Position numbers and translations under genes: made by a program. The notes under the pieces were generated by a model. That model had not been told where the DNA came from. It saw only the letters and a list, made by a program, of their open reading frames with translations, and did not search any database. A stretch of 64,000 bases of DNA from Ancylothrix sp. D3o (GTDB taxonomy: Bacteria; Cyanobacteriota; Cyanobacteriia; Cyanobacteriales; Oscillatoriaceae): NCBI RefSeq assembly GCF_025370775.1, contig NZ_JAMXEX010000001.1, positions 434,001-498,000 on the forward strand, written 5' to 3'. Every line of letters starts with the position of its first letter. Position 1 is the first letter of the stretch. Of this stretch, positions 1 to 64,000 are shown piece by piece.

Positions 1-1
1 T

Positions 2-991
2 AAGATTTTTGGCGACAGGTTTTTGTTGGTTTTTCGAGAAAATTTGAATGGTAAACCGTTTTTTGCTTTGGTTCCTAATCCTTATCAAGAATCGGCGGCG
101 GAGAATTCTCTGGAGTTAAACCGGCCTTTTTTAGCTTTTGCCTTGTTTTTACTTTCGCTGTTTACGACAACGGTTGTCGGTGCACAAATGGCTGGGGTAT
201 CAGCTAAAAGTCAGTCGTTAAATCTGGGGATTTTGCAGTTAGGTTTACCCTATGCTTTGGCTTTAATGGGAATTTTTGGGGTTTATGCGGTTTCGCGCTT
301 TTTTGTGGCGCGTCATTACCGGTTGCGTTCAACTTTGCCTTATTTTATTCCGATTCCTTTTTTCTTGGGAACTTTGGGCGCTTTTATTTCCATTCGTTCG
401 CCGGTTCCTCACCGCAAGGCTTTGTTTGATTTGAGTGTATCGGGGCCGGTTTTAAGTTTGCTGTTGAGTTTACCTTTGCTTTTGTGGGGGTTAGCTCATT
501 CGCAGGTGGTGGCTTTGGGTGAGGATGTGGGATTGTTTAATTTTGATAAAGTTAATCCCCGTTTTTCTTTATTGTTTGCTCTTTTGAGTAAGTTGATGTT
601 AGGCGCGGCTTTAACTGCGGATAAGGCTATTGATTTGCATCCGGTGGGCGTTGCTGGTTATGTGGGTTTGGTGATTACGGCGTTTTATTTGATGCCGGTT
701 GGTCAGTTGGATGGGGGGCATATTGTTCATGCTATGTTTGGGCATCGAACGGCGGCTATTATTGGTCAATTTTCTCGGTTTTTGTTGTTAATTTTGTCGG
801 TGGTTCAGCGCGAGTTGTTATTATGGGCTTTGCTGTTGTTTTTGATTCCTATTCGGGATGAACCGGCCCTTAATGATGTGACAGAGTTGGATAATAAACG
901 TGATTTGTTGGGGCTAGTGATGTTGGGTTTGTTACTTTTGATTATTTTGCCCTTGCCTAAGTTTTTGTTAAATGTTTTGCAGTTTTCTTGA
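2..991 (+). CDS. Site-2 protease (M50)-like membrane protein, 5' end outside window, catalytic motif lost
   Basis: The frame is open to the left edge, so the gene starts before this window; a TTG at 23 is internal. The visible part matches the membrane half of cyanobacterial/plastid site-2 proteases (RseP/EGY type): several hydrophobic segments, a LPYFIPIPFFLGTLGAF block, a PVPHRKALFD block, and the late MPVGQLDGGHIVHAMFG motif that supplies the second half of the active site. From memory of the family, the first transmembrane segment of the core should carry HELGHY. Here the same place (284-301) reads YAVSRF, so both zinc-binding histidines and the catalytic glutamate are absent, although the frame is intact. 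It is probably a non-proteolytic homologue, comparable to plant EGY3. Family assignment is firm; loss of activity is inferred. Confidence 0.85.
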   Translation, partial: KIFGDRFLLVFRENLNGKPFFALVPNPYQESAAENSLELNRPFLAFALFLLSLFTTTVVGAQMAGVSAKSQSLNLGILQLGLPYALALMGIFGVYAVSRFFVARHYRLRSTLPYFIPIPFFLGTLGAFISIRSPVPHRKALFDLSVSGPVLSLLLSLPLLLWGLAHSQVVALGEDVGLFNFDKVNPRFSLLFALLSKLMLGAALTADKAIDLHPVGVAGYVGLVITAFYLMPVGQLDGGHIVHAMFGHRTAAIIGQFSRFLLLILSVVQRELLLWALLLFLIPIRDEPALNDVTELDNKRDLLGLVMLGLLLLIILPLPKFLLNVLQFS

Positions 992-1003
992 AAGCTAATT
1001 AAC

Positions 1004-1032
1004 TTGACAATTTACGTTATTTGTGATAACAA
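1004..1032 (+). promoter_or_regulatory. Candidate sigma70-type promoter for trmFO
   Basis: TTGACA (1004-1009) is followed after 17 bases by TAACAA (1027-1032). A GAGG ribosome-binding site at about 1051 precedes the ATG at 1067. The -35 is perfect and the -10 is weak. This is a sequence match only. Confidence 0.4.
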
Positions 1033-1066
1033 ATAAAAACTAAATAAATTTGAGGAAAAAGTTAAA

Positions 1067-2392
1067 ATGAGCGATATAAAACCAATTAAAGTTTTTGGCG
1101 GTGGGCTGGCTGGAACTGAGGCGGCGTGGCAAATTGCACGGGCTGGGGTGCCGGTGATTTTGTATGAAATGCGGCCAAATTTTCTGAGTCCGGCACATCA
1201 TACAAGTGAATTGGCGGAGTTGGTTTGCAGTAATTCTTTTGGCGCAAAAGCAACGGATCGTGCTGCCGGTTTGCTGCATGAAGAATTACGTCGGCTGGGT
1301 TCGATTATTATTGGCAAGGCTGATAATCATTCGGTGCCGGCTGGGGGTGCTTTGGCGGTGGATCGAGCAGTTTTTAGTAAAGATTTAACGGAAACTTTGG
1401 CAAATCATCCTTTAATTGAATTGCGGCGCGAAGAGGTGCGATCTATTCCTGAAGATGATCTTGTGGTGTTAACCACCGGCCCCCTAACCAGTCACGATTT
1501 AGCGGAAGATTTACGCGCTTTTACCGGCCTGGAATACATGAGTTTTTTTGATGCTGCAAGTCCGATTGTTCTGGGCGAATCAATTAATTTTGATGTGGCT
1601 TTTCGGGCTTCTCGTTATGATAAAGGCGATGCAGATTATGTTAATTGCCCTATGAATAAGGAGCAATATCTGCATTTTTGGCAGGAATTATGCAAGGCTG
1701 AACAAGCAGAATTAAAAGATTTTGAACGGGAAACGGCAAAGTTTTTTGAGGCGTGTTTGCCTATTGAAGAAATGGCAAAACGCGGGGAAGATACAATGCG
1801 TTATGGCCCCCTCAAGCCGGTGGGTTTAACGGATGAGCGCACGGGTGAACGTTTTTATGCGGTTGTACAATTAAGACAGGAAGATAAGGCCGGTCAGCTT
1901 TGGAATATGGTAGGGTTTCAAACTAACCTCCGTTGGGGTGAACAAAAGCGAGTTTTTAGTTTGATTCCGGGGTTAGAAAATGCGGACTTTGTAAGGATGG
2001 GTGTGATGCACCGCAATACTTTTATTAATGCTCCTGAGTTGCTTTTTTCCACTCTTCAATTTAAGAAGAAACCGACGATTTTAGCAGCCGGTCAATTAAC
2101 GGGTACGGAGGGTTATACTGCTGCGGCTGCCGGTGGTTGGTTGGCAGGTACAAATGCTGCTCGTCTTGCTTTGGGTAAGGAGGTTTTGCAGTTGCCGGTG
2201 ACGACTATGATGGGGTCATTATTTGAGTTTATTAGTTCGGCTTCTGTTAAGCATTTTCAACCGATGCCTCCTAATTTTGGAATTTTGCCAGAGTTGGGGG
2301 TGAAAATTCGCAATAAACAAGAGCGTTATGGGGCTTATCGAGATCGTTCTTTGGCGGATCTTGAGAGTTGGAAAGCTGCTGTGGCCGGTTAA
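1067..2392 (+). CDS. trmFO: TrmFO, folate/FAD-dependent tRNA (uracil-54-C5)-methyltransferase
   Basis: This enzyme makes ribothymidine at position 54 of the tRNA T-loop, using methylene-tetrahydrofolate as carbon donor and FADH2 as reductant. The 441-residue length is normal. The N terminus has the FAD-binding Rossmann motif [11 protein letters not shown], followed by YEMRP and the [10 protein letters not shown] block typical of the family. The C-terminal half has the second FAD contact region ([18 protein letters not shown]) and the [11 protein letters not shown] block. The ATG is preceded by a GAGGAAAA ribosome-binding site. The tRNA-Arg gene just downstream would be a substrate, but their adjacency is probably accidental. 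Confidence 0.96.
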
Positions 2393-2399
2393 ATTAGAT

Positions 2400-2432
2400 G
2401 CCGGTGGCGGTTATGGCCCAGAAGCCACCGGC
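2400..2432. terminator. Inverted repeat after trmFO
   Basis: GCCGGTGGC (2400-2408) and GCCACCGGC (2424-2432) form a perfect 9-bp stem directly behind the trmFO stop codon. No T-run follows, so it may be a weak terminator, a 3'-end stabiliser, or one of the many GCCGGT-rich repeats of this genome. Confidence 0.4.
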
Positions 2433-2506
2433 CCTACTGATCTTCGCATTTGACAAAAACAAATATTTGGTGTAATGTGATGAAACTATAAAACTGTGAG
2501 TGCAGA

Positions 2507-2535
2507 TTGTCGCTGAGTAAATTCTGTGCTATAGT
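2507..2535 (+). promoter_or_regulatory. Candidate promoter of tRNA-Arg
   Basis: TTGTCG (2507-2512), a 17-base spacer, then TATAGT (2530-2535) would start transcription a few bases before the tRNA at 2548. A second match lies further upstream: TTGACA at 2450-2455, 17 bases, TAATGT at 2473-2478. Either or both could be used. Confidence 0.45.
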
Positions 2536-2547
2536 TTAACGAAACGA

Positions 2548-2620
2548 GGGTGTGTAGCTCAGTGGATAGAGCATCAGATTCCGGTTCTGAGGGTCGGGGG
2601 TTCAAATCCCTCCATACTCG
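2548..2620 (+). tRNA. tRNA-Arg (anticodon CCG)
   Basis: A full cloverleaf can be drawn. The acceptor stem is GGGTGTG/CATACTC with two G-T pairs. The D stem is GCTC/GAGC, the anticodon stem TCAGA/TCTGA, and the T stem GGGGG/CCCTC around loop TTCAAAT. The anticodon loop TTCCGGT places CCG at 34-36, which reads CGG arginine codons. The discriminator base is G, and CCA is not encoded. Confidence 0.95.
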
Positions 2621-2632
2621 TTAAAGTTTTCT

Positions 2633-2664
2633 AAACTCGGTTTCATTGAGAAGCCGAGTTTTTG
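2633..2664 (+). terminator. Rho-independent terminator after tRNA-Arg
   Basis: AAACTCGG (2633-2640) pairs with CCGAGTTT (2654-2661) and is followed by further T residues. It lies about 12 bases after the mature tRNA end, which is where a tRNA terminator is expected. Confidence 0.75.
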
Positions 2665-2804
2665 ATTTTCGGGTGCCGGTTTTATTTTAGGGTTGTGCCG
2701 GTGGGTAATTAAAAGACAGGATAACATTGCTTTATCGCTATTTCCTACCTACCATAGTGATCAAAACGATATTGATCAAAACCGCATTAAGTACAACTAT
2801 CTCC

Positions 2805-4388
2805 CTAATCAAAAGCAAAAACCACCGACTGATTTCGCCCGCGTTGCTTAGCCACATAAAGAGCCCGATCTGCTTGCGAAATCAAGGTGTGCGGTGACAG
2901 TTCCAAACTTGGAATTAAAGACGCAATCCCCAAACTAATCGTAACGACATCACTTACCTCAGAACTCTGGTGAACAATCCCCAACTTCTTAATCACAGAA
3001 TGAATCCGATTTGCGACAGCAATTGCGCCTGAGCGATCCGTATTGGGCAAAATAACGACAAACTCTTCCCCTCCATAACGAGCCACTAAATCCGCCGGCC
3101 TGTACACCGTATTTTGCACAGCCTGAGCCAGTTTCATCAAGCACTCATCGCCCTCTTGATGCCCATAAAAATCATTATAACGTTTAAAATAATCGATATC
3201 AAATAGCAACAATGATACAGGGTTTTGTTCTCGAAAAAGTCGCTGCCATTCTTGCTCTAAACGGTCATTAAAACAGCGGCGATTAGCAATTTGAGTCAAA
3301 CCATCAATATTAACCAACTTTTCTAACATTCGCGTAGCGTTTGCCAATTCTTGATTAGAAAGTTCAAGTTGATGGTTAGTCTCTCTCAATTGCGCCTCTG
3401 CTTGTTGGCGTTCTGCTAACTCCTTCTGCAACTTTTCAAAAAGATTGACTTGCTTAATAGCTATCGATAACTGAAGAGAAATTTGTTGAATGAACTCTAT
3501 CTCAATTTCTTGCCAATGACGGGGCGAAGAACATTGATGAATGTAGAATAAACCCCACAAATCGTCAGCCCCATTCAACAATGGGACAACCAAATTAGCC
3601 CGAATCTGAAGTTTTGCCAAAAAAACCCGATGGCAGTCTGAAAGCCCAGCAGTTTCGATATCATCTACGGCGTGAAATCTGCCTTGCTGATAAGAGAAAG
3701 CATACTTTTCGCCAAAGCAATCATCGTGAACTTTTATGCCTACATTAGAATTAACCCCTGTTGCTACAGATTCGGCGACAAATTCCCCATCGCTATAAAA
3801 TCCATTGGGATAGAATTTAAACACCCCTACTCGCTCAGCCTGAAATAACTCGCGGATCTGAGTACAAGCAATGGCAAAAATTTTAGATAAATCAAGAAAT
3901 TGATAAATATTTTGGGTAATATCTCGAAGCAATATCGCCCTTTCGTACTGCTGTCTGAGGGCTATTTCTACCTGCTTTTGAGCGCTGATGGCTATCTCCG
4001 CCGTTTTTTTTGCCTTGAGAAGTTCATCTTCATACTGGATGCGCTGGTGGATAGGGATTAAAATACAGTTGTTTACGCACCTTCCTGCCTTTTCACGCCG
4101 GACTGCATTAACAAGAATAGGCACGTCTTTTCCATGCTTAGAACGCAAAGAAAAGTAAATTTCCTCTGCCTTTCCATGCAGTTTAAGAATCGGGAAAAAA
4201 TGCGTTTGATAAAAAATGCGGCTGGCAATCGGTAGAATTGTTTCGATTTTCCGTCCCCGCAAATCCTCAAGTTCATATCCGAGTAATTCCAGCAGCGTTG
4301 CGTTGATCATCGCAATAGTGCCATCGTCAGTAAACGAGAGAAAGCCACAGGGTGCCATATTAAGTAGCTCGTCTATCTGGTCGGTCAT
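2805..4388 (-). CDS. PAS - cyanobacteriochrome GAF - GGDEF diguanylate cyclase
   Basis: This protein probably makes cyclic-di-GMP under control of two sensor domains. With the ATG at 4388 (MTDQIDELL) it has 527 residues. A longer frame from 4478 would overlap the upstream gene and add no domain. Order: PAS (about 5-120), short coiled coil, GAF (about 150-305), coiled coil, GGDEF (about 360-527). The GAF has both marks of a DXCF cyanobacteriochrome: DDCF at 222-225 (Cys224), and Cys252-His253 followed by the ANLVVPL strand, where the first-type cysteine binds a phycocyanobilin-derived chromophore. The catalytic loop is GGEEF (439-443), and an RxxD inhibitory I-site lies five residues before it (430-433). 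It begins 14 bases after the RsbQ-like gene, so the two are co-transcribed. Chromophore binding is inferred. Confidence 0.88.
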   Translation of the reverse strand: MTDQIDELLNMAPCGFLSFTDDGTIAMINATLLELLGYELEDLRGRKIETILPIASRIFYQTHFFPILKLHGKAEEIYFSLRSKHGKDVPILVNAVRREKAGRCVNNCILIPIHQRIQYEDELLKAKKTAEIAISAQKQVEIALRQQYERAILLRDITQNIYQFLDLSKIFAIACTQIRELFQAERVGVFKFYPNGFYSDGEFVAESVATGVNSNVGIKVHDDCFGEKYAFSYQQGRFHAVDDIETAGLSDCHRVFLAKLQIRANLVVPLLNGADDLWGLFYIHQCSSPRHWQEIEIEFIQQISLQLSIAIKQVNLFEKLQKELAERQQAEAQLRETNHQLELSNQELANATRMLEKLVNIDGLTQIANRRCFNDRLEQEWQRLFREQNPVSLLLFDIDYFKRYNDFYGHQEGDECLMKLAQAVQNTVYRPADLVARYGGEEFVVILPNTDRSGAIAVANRIHSVIKKLGIVHQSSEVSDVVTISLGIASLIPSLELSPHTLISQADRALYVAKQRGRNQSVVFAFD

Positions 4389-4402
4389 GTTGGCAATGCC
4401 GC

Positions 4403-5218
4403 TCAGGCAACATAAGCAGCACTTAAATATTCTTTGATTAAATTGATAGTTTCTTCTGGATGGCTCATGTGCGGGCAATGTCCAGTCGCTTTCATTAGTT
4501 TGAGTGTACTTTTAGGCAAGTGCTGGCCTAAATATTCTCCTACCTCAACCGGCGCAATCATATCTTCCGCACATTGCAAAACCAGAGAAGGTATCGTTAC
4601 TTTTGATAAATCATTGCGGTTGTCTGAGTAAAAAGTTACTTCAGCAAACCGGCTTGCTATCACGGGATCAGTGGAACAAAAACTTGCCTCAAGCTCACGA
4701 GTTAACTCAGGCTGATCAGGATTTTGCATCACCATCGGTGCCAAAAAACTCGCCCAACCTATGTAATTTTTTTCCATGATATCTAGCAAGCCTTCAATAT
4801 CTGCTCTCTCAAAGCCTCCGATATAATCGGGGGGCTGGTTGATGTAGCACGGGGAAGGACTGACGAGAATCAGGTTCTTAAAAAAATGAGGCGCTTGGAT
4901 AGAGGCAAGAATACCAATCACGCTACTTACAGAATGCCCAACAAAAATTACTTCGCTCAAGGCTAATGCTTCACAGATATCGAGAATATCTTGGGCATAG
5001 CCATTCAGGTTGCTGTAGCGCTCGGTGTTATAGGCGGCGATATCTGATTTTCCAGAGCCTACATAGTCAAATAGGATGATTTTATAGTCGTTGAGGAAGG
5101 CCGGCGTTAGGTAGCGCCACATATTTTGATCACACCCGAAGCCATGCGCCAATAGCATGACTTGTGGGCCTTGTCCCAACACCGTTACATTGTTTCGTAG
5201 GAAAACGTTTTCAACCAT
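4403..5218 (-). CDS. rsbQ: RsbQ-family alpha/beta hydrolase (sensor partner of a PAS domain)
   Basis: The 271-residue protein follows Bacillus subtilis RsbQ along its whole length, as far as I recall that sequence. Shared blocks are HGFGCDQNMW, ILFDYVGSGKSD, GYAQDILDICEAL, VGHSVSSVIG, SPSPCYIN, EKNYIGWA, FCSTDPVIA, LQCAEDMIAP and GHCPHMSHP. The triad Ser96, Asp219 and His247 is intact at the same residue numbers. The family also includes plant KAI2/D14. RsbQ is thought to process or bind a hydrophobic small molecule and signal through the PAS domain of RsbP. Here the next gene begins with a PAS domain, so the same pairing is likely, with a diguanylate cyclase as output. The natural ligand is not known. 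Confidence 0.92.
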   Translation of the reverse strand: MVENVFLRNNVTVLGQGPQVMLLAHGFGCDQNMWRYLTPAFLNDYKIILFDYVGSGKSDIAAYNTERYSNLNGYAQDILDICEALALSEVIFVGHSVSSVIGILASIQAPHFFKNLILVSPSPCYINQPPDYIGGFERADIEGLLDIMEKNYIGWASFLAPMVMQNPDQPELTRELEASFCSTDPVIASRFAEVTFYSDNRNDLSKVTIPSLVLQCAEDMIAPVEVGEYLGQHLPKSTLKLMKATGHCPHMSHPEETINLIKEYLSAAYVA

Positions 5219-5235
5219 TTTTTAAACACAATCAC

Positions 5236-5264
5236 AATATATTTATTGTATTAGGAAAATTCAA
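5236..5264 (-). promoter_or_regulatory. Candidate promoter of the rsbQ-diguanylate cyclase pair
   Basis: On the minus strand TTGAAT (5264-5259) is separated by exactly 17 bases from TATATT (5241-5236), ending 17 bases before the ATG of the RsbQ-like gene. The leader would be very short and no clear ribosome-binding site is visible. Confidence 0.4.
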
Positions 5265-5650
5265 CGGACTTAAAGCAATGTAAGCGTCAAAGTATCAAGA
5301 ATTCGCACGATGTCAGCAGTAAGGATCACTGAGTCCAAGTTTTGCTCGACCAACCGCCGCAAAGTAATTTTTTGGGTGTCGATGCTTTTACAATTTGTTA
5401 CACTATGGCCGTTTTGTTTGCGGCTGAAGTTATAGGGCTAAGCGATTGGATATCGGGGCAAAATAAGATAAGCCGGTTTTCTTATGACTTGCTACGACCA
5501 AAACCTGATGCCCTAGAGAGGGTGTTTTTATAATGCCCAAACTGTACTGTTCGTACTGCAAACCGCTATCAGCCGGTTTTTTAAGGCCACCGGCTTTCTG
5601 TTTGTGAGATTGCGCTTGTTTTTTTCTCTAAACTCTACTATTTTTTACAA
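5265..5650. other. Gene-free stretch between the rsbQ unit and kaiC
   Basis: I see no convincing gene here. A 63-codon frame at 5342-5533 starts with TTG, lacks a ribosome-binding site and resembles nothing I know. The kaiC end at 5651 is followed by AT-rich sequence without a strong terminator hairpin. Confidence 0.4.
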
Positions 5651-7210
5651 TTATACATCGCTTTTTTTTCCTTGAACTCCTTTAACAATGCGCGAAAGTT
5701 CGCTTTTTTCATCGACGACAATGCGGGAAGGCGAACCGCTGATAATGCGTTCATAGTTACGGAAAGAGTCTTTAATTTCCGGGCCTTTTTCGGTAATTGT
5801 GTATTCACGGATTCCTTTATCATGTCGGGAACCTCGCATTTTAAATACGTTTATTGCCCGCGCCATTTCACCGCGTATTTCTACATATTGCAACATTAAA
5901 ATTGTGTCGGTAATGGTGGAAATATGGGAATCTGTTATCGAATGACTCCCCATAAATTGATCGGTGGTGTTGGTGAAAAAGCCGGTAATTTCTTCTTGTT
6001 TGGCATAGCCGGTTACACCAATCACAAACTGCCGGAAAGCATTGTTACTTACGCCTCTTTCGAGTGCGGAAAGCGAATCAATGGCAATGCGGGAGGGTTT
6101 AAATTGAGCAAGTTCAGATTTAATGATTTGTAGATGATCTTCTAAACCGGCAGACTCTGGATAAGCACAGATAATTTTTAGGAATCCTTTGCGCTCCATT
6201 TCTTCAAAATCAATGCCCCAAGAATAGGCATTTCTTAATAGTTGAGCGCGGGATTCTTCATAGGCGAATAATAAAGCTCTCTCGCCGGTTAAAAAAGCAT
6301 TTTCGATAAATTTGCTCACCAAAAGCGTTTTGCCGGTGCCGGTGGCGCCGGTGGCTAAAATAATCGAATCTTTAAAGAAGCCGCCGCCGCACATAGCATC
6401 GAGCGTTTCAACACCACTGGATACGCGGACATTCGATGAGCGTTGAGTTAATCGCATTGCACCAAGGGGGAAAATATTAATCCCCTCATTGGTCATGGTA
6501 AAGGGATATTCGCCTTTCATGTGGGTGGTGCCGCGTAATTTCAAAATTTCGATAGTACGGCGGCGGCGTTCACCTTCGAGTACATTTCGCATAATCGCTA
6601 CATTATCCGAGACAAACTCTTCGACACCAAACCGCGCCACCTGCCCGTATTCTTCCACCCGTTCAGTTGTCATAATCGTGGTAACACCCACTTGTTTAAG
6701 ACGAGCAACCAAACGGAAAATTTCTCGACGCACCACCGAAGCCGCATCATATTGCTGAAATACTGCTGTTACCGAGTCAATAGAAACTCGCTTTGCTTTA
6801 TATTTGCGGATAGCATATTGAATGCGCTCAATCAAAGCAGATAAATCAAAATTCCCTACCACATCTTGCCCTTCGGGATCTGGGGAAGCATCGAGAATAA
6901 ACAATTTTCCTTGATCGATTAACTTTTGTAAATCCCAACCAAAACTAGCAGCATTTTTAATAATATCCGTAGGGGATTCTTCAAAGGTTACAAAAACCCC
7001 CGCCTCATCAAACAAGGTAATGCCGTTGTAAAGAAATTGTACTGCTAATAAGGTTTTGCCGGTGCCCGAAGTACCGCTGACGAGGGTGGTTCTTCCCACC
7101 GGCAGCCCCCCATGACTGATATCGTCAAACCCCTCGATCATCGTGCGGATTTTTGGGACTCCTACGGGTTGCCAGGTAATGGCGTGTCCGCTTTTCTCGC
7201 CTTCTATCAT
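5651..7210 (-). CDS. kaiC: KaiC, circadian clock ATPase/autokinase
   Basis: KaiC is the hexameric core of the cyanobacterial clock and autophosphorylates and dephosphorylates in a daily cycle. From the ATG at 7210 it has 519 residues, the same length as the Synechococcus protein. A TTG 10 codons upstream is less likely. The CI domain has Walker A GTSGTGKT (46-53) and Glu77/Glu78. The CII domain has GATGTGKT (288-295) and Glu318/Glu319. The phosphorylation loop SDSHIST-type segment places Ser431 and Thr432 exactly at the standard numbers. It is the last gene of kaiA-kaiB-kaiC, 107 bases after kaiB. Confidence 0.98.
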   Translation of the reverse strand: MIEGEKSGHAITWQPVGVPKIRTMIEGFDDISHGGLPVGRTTLVSGTSGTGKTLLAVQFLYNGITLFDEAGVFVTFEESPTDIIKNAASFGWDLQKLIDQGKLFILDASPDPEGQDVVGNFDLSALIERIQYAIRKYKAKRVSIDSVTAVFQQYDAASVVRREIFRLVARLKQVGVTTIMTTERVEEYGQVARFGVEEFVSDNVAIMRNVLEGERRRRTIEILKLRGTTHMKGEYPFTMTNEGINIFPLGAMRLTQRSSNVRVSSGVETLDAMCGGGFFKDSIILATGATGTGKTLLVSKFIENAFLTGERALLFAYEESRAQLLRNAYSWGIDFEEMERKGFLKIICAYPESAGLEDHLQIIKSELAQFKPSRIAIDSLSALERGVSNNAFRQFVIGVTGYAKQEEITGFFTNTTDQFMGSHSITDSHISTITDTILMLQYVEIRGEMARAINVFKMRGSRHDKGIREYTITEKGPEIKDSFRNYERIISGSPSRIVVDEKSELSRIVKGVQGKKSDV

Positions 7211-7317
7211 TTTAGTTTCTAAAAATTGAACTTGACACAAAAGAATCTCTAAGCCAAACTACTCTTAACACAAAATGGGAATTTTTGGAAGAGATAGCGA
7301 TAGAGCGAAATATAGCT

Positions 7318-7632
7318 CTACAAATTAGATTCATCTTCGCAGAGTTCTTCGTAGAGTAAATCTAAGCCAATCAAAACTTTTTCTCGATCCGATAAGTCAC
7401 CGATGATTTTGCGGACTGGCGGAGGCAAGATTTTGGATAAAGTTGGGGTGGCTAAAATTTTATCTTCTTCGGCGAGTTGAGGATTTTTGAGCACATCAAT
7501 AACTTTAAGTGCATAGACACCTTGAAACTCTTGTTCAAGGATATTTTTGAGAGTTTTTAAGGCTCGCACTGAATTAGGAGTGTTGCCGGCCACATAAAGC
7601 TTGAGGACGTAGGTTTTTTTAAGGGGATACAT
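7318..7632 (-). CDS. kaiB: KaiB, fold-switching clock protein
   Basis: The 104-residue protein has the thioredoxin-like KaiB sequence ([21 protein letters not shown], then [37 protein letters not shown]). KaiB binds phosphorylated KaiC at dusk, sequesters KaiA and recruits output kinases. The acidic tail ENSL-type end ([10 protein letters not shown]) is typical. It lies between kaiA and kaiC in the same orientation. The 148-base gap upstream leaves room for a separate kaiBC promoter, as in Synechococcus, but I cannot pick one. Confidence 0.98.
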
Positions 7633-7780
7633 AAATAAAAGCTAAGCGTGTTAACAGTTAGTAGTGGGAAGAATTTTTGAGGGAAGCCGAAACAAGAGGC
7701 TGGTTGAGGAAAGGTTGCCAAACTCAAAAAAAGGTAAGCTGGCAATTTTTCTGACTACCGATATTAACCCTAACCAATGT

Positions 7781-8695
7781 TTACGAATCTCTAGGAATTG
7801 AACGGCGATACATTTCACACAGATGGGCAATTGTATCAATCAAGGTTAACCGGTAATCGAGCAGAATTTCCTCACTGCGCCCTTCTAATTTTAGCTGTTT
7901 AGAGAACTCATCCATTAAATCCATGTGAATTTCAACAATATTGGTAACAGGGACATCGGCAAAAAAGACAATGTTTACAAAGTTATCAATTTTTTGGTTT
8001 AAGAATTGTTCATCCAGAAAATAATTCAAGACAATTTCCCGATACTCATCTTTAAGAATAGCTAGGAGTTGTTGTTTGTCAGCCGGAGCCAAATTGCGGA
8101 TAAATCCCTGCGGGTTGCGTTTGTAATACACACCTAAGTATCCTAATCGTTCCCGTAACTTTTCTGAGAGCCGGTGCTGCTGCTGCATTAAATAATGCTG
8201 AGATGTCCGTTCGTTGTCGGGGGTATCTTTAGAGGGCGGTATTAAGTCCCCGTTAGGAGAAAGGTTAAGAAATTCAGTCAGTGCGTGGTGAAGAAAATCG
8301 GTAATTTCACCAAGTTTATCGCATCCAACCATCACCTCCGCACGGTGGTAAAAACAAGGAGGAATGTTATCAGCAACCGCTTGAGAAGAAGTAGGAGAAG
8401 AAAAAGAACCCTCCGGGGTATTAGCCTCCACCGGCCCCTTAATAATAACCGCCGGCAACAAAATATCTTGCTCACGCAACCTTGCGGCCAGCGATAACAA
8501 AGCGGGGTTCTGTTCTAAAATCAAGCAATCCAGTTGTTGTTTTTGACCCCCAGCAAAGAGCAAAAATTCAGCCTCAGAAGTAAAAAAACTGATCGCATAG
8601 CGTTCAGCAGGGAAATAGGGCACCAGCTTAGAAGCCAGCACATCGGTGTAAAGGAAAACACAAACAAAAAGTAGGGGTCGCAAAGCGGTAGACAA
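7781..8695 (-). CDS. kaiA: KaiA, full-length clock activator
   Basis: KaiA stimulates KaiC autophosphorylation by binding the KaiC tails. The frame has about 304 residues and both parts: an N-terminal pseudo-receiver (about 1-130) and the C-terminal four-helix KaiC-binding domain (about 190-304) ending in GRSEEILLDYRLTLIDTIAHLCEMYRRS-type sequence. So it is the long form, unlike the short KaiA of Nostoc-type genomes. The start is unsure: the frame opens with TTG at 8695 and another TTG lies four codons in. No ATG fits the beginning of the domain and no strong ribosome-binding site is seen. Confidence 0.95.
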   Translation of the reverse strand: MSTALRPLLFVCVFLYTDVLASKLVPYFPAERYAISFFTSEAEFLLFAGGQKQQLDCLILEQNPALLSLAARLREQDILLPAVIIKGPVEANTPEGSFSSPTSSQAVADNIPPCFYHRAEVMVGCDKLGEITDFLHHALTEFLNLSPNGDLIPPSKDTPDNERTSQHYLMQQQHRLSEKLRERLGYLGVYYKRNPQGFIRNLAPADKQQLLAILKDEYREIVLNYFLDEQFLNQKIDNFVNIVFFADVPVTNIVEIHMDLMDEFSKQLKLEGRSEEILLDYRLTLIDTIAHLCEMYRRSIPRDS

Positions 8696-8965
8696 TAAAA
8701 AAGGGTAAGTTACGGCTGTTGATCAAACATTCGTGATAATAGCAGGCTTTTCATGTAGGCGAAAAAAGCACTATCCCATTTTTAATTGTAACCAATTGTA
8801 AGGGCAACGCCTTAGAGTTCCATAGCTGTCGGTCATAATTGAGCTATCCCCCTTGACTGCGTATTGATAGCTGGCCTGTATTGGCAAACAGGGCAGCCGG
8901 TGTAAAACCCGTATTTTGATCGTTATAAATCCACCTGCTAAAAGCCGCAACCCAGCCGGGCCAAA
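8696..8965. promoter_or_regulatory. Divergent intergenic region between kaiABC and the hybrid kinase gene
   Basis: These 270 bases must hold the promoters of kaiA (leftward) and of the kinase gene (rightward). On the plus strand, TTGACT near 8853 with a TGTATT 18 bases on is a possible match. On the minus strand, TTGCCC then 17 bases then TAAAAA is a weak one. Nothing is decisive. Confidence 0.4.
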
Positions 8966-11900
8966 ATGAGCTTCATGTTAACTTCCACTCCAAACCTGCA
9001 AATTTTTATTGAACCGGCCCCCACTGTGGGCCACAACGCCGTCTTAGCAACTGTCCTGAAAGTCTTTTCCCCCACACAAGACCGCGTGGTAGTGCTAAAC
9101 GCAGCTTCACAGCCGGTGGGGATAATTCACTTACGCAGCTTCACCCCTTACCTGATGGCTTCCCTGGCCACCCAAACCCACCAAGACTCGCCCGAAACCC
9201 AAACTCCAGCCCACACCGGCCTCGACTTACAACAACCACTTTATGCCAGCGTTGGCCTCCTTGAATCCTTGCCAAGTTTAAGGGCCGATCTGAGCTTAAG
9301 CCAATTGGGGCCACATTTTTTAGAACACAGCGATAGCGATAGCCAAAATTTTTCCATAGCGCCACCAGAACAGTCAAATTTTTTGGCAAACAATTCGGGG
9401 ACAAGAAAGCAAGAGTGGGCCATTGTTTCAGCCACCGGCGAGTTTCTCGGACTGCTCGACCGCTACCGTTTATTAGAATTTTTAGCAAACCAATACCAAG
9501 TCAGCCAAAACAAACCGGCTGCAAACCCCTTGTGTGTGCCGTTTTTTGCTTCCCTCCAAAACCAGCCTCAACCAAACGAAGACACAGCGTGTCTGGAAAC
9601 TCTGCACACCCTCATTGAAATTTTCGATTTGTTGCCGTTGCCTTTATGCTTAGAAACCTCAACAGGCAGTATCATAGCTTGCAATCAAGCCTATGCTCTA
9701 CATTTTCAAGACTCCCAAGACCCCCATATTCAACGCAGTTTCAAAGCCCTAGAGACAGACAACTCAAACCATGACATAAAAACACACTCAGCCTCAGATT
9801 TTCCCCCGCTCACCAAACAGACAATCTCTAGCGCCAGCCGACAAACTGCGACAACCCGTAACAGCAATTTTTCTGAAACACCCAGCGGCGAATTTGCTTA
9901 CTCTTGGGGGGTTTGCGTCATACCCGCCGAGTCGGAAAAAGTCTGGCAGTTTGTTAAAATGCCCCTCAATATTGCAATGCGGGTGCAAAACACCGGCAGT
10001 CTGGGTTCACAAACAACCACCAACTCTAAACAAACCACCCCAGAAACCCACTCTCATGCAGCCAAAGCCAACCAAAGAAAGGGCTTCGCCACACCGGCTT
10101 CTGATCACAGCCCAGAAAATGAGAAAGAGACCGTCTGTCTGGTGTTGGCGCAAGATGTCACAGAATACCAGCAAATTGCCAAAGAACTCGCCGCAAAAAA
10201 TGCCGATTTAGTACAACTCAACCGCCTCAAAGATGATTTTCTTGCCTGCATCAGCCACGAACTCAAAACCCCCTTGACTGCTGTTTTAGGGCTTTCTAGC
10301 TTGCTAAAAGACCAAACCATCGGCCAACTCAATGAACGTCAAGCCCGCTATGCGCGTTTAATTTACCAAAGTGGCCGGCACTTGATGGTGGTGGTCAATG
10401 ATATTTTAGATTTGACTCGCATGGAAAGCGGCCAGATGGAATTGCTGGTGGAGCCGGTTAATGTGTCCACCGTCTGCGAACGGGCTGTTCATAGCGCTTG
10501 GCATCTACAACCGACAGAAAGAGGCCGCAGCGAGGAGGAACTCGGCAGCGAGGCATACCAAAACAATTTTCCACCAGGCTTTACGCTGTCTATTGAACCA
10601 AACCTCGAAATAATGGTGGCCGACGAGTTGCGTTTGCGGCAAATGTTGGTCAATCTATTATCAAATGCCTTTAAATTCACTGAACCCAACGGCAAGGTAG
10701 GTCTAAAAGTCAGCCTTTGGGAAGGGTGGATTGCTTTTACAGTTTGGGACACCGGCATCGGCATCCCCGATGACAAACAACACCTGATTTTTCAAAAATT
10801 CCAACAATTAGAAAACCCTTTAACTCGCCGGTTTGAAGGTGTGGGGTTGGGGTTGGTGGTGGCGCGAGGTTTGGCTCGTTTGCACGGTGGCGATGTTACT
10901 TTTATTTCCTGTGAAGGCAAAGGTAGCGAATTTACTTTGCTACTACCGCCGCAACCGCCTGAACAAAATTCTACCCCTCGCACGTCTTCTTCTCCTCGTC
11001 ATCGTTTGGTGTTAATTGTTGAGGCCGTGCCAAGATTTATTGAACAGTTGAGTTCTCAACTAACCAGTTTAGGTTATCGCGTTGTTATTGCTCGCACCGG
11101 CACCGAGGCTCTTGATAAGGCTCGTCGCTTTTCTCCAGAGGTGATTTTTCTCAATCCCGTTTTGCCGATGCTTTCCGGTTGGGATGTGCTGACTTTGCTC
11201 AAGTCGGATGCGGTAACGTGCAATATTCCAACGGTGATCGCCGCAACTCAAGCCGAAAAAGAGCAGGCTTTTCAGTTACGAGCAGATGGTTTTTTGAGGT
11301 TGCCGGTGCAGTTAGAAGCGTTGCGCGGCGTTTTGGCGAAATTGGGTTCCCAACACCAGGAAAGAACTACAAGATTAACAGTTCTGCGTTTAAATATCCG
11401 CTCTTGCAATTTTAAGGGTGCCGACACACCCACCACTGAGGAATTCCCAACTGTTGACCGGCTCAATAATTTATTACACCAATACGATTATCGGGTTTTG
11501 GAAGCCGAAGATTTGGAAGGTGCAGAAATGCTGGCTCGTGTTTGGCAACCGGATGTGGTTTTGCTCGATAGCGGTGAGAGTTTGTCTGATGCGGATGAGT
11601 TTTTTAAAAAATATTCTCAAAATTGCCCGCGTCTTGCTTGTTTGCCTCTGGTGACGCTTGATCGCTTAACCACTGAGGCTGCTTCTCTTGTTCCTGGTTT
11701 GGCTGTGTTTCCCTGTTTGAGCGGCTTGGGGGCAAGCTCGCTTCCTGCTAATGATATTGCTTGTCGATTGCCTGAAGTTTTGCTCGGTGTTATTGAACAA
11801 GCGGCTGGTAACAATAGTTTGCCGGTGATTTGTGTTTTGGATTTTTCTGTTTTGCCTGATTTAGCAAAAAACCGGCTTTCTTCTGTGGATAGCAGAAATG

Positions 11901-12370
11901 ATTGGTGTCAAGCTTTATTACAATATCTCCAAACTGCCGGTTATCGCGGTTTGATGGGTCAGTCTTGGACGGAAGTTTCGCGGCAATTGGAAACAAAAAG
12001 TATTGATTTACTTTTAATTAATTTCCGCAATTATCCGACGGATCAGTCTGTGATGGAGGCTTTGACTGCATTGCATAATTTACCCGATAAACCGCCCATT
12101 TTAGTTGTGTTTCAGCCTAGTTCGGAGGCGTTTTTTGGCAAGGGTATTGTTGATCAAGGCTGGCGAAATATTGCAATTGCAACAGCTATTAAACAGCAGG
12201 AGTCTGTTGTTACTTCTTCTGGTTTAAATCATTTCATTGCAAGTGAAACTCGGCCATCAGAACCACTGCTTGAGCCTCTGTTAAATGAAATGGCTACTAA
12301 GGTATGCTCTGCTTCTTTATCGATGGCTGAGTTGTTAGAGGAAATTCATTCAATTCTTAAGGCTCAATAA
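8966..12370 (+). CDS. Hybrid sensor histidine kinase with degenerate receiver domains, next to kaiABC
   Basis: The 1134-residue protein begins with a region holding two short strands of CBS or PAS-like character (about 20-190), then a PAS-like segment with low-complexity inserts (about 210-400). Next come HisKA with FLACISHELKTPL (phospho-acceptor His431) and HATPase with an N-box (MLVNLLSNAFKFTEP), DTGIGIP and GLGLVVARGL. Three receiver-like domains follow. The first has Asn730 where the phosphorylated Asp should be (FLNPVLP). The second keeps an Asp at 868 (LLDSGE) but is otherwise atypical. The third has LLINFRN, again Asn. The divergent position beside kaiA suggests a role in clock input or output, comparable to CikA with its pseudo-receiver; this is inference from context. 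Confidence 0.88.
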   Translation: MSFMLTSTPNLQIFIEPAPTVGHNAVLATVLKVFSPTQDRVVVLNAASQPVGIIHLRSFTPYLMASLATQTHQDSPETQTPAHTGLDLQQPLYASVGLLESLPSLRADLSLSQLGPHFLEHSDSDSQNFSIAPPEQSNFLANNSGTRKQEWAIVSATGEFLGLLDRYRLLEFLANQYQVSQNKPAANPLCVPFFASLQNQPQPNEDTACLETLHTLIEIFDLLPLPLCLETSTGSIIACNQAYALHFQDSQDPHIQRSFKALETDNSNHDIKTHSASDFPPLTKQTISSASRQTATTRNSNFSETPSGEFAYSWGVCVIPAESEKVWQFVKMPLNIAMRVQNTGSLGSQTTTNSKQTTPETHSHAAKANQRKGFATPASDHSPENEKETVCLVLAQDVTEYQQIAKELAAKNADLVQLNRLKDDFLACISHELKTPLTAVLGLSSLLKDQTIGQLNERQARYARLIYQSGRHLMVVVNDILDLTRMESGQMELLVEPVNVSTVCERAVHSAWHLQPTERGRSEEELGSEAYQNNFPPGFTLSIEPNLEIMVADELRLRQMLVNLLSNAFKFTEPNGKVGLKVSLWEGWIAFTVWDTGIGIPDDKQHLIFQKFQQLENPLTRRFEGVGLGLVVARGLARLHGGDVTFISCEGKGSEFTLLLPPQPPEQNSTPRTSSSPRHRLVLIVEAVPRFIEQLSSQLTSLGYRVVIARTGTEALDKARRFSPEVIFLNPVLPMLSGWDVLTLLKSDAVTCNIPTVIAATQAEKEQAFQLRADGFLRLPVQLEALRGVLAKLGSQHQERTTRLTVLRLNIRSCNFKGADTPTTEEFPTVDRLNNLLHQYDYRVLEAEDLEGAEMLARVWQPDVVLLDSGESLSDADEFFKKYSQNCPRLACLPLVTLDRLTTEAASLVPGLAVFPCLSGLGASSLPANDIACRLPEVLLGVIEQAAGNNSLPVICVLDFSVLPDLAKNRLSSVDSRNDWCQALLQYLQTAGYRGLMGQSWTEVSRQLETKSIDLLLINFRNYPTDQSVMEALTALHNLPDKPPILVVFQPSSEAFFGKGIVDQGWRNIAIATAIKQQESVVTSSGLNHFIASETRPSEPLLEPLLNEMATKVCSASLSMAELLEEIHSILKAQ

Positions 12371-12407
12371 GCAAGGTTTTTTGCTAGTTGCTGCATTATT
12401 TTCTGCT

Positions 12408-14333
12408 TCAATTTTTAACTAGCCTAGCAATTACTTGCTGCGACATTCTAGCAACTTGATAAGCACCGGCTTTATCAATGATTTGATATTGATTTGCTTC
12501 TAGTTCGGCTTCTTCAAATTTGGCTGGGGTGCCGATAATTAAAATTGATGGCGGTTTGGGTTGGGTTTCGGCAAGTGTTTTGAGTTGTTTACGCACGAGG
12601 GGGCTTTCATGTAAGTAATGTATCTTTTTTTCGGTATAAAAAACTAAGGTTGGTTTTGGCAATCCCAGCATGGCGATGGGTTCATTTGTTTGCCTGGCTA
12701 CAATCACGGTTTGGGCAATTTCTCGCAGCGGTAATTGTCGCATTTGATCAACTAAAGAAAGGGCCGGTAAGACTGCTACAATTAGGAAAACGGCAAATCC
12801 TATTAAATTAACAGTCCACAACCAGCGGGCTTTTTTGACGAGCAATAATATTACTTTAGCTAAGACAAGTGTTGTTAATATTCCTCCTCCTTTGTACAAT
12901 AAGCCGGAGTTTAAAACTGTTTGTTCTAAGTTTGGCATGGATGGGTCATCTATCAACTTTAACCACAGGGGACTGATAAAAAGACTGGTGGCTAAAAGTG
13001 CGGAAAATAAAACGCTTATCCAGTTAGTTATAGTGAAAAATCGAGTAGGTTGATAGGGGGGAATTTTTGAGGTGTTTTCTTTTTGGTGGAAATGGCGATT
13101 TTCTGGCTCAAAAAAGGAACTAAACTGTAGTCCGACTAAAATTCCGGCTGCCGGCATTAAGGGCAAGATGTAACTCGGCAATTTGGTGACGGCGATGGTG
13201 AAGAAAATAAAAATAGTGGCAAACCAAAATAAGGCAAATAACCTTAATTGATGACTGCGAGGTTGCCGGTGCCAAATTGTGCGTTTCCAAAAGTTTAATT
13301 TGGTTATGGCAAGGGGTAAATAAACTGACCAAGGGGCAAACCCCAGCAACACTACAAGAAAATAAAAATACCAAGGCGCTGAGTGATAGTTGACAACGTT
13401 GGTAAATCGCTCGATGTTGTGATAGCCAAAAAATGAGTTTATATAGGCTTCTCCGTTGGCAATAGTTACTAAAATATACCAGGGAACTGCTATGGCTAAA
13501 AATAATAAAGTTCCTGGGATAATTGCCATTTCTCGCAAGACTTGGCGGAAGTTTCCTAGATATAATAAAAAGCTGCTAATAATTAAGACGGGTAAAACAA
13601 TCCCCACCGGCCCTTTAGCTAAAACGGCTAATCCTGATAATATATAAAATGCCCAATACCAACGAGATATAACTGATTTTTTTGTTTTGTTTTCTTCTTT
13701 ATTGTCTTGGAGAAAATGGTTTTTTTCGGTTTCTGCATAGCCAAGAAAAAAGGCGAGCAGTGCTGAGCACATACAGCCGCTCAACAGCATATCAGAAACT
13801 CCTATTCTTCCCCATCCTATCATTTCTGGATTTAAGGCAATTAGGGCTGAGCCAATCAAGGCTGAAATCCATTTTTGGCTGGAAAAGTTTGGCTGATTTT
13901 CTGGGATATCTTGTGGGGAATTTTCGCTTTTTACAGGGGCAAAGTTTGAGTACCCATAGTTGAGCAATACATAAAATGCTAAGGCGGTTATGGCGATGGC
14001 TGATAAGGCAGATGGTAGGCGCACACTCCACTCGCTGACACCAAAGATTTTATAGCAAATTGCCATACACCAATAAATTAAGGGCGGTTTGTCGAATCGA
14101 GTTTCGCCGTTGAAATAAGGGGTGATCCAGTCGCCGGTGATAGTCATCTGGCGGGCTGCTTCGGCAAATAAAGGTTCGGTTTCATCGACTAAGCCGATGT
14201 TTCCTAAATTCCACAAATATGCTATACCGCCAAGGATCAGCAACCACAAGATTGATATTATCCAAGCGAGTGCCGGTTGTTTTTGGAGTTTTATGAAAAT
14301 GTTGTGGATGGCGTGATTTAGTCTCAGCTTCAT
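12408..14333 (-). CDS. GT39/ArnT-type polyprenyl-phosphate-sugar glycosyltransferase
   Basis: The protein is a multi-pass membrane glycosyltransferase of the dolichyl-phosphate-mannose/ArnT superfamily (about 11-12 hydrophobic segments). The first periplasmic loop carries GLVDETEPLFAEAARQM, with the catalytic-type acidic residues, and the later FDKPPLIYWCM block. It probably moves a sugar from a lipid carrier to lipid or protein outside the plasma membrane. I place the start at the ATG at 14333 (641 residues, MKLRLNH) because the longer frame needs a GTG at 14411 and adds an unconserved tail. The substrate cannot be read from sequence. Confidence 0.85.
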   Translation of the reverse strand: MKLRLNHAIHNIFIKLQKQPALAWIISILWLLILGGIAYLWNLGNIGLVDETEPLFAEAARQMTITGDWITPYFNGETRFDKPPLIYWCMAICYKIFGVSEWSVRLPSALSAIAITALAFYVLLNYGYSNFAPVKSENSPQDIPENQPNFSSQKWISALIGSALIALNPEMIGWGRIGVSDMLLSGCMCSALLAFFLGYAETEKNHFLQDNKEENKTKKSVISRWYWAFYILSGLAVLAKGPVGIVLPVLIISSFLLYLGNFRQVLREMAIIPGTLLFLAIAVPWYILVTIANGEAYINSFFGYHNIERFTNVVNYHSAPWYFYFLVVLLGFAPWSVYLPLAITKLNFWKRTIWHRQPRSHQLRLFALFWFATIFIFFTIAVTKLPSYILPLMPAAGILVGLQFSSFFEPENRHFHQKENTSKIPPYQPTRFFTITNWISVLFSALLATSLFISPLWLKLIDDPSMPNLEQTVLNSGLLYKGGGILTTLVLAKVILLLVKKARWLWTVNLIGFAVFLIVAVLPALSLVDQMRQLPLREIAQTVIVARQTNEPIAMLGLPKPTLVFYTEKKIHYLHESPLVRKQLKTLAETQPKPPSILIIGTPAKFEEAELEANQYQIIDKAGAYQVARMSQQVIARLVKN

Positions 14334-14560
14334 TACTGTGGTTGGGAATCTTTGGCTAGATGGACTGTAATAAATTACCTTATTTGAGTTTACTTTATTA
14401 GGGGCTGACACCGGCTTTGTTTGGTTTACCTGGAATGTCGTTTAGGCTGGATGTCTAAACGCCGCCAAATTGTTATGCTGTACCTTCCTAAGTTTTTTTA
14501 AACTATTCCTCTTGTTTGAGGGTTTTTTGTTCCACAAGTTCCCTAGATTTTATCAAATAA

Positions 14561-14887
14561 TTAAGGTAATTGTAATTTCCAAACTTCGCCGACAGAGACT
14601 TCACCACTGTGGCTTTCTACCACCACTGCTCCTCCCAAACGCGGATCATAACATCCTACCCAGGCGGTTGTATGACATTCATGGGTGAGATAGGCATAAA
14701 GCCAAATGGGCCCTTTTCCTTCAACGACAATGCCTTTGGTGGAATCAATGCCTTTGGGAAGTTGCAGTTGTTGGAGGTCTTTTGGAGTTATAATGCCATC
14801 AGTAGCCCTGAGGCGAATTCTCAAATGCTGGTAAGCTAGTCCTTCCTCGCTTTGGTGGGTAATTAATTTTAGTTCAATGGCTGGCAT
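14561..14887 (-). CDS. csx3: Csx3/Crn3-family protein (CRISPR-associated ring nuclease), orphan
   Basis: The 108-residue protein matches Csx3: the central KGIVVEGKGPIWLYAYLTHECH block, then AWVGCYDPRLGGAVVVESHSGEVSVGEV. Csx3 (Crn3) degrades the cyclic tetra-adenylate second messenger of type III CRISPR systems and so switches the response off. No cas gene or CRISPR array lies anywhere in this window, and the neighbours are a glycosyltransferase, a DUF565 gene and glycerate kinase. It may act in trans on a distant type III locus, or bind cyclic nucleotides in another pathway. Family assignment is good; the function here is inferred. Confidence 0.85.
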   Translation of the reverse strand: MPAIELKLITHQSEEGLAYQHLRIRLRATDGIITPKDLQQLQLPKGIDSTKGIVVEGKGPIWLYAYLTHECHTTAWVGCYDPRLGGAVVVESHSGEVSVGEVWKLQLP

Positions 14888-15037
14888 AAAGGTGTTTTAT
14901 GAGTTTTGTTGATGTTTTTAGTTTAGCACCCCAAAGCTTTTTTATAGCGTCGCCATTGAGTTTTATCTCGCGGGTCTTGAAATTTTATAGGCGTTTTTTG
15001 GTTCAAAAATATTCAGCATAATTCCTGGTAATTTTTT

Positions 15038-15370
15038 ATGCAAAATACTCGGTTTTCTACTTTATTAGATACGACAAGTCGCCAAATTGGGCGTTGGCTA
15101 AGTAATCCTTGGCGTCGCCTTTCTTTGTTGATTATTAGTTTACTTTTTGGCTATTTTTTCGCTAGTGCTATTTCTACGGTAGCCGGCCAACAAGCAAATT
15201 TAGATATCAGTGTGGCTGCTTTTTTATTGGTGTTTACGGAAGCAACTAGTCGCTTTGTTTATGGAGCGGGCCGGCGTGTGAGTCAATCTTTGTTTTTTCA
15301 AATGTTGAATACTCTTAAAATTGGCATGACTTACAGTTTATTTGTGGAAGCTTTTAAGCTTGGCTCTTAG
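15038..15370 (+). CDS. DUF565 (Ycf20-like) membrane protein
   Basis: The 110-residue protein fits the DUF565/Ycf20 family found in cyanobacteria and plastids: a short N-terminal helix, two to three hydrophobic segments (LSLLIISLLFGYFFASAIST and DISVAAFLLVFTEA), and the conserved EATSRFVYG start of the last third. Plant relatives have been linked to photoprotection, but the molecular role is unknown. It is 35 bases upstream of the glycerate kinase gene in the same direction and may share its transcript. Confidence 0.8.
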   Translation: MQNTRFSTLLDTTSRQIGRWLSNPWRRLSLLIISLLFGYFFASAISTVAGQQANLDISVAAFLLVFTEATSRFVYGAGRRVSQSLFFQMLNTLKIGMTYSLFVEAFKLGS

Positions 15371-15405
15371 TTGGTTAATATGTAGTTTTGATTTAGGGAT
15401 TTTTT

Positions 15406-16470
15406 ATGGAAGTCTCCAAAAATATGTCGGAAAAGGCAATATTGCTGGCGCGGGCCGGTGGAGAAATCCCTACGGGGGAGCAATGGCAGCACTTGGAAAG
15501 TTTGGCTTTGGCAGATAGCCAGGAGTCTCAAGCTTTTGGCATTAACTTTAACAATGTAACAGAAGCTTTGAGAAAAAGAGGGGAATTATTAGAAAAAGTT
15601 TTGCCAAAACTTTGCCAAATTAATAAGGGTGCTACCGACGGAAGTTTTTTAGAAAGTTTATGGAATCTCTGGCTACCTTTAGCGCTACTTTTGGCGGAAC
15701 ACCGGCAAGTTTTAAACCGGCCTTTGATTCAAGGCATTTTAGGTTCTCAAGGCACCGGCAAAACTACCCTAGCTGCAATTTTAAAGTTAATTTTAGCAGA
15801 ATTGGGCTACACAACCCTGAGTTTTTCTCTGGATGATTTATATAAAACATATCGTGAAAGACAAGTTTTACAACAACAAGACCCGCGTTTAATTTGGCGG
15901 GGGCCACCGGGTACCCATGATGTAGAATTAGGTATCTCTATTTTGGATAAGTTGCGAAATTTAAAAAATGAGCAGGTAGCAATTCCGCGTTTTGATAAAT
16001 CGGCTTTTGGTGGGGCCGGTGATCGCACTCAGCCGGAGGTTGTTGATAACATCGATATTGTGCTTTTTGAGGGCTGGTTTGTGGGGGCGCGTCCTATCGA
16101 TTTTAGGGTTTTTGACAATCCAATTGACCCCATTTTAACGGAAGCTGACCGGCAATTTGCCCGCGATATGAATGAGAAATTAAAAGACTATTTACCGTTG
16201 TGGGAAAGATTGGATAAATTGATGGTTTTATATCCAATTGATTATCGTTTTTCGATGTCGTGGCGCAAACAAGCAGAACAAGAAATGCGAGCCACCGGCA
16301 AATCGGGAATGAGTGATTCAGAAATAGAGGAATTTGTCAAGTATTTTTGGAAAGCATTGCATCCAGAATTATTTATTAACTCTTTGGTAAAAAATAGCGA
16401 TTTGGTAGATTTGGTGATAGAAATAAAAGCTGATCATCAGGTAGGAAAAGTTTATCAACCAAAGAGATAA
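15406..16470 (+). CDS. D-glycerate 3-kinase (photorespiration)
   Basis: This enzyme returns photorespiratory glycerate to the Calvin cycle as 3-phosphoglycerate. The protein (354 residues; perhaps 350 from the second Met) is a P-loop kinase of the plant-type GLYK family. It has GILGSQGTGKTT (Walker A), FSLDDLYKTY, RGPPGTHDVELG, IPRFDKSAFGGAGDR, VLFEGWFVGARP and late WRKQAEQEMRATGKSGMSDSE motifs. The N-terminal 90 residues are less conserved. It follows the DUF565 gene closely. Confidence 0.92.
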   Translation: MEVSKNMSEKAILLARAGGEIPTGEQWQHLESLALADSQESQAFGINFNNVTEALRKRGELLEKVLPKLCQINKGATDGSFLESLWNLWLPLALLLAEHRQVLNRPLIQGILGSQGTGKTTLAAILKLILAELGYTTLSFSLDDLYKTYRERQVLQQQDPRLIWRGPPGTHDVELGISILDKLRNLKNEQVAIPRFDKSAFGGAGDRTQPEVVDNIDIVLFEGWFVGARPIDFRVFDNPIDPILTEADRQFARDMNEKLKDYLPLWERLDKLMVLYPIDYRFSMSWRKQAEQEMRATGKSGMSDSEIEEFVKYFWKALHPELFINSLVKNSDLVDLVIEIKADHQVGKVYQPKR

Positions 16471-16534
16471 ACAAAAAACTAGCGCAAAAAGTCAAGTTTT
16501 AAGGCTAAACTTTGAGCAGGGAATAGGTATAAAA

Positions 16535-17065
16535 ATGAACGAACTCGAAACAGAACCTTTTTATAAACGCCGGCCAAAAGTTCCCATCTGGCGGCGGGGT
16601 TGTGCTTTATTTGTGGATGTGCTGCCGGTGTGGCTGCTGAGTTTGCTTTTGGGAAGAAATTTAATAATAATTTTGTTGATTTGGATAGGCTTGCGGGTGC
16701 TGTTGGTATCTTATAATCAAGGGCAAAGTTTAGGCCGGTGGGCGTTTGATATGAAAGTCATCGACGACCGCCGGGGCCGGTCGCCCGGATTTGTGGAATT
16801 AGCAAAACGGGAAGGTCTGACGGGTTTGGGAGTGAGTTTAGCGATTATTGGCGTTACAAGTTTATCCCCGATTGCCGCTCAGTATATGCTGTTGGTGCTT
16901 CCCTTGGTGGTTGATTGTGGCGTTGCGTATTTTGACGAACTCAGACAACAAGCCTTTCACGACCGGCTGGCCGGTACAGTAGTAGTGCCAACTCGTCGCG
17001 GATACTCGCTGGATCTAAAAATTAAAAGATGGGTTGCTCAGTTGCGACGTTTTGTGAAACAATAG
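16535..17065 (+). CDS. RDD-family membrane protein
   Basis: The 176-residue protein has an RDD domain: an N-terminal Arg-rich stretch before the first membrane segment (WRRGCALFVDVLPVW), then GQSLGRWAFDMKVID, and a final membrane segment followed by AFHDRLAGTVVV. The domain is found in small bacterial membrane proteins with poorly known roles, some in ion transport. It is 65 bases after glycerate kinase and 43 bases before rpmG, in the same direction. Confidence 0.85.
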   Translation: MNELETEPFYKRRPKVPIWRRGCALFVDVLPVWLLSLLLGRNLIIILLIWIGLRVLLVSYNQGQSLGRWAFDMKVIDDRRGRSPGFVELAKREGLTGLGVSLAIIGVTSLSPIAAQYMLLVLPLVVDCGVAYFDELRQQAFHDRLAGTVVVPTRRGYSLDLKIKRWVAQLRRFVKQ

Positions 17066-17108
17066 ATGTTTGTGTTTAAATCTGTCAACCCTTTAACTTC
17101 GTAAAATT

Positions 17109-17297
17109 ATGGCTAAGGGTGTTCGTATTATTGTGACCTTGGAATGTACCGAGTGTCGCTCTAACCTCGCAAAGCGCTCCCCTGGTGTATCTCGCTACAC
17201 CACGACGAAAAACCGCCGTACCACTACGGCGCGGCTTGAGTTGAAAAAGTTCTGTCCGAACTGCAACCGGCACACTGTCCACAAAGAAATCAAGTAG
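17109..17297 (+). CDS. rpmG: 50S ribosomal protein L33
   Basis: The 62-residue protein is L33 ([19 protein letters not shown] at the start, YTTTKNRR, and [18 protein letters not shown] at the end). Two CxxC pairs (CTEC, CPNC) show it is the zinc-binding form. It lies just upstream of rpsR, the usual cyanobacterial and plastid pairing rpmG-rpsR. Confidence 0.97.
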
Positions 17298-17406
17298 TCG
17301 TTTGTCAATGCTGATGGGTAAAGAAAAGCAATTTGCCCCTGACGCTTGACAAATCGGCCAAAATACTTGATAACTGACAACCGATCAAAGAAAACCGACA
17401 ATCACT

Positions 17407-17622
17407 ATGGCTTATTTCCGTCGCCGAGTATCACCAATTAAACCAGACGATCCGATTGATTATAAAGATGTGGATCTGCTGCGGAAGTTCATCACCGAGC
17501 GTGGTAAAATTTTGCCGCGTCGCATTACAGGTCTGACCGCGAAACAACAGCGCGATATGACACTGGCGATCAAACGGGCTAGAATTTTGGCGCTGTTACC
17601 CTTCGTCAACCAAGAAGGCTAA
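17407..17622 (+). CDS. rpsR: 30S ribosomal protein S18
   Basis: The 71-residue protein is S18: [33 protein letters not shown] and [13 protein letters not shown] are the family signature. It follows rpmG and is followed 98 bases later by the RNase II/R gene, which is also the order in other cyanobacteria as I remember them. An imperfect stem (GAAGTG ... CACTTC, about 17632-17683) behind the stop may be a terminator or attenuator. Confidence 0.97.
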
Positions 17623-17719
17623 ACACAAGCTGAAGTGTTGAGGCGAAGTCTAATAAAAAATTAGCCTTTTCACTTCTAGCTTCAACTTTTCCTATATAGT
17701 TGCTTATTTATTTAAAGTT

Positions 17720-19738
17720 GTGGATAAGGGAACCTTAGTAGAATTTCGGTTACATGGAGACCGTAGGCTGGCAGTGGCAGATCGCCCAGATGGCAAAAAA
17801 AACTGGGTTGTCATAGACGAGCAGGGCCAACCGCACAGCCTTCCCCCCCGGCAAATTAGTTATGAAGTGGTAGGAGCAACTTATAAACAGTCGGAAATAG
17901 GCGTATTTCGCAAAGAAGTAGAGCCGTATTTAGATCCGACGAGTTTAGAGGTGGCGTGGGAATTTTTGGTGACTGAAGGCGGCTCGGTAGACCCCAAAGA
18001 AATGGCGCAGTTGTTGTTTTCTGACAGCACACCGGCCCAATGTTATGCGGCTTACAGTTTGCTGTGTGAAGATAAACTGTATTTTAAGCAAAAAGGCGAG
18101 CGGTACGAACCGCGCTCGATGAGTTTGGTGGCGGAACTTAAACACCAGCAAGATGTGGAGCGGGCTCGTCAAAACGAATGGCAAGACTTTTTACTTCGCG
18201 TCCAGCAACAGTTGGCCGGTGGGCCGGTGGAGTGGCAAAATACTGACCGGGTTCGCATTGAAGCCTTAGAACGGTTTGCGACCTTGGGAGAAGAAGCGAA
18301 CAACCGCACACCGGCGCTGGAAACCTTGGCTGCCTTGAAACGCCCCGAAACTCCGCAAGGGGCTTTTCAGCTTTTGGTAGATTTAAAGGTGTGGAGTGTG
18401 CACGAAAATCTGTTTCTGCGCCGCAGTCAAACTCCAACTCATTTTTCTACGAAGGTGCTGGAAGTGGCTCAAAGCTGTTTAAATTTTCCCCCTGCTGATC
18501 CCGATGTCAACCGGCTCGATGTCACTCATCTTAAGGTGTACACCATCGATGATGAGAGTACGAAAGAAATTGATGATGGCTTGAGTGTGGAATATTTGCC
18601 AGATGGCCGGGAGCGGCTTTGGGTTCATATTGCTGATCCTACTCGGTTGATTATACCCGGTGATGATTTGGATATGGAAGCTCGCCGGCGCAGTACAACG
18701 ATTTATTTGCCAAATGGCATGATTCCCATGTTCCCGGCGGAACTGGCCACCGGCCCGATGAGTTTAAGGCAGGGTCACATTTGTGGGGCGCTGAGTTTTG
18801 CGGTTATCCTCGATGAAGATGGGGGAGTGCTAGAGTATAGTATTCATCCTACGAATATAAAGCCTACCTATCGTCTCACCTATGATGATGTTGATGAGAT
18901 GATTCAGTTGGGGGTACAGGCAGAGCCAGAAATTGAAGCGCTGAATAAGTGGGCAAAAAAACGAGTTTCCTGGCGGTTGTCGCAAGGTGCTATTAGCATT
19001 TCGATGCCGGAAGCGGTGATTAAGGTTGATGCGGAAGAGAATATAACTATTCACTTGCTGGAAGATACGGACTCTCGGCAACTTGTGGCGGAAATGATGA
19101 TTTTGGCGGGGGAAGTGGCGGCCAGATATGGTCAATCTCACAATTTACCTTTGCCTTACCGGCATCAACAACAGCCGGAATTGCCGCCGGATCAGGAGTT
19201 GATGCTGTTGCCGGCGGGGCCGGTGCGGGCTTGTGCGGTGCGCCGGTGTATGCCAAAAAGTGAGGTGAGTTTGACACCGGCCCGTCATGCGAGTTTAGGT
19301 TTGAATACTTATGTGCAGGTAACATCTCCTATACGTCGCTATACAGATTTAATTGCTCACTTCCAAATTAAGACGCATTTGCGCGGAGAGGGGCTGGCTT
19401 ATACGGCGGATCAAATGTTAGAGCTAATGATGAGTGTGAGTGCTTCGGCAAAAGAGGCTTCTTTGGTGGAGCGTCAAAGTAACCGTTATTGGGCTTTGGA
19501 ATATTTGCGCCGGCATTCTAATGAGGTTTGGGAAGCTTTGATGTTGCGCTGGTTGCGGGAAGATGAGAATCTGGGGTTAATTTTGCTGGAGGAGTTGGGG
19601 TTGGAGTTGGCTTGGCGTTTTCCGCGTCCTATGTCGCCTGGGGAACGTTTGGAGGTGAAGGTGGCTTATTCTGATCCGCGTCGGGATGAGATTCATTTTC
19701 AGGAGATGACTCCGGCTTCGCTTCAGTCTGCTGGGTAG
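17720..19738 (+). CDS. RNase II/R-family 3'-5' exoribonuclease
   Basis: The 672-residue protein degrades RNA from the 3' end. The RNB core begins near residue 270 with YTIDDESTKEIDDGLSV, whose clustered aspartates bind the catalytic magnesium ions. It continues with VHIADPTRLI, RSTTIYLPNGMIPMFP and the late TSPIRRYTDLIAHFQI block. The first 250 residues form the cyanobacterial/plastid-type N-terminal part instead of canonical cold-shock domains. The start is GTG at 17720; no ATG fits. The last 23 bases of the gene belong to a 98-bp repeat copied at 20585. Confidence 0.93.
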   Translation: MDKGTLVEFRLHGDRRLAVADRPDGKKNWVVIDEQGQPHSLPPRQISYEVVGATYKQSEIGVFRKEVEPYLDPTSLEVAWEFLVTEGGSVDPKEMAQLLFSDSTPAQCYAAYSLLCEDKLYFKQKGERYEPRSMSLVAELKHQQDVERARQNEWQDFLLRVQQQLAGGPVEWQNTDRVRIEALERFATLGEEANNRTPALETLAALKRPETPQGAFQLLVDLKVWSVHENLFLRRSQTPTHFSTKVLEVAQSCLNFPPADPDVNRLDVTHLKVYTIDDESTKEIDDGLSVEYLPDGRERLWVHIADPTRLIIPGDDLDMEARRRSTTIYLPNGMIPMFPAELATGPMSLRQGHICGALSFAVILDEDGGVLEYSIHPTNIKPTYRLTYDDVDEMIQLGVQAEPEIEALNKWAKKRVSWRLSQGAISISMPEAVIKVDAEENITIHLLEDTDSRQLVAEMMILAGEVAARYGQSHNLPLPYRHQQQPELPPDQELMLLPAGPVRACAVRRCMPKSEVSLTPARHASLGLNTYVQVTSPIRRYTDLIAHFQIKTHLRGEGLAYTADQMLELMMSVSASAKEASLVERQSNRYWALEYLRRHSNEVWEALMLRWLREDENLGLILLEELGLELAWRFPRPMSPGERLEVKVAYSDPRRDEIHFQEMTPASLQSAG

Positions 19739-19813
19739 GTTGTTGGGGTAGGGGATGGCAGGCGGGACTCCTCCCCCACTCTTGCGAGGGCCGGTACTTT
19801 TGTTGTTTGTCAT
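19716..19813 (+). repeat. 98-bp direct repeat, copy 1 (spans the 3' end of the RNase gene)
   Basis: The sequence recurs at 20585-20682 with only two mismatches, both inside a GC-rich part near the middle. It includes the last codons and stop of the RNase gene and about 75 bases beyond. The two copies bracket a two-gene cassette of about 770 bases. Confidence 0.95.
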
Positions 19814-19952
19814 GGGTCATCAAAATTGTGGGGGCGGCAAGATGCCGGCTTTTCCTTGGCTTTTTTGGAAAGCTCTATTAGGATGGCATTTCGGCTGATA
19901 TGCTGATTAACGTTAGAGCCTAATGGTAGTTAGCCCATAAAATTAAATGTAG

Positions 19953-20294
19953 ATGCCTATTCCGTCTGAAATTCAAGCTTTAATTGACCGACTGAACCGA
20001 GAGTTAGATGAGATTGAGCGAGACGCGATCACAGGACTGAATTTAGTCAGGCAGAGGTTGTCTCTCTTTCCAGAAAATGAGATATTGATGCAGTTTTTTG
20101 CTGCGTTAAACAATATTCTCTTTTTCGTGGAAATTAACAGAGGTCGAATTAGCAATCTTGTTGAGCAAATTTCCGCTAACGATATACCTGTTCAAGTTCT
20201 GCAAGATGTTGGTGAAGATTTGGGACTGATTCTGGGAAGGGTGTTAGAAGCTAAAATGAATGCTAATCAACTTAAAACTCGTTTGGAGGAGTGA
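19953..20294 (+). CDS. Uncharacterised helical protein, first gene of a two-gene cassette
   Basis: I do not recognise this 113-residue protein. It is predicted to be almost all helix: a charged coiled-coil-like N terminus (PSEIQALIDRLNRELDEIERDA), a central hydrophobic helix (EILMQFFAALNNILFFVEINRG), and a polar C terminus. It has no signal peptide. The stop overlaps the GTG start of the next gene by the GTGA arrangement, so the two are translationally coupled. A decayed copy of its start lies at 20501. The coupling and small size would fit a toxin-antitoxin pair or a two-protein complex, but no known family is evident. Confidence 0.65.
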   Translation: MPIPSEIQALIDRLNRELDEIERDAITGLNLVRQRLSLFPENEILMQFFAALNNILFFVEINRGRISNLVEQISANDIPVQVLQDVGEDLGLILGRVLEAKMNANQLKTRLEE

Positions 20295-20488
20295 ACGTGA
20301 CAGAACCATCTATGAGTGAGGGCGAATTAGCCAAAATGAAAGAACTGCTCGAACTCGCTAAAATTACCGAGCATCAAATAACAGAATTAGCTGATTTTAC
20401 TTTGGAAATTAACCAAAAATATGAAAAACGTTTAGCCGAAATTAGAGTTGCTAAAAAATTGCAGACTAGTGGGTTTGAGTACCCCTAA
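20291..20488 (+). CDS. Uncharacterised small acidic coiled-coil protein, second gene of the cassette
   Basis: The product is 65 residues from GTG at 20291 or 63 from GTG at 20297. A run of heptad-like helix (GELAKMKELLELAKITEHQITELADFT, then INQKYEKRLAEIRVA) suggests a coiled coil that could pair with the product of the upstream gene. The start overlaps the upstream stop. I recognise no family. Confidence 0.55.
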   Translation: MNVTEPSMSEGELAKMKELLELAKITEHQITELADFTLEINQKYEKRLAEIRVAKKLQTSGFEYP

Positions 20489-20500
20489 AATTAAGTGTAG

Positions 20501-20584
20501 ATGCCTATTTTGTCATAAATTTAAGCTCTAATTGACTGAATCGAGAGTTAGATAAGATTAAACAAAAAGCAACTGAGAGCCTTT
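20501..20584 (+). pseudogene. Decayed 5' fragment of the 113-residue gene
   Basis: From 20487 the sequence matches 19939 onward, including the leader AAAATTAAGTGTAG and the ATG at 20501. The homology fades after roughly 90 bases and a stop codon appears at the sixth codon. It runs straight into the second 98-bp repeat, so this is the residue of a tandem duplication of the locus. Confidence 0.8.
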
Positions 20585-20682
20585 CTTCGCTTCAGTCTGC
20601 TGGGTAGGTTGTTGGGGTAGGGGATGGCAGGCGGGACGCCTGCCCCACTCTTGCGAGGGCCGGTACTTTTGTTGTTTGTCAT
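20585..20682 (+). repeat. 98-bp direct repeat, copy 2
   Basis: Near-identical (96 of 98) to 19716-19813, including the detached last codons and stop of the RNase gene. Its presence outside the RNase gene shows the block arose by duplication of this neighbourhood, not by independent mobility of the gene end. Confidence 0.95.
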
Positions 20683-20793
20683 TTGCCATAGACAAAGGAC
20701 TAAAGAGACAGTTTGTTAAGTGGATGTGAAGAAATTAGCGAAGTTATTATGGATGAGCCATGATGGGGTATCTATGTTTGTAGTATTTGCCCT

Positions 20794-23700
20794 ATGTCTT
20801 CGCCACAAGAACGTTTACTGCGTTTAAATTTGAGGGTTAACACCGAACAGCCTGAAGTTTTGGAAGGGCTGGATGTGTTGCTGAAGTTGGGTTTAATTTC
20901 TGATAGTGAAGTTAGGCAAGTTTGTGGTCAAAATTTGACTTGCCCTTTGCCGGTGCCGGTTTTGCAACCAATAGAAAATAGTCCTGAAAAGTTGGATGTA
21001 GAAAATGTGCCGGTGCAAACATTAATTCAAGAAGAATTAACGCCGGCAACAGTTACTCCAAAGCCTCCCCGTAAACCAATTTTTCAACCTTTAGAAGCAC
21101 TAAAAGCAGAGTTAAGTGTGCGGTGGTTGCTGTTTTTGGGTGTGTTTATGGTGGTGATGTCTTCGGGTTTACTCGCTGCGAGTCAGTGGGAGAAATTTCC
21201 GGCGGCAGGACAATATGGAATTTTGTTAGTTTATACTTTACTTTTTTTTGGCGTGAGTTTGTGGGCAAACCGACAATCAAATTTGAATTTAACTGCTCAA
21301 ACTCTGCAAATTGTGACTTTATTGTTGGTGCCGGTGAATTTTTGGGCGATAGATCGTTTTGGTTTGTGGAGTAATTTTTTAGAATGGTTGACGGTGGTGG
21401 TAGCAACCATTACGTTAACCGGTGTGACGACGGTTTTGTTGAAGCTACACCGGCCTTTTTCTCGCTTAAATTTGCTTAATAGTTTGGGGTTAAGTTTCTT
21501 GCATTTTGGCTGGAAGTTTTCCGGCTTGCCGGTTCCTTTGCTTGCTTGTTACACCGGCACGATTTTAACAACGTTGATTATTTTAAAAAAGGAATATTTT
21601 TCAGTAAGTTCTCCTGAAAACACTCAGTCTGCTTGGCGGCGATTTTTGCCTTATAGTATGGCCGGTTATGCGTTGGCAATTTTGCTGTTTCGGGCAATTT
21701 TCGCGGTGGGTGTGCCGGTGCCGCAATTAGGTTTAGCTATTGGCATTTGTGGGTCGTTATTTGTTTGGCTTTCCCAACGAGAAACTTATCAAGAATCATC
21801 ACCAATTTCGCCTTGGAGTGGTGCCGGTGTTGCGTTATTGTTGTTGGGTTGGGTAGTTTCGGTTTGGACACAAAGTTGGCAAGCTTTAATTATTAGCGGG
21901 TTGGGAATTTATTTTTTGGGGGTTCGCTTACTGCGACGCTGGCAAAAAATTGATTTAGCGGCTATTTATTTAATTGGGTTGCAGGCGATTTTTTTAATAG
22001 GCAAAATTATTCCGGCTGGAGTGAGAAAAAGTGCAATTACCACAGGAGTTCAACTCACAGCGGCTCAAAATACCCCCGGAAGTTTGCTGAGTGTGACTTG
22101 GTTACCTTATCTAGTTTTTATGCTGTGGGTGAATGGTTGGATTTACACTAAAGGAAAACGAGAACTAGCATTTTTTGGGGATAAATTAGCTTTGGGTTTT
22201 GGGATATTTTTAACGATTTTAGGTTCCCCAAATCCAAGTATTAGGGCGTTAAATTTGTTGGCTTCGACGGTGATTTTAGGATTTTTGACAGTGCGGCGAA
22301 AGCCGGTGAGGGGGTTTTTGGTTTATCTGACAAATTTGGCCGGTGTTTTAACGGTTGTAAGTTGGATAAATTGGTTTTTGCCTAATTTAAGTTTGGTGGT
22401 TTGGGCAGCAATTTGTTTAAGTTTGATGGGCTTGGAATGGTTGTTTTTAGTTTTAGGGTTGAGGCTGAAATTAGATGGTGAAGAAATTGCTACGAATGCT
22501 GACCAAAATAGTGCTTGGTATTTAGGCTGTGGGTTGGCTGGTTTGAGTTATTTGCTGTTATTAAAAAATCTCAGCATTTTTTTAAGTCAAGCACCGGCAG
22601 CGCCTTTACAATGGGGTTTTCTGTGGTTACTTACTCCGATGTTATTAACAGCGGTGGCGAGTCGTAGCAGTGGGGAAAAACGGACGGTTGCCGGTTGGTT
22701 GAGTGTGGGGGCTTTGATACTGGCAGAATTACTGCTTTTTATGTTGCCAGGGGGCCGGTTATTGGGGGCGGGAATAGCGGTTCTTTTGATGTTTGTTAAT
22801 ACGCATTATTTAAGACGGGTAAATTCGGCAATAATTACAGTCGGTTTTGCAGTATTTTTATTGTATGGTGGGCTATGGCAAGGGCTGCCGGTGTTTCCAC
22901 CTTTATCAAGAATGGGCTGGCTAATTGTTAATGCCGGCACTGTTATTGCTTTATGGATTTTGTGCGACTGGCTGAGTTCAATTGCTTTTAATAAAGCGGA
23001 AAATGCGCCCAATAAACCGCTTTTTGTTATTTACTCAAAAGCAACAAATTTTTGGGCTATAGGGCTTTGTTTAGCTGAATTATTTATTTTAACAGTTCGT
23101 TCTTTTGGGATGTATTTAGGAGATTTACAGCCTTCTCTTTTGGCAATTATTGCCACTGCTATCATAACCTTGACTTTGTTTTATCAGACTTGGAAAAATC
23201 CGACAAATTGGCTAATTTATGGCTTTGGTTGGGCGTTGGAATTGTTAGCAGTAGAATGTTTGGGATTTTTTGGCCGGTCAGTTGTTCCTTTAGTGGTGGT
23301 AAATATTGCTTTAGGGCTGATTTTTCAGTTAGTAGGTGATTGGTGGCACCGGCGCAACAACGGGCAAAATTTACCCACCAGTTTACACATTATGCCGTTG
23401 CTTTATGGTGTAATGGCGGGGTTATTACGTTGGGGAATATTTACGAATTGGACGGGGTTTTCTTCCTTGGGGTTGGTGTTAATTGCTTTTGGAGTAGGCC
23501 GGCGTTCTCCTCAACTAAAATTTTTAGTTTATTTGGGATTAATTGGAGTAACAACTTCGGCTTACGAAATTTTAAGCTATCAAATTGTAAGCCGGCCAAC
23601 CGGCGATAAATTAATTGCCAGCGCCGCGATGGCAACCAGTATTATGTATGCCTATCGTCTGTTGATTTTTTGGTTGAAAGATTATTTGCGCCTCACAGAA

Positions 23701-24669
23701 AATGAACTCAAACTCACCGCCCATATTCACTGGTTTTTGGGTAGCTATTTTTTAACTTCTGCCGTTATTTCGCCCATTCAATCTGGCGATCTGTTAGGGT
23801 TAGGCACCGGCCTTATTTTAAGCCGCTACGCCATTATGCAGGGAAGACATAACCCCGATAAAAATGCTGCCGAATGGTGGGTTTATAGCGGCATTTTGGA
23901 AGCTGCGGGACTAGCAATTTTTCTGGGTTATAAATTTAAAATTGCTGCTTTAGTGTTACCTTGGGCGGCGGTGATAGTTTCAGCAATTGCCTATTTTGTC
24001 TATGCTTTACCCTGGGAAAATTGGGGCTGGCCAAAAACTCCTTGGTTACGTTCAGCGATTGTAATTCCGACAATTACAGCATTTTTGACTTATCCCGTTA
24101 TTCAGCCGATAAGCTTATTAGGCGCGGCAGCTTTTTATCTCTTTTTGGCATGGCTAAATAAACAAATTCGCATCACTTATTTAGCCTTATTTTTCCTTGA
24201 TTGGGCATTGTTTCAGTGGTTTTGGAATATCAAGCTAACTGATTTATTAGCTCAAGTTTCACCACCAGCCCTTTGCTTGCTTTATATTGCCGCTTTTGAC
24301 CCGTTTTTAAAAGCAGCCGAACAAAAGCAAATTCGCCATTTGTTGCGTTTGTTGGGCGCCGGGGTGATTTGCTTCGTAGCTTTAGCAACTTCTGGCTGGT
24401 TGGTGGCCGGTGTGGTTAGTTTGGTGGCAATTTTTGCCGGTTTAGCCTTAAGAATTCGGGCCTTTTTGTATGTAGGAACGGCGGTATTTTTGCTCAATGC
24501 CTTTAATCAACTTGTGCTACTCAGTTTAGAATATTCTTTTGTAAAATGGATTATAGGCTTACTTGTGGGAGTGATTTTTATTTGGATAGCCGCAACTTTT
24601 GAGACACGCCGTGAGCAAATTCTTAATTTAGTACAAAATTGGCTGCAAGAATGGCAAGAATGGCAGTAA
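20794..24669 (+). CDS. Giant polytopic membrane protein (DUF2157-like), 1291 residues
   Basis: The N terminus (1-110) is soluble and holds a short helix pair of the kind found ahead of DUF2157 membrane domains (LDVLLKLGLISDSEVRQVC), then a Pro-rich linker. From about residue 110 to the end the protein is an almost unbroken series of hydrophobic helices, by eye around 30. Cyanobacteria often have one such large DUF2157-type protein, and its role is unknown. No catalytic motif is visible. A promoter could not be picked in the 110 bases upstream. The next gene follows after 37 bases and may be co-transcribed. Confidence 0.75.
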   Translation: MSSPQERLLRLNLRVNTEQPEVLEGLDVLLKLGLISDSEVRQVCGQNLTCPLPVPVLQPIENSPEKLDVENVPVQTLIQEELTPATVTPKPPRKPIFQPLEALKAELSVRWLLFLGVFMVVMSSGLLAASQWEKFPAAGQYGILLVYTLLFFGVSLWANRQSNLNLTAQTLQIVTLLLVPVNFWAIDRFGLWSNFLEWLTVVVATITLTGVTTVLLKLHRPFSRLNLLNSLGLSFLHFGWKFSGLPVPLLACYTGTILTTLIILKKEYFSVSSPENTQSAWRRFLPYSMAGYALAILLFRAIFAVGVPVPQLGLAIGICGSLFVWLSQRETYQESSPISPWSGAGVALLLLGWVVSVWTQSWQALIISGLGIYFLGVRLLRRWQKIDLAAIYLIGLQAIFLIGKIIPAGVRKSAITTGVQLTAAQNTPGSLLSVTWLPYLVFMLWVNGWIYTKGKRELAFFGDKLALGFGIFLTILGSPNPSIRALNLLASTVILGFLTVRRKPVRGFLVYLTNLAGVLTVVSWINWFLPNLSLVVWAAICLSLMGLEWLFLVLGLRLKLDGEEIATNADQNSAWYLGCGLAGLSYLLLLKNLSIFLSQAPAAPLQWGFLWLLTPMLLTAVASRSSGEKRTVAGWLSVGALILAELLLFMLPGGRLLGAGIAVLLMFVNTHYLRRVNSAIITVGFAVFLLYGGLWQGLPVFPPLSRMGWLIVNAGTVIALWILCDWLSSIAFNKAENAPNKPLFVIYSKATNFWAIGLCLAELFILTVRSFGMYLGDLQPSLLAIIATAIITLTLFYQTWKNPTNWLIYGFGWALELLAVECLGFFGRSVVPLVVVNIALGLIFQLVGDWWHRRNNGQNLPTSLHIMPLLYGVMAGLLRWGIFTNWTGFSSLGLVLIAFGVGRRSPQLKFLVYLGLIGVTTSAYEILSYQIVSRPTGDKLIASAAMATSIMYAYRLLIFWLKDYLRLTENELKLTAHIHWFLGSYFLTSAVISPIQSGDLLGLGTGLILSRYAIMQGRHNPDKNAAEWWVYSGILEAAGLAIFLGYKFKIAALVLPWAAVIVSAIAYFVYALPWENWGWPKTPWLRSAIVIPTITAFLTYPVIQPISLLGAAAFYLFLAWLNKQIRITYLALFFLDWALFQWFWNIKLTDLLAQVSPPALCLLYIAAFDPFLKAAEQKQIRHLLRLLGAGVICFVALATSGWLVAGVVSLVAIFAGLALRIRAFLYVGTAVFLLNAFNQLVLLSLEYSFVKWIIGLLVGVIFIWIAATFETRREQILNLVQNWLQEWQEWQ

Positions 24670-24706
24670 ATTAATTGTATATTTACTTATTTTGATTGAA
24701 ATAACC

Positions 24707-26089
24707 ATGCCGAACCCAATCACTCAAGCTCAACCTCCATTAACTTATATCCCACCACGCCTAAACCCTCTTGTATTAAACTTTTGTCAACAAGGATTAC
24801 CTTTGTGGTTAAAATTTAAAACAAATATCAAAGAAATTGATGCCACAAATGTAGAACGTCTTGCCGAACTTTACCATCAATTCCAAGAAGGAAAAATTCG
24901 TTTTTTACTCGCTTTTCGTCATCCAAATACAGATGACCCCTATTGTTTAGGATATTTAGTTTGGCACTTGATGCCACAAATTGCTAAACAAAAAGGTATC
25001 CCCCTACAATACCCTGCCCATTTTCATTTTATGTATGACCGAGGAATTCCGCTTTGGGCTGGAGATAAAGTCGGTTGGTTGTATTCTCGCTTAGGCGGAA
25101 CTCCCATCATGCGAGGCAAAATTGACCGGGTTGGTTTACGCGCCGCCAGAGAATTATTTACCGATGGAAAATTGCCCCTCGCTGCTGCACCAGAAGGTGC
25201 TACAAACGGTCACAATGAAATTATTAGTCCGCTGGAGCCAGGGATCTCACAGCTTGCATTTTGGTGTGCAGAAGATATTTTTAAAGCCGGTAGAAATGAA
25301 CAAGTTTTGCTGGTGCCGGTGGGCATTCAATATCATTATCTTGAGGAGCCTTGGAGCGCGCTCGAAAATTTGTTAACTCAATTAGAGGAAGATTGCGGTT
25401 TACCCGCTCTAAAAGGCAACATTTACCATCAAAAAAACATTGATTCTACCATTCATATTGACAGTTCTCTTTATAGGCGCTTAATCCGTTTGGGAGGGCA
25501 TTTATTGGCAATGATGGAGGAATTTTATACAAGTTTTTATCATCAAAGTTTGCCTAAAACAGATGAAAAGCAAGATTTAAACTCTCGACTTTCAGCACTT
25601 TTAGATGTGGCATTAAAAGTTGCCGAAGAGTATTTTAATCTGCAACCCAAAGGCAGCGTAATTGACCGTTGCCGGCGTTTAGAGCAAGCAGGATGGGATC
25701 GAATTTATCGGGAAGATATTAAAGATATTGAGGCCATTTCTCCCCTAGAAAGAGGTCTTGCTGACCGCATTGCCGAAGAAGCAAGTTTAAGAATGTGGCA
25801 CATGAGATTAGTTGAAAGTTTTGTCGCCGTGACAGGCCGGTATGTGCAAGAAAAACAAACCGTAGAACGCTTTGCCGAAACAACTTTATTGATATCTGAT
25901 GTTATCACAAGAATTAAAGGCGGTAATCCTTTTGGCCGGCCAAAATTAGGCGCTCAAAAAGTACAAATAACCATCGGCGAACCGCTTTCCGTAACAGATC
26001 GTTGGGGAGAATATACCAGTAGTCGCAGGTCTGCTGTGGCCGGTTTAACCAAAGACTTACAAACCGCCTTAGAAAACATGATTTTTTAG
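24707..26089 (+). CDS. PlsC-like 1-acyl-glycerol-3-phosphate acyltransferase
   Basis: The protein (460 residues from the ATG at 24707; a TTG 15 bases earlier is less likely) has the acyltransferase HX4D motif as HPNTDD near residue 75, then GGTPIMRG (substrate-binding block) and AAAPEGATNG, which takes the place of the usual FPEGT motif. The C-terminal half (about 250-460) is helical and specific to the cyanobacterial long form. It probably acylates lysophosphatidate or a related acceptor at the membrane. No long hydrophobic anchor is seen. Confidence 0.8.
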   Translation: MPNPITQAQPPLTYIPPRLNPLVLNFCQQGLPLWLKFKTNIKEIDATNVERLAELYHQFQEGKIRFLLAFRHPNTDDPYCLGYLVWHLMPQIAKQKGIPLQYPAHFHFMYDRGIPLWAGDKVGWLYSRLGGTPIMRGKIDRVGLRAARELFTDGKLPLAAAPEGATNGHNEIISPLEPGISQLAFWCAEDIFKAGRNEQVLLVPVGIQYHYLEEPWSALENLLTQLEEDCGLPALKGNIYHQKNIDSTIHIDSSLYRRLIRLGGHLLAMMEEFYTSFYHQSLPKTDEKQDLNSRLSALLDVALKVAEEYFNLQPKGSVIDRCRRLEQAGWDRIYREDIKDIEAISPLERGLADRIAEEASLRMWHMRLVESFVAVTGRYVQEKQTVERFAETTLLISDVITRIKGGNPFGRPKLGAQKVQITIGEPLSVTDRWGEYTSSRRSAVAGLTKDLQTALENMIF

Positions 26090-26109
26090 ATTATAGATCG
26101 GTTATAAAA

Positions 26110-26138
26110 AAACCCGGTTTCTGTTAAAAGCCGGGTTT
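26110..26138. terminator. Bidirectional terminator between convergent genes
   Basis: AAACCCGG (26110-26117) and CCGGGTTT (26131-26138) form an 8-bp stem flanked by A-run and T-run. It sits between the converging acyltransferase and PIG-V-like genes and can serve both strands. Confidence 0.8.
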
Positions 26139-26165
26139 TAAAAAGCTCTCAAACATAATCAGGTA

Positions 26166-27470
26166 TTAACCCAACCACCCATCTTGTCCATAAGTAACCC
26201 ACTGCAAAATTAAAGCCACCGCTGACACTAAAATCATCCACAACAAACCGGCATATTTTTTACTACCGGGAATGCAGCGATATAAATAACCCAGCGCCAG
26301 AAAAAAGAACGGAACCCCAAACACAAACCGGCCCAAACTAAACAAGCGATCTTGCGTAAAAAACACAATCCCGCAATGTACAACACAAAAATAAACAGAA
26401 AACAAGAACAAATAATTTTCCCGCAAACTATCCGTAAAACCCGAAAGACGTAAAGGCTTTAATTCACTTACCTTTTGAAACTTCAACCGCAGAAAATTAA
26501 CCAGATAACCCACAACAAAAGCCGGTGGATAAACAAGCAAAACATTCCAACCCCAAAACTGCGGAATAAAAACAACCGGCCTTTTATCTTTCCCCTGAAA
26601 ATAAACAAAAACCAACCCCAAAACCAACACCATCACCGGAAAATATAACCCCAACAAATCAAACAATAAAGACTTAGGAGTTAACAACAACTCTAAATGC
26701 AGCCCCAAACTTTTACCCCAAAGCTTTTGATCTTGAAACGGTGCCAAAAAATCCCCCCGTGTATTTAAACAAAAACTGCCATAAACCGAATAACCCAAAA
26801 AAGAACCAAGCCAAATAGCAATTGTTTCATAAACTTTATCTAACTTCAACTTGCCAAAAAACCAAAACATCAACAAAGCCGCACCCGAAGCAAAAAGCAT
26901 TTGCACCAAAACCGGCCTCGTTAAAGCCATTAAAAACGTAATCCCAAACAACCCCCCCAACTTCAATTTCAAATTATCACTCAAACAAACCCAAATAAAA
27001 ACCGCACTCAACACCGTAAATAAACTTTCCGTATAACCATTTACCCGAAAAATCGCCATTGGATTAAGCGTAAAAGCCAACAATAAAAGAAACGCTAAAT
27101 ACCTGCGATTTAAAGCCTTTTCAAAAAGCCAAAACAAAAAAGGCGTAGACACAAAAAACAACCCAGTCCCCACCACCGACGCATAAAACGCAGCCCCCTC
27201 TAAACTCTGCGGATTAAACAAAAACCTCAAAACAGCCGGCCACAGTGGATAAAACGCATTACAGCGCAAATTTAACGCCAAAGAAGCATAATGCTCCACA
27301 TCCCAATAGTAACTTTTATCCGGCAACTGCGGCGGCGGAACCCGAATTAACTGCACCGGCGAAAAAAACTTAAAAAAAGCCTGCGGTTCAATCAACATCC
27401 CCACCACAGCACAGCCAAAAAACGCCCCCAAAATAACCAAAGGCAAGCTAACATTTTTAATAACCTTCAT
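26166..27470 (-). CDS. PIG-V-like mannosyltransferase-family membrane protein
   Basis: The 434-residue protein has about ten membrane helices and matches bacterial proteins grouped with the GPI mannosyltransferase PIG-V. Supporting blocks are WDVEHYASLA in the first outer loop, NAFYPLWPAVLR, LNPMAIFRVNGYTESLF and LTRPVL. Such enzymes use a polyprenyl-phosphate sugar donor and act on the outer face of the membrane. The acceptor is unknown. Its C-terminal part is less conserved. It diverges from the lipoprotein gene at 27529. Confidence 0.8.
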   Translation of the reverse strand: MKVIKNVSLPLVILGAFFGCAVVGMLIEPQAFFKFFSPVQLIRVPPPQLPDKSYYWDVEHYASLALNLRCNAFYPLWPAVLRFLFNPQSLEGAAFYASVVGTGLFFVSTPFLFWLFEKALNRRYLAFLLLLAFTLNPMAIFRVNGYTESLFTVLSAVFIWVCLSDNLKLKLGGLFGITFLMALTRPVLVQMLFASGAALLMFWFFGKLKLDKVYETIAIWLGSFLGYSVYGSFCLNTRGDFLAPFQDQKLWGKSLGLHLELLLTPKSLLFDLLGLYFPVMVLVLGLVFVYFQGKDKRPVVFIPQFWGWNVLLVYPPAFVVGYLVNFLRLKFQKVSELKPLRLSGFTDSLRENYLFLFSVYFCVVHCGIVFFTQDRLFSLGRFVFGVPFFFLALGYLYRCIPGSKKYAGLLWMILVSAVALILQWVTYGQDGWLG

Positions 27471-27528
27471 AAACTAAGGTGGGCTATCCCCACCGGCCTC
27501 AACCCTTCACCACTTTACCATTATCCGT

Positions 27529-28056
27529 ATGAAACCCCTAACATTTTCCCTCTTAATCCTCAGCTTTCTGCTAATTTCCTGTTCCGCCAACCCCCAAACC
27601 TCCCAGCCGAATTTAACCCCCCCAACCATCCAAACAAATAACCAAGAAAACTGGCAAGAATATGTAAATCAACGCTTTGGATTTAGCATCAAATTTCCCA
27701 AAAGCTGGCCAAGAAATAGCGGCACACCCGACGGAAACGGCATCTTTTTATATGCCAATGACCCCAACATAGATATCCGCGCCTACGGTTCCGTTTCCAA
27801 CCCCTTCACAGAACCCTACGGCGGACAATTTAATGACCCCAATTTAAAACGCCAATTAATAACCCTTGATAATGGCAAAAAAGCCACCCTAATTAATGGC
27901 AAAGAAGCCGGCCAAATCTTATATTTTCTCGTCTTAGAAGAAAACGGAATTTTCTATCAATTAGAAGCTCGCGTCACAGAACAATTCTTCAAAGAAAATG
28001 AGAAAACTTTATTAAAAGTCGCAAAAAGTCTTAATATATTGCAAAGATCGCAATAA
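27529..28056 (+). CDS. Lipoprotein with PsbP-like fold region
   Basis: The 175-residue protein has a signal peptide with a lipobox (LLISC, Cys18), then a Pro/Asn/Gln-rich linker and a globular domain that starts EYVNQRFGFSIKFPKSW. This opening is common in PsbP/DUF1795-like small lipoproteins. It should be anchored to the plasma or thylakoid membrane on the periplasmic or lumenal side. It ends 12 bases before dxr. Confidence 0.6.
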   Translation: MKPLTFSLLILSFLLISCSANPQTSQPNLTPPTIQTNNQENWQEYVNQRFGFSIKFPKSWPRNSGTPDGNGIFLYANDPNIDIRAYGSVSNPFTEPYGGQFNDPNLKRQLITLDNGKKATLINGKEAGQILYFLVLEENGIFYQLEARVTEQFFKENEKTLLKVAKSLNILQRSQ

Positions 28057-28068
28057 GGAAACCCACAA

Positions 28069-29277
28069 GTGAAAGCAATAACCCTCCTCGGTTCCACCGG
28101 CTCCATCGGCACCCAAACCCTCGACATCGTAGCCTCCCACCCCGACAAATTCCGCATCGTCGGACTAGCAGCCGGTCGCAACATCACCCTCCTCGCCCAA
28201 CAAATTCGCCAATTTCGCCCTCAAATAGTTGCTATTTCTGACGAAAATCAACTTAGTGAACTCAAAGCCGCCATTGCAGACCTCGAACAGCAGCCAATTT
28301 TATTAGCCGGTGAGGAAGGAGTTGTAGAAGTTGCCCGCTATGGCGACGCCGAAGCCGTTGTCACCGGCATAGTAGGAGTTGCCGGGTTATTGCCAACAAT
28401 TGCCGCAATAAAAGCCGGTAAAGATATCGCTTTAGCTAATAAAGAAACCTTAATTGCCGCCGGGCCGGTAGTCAATCCCTTAATCGAAAAACACGGCGTA
28501 AAATTACTGCCAGCAGACTCAGAACACTCCGCAATATTTCAATGTTTACAAGGCGTTCCTAGCGGTGGATTACGGCGAATCATTCTAACAGCATCCGGCG
28601 GCGCATTTCGAGACTTGCCGGTAGAAAAACTAAGCCAAGTAAAAGTAGCAGACGCCCTCAAACATCCTAACTGGTCAATGGGCAAAAAAATAACCATAGA
28701 TTCTGCCACCTTAATGAACAAAGGCTTAGAAGTAATAGAAGCACATTATCTCTTTGGATTAGATTACGACAACATCGATATTGTCATCCATCCCCAAAGC
28801 ATAATTCACTCCTTAATCGAACTTCAAGACACCTCAGTTTTAGCCCAATTAGGCTGGCCAGATATGCGATTACCCTTACTTTATGCAATGTCTTGGCCAG
28901 AGCGAATTTACACAGAATGGGAACAATTAGATTTAGTCAAAGCCGGTAATTTAACCTTCCGAGAACCCGATCACAACAAATATCCCTGTATGCAATTAGC
29001 CTACGCAGCCGGTCGGGCCGGTGGTTCCATGCCAGCCGTATTAAACGCCGCCAACGAGCAAGCCGTAGCCCTATTTTTAGAAGAAAAAATCGAATTTTTA
29101 GACATTCCCCGCCTCATCGAATATACCTGCGAAAAACACAAAAACGATAACTGCGCCACCCCTTCCTTAGATGACATAATCGCCTTTGATAACTGGGCAA
29201 GAACAGTAGTATTAGAAGCCGCCCAAACCCCTGCTAATAGCTTAAAGCAGGAACAGCCAGTAATTGCCCTGCGTTAA
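28069..29277 (+). CDS. dxr: 1-deoxy-D-xylulose-5-phosphate reductoisomerase
   Basis: Dxr catalyses the NADPH-dependent second step of the MEP isoprenoid pathway, which feeds chlorophyll, carotenoids and quinones in cyanobacteria. The 402-residue protein has the NADPH site [15 protein letters not shown] at the start, [12 protein letters not shown], the metal-site [44 protein letters not shown]-type blocks and [11 protein letters not shown]. The start is GTG at 28069 with AAGGAA at 28055 as ribosome-binding site. Confidence 0.98.
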
Positions 29278-29291
29278 AAATGCAAAATTTG

Positions 29292-29317
29292 CCCGGTTTC
29301 ACTTTGAAATCGGGTTT
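29292..29317 (+). terminator. Terminator after dxr
   Basis: CCCGGTTTCA (29292-29301) pairs with TGAAATCGGG (29305-29314) with one G-T pair and a three-base loop. The stem is followed by TTTCTC and starts 14 bases after the dxr stop. Confidence 0.65.
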
Positions 29318-29410
29318 CTCAAAAACCTCAGCCCCTCAAACACCGGCAGCCACAAATCATACCAAATCCAATTTAAAAATTAAGTACAGCCCAACTGCTG
29401 CGAACGTCTC

Positions 29411-29450
29411 TACATCTGCATTCATCTGCGTTAATCTGCGTTAATCTGCG
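29411..29450. repeat. Four tandem 10-bp repeats in the dxr-downstream spacer
   Basis: The unit TTAATCTGCG occurs twice perfectly (29431-29450), once as TTCATCTGCG (29421-29430), and once more loosely (29411-29420). The surrounding stretch from 29318 to 29560 has no gene. Short tandem repeats of this type are common between cyanobacterial genes. Confidence 0.75.
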
Positions 29451-29560
29451 GTTCAAAAAAAGCCGGCACACTTACCGGAATCATCCCCCATAAAAATGAA
29501 TATAATTAAGAAAAAACCAACCCCAAAAACCTTTTTTCCCAACAAATAGAAGATCCCACC

Positions 29561-29779
29561 ATGACACTCGAACTCATCACCATCATTGCCGCCCTTATCG
29601 TCTCCTGGCTGGTTTTCACCGCCTTAGTTTCCCTACTCAAAACCACCCTCAAAACAGCCTTTACCGTTGCCCTCATCGTCCTCATCTTACAACTCGGATT
29701 TGGAATTGGCCCCCAACAACTTTGGCAGCACATCATCCAACTACCCCAAACACTTTTAGACCAATTCCAACCGGGGTAA
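29561..29779 (+). CDS. Small two-helix membrane protein
   Basis: The 72-residue protein has two hydrophobic helices (LITIIAALIVSWLVFTALVS and TAFTVALIVLILQLGFGI) and a short polar tail. I do not recognise the family. Small proteins of this shape are found as conserved hypotheticals in cyanobacteria. The ATG is 9 bases after an AGAAGATCC-like weak ribosome-binding site. Confidence 0.6.
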   Translation: MTLELITIIAALIVSWLVFTALVSLLKTTLKTAFTVALIVLILQLGFGIGPQQLWQHIIQLPQTLLDQFQPG

Positions 29780-29802
29780 AACGCCTGTACAAATTAACTA
29801 GA

Positions 29803-29855
29803 GGCCGGTTTACATAAACTTTTATCCTCCAACTAAAAGCCTTCATAAACCGGCC
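29803..29855. terminator. Long inverted repeat between convergent genes
   Basis: GGCCGGTTTA (29803-29812) and TAAACCGGCC (29846-29855) are perfect inverted copies around a 33-base interior. They lie between the ends of the small membrane protein gene and the thioesterase gene. It may act as a bidirectional terminator, although there is no T-run. Confidence 0.5.
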
Positions 29856-29896
29856 CCCAGCAAAAGAAAATTCCCCTATTCCCCCTCATCAACCCC

Positions 29897-30388
29897 CTAA
29901 CTCAACAATCGCATCAAAGCATCCTTAACAGCCGGCGGTAAAGAGCGCATAATCTTACCCTTTTCCCGGTCAACCGGCACCAAAGTCACCCGCCCCGTCA
30001 AATAAAGCTCACCACCATCCGGCGACAGAATCTCATAATCCCAATTCAGACGCACCCCCGACATATTTTCCATCCGCGCCTTCACCACAACCGTCATCCC
30101 CATCCGAACAGCCCGATGGTAGCGCACCGAAAGATCCACCACCGGCAAATCACAACCCAACGCCACCAAATCAGCAAACTCAATTCCCAGAGAACGCAAG
30201 CACTCCACCCGCGCCTCCTCCATCCAACTGATATAACTCCCGTGCCAAACATTCCCACTGTAATCAGTATGATGCGGCTGAACCCGCACCGGATAATCAA
30301 ACCAGCCACTACTAGAAGCCATCAGCGTCTGACGTTCAATTGCCCCAGCCGGTGGCAGTTGTCCTTGACTTGAAGAATTTTCTCTCAT
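29897..30388 (-). CDS. Hotdog-fold acyl-CoA thioesterase (4HBT type)
   Basis: The 163-residue protein has the 4-hydroxybenzoyl-CoA thioesterase signature HHTDYSGNVWHGSYISWMEEA, with Asp42 as the catalytic-type residue. The cyanobacterial relative Slr0204 hydrolyses 1,4-dihydroxy-2-naphthoyl-CoA in phylloquinone synthesis, so that is a possible role. The first 22 residues may be an overlong start; MASSSGWFDYPV (Met23) is the alternative. Confidence 0.82.
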   Translation of the reverse strand: MRENSSSQGQLPPAGAIERQTLMASSSGWFDYPVRVQPHHTDYSGNVWHGSYISWMEEARVECLRSLGIEFADLVALGCDLPVVDLSVRYHRAVRMGMTVVVKARMENMSGVRLNWDYEILSPDGGELYLTGRVTLVPVDREKGKIMRSLPPAVKDALMRLLS

Positions 30389-30587
30389 GTTACAAATCGT
30401 TGAAAAACGCTAAAAATCTACAAAATTGGAGAAGTGTCTCTGTTTTATTCTTAAATAAAAAGACGTACTAATAGATTCATCTTAATTAGTCTACAAAATT
30501 GCCCCTATAACGCTCATCCCGTTTGTCTCGCGTCGCGCAAGGGATGGCCATTCACAACAATACTCAAAGTCAACAGGAGAAAAAACA

Positions 30588-31409
30588 ATGATACAGAAAA
30601 TATTGGTCGCCGTCGCCGGTCGAGGGCTATGTGAAGAAATGCTCAAAATGTTAATGGAAATCCCCTCCATTCAAAAAGCATCCGTCACCGTCCTCCACGT
30701 CGTCCCCTCCCAAGTCACCGCCGACGCAATGGCCAGCAAACTCGAAGAAGGCGGCAAAATACTTGCCGAAGCCATCGCCTCCCTCAAACTCGATCCCTCC
30801 CAAGTCACCGCACGCCTCAAACAAGGCGACCCCAAAACCACCGTCTGCGAAATAGCAGACGAAATCAACGCCGACCTGATCATCATGGGTTCACGCGGAT
30901 TAGGCCGGCTGCAATCAATCCTGGAAAACTCCGTCAGCCAATACGTCTTTCAGCTAACCTCACGCCCCATGCTGCTCGTTAAAGACGATACCTACGTCAA
31001 ACGCATTAACCGCATCATGGTAGCCATCGACAACTCAGAATCAGCCAAACAGTCCCTCAACTTGGCCCTTTCCTTACTGAGAGAAATCAAAGGTAGCGAA
31101 ATCATCCTTGCTCACGTCAACCCCCCCGACCCTAAAGCCACCGCCGAGTCCGACCCAGCCCTAAGCGCCGCCGCCGCCGAAGCCAAAAAATATGGCATTA
31201 AGTACCGGTGTATCACAGCCGCAGGCAAAGCCGGTGAAGAAATCTGTCGCATTGCCGAAGAAGCCAACGCCGACCTCCTGTTGCTCGGTTCCCCAGACCG
31301 GCGCCCCTCCATCGCCAAAAGTTTCGTCGATCTCGACCGGCTCCTCGGCAACTCCCTCTCTGACTATGTTCGCGTCTACGCCACTTGTCCCGTCTTGTTA
31401 GCCCGTTAA
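30588..31409 (+). CDS. Tandem universal stress protein (UspA family)
   Basis: The 273-residue protein has two Usp domains (about 1-135 and 138-273), each ending in an ATP-loop type block: IIMGSRGLGRLQSILENSVS in the first and LLLGSPDRRPSIAKSFVDLD in the second. The second loop is degenerate because the glycines of GxxG are replaced. Universal stress proteins bind ATP or act as stress-linked dimers. The start is supported by AGGAGA at 30579. Inverted repeats ACGCCTAAA/TTTAGGCGT at 31481-31515 lie behind the gene. Confidence 0.92.
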   Translation: MIQKILVAVAGRGLCEEMLKMLMEIPSIQKASVTVLHVVPSQVTADAMASKLEEGGKILAEAIASLKLDPSQVTARLKQGDPKTTVCEIADEINADLIIMGSRGLGRLQSILENSVSQYVFQLTSRPMLLVKDDTYVKRINRIMVAIDNSESAKQSLNLALSLLREIKGSEIILAHVNPPDPKATAESDPALSAAAAEAKKYGIKYRCITAAGKAGEEICRIAEEANADLLLLGSPDRRPSIAKSFVDLDRLLGNSLSDYVRVYATCPVLLAR

Positions 31410-31529
31410 CTTCGTAGCCCCTTACAAAGGCTTCGAGAAAGGCTCTTAAAAAAAGCCAGCATCCCCTACCCGAATTGGCAACGCCTAAAACATCATAAGT
31501 TTTTAATTTAGGCGTCCCCCCAACCTACA

Positions 31530-31560
31530 AAAAAAGCACCCTCTCAAAACAGGGTGCCTT
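31530..31560. terminator. Terminator downstream of psbM (and opposite to usp)
   Basis: GCACCCT (31536-31542) and AGGGTGC (31551-31557) form a 7-bp stem with an A-run on the left and TTTTATTTG on the right, so it works on both strands. It lies 31 bases past the psbM stop. Confidence 0.75.
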
Positions 31561-31590
31561 TTATTTGTCGTGGCCGGTTGCCAACAACTG

Positions 31591-31704
31591 CTAGGAATTT
31601 TTGTTCTCGCGGCTAGCAGTTTGGATATACAGAATCAACAGGAAAACTGTTGGAACAAAAACAAAAAGGATACTTGCAACAAAGCCTAGATCGTTAACTT
31701 GCAT
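31591..31704 (-). CDS. psbM: Photosystem II protein M
   Basis: The minus-strand frame from the ATG at 31704 to a TAG at 31591 encodes 37 residues: [19 protein letters not shown], then [18 protein letters not shown]. That is PsbM, a single-helix subunit at the photosystem II dimer interface. An AGAGAGG ribosome-binding site precedes it. The gene is very short and easily missed. The ferredoxin gene lies directly upstream on the same strand, with a 49-base gap. Confidence 0.96.
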
Positions 31705-31753
31705 TTAAACCCAGCCTCTCTGTAAAACTCAAAATTACGCGATTTCTAGGATA

Positions 31754-32047
31754 TCACGGCTTGGTTTTCACAATTACCGGCCCATTTACCACAGTTTGAC
31801 AAGCCAGCCGGTAATTTTGCGGTTTTTTCTTCAGCTTTCGATCTTCAAAATCCGTGCGGGGCGACAGATTTTCCATTCCTTCCACAATTTCCACAATACA
31901 AGTCCCACACTGCCCATAGCCCCCGCAGTTCATCATCTTTCCCGTCAGTGTATAGATATCAACCCCATTTTCAATGGCTTTGATCCGCAAATTCGCCCCA
32001 TTAGCGACCACAACTTCCCGATTTTCTTTCACAAATTTGATAGTCAT
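31754..32047 (-). CDS. 2Fe-2S ferredoxin
   Basis: The 97-residue protein has four cluster cysteines, Cys41, Cys47, Cys50 and Cys83, in a CX5CX2C...C pattern ([10 protein letters not shown], then RLACQ). The five-residue first spacing separates it from PetF (CX4CX2C) and is nearer to the adrenodoxin or XylT-like spacing. It is a soluble one-electron carrier. It is upstream of psbM on the same strand. Its redox partner is unknown. Confidence 0.9.
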
Positions 32048-32575
32048 TCCCCTAACCCTCTTTTCTCTACGTTAAATTGCACTCTCTCGTCAAAGCCGGC
32101 ACCATCCCACCTCAAAAAACCCTCAGTAGGATAGCCACCATCCAGCTTTTATAGTTTCTTTTCTGCCTTTCTTTAATTCCATTTTATTACGAAATGTTAA
32201 TTTTTTTTTACAAAACCTACTACAAAAAATAGCCTTGCACAACCCCAATGTAGGGGTAGTGCCCCTGTGCCTACCCCCGATCACACACCAACCACAGCCA
32301 CCGTTTGCCCCTACAGTTTCATTCGGAAAATGAGCAACGCCCAAAAAATAGCCGCCGTTAAGAGCCGCTAAACAGCATTTCACCTTGTAAAAACTACAGA
32401 TACAGCCTTAAAACCGATAACTATACCAGCTTTTTTTACCGTTAAATATAAAATCTCAAAAATTCTCAGTAAACCAGGCTGAGTCTCCCAACCAGCCGAC
32501 CTAACACAACAAAAAACTCAACAATCATTTTTGAAGAAACACCAACGCATCCAACTTTACCAAAAAATTGGGTCT
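32048..32575. other. Gene-free stretch before the tnpB element
   Basis: No convincing gene is seen. It contains imperfect GGGGTA/TACCCC palindromic bits near 32250. Read on the minus strand, a 33-codon open frame from 32572 down to 32470 may be the far part of a small gene split by the tnpB element. Confidence 0.4.
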
Positions 32576-33921
32576 AAAGCCCCGTCCTTCTAGGACGGCT
32601 TTAATTTCCACTTATTGCAAATAATTGTTAAATATACGTATTTTGTAACTAAAAGCTTTCGCAAAAGTGATAACATTTTGTCATGATAGTTCTAGAGTTT
32701 AAGTTGAAAGGCAAAGCCGAGCAATATCGGGTCATCGACGAGATGATCAGAACAGCTCAATTTGTCCGAAACAAAACTCTTAGATATTGGATAGACAATC
32801 AAGGAGTTAAGCTAATTGATCTGTACAAACAATGCGCCATTATGGCAAAAGAGTTTGAATGGGCAGGCAAGCTTAACTCAATGGCACGTCAGGCTTCTGC
32901 CGAACGTGCCATTTTTGCTATCCAACGTTTTTTTGCTAATTGCAAAGCAAAAACACCAGGCAAAAAAGGCTACCCAAAGTTTAAGAAAAATACTCGCTCT
33001 GTCGAATACAAAACATCAGGATGGCTACTTTCTGCCGACAAAAGATGTTTGACATTTAAGGACGGCTTTGCTGCTGGGAAGTTCAAATTAGTCGGTAGTC
33101 GGGATTTGCATTTCTATGCACCAGATGAGATTAAGCGAATCAGAGTTGTGCGTCGTGCCGACGGATACTACGCACAACTTTGCATCAATGTGGAGCGAAA
33201 AGAGGAACTTATTACGACTGGTAAAGCTATTGGAATAGACGTGGGATTGAACCATTTCTATACCGATAGCGATGGTGAAACAGTCGCGAACCCTCGCCAC
33301 CTCCGAAAAAGTGAAAAAGCTTTGAAGAGATTGCAAAAGCGAGTTTCTCGAAAGAAGAAAGGCTCTGGCAATCGAAAAAAAGCGATCAACAAGTTAGGAA
33401 GAAAGCACCTGAAGGTTAGTCGGCAGCGTAAAGACTTCGCCATAAAGACGGCGTTGTGCGCGGTAAAATCTAGCGATTTTGTAGCTTACGAAGACCTTCA
33501 AGTACGGAATATGGTCAAAAACCATAAACTTGCTAAGTCGATTAGCGATGCAGCGTGGTCACAATTTGCTCAATGGTTAGAGTATTTTGCAAATGTGTAC
33601 GGCAAAACAGTAATTGCTGTTCCACCTCAATACACCTCGCAAGATTGTTCAAGTTGTGGCAATACTGTCTTGAAAACGCTATCAACCAGAACCCATATTT
33701 GCGATTGCGGTGCGACGTTAGATCGTGACTACAACGCAGCTCGCAATATTTTGGTTAAAGGGTTGAAGCAAGCAGGAATTAATTTGAATTTAAATACGGT
33801 GGGGCACACCGAAATCAACGCTTGGGGACAGACCGATCTCTACTCTTTGATGGCAGCATCAACGAGCAAATCGACTGATTGATCCAAGAATCCCCGCGCC
33901 TTCAAGGCCGGGGAGTGTCAA
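32576..33921 (+). mobile_element. Lone TnpB element of the IS200/IS605 superfamily (IS1341 type, no tnpA)
   Basis: The left side has the hairpin AAAGCCccGTCC/GGACGGCTTT (32576-32602). The right side has CCCCGcGCC-ttcaa-GGCCGGGG (33892-33913) followed by AGTGTCAA, the usual right-end form for this group. Only tnpB is inside, with no Y1 transposase gene nearby, so movement would need a helper tnpA elsewhere. Exact ends are approximate because these elements make no target duplications. Confidence 0.8.
32683..33882 (+). CDS. tnpB: TnpB, RNA-guided nuclease of an IS605-type element
   Basis: The 399-residue protein is full length with an intact RuvC-like site: Asp186 (GIDVGLN), Glu270 (AYEDLQVRNM) and Asp349 (LDRDYNAARNI). 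Zinc-ribbon cysteines are Cys322, Cys325, Cys340 and Cys342. TnpB proteins cut DNA next to a short motif, guided by a noncoding RNA that comes from the 3' end of the element. Here the guide RNA would cover the end of the gene and the right hairpin, and its guide would be the flanking sequence from 33922. The ATG at 32683 begins MIVLEFKLKG. Confidence 0.93.
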   Translation: MIVLEFKLKGKAEQYRVIDEMIRTAQFVRNKTLRYWIDNQGVKLIDLYKQCAIMAKEFEWAGKLNSMARQASAERAIFAIQRFFANCKAKTPGKKGYPKFKKNTRSVEYKTSGWLLSADKRCLTFKDGFAAGKFKLVGSRDLHFYAPDEIKRIRVVRRADGYYAQLCINVERKEELITTGKAIGIDVGLNHFYTDSDGETVANPRHLRKSEKALKRLQKRVSRKKKGSGNRKKAINKLGRKHLKVSRQRKDFAIKTALCAVKSSDFVAYEDLQVRNMVKNHKLAKSISDAAWSQFAQWLEYFANVYGKTVIAVPPQYTSQDCSSCGNTVLKTLSTRTHICDCGATLDRDYNAARNILVKGLKQAGINLNLNTVGHTEINAWGQTDLYSLMAASTSKSTD

Positions 33922-34017
33922 CCTATTCCCCACAGTCTGAGGACGGTTAGGTTCAGAATAGACAATAGAATGCAGCAAAAAAGTGATCAGGGCAGCTTGT
34001 AAAAGTTTTTTTAACAT
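33859..34017 (-). pseudogene. 5' part of a small secreted-protein frame cut by the tnpB element
   Basis: From the ATG at 34017 the frame reads MLKKLLQAALITFLLHSIVY, then SEPNRPQTVGNR. This is a signal-peptide-like start that reaches the right end of the tnpB element at 33921 and then runs into transposon sequence, stopping at 33859. On the other side of the element a frame in the same direction (32572 down to 32470) stays open for 33 codons and contains FFGKVG. I infer that one small gene was split, but the join cannot be proved without an empty-site relative. Confidence 0.4.
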
Positions 34018-34382
34018 AAATCAACTCGTCTAAATTGCAGAGTTTATCTGTTCATAAAGTCAATTTACAGCAGACCCACAAACTACCCCTTAGCCAACTG
34101 TGTCACTTTTTAAATTGACAGCCAACGATACCAACATCCTTGACAAAGCTTAAAATCACCGGCACTTAAACTAATGCCCGCACATTTGATATCATCATAG
34201 CCACACTTTTACACACCCACCCCAAGCAGCAATAAACCTCTAAAAATTTAACTTATTTTATCTTTGGCTAAACTGTATATATTTCTTCCTAACTCAACTC
34301 ACCCCACCCTTATTAAACCAATCCTCAAAAGCACCGCAATAGCGCGACAAACAGCACCATTTAATCTCAACTCAGCAGCCCA
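34018..34382. other. Gene-free stretch
   Basis: AT-rich spacer with no ORF of note and no clear hairpin. It would contain the promoter of the split small gene reading leftward. Confidence 0.4.
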
Positions 34383-34604
34383 TTAACTAAAATCCAAAAA
34401 ACCCTCCATCACCCCTAAACCTCTCACACCAGAAACCTTACCAGCCATCATTGGAATTCCCGTAGAGGCTTGGCCCAATCTCGAAGAAACCCTAATTTCC
34501 TGAACCCTACAGTGGCGAGGTAGCCTTGTCTCCTCCAACTCATTAGACAAAACCACCACCCCAGAGGACACCGGCAAATTTTGAAATTCAGTATAACTTT
34601 TCAT
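34383..34604 (-). CDS. Possible small protein of 73 residues
   Basis: I do not recognise it. The ATG at 34604 is preceded by GAGAAGG about 10 bases upstream. The product starts MKSYTEFQNLPVSSGVVVLS and contains a Gly/Val-rich end. It has no signal peptide or membrane segment. The gene-poor surroundings give no context, so it could be real or chance. Confidence 0.35.
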   Translation of the reverse strand: MKSYTEFQNLPVSSGVVVLSNELEETRLPRHCRVQEIRVSSRLGQASTGIPMMAGKVSGVRGLGVMEGFLDFS

Positions 34605-35152
34605 CGTCTTACCCTTCTCGAAAAAAACTATCTCATCTAATCACAGACATTGCCTAACCAACAAATTAAAGCTTAAAAAACTCCAGAACTTCTTTTAAGT
34701 TTTAACTATATAGAACATAACCTTTTTAAATAGATCAAACTCTCTATCCGAAGAATGGCATTTTTATAAACTTGAAAAGTAGCCATTAACACAAAAAAAG
34801 ATTAAGCCGCCACCCTCTTCTTTTGCTCACCTCAAGCTGAAAACACTTTTTCAAAGATACTGTAGCCGCCGGTTGCCCCACTGCCATCAGCAAGCAATCA
34901 GCCGTTCAAAAACCCCGTAATTTCAAGCACCACAAGCCCCTGTCAAGAAAACCCACGCCATAGCAGTCAGTCACACTCAACAGCACATCCGAAAAACCCG
35001 AAACTCATTTTCAGCACTATTTTTTTGTCGTCAAAGACAATGTTTTAAACTTTTTACGCTACTCCACCAGCCAAAAACATCCCTCATAAGGTTAATTTTC
35101 TGAAAAAAATAGTTGGGTATCCTACTTTAGAGTGTTGCAAATAGGGGAGAAA
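34605..35152. other. Gene-free stretch before the Crp/Fnr-type regulator
   Basis: About 550 bases, AT-rich, with no convincing frame or RNA gene. It should hold the promoter of the regulator gene at 35153. No clear -35/-10 pair could be chosen. Confidence 0.4.
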
Positions 35153-36328
35153 ATGTTGAACGCTGACATATTTGCTCAAAAGATAGAGACATTGCATTGG
35201 AACCTAGCAGAACTTTACAGGACAGCAGGCGACAGAAACCAGCCGCAAACCGAACTCTTGCCCGGATTCTTCACCCAATTAGGCATCGCCTCAGAAGCCT
35301 TACAACTAGCAGCCAGACAACTCCAGCTTCAAAATGAAAAACTAGCCTCAATCCAAAAACAACTCGAAGCCGAACGCCAACGATATCAACAGCTATTTGA
35401 ATCTTCACCCGACGGTTATTTACTCACCGACCTAGAAGCCACAATTTTAGAAGCCAACGCCTCAGCAGCAGCCCTTTTAAAAACCCCCGAAAAAAGCCTC
35501 AAAGGTCTTCACCTGCAAGCCTTTATCCTCTACCAAGAACGCCAGTTATTTGCCGCACAACTGCCCCCCCTACAAGCAGCAAAAAAAGTCTGGAGGCAGT
35601 GGCGTCTGCAACAACAAACAGGCGATATCCTTGAAGTCGCCATCATGGTTGCACCCCTAAACAATTCAGCCGGTCAACCCACCGCCCTACTATGGCTTCT
35701 GCGAGATGTCAGCCAACCCAGCCATCCGCAGATTAGCCCCCCAACAAATTCCGCCAATCTCTACGACAACCGATCAACCGTCGTCTATTCAAAAAATGAA
35801 ATTATCCCCCTCAACCCCCAAGGAATTTACATCGTTATTCAAGGACTCGTTAAACTCACCACCCTTTCCGAAAATGGCGAAGATGTCCTAGTCGGATTTG
35901 CCAGCCCCAAAATGCCCTTTGGGTCAGGATTAACCGCCCTCCAAATCTACCAAGCAACCGCCATGTCAAACGTCGTTCAATTAATCTCTTTATCTTGGGC
36001 AGAAATCTCAGAATCCCCTCAACTAGCCCAAGCAATTTTGCCCCAAATTAACCAGCGCCTTCAACAAACCGAATTACTACTAGGAATGTTTGGACAGCGA
36101 CGAGTCAAAGAACGTTTATGTCACCTTCTGCTGCTTTTAAAACAACAAATAGGCGAGCCGGTTTCTAACGGAACCTGCCTCAACGTTCGCCTCACCCACG
36201 AAGATTTAGCACAAGCTTGCTGCACCACACGAGTCACTATCACCCGAATACTCAATCAGCTTCAGCAAGAAGGCCAAATCACTTTTGATTACAAACATCA
36301 TCTAGTTTTAAAAAATGATTCCTTTTAA
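35153..36328 (+). CDS. PAS - Crp/Fnr-type transcription regulator
   Basis: The start is the ATG at 35153, where GGGGAG lies 4 bases upstream; a GTG at 35132 is the alternative. The protein (391 residues) has a helical N terminus, a coiled coil (ENEKLASIQKQLEAERQRYQQ-type), a PAS domain beginning LFESSPDGYLLTD (about 80-190), a cNMP-like beta barrel (about 205-300), and a C-terminal winged helix with the Crp recognition part (LTHEDLAQACCTTRVTITRILNQLQQ). A PAS sensor on a Crp/Fnr protein is uncommon. It probably switches transcription in response to a ligand of the PAS domain; targets are unknown. Confidence 0.82.
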   Translation: MLNADIFAQKIETLHWNLAELYRTAGDRNQPQTELLPGFFTQLGIASEALQLAARQLQLQNEKLASIQKQLEAERQRYQQLFESSPDGYLLTDLEATILEANASAAALLKTPEKSLKGLHLQAFILYQERQLFAAQLPPLQAAKKVWRQWRLQQQTGDILEVAIMVAPLNNSAGQPTALLWLLRDVSQPSHPQISPPTNSANLYDNRSTVVYSKNEIIPLNPQGIYIVIQGLVKLTTLSENGEDVLVGFASPKMPFGSGLTALQIYQATAMSNVVQLISLSWAEISESPQLAQAILPQINQRLQQTELLLGMFGQRRVKERLCHLLLLLKQQIGEPVSNGTCLNVRLTHEDLAQACCTTRVTITRILNQLQQEGQITFDYKHHLVLKNDSF

Positions 36329-36409
36329 TTTTTTCCCACCCTTAAAAAATACCTCCCACCTAAAAAATATTAACTAAACTTTTATGTATCCTACTAAATA
36401 CCAGCCGCC

Positions 36410-37048
36410 CTAGCCAAAAATACCCCGTCCATTTTTGCCAAACTCCTCAACAGTTTTTTCCGACAACTCATGCACCGCCATTGCCTGCAACACCCCCAAC
36501 GGCAACGTCAAACAATCCGCCCCCGCCTTAAGCGTTTCCACCGCTTCTAACGGTGATTTCACACTAGCCGCCAAAATCTTTGTCTGGCTTCCCGCCAGCA
36601 CACTTGCCATATCCCGAACCAAAGCCACCCCATCCCCTAATAATTTTGTAGCCCGATTTACATACGCAATCGCATATTTTGCCCCCGCTTCCATTGCTAC
36701 CACAGCCTGCGCCGCACTGTAAATCGCCGTTACCGAACAAGCAATATTAGGCGACAAATACGCCACCACTTCAAACCCTACAGGCGTTGCCGGCACCTTT
36801 AAAACTGTCTGACTTCCTATCAACTCAAAAGCCGCCTTTCCTTCAGCCACCATCCCATCAAAATCAGAAGCCGTAAGCTGATAATACAATTCCCCTGAAA
36901 TAATTTCCTTCAATTGCTGCAAAGTTTCAGTCGGGGAAAGTTCACTTTTTGCCAACAGCGTCGGATTTGTCGTAATTCCTTTCACCCACCCAAACTTACT
37001 AGCTATCTTTGCCTCAGAAATAATTGCCGAATCTAAATAAAGAGTCAT
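36410..37048 (-). CDS. Transaldolase/fructose-6-phosphate aldolase-family protein
   Basis: The 212-residue protein has the short TalC/FSA-type barrel: WVKGITTNPTLLAKS, then TVLKVPATPVGFEVV with the Schiff-base Lys84, and ACSVTAIYSAAQA. It splits or joins sugar phosphates with a dihydroxyacetone unit. Its ribosome-binding site AAAGGAG is part of a short dispersed repeat (37050-37080). Confidence 0.88.
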   Translation of the reverse strand: MTLYLDSAIISEAKIASKFGWVKGITTNPTLLAKSELSPTETLQQLKEIISGELYYQLTASDFDGMVAEGKAAFELIGSQTVLKVPATPVGFEVVAYLSPNIACSVTAIYSAAQAVVAMEAGAKYAIAYVNRATKLLGDGVALVRDMASVLAGSQTKILAASVKSPLEAVETLKAGADCLTLPLGVLQAMAVHELSEKTVEEFGKNGRGIFG

Positions 37049-37156
37049 TAGTCATTTCTCCTTTGTCAATAGTCATTTGTCTTTTTTAAGGGAGGATTTT
37101 GGTTAATTTCTCCCAATAAATTTAAGGTGAGAAAGGTTTTAACAAAAAAATAACCT

Positions 37157-37792
37157 CTACAAAAAAGTCGGTTTGGGTTTGATAAGATGAACTTCCAACA
37201 AAGCGTTAATTACCGCCAAAAATTCCCGCGTTGAATAGCGTAACATCGAATCATTACGAAAAATTCCCCAATCGGGAGTGCCGAAACCTAGCGCCTCCAC
37301 TCCCAGACTCCGGCAAGTATAAACAGCCCTCGGTAAATGATAACGCTGCGTAATCAAAATTGCCCGCTTGACTCCAAAAACCGCACCTGCGCGATAACAA
37401 CTTTCGTAGGTACTAAATCCGGCATAATCAAGTTGAATATTCTCTGCCGGCACCCCCTGCGCCTCCGCATAAAGCTGCATTGCCCGAACTTCGTTATAAT
37501 CGTCGCTACTATTATCACCAGTCATTAACAGCTTTTTCACCTTTCCCTGATGATATAAATCCACCCCCGCCTGTACCCGTTGCGCCAACATAGGGCTAGG
37601 TGTACCATCTTCCCAAACCCCCGCCCCAAAAATAATTGCCACCTCTTCAACCGGCACCGATGCTATGTTTGTAAAACGCCACTTGGCTGTTATTGCCATC
37701 ACATAAACATTCAACAAAATTAAACTACTCGCCGCCCCTACACCCAACAAACCAAAACCCAAACGCCAATCAATTACCGACTTTAACAACAT
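37157..37792 (-). CDS. SanA/YdcF-family membrane-anchored protein (DUF218)
   Basis: The 211-residue protein has one N-terminal membrane helix (LGFGLLGVGAASSLILLNVYVMAI), then the DUF218 core: IIFGAGVWEDGTPSPMLAQRVQAG, LMTGDNSSDDYNEVRAM, NIQLDYAGFSTYESCYRA and ILITQRYHLPRAVYTC. Enterobacterial SanA affects envelope permeability to vancomycin. The domain probably faces the periplasm. The exact function is not known. Confidence 0.85.
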   Translation of the reverse strand: MLLKSVIDWRLGFGLLGVGAASSLILLNVYVMAITAKWRFTNIASVPVEEVAIIFGAGVWEDGTPSPMLAQRVQAGVDLYHQGKVKKLLMTGDNSSDDYNEVRAMQLYAEAQGVPAENIQLDYAGFSTYESCYRAGAVFGVKRAILITQRYHLPRAVYTCRSLGVEALGFGTPDWGIFRNDSMLRYSTREFLAVINALLEVHLIKPKPTFL

Positions 37793-37958
37793 AACTCCTC
37801 AACTCTTAAGCTCAGTTCCTTCTTTATTTCTAAACAAAAATCCACCCTTCCTACAACCTCAAAAAATCCACCCCCCCTTTCCCCATTCGTAGCGCTAAAA
37901 ATTCCCAAAAGCATCTGGGTACAAGGAAGCGCTTAAAAAAGCTCAACCCAACCATAGC

Positions 37959-39131
37959 TTACAATTCAACGCCTCTCTCCACACCGGCAACAGACAAACC
38001 CACCGCCTCAGAAATATGAGTTAAATTATTTTCCGCCAACTTTTCTAACAACCCCTCCAAAATCTGGCGCACCATCCAAGGGCCCTGATAAACCAAGCCC
38101 GTGTACACTTGAAGTATAGATGCACCGGCAGTAATTTTTTCCCAAGCATCAACAGCCGTAAACACCCCACCACAACCAATAATTTTCATTTTTCCCCCTG
38201 TCGTCCGGTAAATATACTCAATCACCTCCGTAGAACGCCGGCGCAACGGAGCACCACTGATTCCCCCAGCTTCATCCTTGACAGATTTACCGGTTTGTGA
38301 TATAATATCGGTCTGTAAATTCTCGCGGCTCACCGTTGTATTCGTCGCAATAATGCCAGAAAGTTGATAAGATTTCGCCACATCAATTACCTGACAAATA
38401 GCCTCCCATTCCAAATCAGGAGCAATTTTCACTAAAATAGGTTTAATTCCCTGATTTTCGCCTTGCAAAGCATCAAAAATTCGAGCAAGCTGACCAGCAT
38501 CTTGTAAACTACGCAATCCGGGCGTATTAGGAGAAGAAACGTTAACTACAAAATAATCACCTAAATCTTTAAGAAGACGAAAACTGCCCAGATAATCTTG
38601 TGGAGCTTCCTCTAAAGCAGTGATTTTAGATTTACCAAGATTAATCCCAATCGGGATAATAGGAAAAGCACAACCAGAACTAGCAAGCTGTTGACGTTGA
38701 GATAAACGTGCCGCCATCTCAGCCGCACCCTGATTATTAAAGCCCATGCGGTTAAGAATAGCCTCATCTTCCGGTAAACGAAACAATCGAGGCTGAGGAT
38801 TTCCGGGCTGAGGATGAAGAGTGCAACTGCCAAGCTCAGCAAAACCAAAACCAAAACTTCCCCAAACACCGGCAGCAACACCATCTTTATCAAACCCAGC
38901 CGCCAAACCCACCGGATTAGGAAAACTTAACCCCCATAAATCTTGATGTAAACGCTGATCGTCAAGACAACAACTGTGAGCAAACTGAGATTGAATCCAA
39001 CGAGCCGGCGGGCGCTGATTATGCCGGCCAAGCCAACTCAAGAATTCTATCGTCTGATGGTGTATCCATTCAGGATCAACCTTGACACCGTAAAACAAAA
39101 TAGGAGCAATGCCTTGACGGTAAATATCCAT
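37959..39131 (-). CDS. pyrD: Dihydroorotate dehydrogenase (quinone), class 2
   Basis: PyrD oxidises dihydroorotate to orotate in pyrimidine synthesis and passes electrons to the membrane quinone pool. From the ATG at 39131 (MDIYRQGIAPILFYG) it has 390 residues; the longer frame from 39164 needs a non-ATG start. The N-terminal helices mark class 2. FMN-binding blocks are present: NPVGLAAGFDKDGVAAG, NRMGFNNQGA, NLGKSKIT, NVSSPNTPGLRSLQ, IATNTTVSRE and IGCGGVFTAVDAWEKI. Confidence 0.96.
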   Translation of the reverse strand: MDIYRQGIAPILFYGVKVDPEWIHHQTIEFLSWLGRHNQRPPARWIQSQFAHSCCLDDQRLHQDLWGLSFPNPVGLAAGFDKDGVAAGVWGSFGFGFAELGSCTLHPQPGNPQPRLFRLPEDEAILNRMGFNNQGAAEMAARLSQRQQLASSGCAFPIIPIGINLGKSKITALEEAPQDYLGSFRLLKDLGDYFVVNVSSPNTPGLRSLQDAGQLARIFDALQGENQGIKPILVKIAPDLEWEAICQVIDVAKSYQLSGIIATNTTVSRENLQTDIISQTGKSVKDEAGGISGAPLRRRSTEVIEYIYRTTGGKMKIIGCGGVFTAVDAWEKITAGASILQVYTGLVYQGPWMVRQILEGLLEKLAENNLTHISEAVGLSVAGVERGVEL

Positions 39132-39493
39132 AGTCTTACCCAAAGAAATAACAACCCAAAACAAAATCCTACTAAAAACTCAACTTATGCCCGCATTCGC
39201 ATTTAGAAAATAATAAACCAAATCGCTCAGTATCCTGATTGGTGCTGCGTGCCTATTGTAGACTCGAAATATACTTTTAAGATAATTATTCGTGGCCGTT
39301 AAAGAGTGTAGCCGGAACAGTGGGGAGGAGTGGCCATAGGTTTTCAGACTTTATAGATAATTCCTCAATAAAGGCCACTTGTCACTTACTCAAACCCCCC
39401 GTCCTAGCTCATGTTTGGCTAATCTAAAACTGTACTTGTCTTGAGTCTAAACTTGTATCCTTCTGTCCCCGGACTGGTGAAGAGAAAAAAAAA
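39132..39493. other. Divergent intergenic region, pyrD / multi-GAF protein
   Basis: No gene seen. A GAAGAG stretch followed by a run of A precedes the ATG at 39494. No clear promoter pair was found for either direction. Confidence 0.4.
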
Positions 39494-42313
39494 ATGGGTC
39501 AGGAAAAAATACCGACATCTTACGAAAAACAACTCGTTGCCCTGGGGAGAACCCTCCAAATCTTACGGGAAGAGGAGAACGTTGAAGTCCTCATCGAAAC
39601 CACCCTGCAATACCTAGAAGCAGAATTTGATTACAAACTGCTATGGATTGGCCTTTATGATCGAGTTGAACATAAACTTAAAGGCATTGGAGGGCGCAGC
39701 CCCAACAACGAAAACCCGGCACTTAAACAGCGATTTATTCTCACCCCAGGCGATCTGCTAGAACAAGTCGTTATTCAACAAAGACCAGTCGGAGTCCCCG
39801 ATTTACGAGAAGAACAGCGGGCCGGTGAATGGCGAAAAATTGCCCAAAAATGTAATATCCAAGGCACTTTAATTTTTCCCATGCGCTACAAAGACCGGTG
39901 TTTTGGCATAGCCGTTTTAGGGTCAACATTGTGGGGAGTCTCACCCCGCGCCGACGAAAAAGCACGATTGTCAATCATACTCGGCGGTTTAGCAGCAGCA
40001 CTTTACCAAATAGAAACAGACTGGCAACGCCAGCAGCAAAAAAACCCCCAATCTTTATACAATTTACTAGCCAAATTGCGAGGATGCAGAACCCTCGACG
40101 CGTCATTAGAAGCAGTAGTCGAACAAACCCATAAATTTATCAGCCCCAACCGCACAAACATTTATTGGTATTACCCAGAAAGACGTTACTTTTGGCGACG
40201 GGTAGGAAACTACCAAAAAACGCCTTCCTTTGGAGACTTCACGCAACCGGCCTCTGGGGTTATGGTGTCGGATCTAGGAAGCTTTTATCAAGCGTTACTT
40301 TGCGACCAATTGGTGGCAATTGGCGAAGCTCATTCCTCCCTCAAAGCTGATGTTACCCTTCGCCTCATGCAGCAGATCCGAGCACGGTCATTATTAGCGG
40401 CACCGATCATCTTTCAAAATGAACTGCTGGGATTTTTAGCAGTCGAAGGCAATGACCCCCGCATCTGGCAAGAAGAAGAAAAAAACTACGTTCGAGCCGC
40501 TGCACAACTGCTGTCGTTAATCGCCCCGCTCTCGACAATGGAAACTACCATCGAGCAAGTCAAACTCGATTCAGCCCTTAGTGCCGGTATTACCCACGCC
40601 ATTTACACAGACTCGGAATGGAAACAAACCCTCCAAACCGCGAGCGAGCAACTGTTAGGCCGGTTAAAAGCCGACCGCTTTCTTGTCCTCAACTACAACC
40701 AAGAAAACCATCAATTTGACATTATCTATCAAAGCCACCCCCCGAACCGCCGGCCCATCAATTCACCCTTAGCCACCCCAGGCGAAGTGGACACCAAAAT
40801 GCTCCAAGATAGTCCCGAAGCCATCGCTATAGAAAATTGGAACGAAGACTTAAAACTGATGGCATGGCGACCGGCCTTTTTTGATTTAGGAGCGCGTTCG
40901 TTGTTGATATGCAGTACCTCCCCAGGCCACCTCTTAGAAGGTTTGGTGATGGTTTGCTGTGATACCGCCCGCTCATGGAGCTATCGAGAACGAGAACTTG
41001 TCGGACTCGTCAGCCGGCAAATTAGCTTAATTTCCCACCAATGGGAACTGCAAGACAACAGCGACAAGCAAAGACAACTCTTTTCAACGCTCCTGAGCGC
41101 TGTTGGCAACCTTCAACAATCAACCTTCAGCGCCGCGCAACTCGAGCGTACCTGCTTGCAACAAGTCGCGGAAATCATGTCTGTGCCCTTAGCTGCCTTA
41201 GTTACCTGGTGGCCTGGTCAAACTACTGGCCGCATCATCGCCCCAACCGTGCGAAATGCCCAGTTTGCCGTTAAAAATGATCTTGCCGTGCCGGTGCAAA
41301 CCGATGCCTTAGTACAGTGGGCCTTGCTACAAACTACCCCCGAACCCCTGTTCGTACAAGCTGTGGATTTGCCCCTAGAAACAAGAGCCTGGCTATGCGG
41401 CCCCAGCATCAGCCAGATATTAGTGATGGCTCTGCGAACATCCCCAGGCGACAGCACAACCGAAAGCCATCAACCCACCGGCATTTTATTGGTCGCCGAT
41501 GGCCCTGAGCGGCGGTGGTCGCCCGATACAATTAAACTCATGGTGGTATTAGTCAAACAATTAGCCTGGTCGCGGCGCGAAATCATGCTCACCGCCACAC
41601 TAGTCGAAACCAAAGAAAACTTAGAATGCCTCAATTGGTACAAACACCGGCACCTGGAAGATTTTTATCGAAACTTTTACTCAGGACTCAAAAAACTCAA
41701 CGAACTTGCCGAACATCAAGGCACCTTTGGCAACCTCCAGGTCATGCGCTTACAGCAGATTTTGCGACAGCTAAACGCCAACATTCAGTCTATGCGCCCC
41801 CTCATCAAACGCGAACAGTGGGAGATGAGCTCATCACAAGAAACGATCACGGCAGCCACTTTGTTGCGTCGTTCTTTAGAGCGCCTCGAAGGCATTATCC
41901 AAGGACGCCAACTCTGGACTCAAGTACATAGTGAAGGGCATTTAACGATCAGCGGCGACTTAATGAAAATTGAGTGGGTTTTCTATGAGGTATTGCTGGC
42001 CGCAGCGCGCCGCTCACCCCAAGGGGGTCGTATTGATATTTGGTGCCGGCAGTCCCATGAAAATGGGGCTGATTTATCCGTGACCGATAGTGGCATCATT
42101 TCACCGGCTTTACTGGCCGATTTACAGGCTCTCCGGTCTGCCGATTTACTGGCTCCCTCTCCTTTGGACGAGCCACCCGGACTGCATTTAGCCATTTGCC
42201 GGCGCATTATCTTGCAACTCGGCGGCGAGTTAAATTTCTTTCAGCTTGAGGACGGTCGCATCACTAGCCAGCTTATTTTGCCTCTTTCTTCCACTCAATT
42301 TACCACCTCGTGA
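39494..42313 (+). CDS. Multi-GAF sensor protein with degenerate histidine-kinase end
   Basis: The 939-residue protein starts with a GAF domain (about 20-175, LWIGLYDRVEHKLKGIGG) and has at least two more GAF-like modules (about 190-340 and 375-520), then a fourth (about 535-690). The last 200 residues look like a histidine-kinase core that has drifted. Where HisKA is expected the sequence reads ECLNWYKHRHLEDFYRNFYS, and the ATPase part lacks a clear N-box asparagine (YEVLLAAARRSPQGGRIDIW) but keeps a DSG. It may be a non-canonical kinase or a pure scaffold. It diverges from pyrD. No ligand can be named; the GAFs lack the cyanobacteriochrome cysteine. Confidence 0.7.
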   Translation: MGQEKIPTSYEKQLVALGRTLQILREEENVEVLIETTLQYLEAEFDYKLLWIGLYDRVEHKLKGIGGRSPNNENPALKQRFILTPGDLLEQVVIQQRPVGVPDLREEQRAGEWRKIAQKCNIQGTLIFPMRYKDRCFGIAVLGSTLWGVSPRADEKARLSIILGGLAAALYQIETDWQRQQQKNPQSLYNLLAKLRGCRTLDASLEAVVEQTHKFISPNRTNIYWYYPERRYFWRRVGNYQKTPSFGDFTQPASGVMVSDLGSFYQALLCDQLVAIGEAHSSLKADVTLRLMQQIRARSLLAAPIIFQNELLGFLAVEGNDPRIWQEEEKNYVRAAAQLLSLIAPLSTMETTIEQVKLDSALSAGITHAIYTDSEWKQTLQTASEQLLGRLKADRFLVLNYNQENHQFDIIYQSHPPNRRPINSPLATPGEVDTKMLQDSPEAIAIENWNEDLKLMAWRPAFFDLGARSLLICSTSPGHLLEGLVMVCCDTARSWSYRERELVGLVSRQISLISHQWELQDNSDKQRQLFSTLLSAVGNLQQSTFSAAQLERTCLQQVAEIMSVPLAALVTWWPGQTTGRIIAPTVRNAQFAVKNDLAVPVQTDALVQWALLQTTPEPLFVQAVDLPLETRAWLCGPSISQILVMALRTSPGDSTTESHQPTGILLVADGPERRWSPDTIKLMVVLVKQLAWSRREIMLTATLVETKENLECLNWYKHRHLEDFYRNFYSGLKKLNELAEHQGTFGNLQVMRLQQILRQLNANIQSMRPLIKREQWEMSSSQETITAATLLRRSLERLEGIIQGRQLWTQVHSEGHLTISGDLMKIEWVFYEVLLAAARRSPQGGRIDIWCRQSHENGADLSVTDSGIISPALLADLQALRSADLLAPSPLDEPPGLHLAICRRIILQLGGELNFFQLEDGRITSQLILPLSSTQFTTS

Positions 42314-42366
42314 CGATTGTATAGCTGCCATTGGCTCCTATCTTTAATGCAATTACTGCTTTAGGG

Positions 42367-42603
42367 TCATTGCGCCGGCTCATTGTTGTCTTTTAAGTGA
42401 GCAGAAATCACTTCCCGTATCCAGTCTCCCACTGATATCCCCCTTTCCTCGGCAATCCGACGTACTGTTGCGTCAACGCTAATTGGCAGGCGCACCGCTA
42501 CCGGCTTTTTCGCTAAACGTTCGGCATTTGGCGAGGTAAAACAACCGCCTGAACGCGGTGCCTCCAGCACCCGTTGAAACCCTTTATTTGGTCTTCTGCG
42601 CAT
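42367..42603 (-). CDS. Small ribbon-helix-helix-like protein
   Basis: The ATG at 42603 gives 78 residues; a TTG seven codons upstream is a poorer choice because AGAGAAGG lies just before the ATG. The N terminus is basic (MRRRPNKGFQ). The C-terminal half, KPVAVRLPISVDATVRRIAE then RGISVGDWIREVISAHL, has the strand-helix-helix pattern of CopG/Arc DNA-binding proteins or antitoxins. No toxin gene lies beside it. Confidence 0.55.
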   Translation of the reverse strand: MRRRPNKGFQRVLEAPRSGGCFTSPNAERLAKKPVAVRLPISVDATVRRIAEERGISVGDWIREVISAHLKDNNEPAQ

Positions 42604-42939
42604 AACCTTCTCTTTAGTAAACAACTGCTTTTTATTTTACTGACGTGGACAAGGAGCCGCCTATCAGAAATCCTGCTCAAAAATTTCTTCTAAGCATTTA
42701 CTATTTCTTTATTAACTCCCTCTCACAAATTTACTCAAAAAACCAATGAAACTTAGCTTTAGTAAATATAAAAAAAATCCCTCCTTAACTACAAGAGCAA
42801 GTGAAGGAAACAAAACAAAAACATTCAGATTATATTATAACATGAAAAAAACACTCCGCACTAGAACTAAGCTTGTCGCCCCAAGTGCTATCTGGGTCTG
42901 GAAAGTAGGGTGCGTTTTTGGCGACGCACCCCACCCAAT
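42604..42939. other. Gene-free stretch upstream of the small RHH gene, downstream of secA
   Basis: About 335 AT-rich bases with no convincing frame and no clear terminator for secA. Confidence 0.4.
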
Positions 42940-45753
42940 CTATACTCTTTCTGAGGAAGCGACTGCCGGTTGAGCCATTTGAGGTTGGAATTGGAACAGA
43001 GAATAAACGACATTCCGGCGAATATCAGTCATCATATCCAAGAACAACTCATACCCCTCTGATTTATATTCAATTAAGGGGTCTTTTTGCCCATAACTCC
43101 GCAACCCTACCGATTCTCGCAAACCATCCATTTGCTGCAAATGTTCGCGCCACAAAGTATCAATTTGCTGCAAGATAAAAAAGCGTTCTGCTTGCCGCAT
43201 CAAACCAGGTTGAATTTGATCAATCTGCGATTCTTTGATGTCATAAGCAATGCGTATCTGTTCGTGGAGAAACGTCTTAATTTCATCCAAACTCATGTCA
43301 TCAAGTTGGCTGGGTTCCATATCCGAAAGCAGATAAACAAACTCTTTAACTTTATTTACCATGCTCGGTAGTTCCCACTCTTCCGAAGGCAGATCGGGGT
43401 TGACATACGCCTCAACAATGTCATCCATTGTTTTTTCGGCATATTCTATTACCCGTTCTTTTAAATCTTGACCTTCCAAAACCCGGCGGCGTTCTGCATA
43501 GATAGCACGGCGCTGATTATTCATCACCTCGTCATACTCAAACACTTGTTTACGAATGTCGTAATAGTAGGTTTCTACTTTCTTTTGAGCATTTTCCAAG
43601 GAACGAGTCAGCATCCCCGACTCAATGGGCATATCTTCCTCAACGCGGAACATATCCATCATTTTGCCCACCCGGTCGCCGCCAAAAATCCGCAGCAAGC
43701 TATCCTGTAAACTCAGGAAAAACTTTGTCGAACCAGGGTCGCCTTGACGAGCCGACCGGCCCCGTAATTGGTTATCAATTCGCCGTGATTCGTGGCGCTC
43801 TGTGCCAATAACGTGCAACCCGCCAAGCTGAACTACTTCGTCGTGTTCTTTGCCGGTTTTTTCTTCATACTCTTTGCGAATCCGGTTATAGACTTCGCGT
43901 AACTGACGAATCACCCCATCGTTTGTAGGCGCTTTTTCAGCCGCCACAGCGACTTTATCATCGGCTTCGAGTTCAGTTAAAGAACGTTCTCCGTAGGTTT
44001 TTACGGCAAACTGTACGGCTTCTTTGAGCAGCGTTTCCGTTTCTTTCGAGAGTGGTTTGGGGAAAATTTGTTCAGAGGCTTTCCAAGTTTTGACTTTTTT
44101 CTGAGTGGGGGCAAAACCTTGGCCGGCGGAGCGATTAGCAGTGCCCGGCACCCGCATTGAACTCACCAAACTTTCATCATCAGGACGGACAATAGCCGGC
44201 ATGAAATACTCGCGCAATTTCAAGCGCGCCATATAGTCCGAGTTGCCACCTAAAATAATATCCGTTCCGCGACCGGCCATGTTTGTTGCAATTGTCAGCG
44301 CGCCTTTGCGACCGGCCTGGGCAACAATTTCTGACTCCCGCTCCACATTTTCTGGTTTAGCGTTCAACAAATTGTGAGGAATCTTAAGAGCTTGCAGCAA
44401 ACTCGACAGATACTCAGAATTTTCTACACTGGTAGTACCCACCAAAACCGGACGACCAAGGGTGTGCATTTCTGCACATTCAGCCGCCACCGCTTTCCAT
44501 TTAGCCTCCTCAGTTTTGTACACTACATCGGCTAAATCTCTGCGTTTATTGTTGCGGTTGGTCGGAACTCCTGTAACTTCCAAGCTATAAATTTTCTCAA
44601 ATTCAGCTTCTTCTGTTTTTGCGGTGCCGGTCATCCCCGACAACTTCGGGTAAAGCAAAAAGAAATTTTGATAAGTAATTGTTGCCAGCGTTTGTGTTTC
44701 TGGCTGAATATCGACTCGTTCTTTTGCTTCTATCGCTTGATGTAAACCATCACTCCACCGGCGCCCTTGCAAAACTCGCCCTGTAAATTCATCAACAATT
44801 ACGACTTCATCATCAAAAAGGATGTAGTTTTTATCCTTAATAAATAACTCTTTGGCTTTGATGGCGTTAAAAACGTAATGAGCCCAAGGATCATTAGGGT
44901 CATAAAGATCCGTCACACCGAGCAATCTTTCCGCCTCAGCAAACCCCTCATCGGTGAGCAGAACATTTCGAGCTTTTTCATCAACCTCATAATGTTCTTC
45001 TTTTTGTAGAGCATTGGCAATATCAGAGGCTTTCAAATATTTTTCTGTAGGACGTTCTATTTGACCCGAAATAATCAAAGGAGTACGCGCTTCATCAATT
45101 AAAATTGAATCTACTTCGTCAATAATGGCGTAATTAAAAGGTCTTTGTACCACTTCCGCCATAGAAGTTGCCATATTATCACGCAGATAATCAAACCCTA
45201 ATTCGCTATTGGTTGCGTAGGTAATATCGCAAGCATAGTTACGCCGGCGTTCATCAGGGTTCATACCTTGTTGGATCAAACCCACACTTAAACCAAGAAA
45301 GCGATGAACTTGTCCCATCCATTCAGCGTCCCGACGGGCCAGGTAATCATTAACCGTGACGACGTGAACGCCTTTACCTGAAAGAGCATTGAGATACGAT
45401 GGCAAAGTAGCGACGAGGGTTTTACCTTCGCCGGTTTTCATCTCAGCAATTTGACCTTTGTGCAAAATCATACCGCCCAACATTTGCACATCAAAATGCC
45501 GTAAACCTAAAACCCGGCGCGACGCTTCTCTTACCACAGCAAAGGCTTCTGGTAACAGTTCATCGAGCACTTCTTTTTGAGCATCGGGAGTTTTAGCATT
45601 ATGGAGCCGCTGCTTAAACTCTGCTGTTTTAGCAATTAGTGCATCATCAGAGAGCGGTTGGATCTCTTCCTCTAGGAGGTTGATTTCAGTAACGAGCGGC
45701 TGAATTTTCTTGATTTTGCGTACATTGGGATCGCCGAGCAAATTTTTCAGCAT
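42940..45753 (-). CDS. secA: SecA, preprotein translocase ATPase
   Basis: SecA drives unfolded preproteins through SecYEG. The 937-residue protein has Walker A as MKTGEGKT, the DEAD-type [30 protein letters not shown], and the [27 protein letters not shown] block. A helical insertion ([16 protein letters not shown] region) is typical of cyanobacterial forms. No C-terminal zinc motif is present, as in other cyanobacteria and plastids. The ATG at 45753 begins [10 protein letters not shown]. Confidence 0.98.
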
Positions 45754-45843
45754 GGCAGGAGCATTTAACGAAAGGATGAAGGATCGCGGACGAAGGATTA
45801 ATATATTTTTCCTTCTTCCTTACGATTGATTTGTCTATTTACA

Positions 45844-46350
45844 TTATGGAGAATTTTGCCACTCCGGGGACAAATCACGGAAATTGTAGTCTGATGCGCT
45901 GGGGTGACAGCTTATACAGGTGTTGAGTTTGACCGGCTCATTAAATTTTACGCGGGGGTGCAAAGCTTTAAAATGACGGGACTCCGCGAGCCTGTAGGGA
46001 GTTTCTTCTTCTTTTTGCAGTAGGCGGGAAGAAATTAGCAGGTAGTTCCAGATCAGGACGCGAAAGGGATCTGGAGGGATTTTAACTTGTACTCCGTAGT
46101 GTTGGGTATCGCTGAGTAGCTGTTGCCAGGTTTCGGTGGGCATCACTGCGGGGGGAAGTCCAAGGTGGCAGGTGGCACAGTTTTCGAGATAAAGTTCTTG
46201 TCCGTATTGTAGTTGAGGGTTGCTAAGCAAGTCTGTGGTATTTTGTCTCGGTGGGTTGGCGCTGCTGGCGAGTCCCCATCCCAGACCGATACTTAGGGCG
46301 GCTGCTATTAAAATTATGATCGTTGCTCTTAGTGTACGGGAATTAGGCAT
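45844..46350 (-). CDS. Di-haem cytochrome c-like protein
   Basis: The 168-residue protein has an N-terminal membrane anchor or signal (ATIIILIAAALSIGLGWGLA) and two c-type haem motifs, CATCH (58-62) and CISCH (145-149). The spacing suggests two haems in one domain. It should work on the periplasmic or lumenal side in electron transfer. A similar di-haem protein occurs in other cyanobacteria, with no role that I can name. Confidence 0.82.
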   Translation of the reverse strand: MPNSRTLRATIIILIAAALSIGLGWGLASSANPPRQNTTDLLSNPQLQYGQELYLENCATCHLGLPPAVMPTETWQQLLSDTQHYGVQVKIPPDPFRVLIWNYLLISSRLLQKEEETPYRLAESRHFKALHPRVKFNEPVKLNTCISCHPSASDYNFRDLSPEWQNSP

Positions 46351-46428
46351 ATTTAAGCCGCCGGTTAAAACCGGCGTCTACATGAAAAAAGTCCTTCGGA
46401 CTAAATACACATTCTCTGAGAATTTATC

Positions 46429-46528
46429 TTAACCCCGGAGGGGTTTTATTCGTGTAGCGGTGGGTTTTAACCCGCCGCTTAACCCCGGAGGGGTTTTATT
46501 TGTGTAGCGGGGGCTTTTAACCCGCCCA
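46429..46528. repeat. Two tandem copies of a 50-bp GC-rich repeat
   Basis: 46429-46478 and 46479-46528 share TTAACCCCGGAGGGGTTTTA, then TTCGTGTAGCGG or TTTGTGTAGCGG and a TTTTAACCCGCC end. Each copy contains inverted CCCCGGAGGGG. A related upstream element, TTAAAACCGGCGTCTACATG, is at about 46363. Such repeats recur between cyanobacterial genes. It is not a CRISPR: there is no spacer. Confidence 0.85.
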
Positions 46529-46551
46529 GAAAGTGTTGGAAAAATGCGTTT

Positions 46552-47460
46552 TTAAGGAATAAAGACAGACGCCAATAACCGCTCGATGATGGTTTTGGAT
46601 CTGCGGTTTCCTGCGGGGATAAGCCGGTGAGATAACACATGAGGGGCGAGATATTTTACATCATCAGGAGTCGCATAATCCCGCCCGGAAAGATAAGCAA
46701 AGGCTTGGCTGGAACGATACAAAGCAACGGCCCCTCTAGGGCTTACTCCGAGGGTAATTTCGTCGTCTTCGCGGGTGGCTCTTACTAAGTCTAAAATATA
46801 TTTTTGTAAGCTATTTTCGATTTTTATTAACCGGCACTGACGAATTAATTCTTGCACTTCTTCTAGGGTGATGGCCGGTTGTAGTTCTTCAACTCGGATG
46901 CCGGTTTCGAGTTGTTGCAGCATTTGTAGTTCTTCGGTTTCGCTGGGATACCCAAGAGAAAAAGCGAGGGTGAAGCGATCCATTTGCGCTTCTGGGAGGG
47001 GAAAGGTGCCTTGATATTCGATGGGGTTTTGGGTGGCGATCACAAAAAATGGTGCCGGTACTGGACGAGTGACTCCATCTACGGTTACTTGTCTTTCTTC
47101 CATCACTTCTAGCAAGGCTGACTGGGTGCGGGGGGTGGCGCGGTTTATTTCGTCGCATAGTAAGACGTTGGTAAAAACCGGCCCAGCCAGAAATATAAAT
47201 TCACCGCTTTTTGGGTTCCAAATATTGGTGCCGGTGATGTCGGTGGGTAATAAGTCGGGGGTGCATTGGATACGTTGAAATTTGCCGGCTACTGAACGAG
47301 CGAGCGATTTTGCTAGGAGGGTTTTGCCTACCCCTGGTACGTCTTCGAGTAAGGCGTGGCCACCGGCCAGTAAGGCGACAATTACTAACCGAATGGCGTC
47401 AGTTTTTCCTACGATGGTTTGGGCTAGATTTTCGGTGAGCCGGTCGATGCGTTCCCTCAT
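46552..47460 (-). CDS. MoxR-family AAA+ ATPase
   Basis: The 302-residue protein (ATG at 47460, preceded by GAGGAC) is a MoxR chaperone: LLEDVPGVGKTLLAKSLA (Walker A), LLCDEINRATPRTQSALLEVMEE (Walker B), IATQNPIEYQGTFPLPEAQMDRF (sensor 1 and arginine finger). MoxR proteins usually assist an adjacent VWA or DUF58 partner. Neither neighbour here (di-haem cytochrome, ribF) fits, so the partner must lie elsewhere. Confidence 0.93.
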   Translation of the reverse strand: MRERIDRLTENLAQTIVGKTDAIRLVIVALLAGGHALLEDVPGVGKTLLAKSLARSVAGKFQRIQCTPDLLPTDITGTNIWNPKSGEFIFLAGPVFTNVLLCDEINRATPRTQSALLEVMEERQVTVDGVTRPVPAPFFVIATQNPIEYQGTFPLPEAQMDRFTLAFSLGYPSETEELQMLQQLETGIRVEELQPAITLEEVQELIRQCRLIKIENSLQKYILDLVRATREDDEITLGVSPRGAVALYRSSQAFAYLSGRDYATPDDVKYLAPHVLSHRLIPAGNRRSKTIIERLLASVFIP

Positions 47461-47589
47461 ATTTTGTCCTCGGTAAAGGGTCAATTATCATGTATGGGCG
47501 GGTTCACCTGCGATCTATGCTATAAGCGAAGCTATTGAATAGCCGCTCGGACTTCGGAGGTTTTGTCGAAACTCCAAAGCCCGCCCCTA

Positions 47590-48678
47590 CTACATTTGTA
47601 ATATTTTTTTTGCTAAATTGCAGTCGGCTTGAATTTGCTGTTTAAGGGCGTCGAGGGAGGGAAATTTTTCCTCAGTTCGCAGATATTCTTCGAGGGTGAC
47701 GGTGATGTTTTGGCCGTATAAATCTCCTGACCAGTCTAATAAATGCACTTCGGTTGTGAGTTTTACACCGGCTACTGTGGGGCGCATTCCTATATTCATT
47801 ACCCCCGGAATTGGTTTGCTGTTTGAGTCGGAATTTTCCAGCCAAACTTGCACGGCATAAACTCCGGTTTTGGGTAAAAATTTCTCTTGGTTAAGTTGTA
47901 TATTTGCGGTGGGAAATCCCAAGGTTCTGCCGAGTTTTTGGCCGGTTATTACTGTTCCCATTAAGCTGTAGGAACGGCCTAAAAGTCTGTTGGCTGCTTT
48001 AACATTTCCGGCTTCTAAATAGCATCGTATTTGAGAGCTACTAATGCGTTCTTCTTGACAAATTTCTAGGGGCACAATGGTTACTTTCACTCCATATTCC
48101 CAGGCTATTGATTTTAGTTCTTCTGTGGTGCCGGTGCGTTTGTATCCGAAGCGGAAATTTTGTCCGACACTGATTTGTTTGGCCGCCAGTTCTCGCACGA
48201 GAATTTTTTCGACAAATTCGCGGGGAGTTAAGGAGGCAATATCGTTGTTAAAGGGTAATAAAACTAATTGCTGTACCCCTATTTCCCGCAAGAGGGCTAT
48301 TTTTTCATCCAGCGGGGTGAGAAGAGTGCGGGTGATGCCGGTGAAAAATTGCTGGGGGTGGGGATAAAATGTCACCACTGTTGAATGCACCCCACTAGGC
48401 AAAACTGAGGGGCTGTAAGGTTCCTCTGGCCGGTCGTTCGCTTTTAGGGATTTGCAACTGCCAAGGCGGGAATTTTGCCAGTTTAGGGGCTTTTGCCTTG
48501 CGATGGACGGCTGCGCTTGTGCTGCGGCAATGGTAGCCGGTTGGACAGCCCGATGTAAAATTGGAGAGATCACCTGTTGGTGTCCTCGGTGTAAGCCATC
48601 AAAGTTGCCGAGGGCGATGGCTGTTGGTGTTAGCGCTGTTGAGAGAGATTTGGAGACCCACACGCCGGTTTTTGCCAA
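47590..48678 (-). CDS. ribF: Bifunctional riboflavin kinase / FAD synthetase
   Basis: RibF makes FMN and then FAD. The 362-residue protein has the nucleotidyltransferase IALGNFDGLHRGHQQVI, TVVTFYPHPQQFF, ISVGQNFRFGYKRTGT and SSSQIRCYLE, then the kinase part GTVITGQKLGRTLGFPTANIQ and GVMNIGMRPTV. It is longer than the usual 310-330 because about 50 residues (Ala/Gln/Ser/Pro-rich) are inserted between the GHQQVI helix and the TVVTF strand. Confidence 0.95.
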   Translation of the reverse strand: MAKTGVWVSKSLSTALTPTAIALGNFDGLHRGHQQVISPILHRAVQPATIAAAQAQPSIARQKPLNWQNSRLGSCKSLKANDRPEEPYSPSVLPSGVHSTVVTFYPHPQQFFTGITRTLLTPLDEKIALLREIGVQQLVLLPFNNDIASLTPREFVEKILVRELAAKQISVGQNFRFGYKRTGTTEELKSIAWEYGVKVTIVPLEICQEERISSSQIRCYLEAGNVKAANRLLGRSYSLMGTVITGQKLGRTLGFPTANIQLNQEKFLPKTGVYAVQVWLENSDSNSKPIPGVMNIGMRPTVAGVKLTTEVHLLDWSGDLYGQNITVTLEEYLRTEEKFPSLDALKQQIQADCNLAKKILQM

Positions 48679-48737
48679 AATGCTTAATGTTTAATTTTTA
48701 CAATTGTGCGGTATTTTAAAACCTGCTATCTCAAATC

Positions 48738-49655
48738 TCAGGCGGAAACTTTGGCATCTTGGACTGTTTCAATGACGGCAACTTCGCTCTCGGAGGCTAA
48801 GCCTGGGGGGACTAATTGAATTGATTGCCCTTCTCTTGCCATCAGGCTGTCGGGAAATTGCTGTCCGACTTGTTCGGCGACGCTATCGAGAAAATCATCG
48901 TTGTGGAGCGGATCGTGGTGGAAGATAACCAATTTTTTGACATTGGCGGCTTTGGCAACTTTTACGGCTTCTTGCCAAGTTGAGTGTCCCCAACCAACTT
49001 TACTGGTTTTTTCTGAGTAGTATTCTTGATCGGTGTAGGTGGCGTCGTATATCATCACGTCGGCGTTGCGAGCCAGCCAGAGGACGTTTTCATCGAGCCG
49101 GTCGGGAAAATGTTCTGTGTCGGTGATGTATGCGGCGGAGCAGCCTTGTGAGCTTATCCGGTAGCCTACGGCTTCGCCGGGATGGTTGAGCAGGGCGTTT
49201 TCGATGGTGACATCGCCAAGCTGGACTGTTTCGCCTACTCCTAAGTCGTTAAATTCGAGTTGCGCTCCCATGATTTGTAAGGGTACGGGGAAGTTGGGGT
49301 GCAACATTTGGTCATTGAGGCGTTGTTCGATGGTAGCACCGTTGGGCGCAACGGCTCCGTAGATGTGGAAGCGGTTTCCTTTGATGAAGGCGGGGACGAA
49401 AAAGGGGAATCCCTGGATGTGATCCCAGTGGGAATGGGTGAAGAACATATAGGCTTCTACCGGCATTTGCGACAATAGGGATTGTCCTAATACTCTCAGG
49501 CCGGTGCCTCCATCAAAGATCAAGCGCTTGCCACCTACGCGCATTTCTACGCAGGGGGTGTTTCCCCCATAGCGCACTGTTTCTGCGCCCGGACAGGCGA
49601 TGCTACCTCGAACGCCCCAGAAGTGGACTGTAAATTGGTTTGGTTTGATTGACAT
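48738..49655 (-). CDS. MBL-fold metallo-hydrolase
   Basis: The 305-residue protein has the metallo-beta-lactamase metal site HSHWDH (FTHSHWDHIQGFPFF), a second histidine in NHPGEAVGYRI, the Asp in YDATYTDQEY, and the last His in IFHHDP. The opening GVRGSIACPGAETVRYGGNTPC is seen in the phosphodiesterase-like group. Substrate not known. The neighbours (ribF, small basic protein) do not help. Confidence 0.88.
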   Translation of the reverse strand: MSIKPNQFTVHFWGVRGSIACPGAETVRYGGNTPCVEMRVGGKRLIFDGGTGLRVLGQSLLSQMPVEAYMFFTHSHWDHIQGFPFFVPAFIKGNRFHIYGAVAPNGATIEQRLNDQMLHPNFPVPLQIMGAQLEFNDLGVGETVQLGDVTIENALLNHPGEAVGYRISSQGCSAAYITDTEHFPDRLDENVLWLARNADVMIYDATYTDQEYYSEKTSKVGWGHSTWQEAVKVAKAANVKKLVIFHHDPLHNDDFLDSVAEQVGQQFPDSLMAREGQSIQLVPPGLASESEVAVIETVQDAKVSA

Positions 49656-49874
49656 GGGTATTTCTCGCTTTGCTTGCTTCTATTGGGGGGAGTTCATGGA
49701 TACGGTTTTATGTGTGGGCAAAGTCTATATCATCAAATTTAGTTTAGAGAGCGGCAGTTGTGCGGAATTTTGCTGTGGTTTTCTACAGTTATTTTTTGGG
49801 AACCGCACGGACGAACAAAACAATGGCTCTTCTCTGGCTCGATGCACTCGCTTTCGCTAGAGGGATTCTATATC

Positions 49875-50030
49875 TTATTGAAACACTTTAGGAGTGCGTG
49901 TGGCAAATTTAATTGGTGCTGAACTGGGAGATGCCGGTTTTGCCTGTGGTTTATTAAATACTAACGATAGTTTTTGCTCTTGTTTTGTTAATTCTGCCTG
50001 TTTGGCCTGGGTTTTTGCCGCTTTTCTCAT
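49875..50030 (-). CDS. Possible small basic protein, 51 residues
   Basis: The minus-strand frame from the ATG at 50030 reads MRKAAKTQAKQAELTKQEQK, then a Pro/Lys/Ala-rich tail ending KFATRTPKVFQ. It lacks a signal peptide. It is probably disordered and may bind nucleic acid. A start with only a weak AGG is visible. It could be real because it is the only frame in this spacer. Confidence 0.35.
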   Translation of the reverse strand: MRKAAKTQAKQAELTKQEQKLSLVFNKPQAKPASPSSAPIKFATRTPKVFQ

Positions 50031-50382
50031 TATAGATACCTAATAAGGGGGAAAACTGCTGTTGTTATGTATAAATAGGTGTCGCTAAAACTATCTGTAT
50101 AAAATATGATTCTTTTTATTTGCAGCATTTTGAGCTTTTTATCAATTAAATCGAGGATATAGGTTTTTGGGTTTTGGTTATTAAGTATAACTGAATAGCG
50201 GTTAAATAAATATATTTTATACAAAGCTGAGGCGGGCTGAACACCTAGGGCTGTACAAAGGAAAAGTTAGGCAGTTTCTCAGGCACCGGCTCCACTGTTT
50301 CCGATAAACTCAGGATAAAGGCCGGTTCGCAGGTTGCCACAGGCATTTAACTCAGCACAATTTCAAGCCCTACCCCTTCAAC
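50031..50382. other. Gene-free stretch before ribD
   Basis: No gene or RNA seen. I looked for an FMN riboswitch (RFN element) because ribD follows, but its conserved core is not present. Confidence 0.45.
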
Positions 50383-51567
50383 ATGGACAATATTCTCGCA
50401 GACAAGGACGCAAATTTACAAATATCAGCCGATAGCGTAAGTGCCGGTGTTGGCGCTGCTGTGAATGGTTTCTCGCAAACGGTGAGCGCATTTGACTGTA
50501 CAATGATGCAGCGATGTTTAAGTTTGGCTCGTCAGGCTCAGGGGCAAACTTCTCCTAATCCTTTGGTTGGGGCGGTGATTGTTCGGGATGGCCAAATTGT
50601 AGGGGAAGGTTTTCACCCAAAGGCCGGTCAGCCTCATGCAGAGGTTTTTGCTCTCCGGGCTGCCGGTGAGTTGGCTAAGGGTGCGACAATTTACGTTAAT
50701 CTTGAACCTTGCAATCATTACGGACGGACTCCGCCTTGTAGTGAGGCTTTGGTGGCGGCGGGGGTGGCAAAAGTTGTGGTGGGTATGGTTGACCCTAATC
50801 CTTTGGTGGGTGGGGGTGGAATTGAACGGTTAAGAAAGGCCGGTATTGAGGTGGTGGTGGGTGTTGAGGAAAAAGATTGCCGCAGGCTTAATGAGGCGTT
50901 TATCCATAGAATTGTACACCGGCGCCCGTTTGGAATTTTGAAATATGCGATGACGCTTGATGGCAAAATTGCTAGTAGCACCGGCCATAGTAGCTGGGTA
51001 ACAAGTAAGGATTCTCGCAGTGAAGTTTATCAGTTGCGCTCTATTTGTGATGCGGTGATTGTGGGGGGAAATACGGTACGGTTGGATAACCCGCGTTTAA
51101 CGACACATGATCCGGTGATACGCAACCCGTTACGGGTGGTGATGAGTAGGAGTTTGAATTTACCCCCACAGGCGCGTTTGTGGGAAGTTGAAGATGCGCC
51201 GACGCTGGTGGTAACGGAAACGGGGGTTAATCCTGAATTTCAAAAGATGTTAAAGAATAAGGGGGTGGAAGTCGTCGAGTTGGATGTGCTGACACCGGAT
51301 GCGGTGATGGTGCATTTGTATGACCGGCAATTTTCCGCTGTGTTGTGGGAATGTGGAGGTACTTTGGCGGCTAGTGCGATAGCAGGAGGTGCGGTGCAAA
51401 AGATTTTAGCTTTTATTGCTCCTAAAATTATTGGCGGTGTGTTGGCTCCGACGCCGGTGGGAGATTTGGGGTTAATGAGTATGACGGATGCTTTTAGTTT
51501 AGAACAGGTAAGCTGGCGGCCTATTGGTTCTGAGTGTGTGGTGGAAGGTTATTTGAAACTTCTTTAA
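50383..51567 (+). CDS. ribD: RibD, riboflavin deaminase/reductase
   Basis: RibD catalyses two steps of riboflavin synthesis: deamination then reduction of the pyrimidine intermediate. The 394-residue protein has the zinc deaminase motif PHAEVFALR...VNLEPCNHYGRTPPCSEAL, and the reductase half (about 190-394) with LKYAMTLDGKIASSTGHSSWVTS, DAVIVGGNTVRLDNPRLT and ECGGTLAASAI. The first 40 residues are unusual for the family, so a later start (MMQRCLSLARQAQG, ATG at 50503) is possible. Confidence 0.95.
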   Translation: MDNILADKDANLQISADSVSAGVGAAVNGFSQTVSAFDCTMMQRCLSLARQAQGQTSPNPLVGAVIVRDGQIVGEGFHPKAGQPHAEVFALRAAGELAKGATIYVNLEPCNHYGRTPPCSEALVAAGVAKVVVGMVDPNPLVGGGGIERLRKAGIEVVVGVEEKDCRRLNEAFIHRIVHRRPFGILKYAMTLDGKIASSTGHSSWVTSKDSRSEVYQLRSICDAVIVGGNTVRLDNPRLTTHDPVIRNPLRVVMSRSLNLPPQARLWEVEDAPTLVVTETGVNPEFQKMLKNKGVEVVELDVLTPDAVMVHLYDRQFSAVLWECGGTLAASAIAGGAVQKILAFIAPKIIGGVLAPTPVGDLGLMSMTDAFSLEQVSWRPIGSECVVEGYLKLL

Positions 51568-51597
51568 GTCAATTGACAAAGGACTAATGACAAAACT

Positions 51598-52230
51598 GTG
51601 TTAGAAATTTTGATTTGGAGTGTCTTTGTGGGCACGCTTGGCATGGAGGCTGTGATTGCTGGTGCGGTTATGGGCCGGCAACAACTTATAGATGAGCAAT
51701 TATACCAGGAGGAGGAGTTAATTTTGAGTTTGCAAGATACTGAGGAAAATTCTTATGGGCCGGTGCCTATGGCTCCTCAAAGCTTATCCCAAAATGGCGG
51801 GGGTAGGGATATGGCAAAAGATCCGCGTTTGAATGGCTGGGAATATAAAATTGTGCGTTCTAGCTCGGATTTGTTTAGGGATGCAAATGTTTTTCAAAAA
51901 TTGTGTGAGGAAGAGGCACAAGCAGGGTGGATTCTGTTAGAAAAGTTGGATGATAGGCGGGTGAGATTTAAACGTCCTTTGGCGATGCGGGATATTATTA
52001 AAGGTGAGTTTATTTCGTTTGATCCGTACCGGACTCATTATGGGCCGTCGGTGAGTTGGACTTCTTGGCTGACGGGGGTTGCGGCGGTTGGGGCGTTGTT
52101 GCTGCCGGCCTACCTGGGCTTTGTTTTGGTGTCAAATACTTTGGCGAGTTCGCGGGCAAATTCTCCGAATAATTCTGCACCGACTGTGTTACCGAATGCA
52201 AGTGATGGGGAAAATTCTCTGGGGCAGTGA
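51598..52230 (+). CDS. Conserved cyanobacterial membrane protein of unknown function
   Basis: The 210-residue protein starts at GTG 51598 with a hydrophobic helix, has a soluble middle (WEYKIVRSSSDLFRDANVFQ, then LCEEEAQAGWILLEKLDDRRVRFKRP), a second membrane segment (SWLTGVAAVGALLLPAYLGFVLVS), and a Ser/Asn-rich tail. The middle part is a conserved hypothetical block I recall from other cyanobacteria. It follows ribD by 30 bases in a copy of the dispersed repeat TGACAAAGGACTAATGACAAA-like sequence. Confidence 0.6.
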   Translation: MLEILIWSVFVGTLGMEAVIAGAVMGRQQLIDEQLYQEEELILSLQDTEENSYGPVPMAPQSLSQNGGGRDMAKDPRLNGWEYKIVRSSSDLFRDANVFQKLCEEEAQAGWILLEKLDDRRVRFKRPLAMRDIIKGEFISFDPYRTHYGPSVSWTSWLTGVAAVGALLLPAYLGFVLVSNTLASSRANSPNNSAPTVLPNASDGENSLGQ

Positions 52231-52267
52231 TCGTTAATTGTGAGCCGGTGGGTATCCTCAACTTAGA

Positions 52268-52290
52268 GACAACACTCGTGGAGTATTGTC
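52268..52290. promoter_or_regulatory. Imperfect inverted repeat upstream of hpsA
   Basis: GACAACACTC (52268-52277) and GAGTATTGTC (52281-52290) pair with one mismatch around a three-base loop. It lies about 75 bases before the hpsA ATG, so it could be an operator or the terminator of the upstream gene. An AGGAGGGGAC stretch near 52319 is too far away to be the hpsA ribosome-binding site. Confidence 0.3.
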
Positions 52291-52366
52291 ATTTCCTGCT
52301 TTGGTGAGTTAACACTAAAGGAGGGGACTATAAAAAATTGGTATTGTCTGTCTTTGTTGGGGATGT

Positions 52367-55300
52367 ATGGCTAAGCACAAATTCCAGAAAGCAATTCAGC
52401 GTCTACTAAAAGAAATATTTAATCTTTTTAAGCGGCTGTCTCGGCAACTAATGCAGTGGTTGCTTCGCTCTTATTTGGTGACGAACCGGTGGAGGCAGAC
52501 TCAAGCGGGATTTGTGCTGCCAACCCTTGCTTTAATGATGATTGTGGTGTTTTTGGTGGTGGCGGCGGTGATGTTCCGCACGTTTAGCCGCAATACTCAG
52601 GTGATTCGGGATTACCAAACTCAGCAGGTGGTGAATGCCGCGACGCCGGCTTTGGATAGGGCAAAAGCAAAGATAGAATATTTGTTTACAACTGACCCCA
52701 GACTGCCAGCCGGTATTCCAGATGAAACTATTCTGGAAGCGATGATGAAAAATGATGGCAGTGAGGGTGTACCAGCACTACCGAATGATGTATATAGGTA
52801 TCCTGATGAAACAAGGGTGACAACTCTTGATGGACTGGCTTCTGGAATCACGCCTCTTGTTTGGAGGTACACAAATAATCAAAATACACAAAACCCAAAT
52901 GACGATGTAACCACCATTTACGGAGTGGTGCTTAGGGCCGAAAGACAGGTAGGCAACGGGCCTCGCTATTCAGTTGATCCAAGATCAACTAATCCCAAAA
53001 TATATGTGCAAAATGATAAACGAGAGGCGAGCACTCCGGGGAAAGCAGACTTATGGTTGGTTCGTAATGGCCCTTTAGCGACCACAATTCAAAACAGTAA
53101 CGCCGCCTGCACCGGCACAGGGGGAGGCTCAAACCTTTTGGCTGGTTGGTTCCCCGGAAATGGAACTGCAACGGTGTACAAAAATATGCAAGTTTTTGCT
53201 GTTAGCGTGCCGGCGACAGCTACCAACCAAGTAAACGCTACAAATAAAGCTATTTCCACACTTCAGTATCAGCAAGACCGCTCGTTTGACCGAGGAAATA
53301 AATGGGGGGCTTGGTTCCGCTATGATTTGGAAATTTTTCCAGGCCAAAATTTTAACTGGAACGGAGCGATGCACTCGCAAAGTAATATTTTTGTGGCCGG
53401 TCAAACGTTCCGCTCTCATTTAATTAGCTCTCCTAGTTCTTGCTTTTTCTTACCAGAGAGCGGTTCCAGAATCACGACGGCTGGGGAATTAGTGGCCGGT
53501 CGGATTCGAGAAGATAGTAACGCAGCCGGCACCGTTGGTACGGTTCTTATGGATGCTCAAGACAGCGCTACAGTCATTCGAGGACAAGCAGATACCGGCG
53601 CTAATGGCCCGTTTCCGGTAGACGCAAACACCGATTCTATTAACCCTACGTCATACAATATTTCGCGCATTTCCGTAGATCCACTGCGCCTGCAAGTTCA
53701 GGGGATTTCTAGGCCACGAGTAGACTCCGGTACCAGCACTTGGCAACGTGACCCCAACTTTAGCCCAGATCCAAAACCGGCAACTCCAGTATTAGGAACC
53801 AGTCGGGTAAACGTAGATATTAACTCTTGTGCTCCCTACGTTGATGATACCTATCGTGCTGATAACCGCGTTGGCCCTAAACCCGCCTACTCCAGAGAAA
53901 GACCGTTCCGAAATCCCACCACCAATAGAGACGAGTGTGCACTACCTTACTTAAGGGTGGCACAAGGCTCTGACATCGCCGCTCAAGCAGACCCCCTTCC
54001 CACAACTGATCCAACACAGACAATTGCAAGTGATGATTTAATTCGTCCCGAACCTCTGGGCCCAGAAGTGCCGGAAACTGTAGGGTTAGATGGTTTCTGG
54101 GAACGCCGCGCTCGCAATGAAGGGCTGAGAATTATTGTCGGTGAACGCTTGGAGTTGGGAAATACATTCGGCTGGAATAATGGCGATGTCAATAATAATG
54201 GCAATCTCAATGATGATGATCCTAATGCCGCAGATCCACTTTACCCACTTAACCGGGCAAATCCCCAAACAAACAGTCCCGCCTGGGCCCGCACAAGCAA
54301 CCCACAGAGAAGCAACGAAGCATGGCAACTGCGTACCCTTTACGATAATTTAGCCGCTGTGCAAGGAACGGCAATTTATCATGCCAAGGTAGGGGATAAT
54401 TCTGGCACAGCAGTTAATGAAGGTGGTTATTTCCCCACATCTTGTTTAGCAAGCACAGTTCACCCTGGCACCGCTCATACTTTGGCTCAAAGTGCAACTT
54501 TTGAAATGCTCCCGAATGGTTCAGCAAATCCTACCTTGTTGAGCAATTTCTTTTATGGGCAAGGTACAAATGGTTGGGAATTTACAATGCCGGCGGGTAT
54601 AACAACAGAAACGGCTTTTGAAACGGCAGTTGGTAATGCCAATAGTCCGTTAAGACAAGCTTTAGAGAATTTGTCGCGCTTTGCCGGTGATCCTAAAGGC
54701 GCATTTCCAGCAGCGCAAGCTGTTCCAGGAGACCCAGATATTGTGGAGCATCCCTACTCCAATATGGCAATGTGGGGAAATTACTCGAACTTGCGACGGG
54801 CAATTGGCAGTGGGGCATATAACACTTTAAGTATTGCAGATAAGTCTTATCTCCACACCGCAGCTTGCACTTTAGGGCTTTTGGCGTACAACATTAGTTA
54901 CATCAATGAGTTTACTTATTCGGCACTCCCCTCCGCAGATCGTACACCTTTTGAGACTGCTATTACCAATATTACAAGCAGTCCTAATTTTTCTAATCTA
55001 CAATCTACCGATGATAAACCAAATTACATTATTTCTGAACTAGATAGGCAGCTTGCAGATACCACCAATTCTACCTCTTTACAGACTAAGACAAAAAATG
55101 CTGCCATTGCCAAAATTTTGTACCTTAAAGAACAAATTGCCCTTGATCGTAGTAATGGTCAATCCTTTAGTAACCCAACAACACCAGAATCATGCCCACT
55201 CACAGGCAGCCCCGCCGCACCACTTTGCCCACAAAATGGAGATGATTACAAGCCAAAATTCCCGGCACTATATTACATTTTCCCGACTGTCGCTCACCGA

Positions 55301-57181
55301 GAGCCGCCACATCCAACAGTAACACGCGATGTTTTGGGAAACCGGGATGCTTATATCAGAGGAAACGATGTAAATGGAACGTTTACTTACCACGATTTCC
55401 CTTTGTCGAATGACCCAATTAAGACGATTGTAGCGAGACCGAAACAGTTGGGAATTAACCTCAATCAACTGGGTGGTACGGCTCAAAATTGGATGTTACC
55501 AAGAGTTGAGAGACCTGACGCTCGTTGTAATTCCTACGCAATGTTGAATTTTACTCCCACAGCGGGTAACGGTGATAGCTATATCAGAACCGTTAATTTG
55601 TCGAATAATAGCCTAACAAATGGTTGTGTGCGGGTAGCATTTAAAGATTCGGCGATTTTTGACGGTCGGGAAATGATGAGCGTCCGGCTGATGAATTTGG
55701 ATTTAGACTTGATGCGGACTACACCTGTTCCAAATGCCAGTACACAAGATACATGGTTGCCAACAAGCAGTCTTGTTTATGCCTTCCGCGAAGATGCAGT
55801 GCGAGAAGATGCCATTGTGAGGCCAGAATTTATGAATGCAAATTCTTACCTACAAAGGTGGAATGGCACAAATCCTCCAGGCAACCCAACGGCAGTTAGT
55901 GAGGTAATGAATGTTTGGAATAACCAAGATCCACCATTGATACCAATCACCACACCGCCGCCGGTGTCTCCCGGATTGCCGAGGGGGATTAGCCCCAAAC
56001 CAATAGACTACTATCCTGACCCAGATCGCCGTCCCTATGGTTTCCGTTTACGGAATGGTTCAAATTTGGTACGGGAAGGAATTACGGTGCCGGTGCAGAA
56101 TCTGGAGCGTGGTTTGTCGTTAATTTCAGATAACCCGGTGTACATTCAAGGCAACTTTAACTTGCATACTACCGATGGTACTAACACCCAACAAGAATTT
56201 ACAGACTCAACGCAACCTTTCTATAGTCGCTCAGCATTAAATCCCAATTTTGGCAAAGGAAATGATCGGTGGCGACAGTCAGAAATTATTGCAGATGCCA
56301 TTACTATTATTTCTAATAACTGGCAGTGTGATGGCACAGTTCAAAGTGGGATTCGTGGTGATAACACAGGCTGTTCTGCTGCATCTTCTTACCGCAACAG
56401 CAATATGCAAGGCGAACCCAGCCCGAGCTTCTGGACTCCTGCGGCAAGAAAACCTGTTACCACAGCTTTAACCGATTTAGAAGGCTATGTCTGCGCCAAC
56501 CCCTACGATCCAAGACTTGCTTCGATGAACGAAATATTGGCAGCAAGTTTTAATAGCTCCACAACATCAAACCTTTCTACAGCCGATGGTAAAGGTTGTG
56601 ACGGCCCGATTAAAGTTCTGCGTAATGGAGAAATTCAATATAAAGTAAACGCTGCTGATGCCGCAGGCACTTCTTATTCTCGTTTCAGAGACTTTAGAGC
56701 TGATAGAAATTCACCAGGAGCTTTAAACACCGCTACTGCCACAACTATAAATGCAGTATTAGTGAGTGCAGTGACTCCCTCGCGTCCAGGGAGTGCTAAT
56801 GGTGGGTTACACAACTTCCCACGCTTGATTGAAGACTGGGGCGCTGGTAGTGTTGCCCTCAATATTTCTGGCTCAATGTTGCAGCTGAATTTCAGTAACT
56901 ATGCCACTGCTCCCTATGACCAAGATGCGTGGGAACCAGGGATGGTACCTATCTTGGGAGGCAACTCAAGTTCCCAAGAATTATACAAATACTATAGAGT
57001 GCCGAGCCGAAACTGGGGTTATGATGTAGCGCTGCAAATCTCGTCAGCGGGGCCGATTGCTCGCCGGATGGTAATTCCTTCTCTCGAACGCAGTGAGTTT
57101 TACCGGGAACCCCCGGCAGATGACCCCTACATTTGCAAGTTACGCAAAGTTGTAGAGACGGGTATCACTTGTCCTAACTAA
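52367..57181 (+). CDS. hpsA: HpsA, hormogonium polysaccharide secretion protein (1604 residues)
   Basis: HpsA is needed in Nostoc punctiforme for secretion of the hormogonium polysaccharide that supports gliding. The protein begins with a basic amphipathic stretch (KFQKAIQRLLKEIFNLFKRL), then a type IV pilin-like hydrophobic helix (AGFVLPTLALMMIVVFLVVA, about 45-70), without a clear prepilin cleavage site. The rest is a large extracellular part rich in Asn, Thr and Pro. A calcium-loop-like stretch, NGDVNNNGNLNDDD, occurs near residue 605. Genes hpsB and hpsC follow in order. Family assignment is good; detailed function is by analogy. Confidence 0.9.
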   Translation: MAKHKFQKAIQRLLKEIFNLFKRLSRQLMQWLLRSYLVTNRWRQTQAGFVLPTLALMMIVVFLVVAAVMFRTFSRNTQVIRDYQTQQVVNAATPALDRAKAKIEYLFTTDPRLPAGIPDETILEAMMKNDGSEGVPALPNDVYRYPDETRVTTLDGLASGITPLVWRYTNNQNTQNPNDDVTTIYGVVLRAERQVGNGPRYSVDPRSTNPKIYVQNDKREASTPGKADLWLVRNGPLATTIQNSNAACTGTGGGSNLLAGWFPGNGTATVYKNMQVFAVSVPATATNQVNATNKAISTLQYQQDRSFDRGNKWGAWFRYDLEIFPGQNFNWNGAMHSQSNIFVAGQTFRSHLISSPSSCFFLPESGSRITTAGELVAGRIREDSNAAGTVGTVLMDAQDSATVIRGQADTGANGPFPVDANTDSINPTSYNISRISVDPLRLQVQGISRPRVDSGTSTWQRDPNFSPDPKPATPVLGTSRVNVDINSCAPYVDDTYRADNRVGPKPAYSRERPFRNPTTNRDECALPYLRVAQGSDIAAQADPLPTTDPTQTIASDDLIRPEPLGPEVPETVGLDGFWERRARNEGLRIIVGERLELGNTFGWNNGDVNNNGNLNDDDPNAADPLYPLNRANPQTNSPAWARTSNPQRSNEAWQLRTLYDNLAAVQGTAIYHAKVGDNSGTAVNEGGYFPTSCLASTVHPGTAHTLAQSATFEMLPNGSANPTLLSNFFYGQGTNGWEFTMPAGITTETAFETAVGNANSPLRQALENLSRFAGDPKGAFPAAQAVPGDPDIVEHPYSNMAMWGNYSNLRRAIGSGAYNTLSIADKSYLHTAACTLGLLAYNISYINEFTYSALPSADRTPFETAITNITSSPNFSNLQSTDDKPNYIISELDRQLADTTNSTSLQTKTKNAAIAKILYLKEQIALDRSNGQSFSNPTTPESCPLTGSPAAPLCPQNGDDYKPKFPALYYIFPTVAHREPPHPTVTRDVLGNRDAYIRGNDVNGTFTYHDFPLSNDPIKTIVARPKQLGINLNQLGGTAQNWMLPRVERPDARCNSYAMLNFTPTAGNGDSYIRTVNLSNNSLTNGCVRVAFKDSAIFDGREMMSVRLMNLDLDLMRTTPVPNASTQDTWLPTSSLVYAFREDAVREDAIVRPEFMNANSYLQRWNGTNPPGNPTAVSEVMNVWNNQDPPLIPITTPPPVSPGLPRGISPKPIDYYPDPDRRPYGFRLRNGSNLVREGITVPVQNLERGLSLISDNPVYIQGNFNLHTTDGTNTQQEFTDSTQPFYSRSALNPNFGKGNDRWRQSEIIADAITIISNNWQCDGTVQSGIRGDNTGCSAASSYRNSNMQGEPSPSFWTPAARKPVTTALTDLEGYVCANPYDPRLASMNEILAASFNSSTTSNLSTADGKGCDGPIKVLRNGEIQYKVNAADAAGTSYSRFRDFRADRNSPGALNTATATTINAVLVSAVTPSRPGSANGGLHNFPRLIEDWGAGSVALNISGSMLQLNFSNYATAPYDQDAWEPGMVPILGGNSSSQELYKYYRVPSRNWGYDVALQISSAGPIARRMVIPSLERSEFYREPPADDPYICKLRKVVETGITCPN

Positions 57182-57263
57182 TTTTTAAGGATGGTTTATT
57201 GTTCGTAAATGCAAACAATGAACCATCCAAATTTCGTAACTACTAGAAATGTGGAGGTTTAAG

Positions 57264-57956
57264 ATGAAAAGACGTTTGTTAAACGACTCAGAAAAAGGAT
57301 TAACACTGCTAGAGTCCCTAGTGGGTATTATGGTAGTAGCTGTAGTCATTAGTCTGATTACCCCGGCTTTGGTGGTGGGTTATGCGTCGCGGATCAAAAA
57401 TTACAGAACTGACCAAGCGATTAAACTGGCGCGCGGTGAAATTGATCGGGTACGTTTGGAAGTTGAGCGGGGAAATTATACCAATTTACCTCCCACTTTG
57501 GGTCAAACGGTTGATCGGTTTGATTTAGATTCTCAGGTGCCGGCACCAACTCCCAACCCAAATCCTCCCGCCTGTCCGTTAAATGCGACAGCTGCCACTA
57601 GCGTAACAGAGTGGTGTGCTGTAGATATCAATGGAGATGGTCAGCAGAATTGGGATTTAGGAGTCCAAACTTTTACCTCATCAACACCAGCGGTAGTTTA
57701 TCAGCAGGTACGTGGTAAACCTGTTGCATTTTTGATGGGGGTACGGGTTTATACAAGAGCGGCTTTAATTTCAGGGAGTTTAAAGCCATATCCAAGGCGA
57801 GAAACTGCTTCGGGAGGTTTAACTTCAGGTCAGGTTTTAAGCTTGCCTCTAGTTACCTTTTATACGCCTATTGTTAAAAGTGATTTACCTACTTCTCGCT
57901 TTGCTTATTGCGAACTGAATAACAAAATTCAGGTGACATCAGCTAATTGTAATTAG
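57264..57956 (+). CDS. hpsB: HpsB, pseudopilin of the hormogonium polysaccharide cluster
   Basis: The start is the ATG at 57264, with GGAGG at 57253-57257; the upstream ATG at 57249 overlaps that site. The 230-residue protein has a prepilin N terminus, SEKGLTLLESLVGIMVVAVVISL, where cleavage would follow the glycine before Leu and Glu+5 is present. The globular part carries an EF-hand-like loop DINGDGQQNWD. It should be a minor pseudopilin of a type II secretion or type IV pilus-like system. Confidence 0.87.
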   Translation: MKRRLLNDSEKGLTLLESLVGIMVVAVVISLITPALVVGYASRIKNYRTDQAIKLARGEIDRVRLEVERGNYTNLPPTLGQTVDRFDLDSQVPAPTPNPNPPACPLNATAATSVTEWCAVDINGDGQQNWDLGVQTFTSSTPAVVYQQVRGKPVAFLMGVRVYTRAALISGSLKPYPRRETASGGLTSGQVLSLPLVTFYTPIVKSDLPTSRFAYCELNNKIQVTSANCN

Positions 57957-58125
57957 TGGCAGACGCAGATGTATTAGCAATGAGTTTTTAAAAGTAAGAA
58001 AATGCGGTAAAGAAAGAAAATAAAAGAGAAAAAGGCTGCTACAACTTATCAAGAAAACAAACTATTGTTTAATTTTGCTCAACCCACAATCATATTTTCA
58101 CTAACCATAAAATAAGGGGCGTAGC

Positions 58126-59298
58126 ATGAAAACTAGAAAAAAAGGCTATAAAGACAGTTATAGTCGGTATAAAAGAAGGAATCGGGGATTTACATTAATT
58201 GAATTATTAGTGTCTATTGCACTTGGGTTTATCGTTGTTTCAGGGATCTTGTGGTTTGTGGTGCAACTATCAGAAACCGACCGTAAAGAATTGGCCTTGA
58301 CTCAAACCCAGCAAGATATGAGTTTTGCCCTAGATTATATGTCTAGCGAGCTTAAAGAAGCGATTTATGTGTATGAAGGAGAATGTTTAGGGACAACGGT
58401 TCGCGGTCAACCAAGAGACTCAGATTATTGTCCGGGGTTGAGTAATCACTTGCAGTTTCCGAGTGGAGTGACACCAGTTTTGGCATTTTGGAAAATAGAG
58501 CGCGTTCCCTATGTATTGAACGCTACCAATACCTGGGAACAGTTACCAAGCGGACAGCAATGTGAAGGTTTTCCTCAGTCTCCTTTGCCGCCTACACCGC
58601 CACCGCAGCCTAACCGTGAAGAATGCTACTCTTTGTTGTTAAATCGTAGCAGTTATACTTTGGTTGTTTATGGGATGCGCTCGGATACATCGGGAAACAC
58701 TGGAAACACTGAAAGATGGCTTGGCCCGGCGAGAATTTGGCGTTATGAACTGCGCCAATATCAGGCAGCTGTAACTGCTCCGTTGAATACGCTAAGACAA
58801 ACACCCGGTTATGTTGACCCGACAAATGGGGGCGTTACTTTTGGTAGTTGGCCGTTTGCTGTGAATGCGTCTGAAAATACTTTCGAGAATAGGGCAACAG
58901 TAAGGCCAACCTATAATGAGCAAATTTTGGTTGATTTGGTGGATTGGGAAACAGATGTAGCGTTTCAAGACAGGATTACAAGCTTACCAGGAGTACAGGA
59001 GTGTCCTGAACCGATAACTCCTTACCCCACTGATCGCAGTCAATTAACTTACAGTCTTACTTATCCAAAACGACCAGATGTTCCTAATAATGGCACCAAC
59101 GTACTAAGTACAAGTTTTTATACTTGCGTTAGAAGGCCAGCAAGCGGTCAAACGCAAGATGTAATTGTTTTAATTCGGGGTAATGCTGTGAGGAGAGCCG
59201 GTTTGCCAGATAACCGTAATACTGCTTATTTACCCCAAGTAACTGCTCAAGTACAAACTCGTGGTGTGTTTGCGAGAAACCCGTCTTCTACACAGTGA
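58126..59298 (+). CDS. hpsC: HpsC, pseudopilin of the hormogonium polysaccharide cluster
   Basis: The 390-residue protein begins with a basic leader and the prepilin motif RGFTLIELLVSIALGFIVVSGILWFV (processing after the glycine, Glu+5 present), then a long helix and a globular part with several cysteines. This is the PilW-like large pseudopilin. It follows hpsB by 169 bases in the same direction, and AAGGGG precedes its ATG. The next pseudopilin gene starts 8 bases after its stop. Confidence 0.87.
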   Translation: MKTRKKGYKDSYSRYKRRNRGFTLIELLVSIALGFIVVSGILWFVVQLSETDRKELALTQTQQDMSFALDYMSSELKEAIYVYEGECLGTTVRGQPRDSDYCPGLSNHLQFPSGVTPVLAFWKIERVPYVLNATNTWEQLPSGQQCEGFPQSPLPPTPPPQPNREECYSLLLNRSSYTLVVYGMRSDTSGNTGNTERWLGPARIWRYELRQYQAAVTAPLNTLRQTPGYVDPTNGGVTFGSWPFAVNASENTFENRATVRPTYNEQILVDLVDWETDVAFQDRITSLPGVQECPEPITPYPTDRSQLTYSLTYPKRPDVPNNGTNVLSTSFYTCVRRPASGQTQDVIVLIRGNAVRRAGLPDNRNTAYLPQVTAQVQTRGVFARNPSSTQ

Positions 59299-59305
59299 AA
59301 AGACT

Positions 59306-59887
59306 ATGAGATTATTACATTTTGTTTTAAGAAAAAAACGTCAGCAGCGTTTGGCTAAATCTACAGCCGGTTTTACTTTGATAGAAGTTATCGTTGTTGT
59401 GGTAATGGTTAGCATTCTGGCAGCCATAAGTGTTTTTAGTTTACAAAGTTGGGCAAACCGGGTGCGAGTTAATGGTGTTCAAGATAAGGTCTTAATTGCA
59501 ATTAGAGAAGGACAAACTCGCGCTAGACAGCAGGCAATTCCTTGGCAAGTTAGCTTTAAACAAGACCCGCAAGCGGGTGATTTAAATATTCAAATGGCAA
59601 TTCATCCAGGCAGCGTTACTCCTACACGGTGGACTTCAATTGATGAACCTGGAGTTCAAATAGACACTGACAGAACTTTTACAAATTTTAGACAGCAGCC
59701 TGGGAATCCTCCTTATTGGTATATTCGATTTGATAATAAGGGCAATGTGGTCAGAGAGGAAGCTCCTAATCCTTTACCGGCACGAATCACAATTTCTTAT
59801 AAAGGTACTATGCCAAGACGTTGTGTTGAAGTAGTGACGCTTTTAGGGGCGACTCGTTCTGAAGGTGATGGAAGTTGTGGAAATTAA
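59306..59887 (+). CDS. GspH/FimT-like minor pseudopilin (hps cluster)
   Basis: The 193-residue protein starts at ATG 59306, 8 bases after hpsC; a longer frame from 59261 would lie inside hpsC. The prepilin motif is TAGFTLIEVIVVVVMVSILAAISVFSL. The C-terminal part, SIDEPGVQIDTDRTF then CVEVVTLLGATRSEGDGSCGN, resembles GspH/FimT pseudopilins. It is co-transcribed with hpsC and may correspond to hpsD of Nostoc, but I leave the name open. Confidence 0.83.
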   Translation: MRLLHFVLRKKRQQRLAKSTAGFTLIEVIVVVVMVSILAAISVFSLQSWANRVRVNGVQDKVLIAIREGQTRARQQAIPWQVSFKQDPQAGDLNIQMAIHPGSVTPTRWTSIDEPGVQIDTDRTFTNFRQQPGNPPYWYIRFDNKGNVVREEAPNPLPARITISYKGTMPRRCVEVVTLLGATRSEGDGSCGN

Positions 59888-59927
59888 GAACTGGATCTAA
59901 AAAAAGTGGTATCTAGCCACAAAAACC

Positions 59928-59956
59928 CTTGACACACCGGCCCTTTTCTAGTATTT
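59928..59956 (+). promoter_or_regulatory. Promoter for the second GspH-like pseudopilin
   Basis: TTGACA (59928-59933), a 17-base spacer and TATTTT (59951-59956) lie 38 bases before the ATG at 59994. A perfect -35 and correct spacing make it one of the best promoter matches in the window, and it means this gene can be read apart from hpsABC. Confidence 0.6.
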
Positions 59957-59993
59957 TATACATAAATTAGAAACCGGCCAGAAAAACTGAGCG

Positions 59994-60536
59994 ATGCCAT
60001 CAGGGAATTTTGGGCAAAAACAACGGGTGCAACAACTAAATAACACAACAGGCGGCTACAGCTTAGTAGAAATTCTAGCCGCCGTAATTATTGCCAGCAT
60101 CTTAGCAACCATAGGCACAATAAGTTATTTAGGATGGCTAAACCGGCTCAGAGTTAATGGGGCTCACGATAGAATTTTTCACACAATTCGAGAAGCCCAA
60201 AGCACCGCCACCCAAACAAAAACCACCTGGCAAGCAAGCTTTCGACAACAAAGTGCAGACAGAATCGAAGCCTCTCTTCATCCCGCCACAACAACCCCCA
60301 CAAATTGGAATTTAATTAACGAACCTGGGGTAATTATCGACACACAAAATACAACATTATTTCGCCAAGCATCTATTAACGCTTGGCGAATTCAATTTAA
60401 CCATAAAGGTCATCCTAACGGACAACTCGGAAGAATCACCCTCTCTAACACAAGCGGACAAAATAAACGCTGCGTTTTCATTTCCACCTTAATTGGTGCT
60501 GTTCGGACGGCTGAAGATAGCCGGTGTTTGCGCTAA
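59994..60536 (+). CDS. Second GspH/FimT-like pseudopilin, paralogue of the preceding gene
   Basis: The 180-residue protein has the prepilin motif GGYSLVEILAAVIIASILATIGTISY (Tyr-Ser instead of Phe-Thr; Glu+5 kept). It matches its neighbour block by block: LRVNGAHD, TIREAQS, W(Q)ASFRQ, NLINEPGVIIDT, RCVFISTLIGAVRTAEDSRC. The pair therefore comes from a tandem duplication. It has its own promoter. The codon use here, with many C-ending codons, differs from the first copy. Confidence 0.82.
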   Translation: MPSGNFGQKQRVQQLNNTTGGYSLVEILAAVIIASILATIGTISYLGWLNRLRVNGAHDRIFHTIREAQSTATQTKTTWQASFRQQSADRIEASLHPATTTPTNWNLINEPGVIIDTQNTTLFRQASINAWRIQFNHKGHPNGQLGRITLSNTSGQNKRCVFISTLIGAVRTAEDSRCLR

Positions 60537-60629
60537 CTAACCAGCAAACATAACCAAACCAAAAACAAACCGGCTCTATCTAACAGGTAAAATAAACTCA
60601 ATCTCCCTAGTAAAAAATAGAAAATAATT

Positions 60630-60812
60630 ATGTTTGGTTTGGGATGGCCTGAAGTTGCGATAATTGCCGGTGTAGCCCTACTTATTTTCGGCCCCAAAAA
60701 AATCCCCGAACTTGGTAAAAGTTTGGGGAAAACCATGCGAGGATTTAAAGACGAATTGCAAAACCCCCCTGATAACGAATCCTCAGAAAAACCAGACGAT
60801 AACAATAATTAA
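60630..60812 (+). CDS. tatA: TatA/TatE-type twin-arginine translocase subunit
   Basis: The 60-residue protein has a single N-terminal helix (WPEVAIIAGVALLIFGPKKIP) and the FGPKKIPELGKSLGKTMRGFK amphipathic helix of TatA. It forms the pore ring of the Tat pathway in plasma and thylakoid membranes. It is short but complete, with an acidic tail. It ends 61 bases from the converging end of cphA. Confidence 0.93.
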   Translation: MFGLGWPEVAIIAGVALLIFGPKKIPELGKSLGKTMRGFKDELQNPPDNESSEKPDDNNN

Positions 60813-60816
60813 TCCT

Positions 60817-60853
60817 GTAGGTAGAGGGCAACCACAGGGGGATTGCCCCTACA
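60817..60853. terminator. Inverted repeat between converging tatA and cphA
   Basis: TGTAGG...GGGCAA (60817-60832) is complementary to TTGCCCCTACA (60843-60853). It lies between the two converging gene ends and probably ends both transcripts. The same GGGGCAA/TTGCCCC type repeat is seen at about 32250. Confidence 0.5.
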
Positions 60854-60873
60854 AAAGCAGGTATATACCCGCC

Positions 60874-63558
60874 TCAAGCCTTATTAACCACCGGCACCGA
60901 GACATTCTGCGGACTGACAGCAACAGAAACCGTATTTTCCCCCACCGGACTCCGCGCCTCAATCCAACCAATAGCACGACTCACCGTTTCCGGCAAAATC
61001 ACCACCAAACTACCCGCCGGTGCAGAATCCAGCGTTTTATTCACCGCCTCCGTTTCATTCAAAATCGACTCATACCGGCAATCAGGTTTAGTCGCCACAA
61101 TTCCCTCACAAATCAACCGCGCCGCATCACCACGCGGACGACCCCGTGTATCATCATCCTCTTTCACAACCACGCGGTCAAAAATCTCCGCCGCCAACTT
61201 CCCTAAAGCCACAAAATCCTCATCACGGCGATCCCCTGGCCCTCCAACAACGCCAATTTTTTCACCGGGCCAATTGCGGACAAAACCCCCCACAGCCTCA
61301 TAACTGGCCGCATTATGGGCATAATCCACCAAAACATGAAACTTGCCCAAATCAAACAAATTCATCCGCCCCGGTGTTTGCGCCGCACTCGAAGTAAACG
61401 AAGCCAAAGCAGCACGGATATACTCAATTTGCACCCCTTGCGAATAAGCAGCCAAACAAGCAGCTAAACAATTCGCAATTTGAAAAGGCGCCATTCCCTT
61501 CAACGTCAAAGGCACATTTTCCGCCTTTTCAATACGCAGCGTCCAGTCGCCCTTCAAAATCGATAAATACCCATTTTCATAAACAGCCGCCAAGCCATTT
61601 TTATGAATATGTTCCTGAATCAAACTGTTATTCGGATTCATCGAAAAATAAGCAATTTGACCCTTGACTTTTTTAGCCATTTGTGATACCAGCGGGTCAT
61701 CAGCATTGAGGATCGCATAACCGGCCGGTGCCACAGCCTCCGCCAAAACCGCCTTCACATTTGACATTTGCTCAATAGTATCAATATCCCCCAGACCCAA
61801 ATGGTCAGCGGAAACATTCAAAACCACCCCAACATCACAATGGTCAAAAGCCAAACCCGACCGCAAAATACCGCCTCGCGCCGTTTCCAAAACAGCCACT
61901 TGAACCGTCGGGTCTTGCAAAATTAATTGAGCAGATTGAGGGCCGGTGTTATCGCCTTTTTCCACCAAATAATCGCCAATATAAGTACCATCCGTTGTCG
62001 TATAGCCCACAACTTGGCCGGTTTGACGGTAAATATGGGCCAGTAAACGAGTCGTAGTAGTTTTACCATTCGTGCCGGTGACAGCCAAAATCGGCACACG
62101 GTGAGGAGTTCCGGGGGGGAAAAGCATCTCCAAAACCGGCCCAGCCACATTGCGAGGCAAACCCTTACTAGGACAAACGTGCATCCGGAAACCCGGTGCA
62201 GCATTCACCTCAACGATCACCCCGTTGGTTTCCCGCAGCGGAAGAGAAATGTCAGAAGTTACTATATCCAACCCACAAATATCAAGGCCAATAATTTTAG
62301 CAACCCGCTGAGCAATCCAGATATTTTCCGGGTGAATTTCATCAGTGCGGTCGATAGCTATGCCGCCGGTGCTGAGGTTGGCCGTTGCGCGGAGATAAAA
62401 AACTTCCCCATGAGGCAAAATTGTTTCGAGGGTATAGCCTTTTTGTTGCAGTAATTGCTCAGAGGTGCGGTCTACAACTATTTTGGTAAGAACATTAGCA
62501 TGACCGTCGCCTCGGTTCGGATCACGGTTAGTTTCTTCTATTAATTCTTGTATAGTTGATTTGCCATTACCGATGACGTGAGCCGGCACCCGTTCCGCCA
62601 CCGCCACCAATTTACCATTCACCACCAAAACCCGGTGGTCACGGCCAGTATAGTAGCGTTCCACAATCACCGAGCGAGTTTTAGAAGCAGCCGAAGCCAT
62701 ATCATAAGCATCTTCAGCCTGTTTAAGGTCATTAATATTGATAGTAATGCCACGCCCATGATTGCCGTCAAGCGGTTTAAGGACAATCGGGAAACCGCCG
62801 ACATCAGAGATAGCATCTTCCAACTCATCCAAATAGCGAATTACCGTTCCGCGAGGCACCGGCACACCCGCACTGCGGAGAATAGTTTTTGTACCTTCCT
62901 TATCGCAAGCCAACTCCACCCCTAGGATGCCGGTAAAATTAGTCAGAGTAGCTTGAATGCGCTTGCCGTAAGAACCATAGCCCAACTGAATCATCGAGCG
63001 AGCGCTGAGGGGCATCCAGGGAATGCCTCGAATTTCCGCTTCTTTAACAATTGTTTCCGTACTTGGCCCTAAAGCAGCCTCGGCCCAAAGTTCCTTAAGG
63101 TCTTGGATATCTTGCTCAACTTCCGACACTGAGTAGTGGCCGGTATCAACAATACTTTGACAAAGACGAACCGCTGCACGCGCTGCATACCGGCCCGCTT
63201 GTTCATCGAGATATTCAAACACAACTTGATAGGTGCCAGGCGTAGAAGTTTCGCGGGTGCGACCAAAACCCACATCCATCCCTGCCAACTCTTGTAAAGC
63301 CAGGGCAACGTGCTCAACGACATGACCCATCATGGTGCCTTCGTGCACCCGTTGCAGGAAGCCGCCGCGACACCCAGGCGAGCAGAAGTGTTCAACTATA
63401 CTGGGGAGAGATTCGATTAAGCCTTCATAAAAGCCGGGTATTTGATTTGTCGGTGAGTTTGCCAAATTTTCCAAATCAAGACGCATAATAATTAACTTAT
63501 GCCGGCGGATGCTCCAGTAATTGGGGCCGCGTAACGTCAGGATTTTAAGTATTTTCAT
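60874..63558 (-). CDS. cphA: CphA, cyanophycin synthetase
   Basis: CphA polymerises aspartate and arginine into the nitrogen store cyanophycin. The 894-residue protein has an N-terminal domain (about 1-160), an ATP-grasp part (about 220-470, with GNHGRGITININ and EVNAAPGFRMH) and a Mur-ligase-like part (about 480-894, VTGTNGKTTTTRLLAHI, NVSADHLGLGDIDT, DYAHNAASYEAVGG). All expected domains are complete. It lies 160 bases downstream of cphB, the usual cphB-cphA order. A TGTTCA/TGAACA palindrome is at 63641. Confidence 0.98.
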   Translation of the reverse strand: MKILKILTLRGPNYWSIRRHKLIIMRLDLENLANSPTNQIPGFYEGLIESLPSIVEHFCSPGCRGGFLQRVHEGTMMGHVVEHVALALQELAGMDVGFGRTRETSTPGTYQVVFEYLDEQAGRYAARAAVRLCQSIVDTGHYSVSEVEQDIQDLKELWAEAALGPSTETIVKEAEIRGIPWMPLSARSMIQLGYGSYGKRIQATLTNFTGILGVELACDKEGTKTILRSAGVPVPRGTVIRYLDELEDAISDVGGFPIVLKPLDGNHGRGITININDLKQAEDAYDMASAASKTRSVIVERYYTGRDHRVLVVNGKLVAVAERVPAHVIGNGKSTIQELIEETNRDPNRGDGHANVLTKIVVDRTSEQLLQQKGYTLETILPHGEVFYLRATANLSTGGIAIDRTDEIHPENIWIAQRVAKIIGLDICGLDIVTSDISLPLRETNGVIVEVNAAPGFRMHVCPSKGLPRNVAGPVLEMLFPPGTPHRVPILAVTGTNGKTTTTRLLAHIYRQTGQVVGYTTTDGTYIGDYLVEKGDNTGPQSAQLILQDPTVQVAVLETARGGILRSGLAFDHCDVGVVLNVSADHLGLGDIDTIEQMSNVKAVLAEAVAPAGYAILNADDPLVSQMAKKVKGQIAYFSMNPNNSLIQEHIHKNGLAAVYENGYLSILKGDWTLRIEKAENVPLTLKGMAPFQIANCLAACLAAYSQGVQIEYIRAALASFTSSAAQTPGRMNLFDLGKFHVLVDYAHNAASYEAVGGFVRNWPGEKIGVVGGPGDRRDEDFVALGKLAAEIFDRVVVKEDDDTRGRPRGDAARLICEGIVATKPDCRYESILNETEAVNKTLDSAPAGSLVVILPETVSRAIGWIEARSPVGENTVSVAVSPQNVSVPVVNKA

Positions 63559-63640
63559 AACCTTTCCCTTGAGTGTGCGATGCGTATGGCGTGCAATAGG
63601 CTTAACTAATCTAGTTTCATGGCGGCTCCCCTCCGCAAAC

Positions 63641-63655
63641 TGTTCATAGTGAACA
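63641..63655. promoter_or_regulatory. Perfect palindrome upstream of cphA
   Basis: TGTTCA-TAG-TGAACA is a perfect 6+3+6 palindrome 83 bases upstream of the cphA start, in the cphB-cphA spacer. It has the shape of a dimeric regulator site. It is not an NtcA box (GTA-N8-TAC). The regulator is unknown. Confidence 0.4.
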
Positions 63656-63718
63656 TTTTATGGGGATGAGGGACTGGGAGATAACGGCACTAAAGTCCCC
63701 CAATCAAAAGCAGGGTTG

Positions 63719-64000
63719 CTAAGACTGCCGGGGGGGGTGAACTATTTTTCGATTGGGCCGGTCGTAACAGTCGCCGTGACACAAAAGGTGAAGGCGGAGG
63801 TTAAACAAGCTCAGGGGGTCTGTAGCTTCGACGTAGGGGTAATTAGTGTGAGACATTTCGCTCGTGTCGATGATGGTGACGGTGCCTTTGCCGATAACAG
63901 AGATCAGGCCGTCTCGTTCAAACATTGCACAGGTGTCTTCATCGATACCGATGCCCATTCTATCCGGGTGAGAGGCAACAGCGGAGAGGAGACGAGCCAT
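63719..64000 (-). CDS. cphB: CphB, cyanophycinase, C-terminal part (gene runs past the window edge)
   Basis: The visible 93 residues are the C-terminal end of cyanophycinase, the serine-type peptidase that cuts cyanophycin to beta-Asp-Arg: ARLLSAVASHPDRMGIGIDE, DTCAMFERDGLISVIGKGTV and DTSEMSHTNYPYVEA. The frame is open at 64000, so the Met visible at the edge is internal. It is immediately upstream of cphA. Confidence 0.93.
   Translation of the reverse strand: MARLLSAVASHPDRMGIGIDEDTCAMFERDGLISVIGKGTVTIIDTSEMSHTNYPYVEATDPLSLFNLRLHLLCHGDCYDRPNRKIVHPPRQS

Follow-up and report, generated by a model that had tools for sequence, protein, structure and literature searches.

A gene pair downstream of kaiABC in Ancylothrix sp. 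D3o fits an RsbQ-PAS module extended by a cyanobacteriochrome GAF domain

Nadezhdin, Brody and Price (2011; PMC3183031) described the bipartite RsbQ-PAS sensing module from RsbQP of Bacillus subtilis together with 44 homologues, and all 45 examples came from organo-heterotrophs; the main text of that survey mentions neither GAF domains nor cyanobacteria. A second cysteine within a DXCF motif is part of the definition of the DXCF cyanobacteriochromes (PMC11284453). Cph2 is reported to be a diguanylate cyclase with a photoreceptive GAF domain, as is predicted for the protein considered here. SesA (Tlr0924), which Enomoto reportedly described in 2015, is said to be a cyanobacteriochrome diguanylate cyclase in which a bilin-carrying GAF domain controls a GGDEF domain; we know of no partner RsbQ, nor of any RsbP-type PAS domain, for SesA or Cph2. 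The bacteriophytochrome-controlled cyclase of Idiomarina (6et7, 5llx) has a comparable series of photoreceptor, long helix and GGDEF domain. Its photoreceptor is presumably a phytochrome core, unlike the GAF domain described below, and to our knowledge it has no hydrolase partner.

The window analysed here is a stretch of 64,000 nt from the genome of Ancylothrix sp. D3o (contig NZ_JAMXEX010000001.1, positions 434,001 to 498,000 of the forward strand). It contains an rsbQ homologue directly upstream of a gene for a PAS-GAF-GGDEF protein, whose open reading frame runs from an ATG at 4388 to a stop at 2805 and is separated from rsbQ by 14 bases (4389-4402); the open reading frame coordinates and domain profiles bear out this arrangement, as given in a preliminary description of the locus. 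The pair lies between kaiC and a tRNA-Arg(CCG) gene, directly downstream of kaiABC and on the same strand, a neighbourhood absent from that description. The features, in window coordinates, are as follows:

2548..2620 (+), tRNA-Arg(CCG), which adjoins kaiC in several relatives (ARAGORN)
2805..4388 (-), PAS-GAF-GGDEF protein, 527 aa, predicted diguanylate cyclase (ORF, Pfam, NCBIfam, AlphaFold2, Foldseek)
2820..3311 (-), GGDEF domain, residues 360-523 (Pfam PF00990, E 4e-54)
3060-3101 (-), RxxD I-site and GGEEF (motif search)
3312..3509 (-), long helix that connects the GAF and cyclase domains, residues 294-359 (AlphaFold2 secondary structure)
3453..3902 (-), cyanobacteriochrome GAF domain, residues 163-312 (Pfam GAF, E 4e-19; PDB matches 6oap, 8k9o, 3vv4)
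3630..3635 (-), canonical Cys252-His253 (aligned with TePixJ CH)
3714..3725 (-), DDCF motif, residues 222-225, with second cysteine Cys224 (aligned with TePixJ DPCF)
3903..4031 (-), signalling helix linking the PAS and GAF domains, residues 120-162 (AlphaFold2 secondary structure)
4050..4388 (-), N-terminal RsbP-type PAS domain, residues 1-113 (Pfam PF13426/PF00989, NCBIfam TIGR00229, class positions)
4403..5218 (-), rsbQ homologue, alpha/beta hydrolase, 271 aa (1wom match; Pfam PF00561, E 3e-21; triad by index)
4478-4480 (-), catalytic triad His247 (residue index)
4562-4564 (-), catalytic triad Asp219 (residue index)
4931-4933 (-), catalytic triad Ser96 (residue index)
5651..7210 (-), kaiC, immediately upstream of rsbQ with a gap of 432 bases (NCBIfam TIGR02655 circ_KaiC, 1025 bits)
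7318..7632 (-), kaiB (NCBIfam TIGR02654, E 3e-56)
7781..8695 (-), kaiA (Pfam KaiA, E 2e-61)

Judged by sequence, the upstream hydrolase is clearly RsbQ: its closest solved relative is the B. subtilis protein (1wom; E 2e-114, 385 bits), and the RsbQ triad of Ser96, Asp219 and His247 noted previously was verified by residue index. The second solved relative is 3qvm, an uncharacterised bacterial protein (299 bits), after which the plant KAI2/D14 family ranks at 222 bits and less, ruling out a KAI2/D14-like assignment. A metabolic esterase was likewise rejected, as the NCBIfam equivalogs among the matches listed (BioH, PcaD, RutD and others) all fell far under their cut-offs.

Pfam matches to the PAS domain are weak (PF13426, 4e-5, under the cut-off; PF00989, 8.5e-5, just over it), and the NCBIfam sensory_box model of the PAS region gives an E value of 3e-8. 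The class positions of RsbQ-linked PAS domains, in B. subtilis numbering, are C10, L13, L48, Q53, F55, C56, Y59, E72 and P86, together with P62 (PMC3183031). Using a Neobacillus row (L084), rather than the B. subtilis sequence itself, as the guide to numbering, the corresponding residues in the window are C14, L17, L52, R57, F59, Y60, H63, E76 and P90, with P62 also conserved as P66. Hence C10, L13, L48, F55, E72 and P86, six of the nine positions, have the same residue as B. subtilis, and three differ: Q53 is replaced by R, C56 by Y and Y59 by H. The variants R57, Y60 and H63 are also present in other RsbQ-linked PAS rows, and fit the published basic, aromatic and neutral-aromatic classes if our own assignment of classes to positions is followed. 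The RsbQ-contact positions, F55 and Y59 in B. subtilis, are F and H, respectively. No DIT motif is present at the end of the domain, which closes ...CILIPIHQRIQYEDELL. On these residues the domain is assigned to the RsbP-PAS class.

In the GAF domain, the DDCF motif and Cys252-His253 match the DPCF and CH of TePixJ column for column (3vv4, 2m7u and 4fof; E 8e-28 to 9e-27), as do the flanking RANLVVP and HQ-S-PR-WQEIEI stretches. The preliminary description had named Cys224 and Cys252-His253, and had proposed an alignment as the check on whether the cysteines sit at the canonical chromophore positions; both do. By this alignment the domain is a DXCF cyanobacteriochrome, to which a bilin would be attached, and a bilin reductase of family PF05996 is encoded in the genome (E 5e-76). 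Whereas TePixJ is coupled to a chemotaxis output, the window domain is coupled to an RsbP-type PAS domain and a cyclase. Among the 12 most similar GAF domains, the window included, Cys252 is kept in all 12 and Cys224 in ten, although identity to the window domain is only 49-68% in the other eleven; alignment to solved cyanobacteriochromes and this conservation rule out a chance or mis-called DXCF motif. In Microcoleus-type loci, the second lineage with kai linkage, the motif is degenerate (DPCA, DSCG, DPYC). Nine more distant family members (Nodosilinea and others) lack both cysteines and retain the PAS and GGDEF domains; hence light is not a requirement of the module. Left out of the conservation count were a partner with a broken frame (L009), kinase partners with another kind of GAF, and the L212 domain (28% identity, no DXCF, a cysteine in the canonical column), the alignment of which is too weak for grouping.

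The cyclase domain has the sequence RPAD-LVARY-GGEEF at residues 430-443 (RPAD at 430, GGEEF at 439-443) and an FDIDYFK metal site at residue 396. The motif search found the GGEEF and RxxD I-site of the preliminary description intact, along with the metal site, and the protein is predicted to be a diguanylate cyclase. The AlphaFold2 model has a mean pLDDT of 80 and a pTM of 0.40, at which the arrangement of the domains is not predicted; confidence in the DXCF loop is modest (pLDDT 59 for residues 221-230 and 65 for 231-240). RsbQ-PAS modules have a coiled coil of at least 21 residues running to the output; in this region the monomer model contains helices 120-162 and 294-359, the latter likely to form a coiled coil in the dimer. 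The top Foldseek matches were the phytochrome-controlled cyclase 6et7/5llx (17-18% identity), followed by WspR (GGDEF alone, 3i5b, TM 0.93 of the target) and the cyanobacteriochrome kinase 6ob8 (42% identity); over the full length the superposition is poor, with TM 0.36-0.48 relative to the query and an rmsd above 20 A.

Loci encoding RsbQ were collected from four sources: the best 80 of 591 matches, 12 of them cyanobacterial; 30 matches in 22 of 60 genomes, from which seven at least 57% identical, besides the window's own, were studied at length; a set of 388 genomes, in which all 24 that gave a match were studied; and 28 of 388 genomes, with 20 of the 23 new ones taken in (G523, G564 and G672 being left out). 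Once nine loci whose RsbQ duplicated another in the set had been merged, 47 distinct cyanobacterial loci remained, some of which are cut by contig ends, such that an absent partner or kaiABC is not proof there. An RsbP-PAS partner adjoins rsbQ on the same strand in 40 of the 47, and a relative of the window PAS lies somewhere in the fetched flank of 66 of the 68 non-cyanobacterial loci, among the matches listed; the pairing is therefore not a matter of chance. The outputs of the 40 partners are GGDEF in 19, kinase in 19 and broken in two. The GGDEF outputs were assigned by BLAST against the window domain, and the kinases by Pfam in 15 of 19 cases and otherwise (L119, L120, L149, L220) by 88-96% identity to scanned ones. 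The PAS-GAF-GGDEF architecture is found in 19 of the 40, and some partners have no GAF domain at all (L018, L124). A search of other genomes for RsbQ beside PAS-GAF(DXCF)-GGDEF, suggested in the preliminary description, was run and gave an intact DXCF plus canonical cysteine in six of the 40 partners, and no cyanobacteriochrome GAF of this kind was seen in any of the 68 non-cyanobacterial loci, among the matches listed. The photoreceptor is a cyanobacterial addition kept in part of the family, and hence would represent an optional input to the module. Of the two-input reading first proposed, RsbQ, the RsbP-class PAS, the DXCF GAF and the cyclase motifs are supported. Outside cyanobacteria a role of the module in light sensing is unsupported, since in B. 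subtilis the blue-light response tested persisted in mutants of rsbP and of rsbQ (PMC10403212).

The window shares the order kaiA-kaiB-kaiC-rsbQ-partner on one strand with L010, L015, L121 and L145, and L156 is cut inside rsbQ. Linkage thus occurs in six of the 47 distinct cyanobacterial loci, one of them cut short, and recurs in Microcoleus-type genomes; as a general cyanobacterial trait it is ruled out. L121, L145 and L156 are termed Microcoleus-type by a genus code (g5) common with G263 and G276, whose rsbQ loci correspond to L015 and L010, both from Microcoleus. In G218, also of g5, rsbQ is paired with a kinase gene and kaiABC is not close by. The slot between kaiC and tRNA-Arg(CCG) is common to the window, L010, L121 and L145, and the tRNA was not found in the fetched stretch of L015/L146 (one locus). 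The tRNA as part of the pair elsewhere was rejected, as none of 29 loci scanned carried a tRNA of any kind in the fetched stretch (L156, which is kai-linked and at a contig end, being among them). A promoter scan before rsbQ gave one site, against a mean of 1.0 in shuffled sequence, which is chance level. When the window and three loci of Microcoleus type were compared with Rfam models, tRNAs gave the only matches.

The gene pair therefore resembles the RsbQ-PAS module in having RsbQ upstream, an N-terminal RsbP-type PAS domain with the class residues, no DIT motif, and GGDEF as one of the three known outputs; the preliminary statement that such modules are joined to GGDEF outputs agrees with the published survey (PMC3183031). 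It differs in the DXCF cyanobacteriochrome GAF domain between PAS and output, in its phototrophic host and in its position behind kaiABC. The sequence fits a module extended by such a domain, and we give a probability of roughly 0.6 to a two-gene signalling unit in which RsbQ and light jointly gate one cyclase. RsbQ with a small-molecule ligand would bind the PAS domain of its partner, which would set the state of the dimeric cyclase through the signalling helix. In the GAF domain a bilin is predicted to be bound through Cys252 and, reversibly, through Cys224; the photocycle of such domains is typically of the blue/green type. As the GAF domain sits between PAS and cyclase, light and the RsbQ ligand would act in series on the GGDEF domain; the latter domain would make cyclic-di-GMP, with product binding at the RxxD site checking activity. 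Counting against this reading are the loss of both cysteines in the more distant members, the degenerate DXCF of the Microcoleus-type loci, the poor full-length superposition, the modest model confidence and the B. subtilis blue-light result. The parts are of known kinds, and their combination and place beside clock genes appear undescribed: consistent with the earlier suggestion that a photoreceptor within the module is new, a search of the literature available without subscription found no paper joining a cyanobacteriochrome with RsbQ.

That the hydrolase lies by chance beside an ordinary light-controlled cyclase and serves some metabolic function of its own is highly improbable: four loci (L012, L026, L153, L226) do have rsbQ with no adjoining PAS partner, but the frequency of pairing within and beyond cyanobacteria, and the PAS residues F and H at the positions for RsbQ contact, argue against it. 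It is more conceivable, if still unlikely, that the GAF domain has lost light sensing and serves as a spacer, for structure or dimerisation, leaving RsbQ and PAS as the sole real input, as in Bacillus. The nine members that keep GAF, PAS and GGDEF without either chromophore cysteine, and the partners with no GAF at all, would suit a spacer; drift would hardly have spared Cys252 in every one of the 12 most similar domains, and Cys224 in ten of them, at such low identity.

We regard as doubtful a clock-linked input, transcribed with or near kaiABC and adjusting the clock via cyclic-di-GMP, or driven by it. The shared gene order and kaiC to tRNA slot favour this, as does a simple scan that found no minus-strand terminator between kaiC and rsbQ; furthermore, raised or lowered cyclic-di-GMP changes the phase, period and amplitude of the Synechococcus elongatus clock, according to PMC13001216, which calls the endogenous genes and mechanisms unresolved. 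However, the linkage is restricted to so few loci, the slot is empty or occupied by other genes in relatives G001-G004 and G018, the stretch fetched for L015/L146 lacks the tRNA-Arg, and the kaiC-rsbQ gap is 1.1-1.4 kb in Microcoleus-type loci. The RsbQ tree groups the window with the Microcoleus kai-linked loci at weak support (85/52), whilst the cyclase tree does not join them, with a one-clade constraint not rejected (p-AU 0.17). PMC13001216 also reports no direct action of cyclic-di-GMP on purified Kai rhythms. A dedicated clock-input device, in which a metabolite sensed by RsbQ and GAF-sensed light colour would feed through cyclic-di-GMP to Kai phase, or gate output, is a long shot.

Under the preferred reading of jointly gated cyclase activity, a photoreceptor within an RsbQ-PAS protein means that hydrolase and light inputs could be switched separately and followed in a single assay of the enzyme. 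Of the whole finding, the position beside kaiABC lends itself best to testing, and it makes the pair a concrete candidate for the cyclic-di-GMP clock shift described in PMC13001216. If such a role is true, the clock-input cluster would be the missing endogenous source of this effect in filamentous species.

The pairing of an RsbQ-type hydrolase with a PAS-DXCF GAF-GGDEF protein, put forward in the preliminary description, is borne out by a structural database match, domain profiles and an alignment with TePixJ. The two genes, which are separated by 14 bases, and a kinase gene lying beyond the adjacent kai genes are:

2805-4388, minus strand: PAS-GAF-GGDEF protein of 527 aa (domain profile matches)
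4403-5218, minus strand: rsbQ homologue, an alpha/beta hydrolase of 271 aa (RsbQ match 1wom)
8966-12370: gene for a hybrid histidine kinase, running divergently to kaiA; Microcoleus-type loci and the relatives G001-G004, G018 and G097 have it in this position too

The best solved relative of the hydrolase is B. subtilis RsbQ (PDB 1wom; residues 4-267, E 2e-114, 385 bits), ahead of the bacterial protein 3qvm, itself uncharacterised (299 bits), and the plant KAI2/D14 proteins (at most 222 bits), and the triad S96, D219 and H247 is complete. The partner protein has GGDEF (E 4e-54) and GAF (E 4e-19) domains and a weaker PAS match, barely above the cut-off for PF00989 and at E 3e-8 for TIGR00229; its cyclase motifs GGEEF and FDIDYFK are intact, as is an RxxD I-site 5 residues ahead of GGEEF.

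In extracts of PMC3183031, Nadezhdin, Brody and Price define the RsbQ-PAS bipartite module as an upstream RsbQ with an N-terminal PAS domain that has nine distinguishing residues and lacks a DIT motif, the output being PPM, a kinase or a diguanylate cyclase. When aligned with RsbQ-linked PAS rows, the window PAS has C14, L17, L52, R57, F59, Y60, H63, P66, E76 and P90 at positions 10, 13, 48, 53, 55, 56, 59, 62, 72 and 86 respectively; the B. subtilis letter is found in six of the nine class positions (53, 56 and 59 differ), and the domain ends in HQRIQYEDELL rather than DIT. The positions required for RsbQ contact in B. subtilis, F55 and Y59 (PMC3183031), correspond to F59 and H63, and histidine at position 59 also occurs in 6 of 13 other aligned RsbQ-linked PAS rows. 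The window PAS belongs, on its sequence, to the RsbP class. Compared with the module as described in those extracts, the window has the features tested, but adds a putative photoreceptor GAF.

Cys224 of this GAF (DDCF) aligns with the DPCF motif of TePixJ structures, and Cys252-His253 with CH, which makes it, judged by sequence, a DXCF cyanobacteriochrome. Typical DXCF domains are described as holding bilin via both cysteines and switching between blue- and green-absorbing states (PMC11284453, in part); a bilin reductase is encoded in the genome (PF05996, E 5e-76). Together with kaiABC and the named relatives, this reductase marks the genome as cyanobacterial. In the closest set of 12 family GAFs, comprising that of the window and eleven others 49-68% identical to it, Cys252 is present in all 12, Asp222 in 11 and Cys224 in 10. 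Both cysteines are gone from nine rows of lower similarity (from Nodosilinea and others), which keep 27 of the 36 residues invariant in the first set (each in at least seven of the nine); the seven of these rows included in the cyclase tree all lie across a fully supported branch from the window and its like. This conservation pattern, together with the split in the tree, suggests that selection has maintained bilin attachment in some of the family, and that other members have given it up. The nine proteins without the cysteines (L019, L023, L034, L222-L225, L229 and L230) keep PAS and GGDEF domains, and form a natural set of RsbP-type relatives that may be blinded.

Fifty-six cyanobacterial RsbQ loci were collected, 47 of them distinct by RsbQ sequence. 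An RsbP-PAS partner was found in 40 of these 47: 19 have GAF and GGDEF domains, 19 are histidine kinases, one has a broken frame (L009, with DYCF ahead of the break) and one is a remnant (L157). The other seven comprise four loci without a partner (L012, from Pseudanabaena; L026, from Planktothrix; L153; L226), two cut by contig ends (L142 and L156) and the decayed L217. Both the DXCF motif and the canonical cysteine are intact in six partners, with GGDEF in the window, L013, L143, L144 and L151 and a kinase in L014; the L143 partner, encoded 815 bases away from rsbQ, has an additional GAF. Cyanobacteriochrome-type GAFs are also found on the RsbQ-PAS histidine kinases of L011, L014 and L213, the first two having a receiver domain; DXCF is intact only in L014, with VHCF in L011 and DRIF in L213. 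In these three the GAF was retained although the output changed. No relative of the window GAF was found in the fetched flanks of 68 non-cyanobacterial loci, of which 66 had PAS and 13 GGDEF. RsbQ at E ≤1e-90 was present in 28 of 388 genomes in a class-level sample, and similarly close proteins in 24 of 388 in an order-level sample. RsbQ-like proteins at 34-47% identity (22 loci, L096-L117) had no PAS partner within flanks of up to 1.5 kb each side, and represent a second, separate cyanobacterial class.

Directly ahead of the pair, on the same strand, lies kaiA-kaiB-kaiC; kaiC and rsbQ are 432 bases apart, and a simple consensus scan found no minus-strand terminator in that gap, though this carries little weight. 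The order is identical in Microcoleus and Microcoleus-type genomes (full pair in L010, L015, L121 and L145; L156 is cut inside rsbQ), with kaiC-rsbQ gaps of 1.1-1.4 kb. In relatives, tRNA-Arg(CCG) lies downstream of kaiC, at 88 bases in G003, 195 in G004, 303 in G001, 958 in G002 and 1,476 in G018; with the pair inside this slot, the distance is 3,030 bases in the window and around 3,900 in L010, L121 and L145. No tRNA-Arg was present in the examined stretch of L146 (the L015 locus), which has tRNA-Gly there instead, nor by kaiC within the 15 kb examined of L185 (G097). Given these unlike distances and the missing tRNAs, the slot is variable, and the pair occupies it in two lineages. In G008, which shares genus code g5 with Microcoleus-type loci and is listed as 99% complete, kaiC was not found at E 1e-150; it was present in 21 of the 22 genomes searched.

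The linkage may have arisen once or twice. The RsbQ tree joins the window with the Microcoleus-type kai-linked rows (support 85/52). The cyclase tree groups it with L144 (81/84), a locus from another family where the pair is located away from kaiABC; the data do not reject a tree in which the kai-linked rows form one group (p-AU 0.17). The kaiABC link is real as gene order in two lineages, and a clock function is putative. A second recurrent context is the neighbourhood of a conserved gene of around 130-160 aa, rather than kaiABC, in L143, L144, L151 and L157 of genome group f33; this gene was not seen in L142, also of f33.

A full-text literature search found no report of RsbQ together with a cyanobacteriochrome or with kaiABC, of a DXCF cyanobacteriochrome diguanylate cyclase joined with a hydrolase, or of GGDEF in a kaiABC neighbourhood, though each may be mentioned elsewhere. 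In PMC13001216, cyclic-di-GMP is shown to alter the S. elongatus clock in phase, period and amplitude; purified Kai rhythms were not directly affected, and the paper describes the endogenous genes as unresolved. In PMC10403212, B. subtilis RsbP/RsbQ are named as putative light-responsive proteins, but rsbP and rsbQ mutants retained the tested blue-light response.

The AlphaFold2 model of the partner, from an 11-row alignment, has a mean pLDDT of 80 but a pTM of 0.40, hence the domains are credible and their arrangement is not. The predicted chain order is PAS, a 43-residue helix, GAF, a 66-residue helix and GGDEF. The top Foldseek matches were the phytochrome-controlled cyclase structures 6et7 and 5llx, with poor overall superposition (TM 0.36-0.48), followed by WspR; a cyanobacteriochrome kinase (6ob8) matched at 42% identity. 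On the simplest model, the protein would work as a dimer, in which RsbQ acting upon PAS and light acting upon GAF would both feed the helix aligning the two GGDEF domains. As the genome has 29 GGDEF matches, including two that are pieces of one reading frame, this enzyme is one among many and would need local or timed action. The earlier proposal that hydrolase and light inputs meet in one cyclase is partly supported: the RsbQ-PAS features tested and the DXCF assignment stand, and the loss of the cysteines in nine relatives makes light an optional input. The pair thus looks to be an RsbQ-PAS module with an added putative photoreceptor, recurrent in cyanobacteria, to which light would be an optional input.
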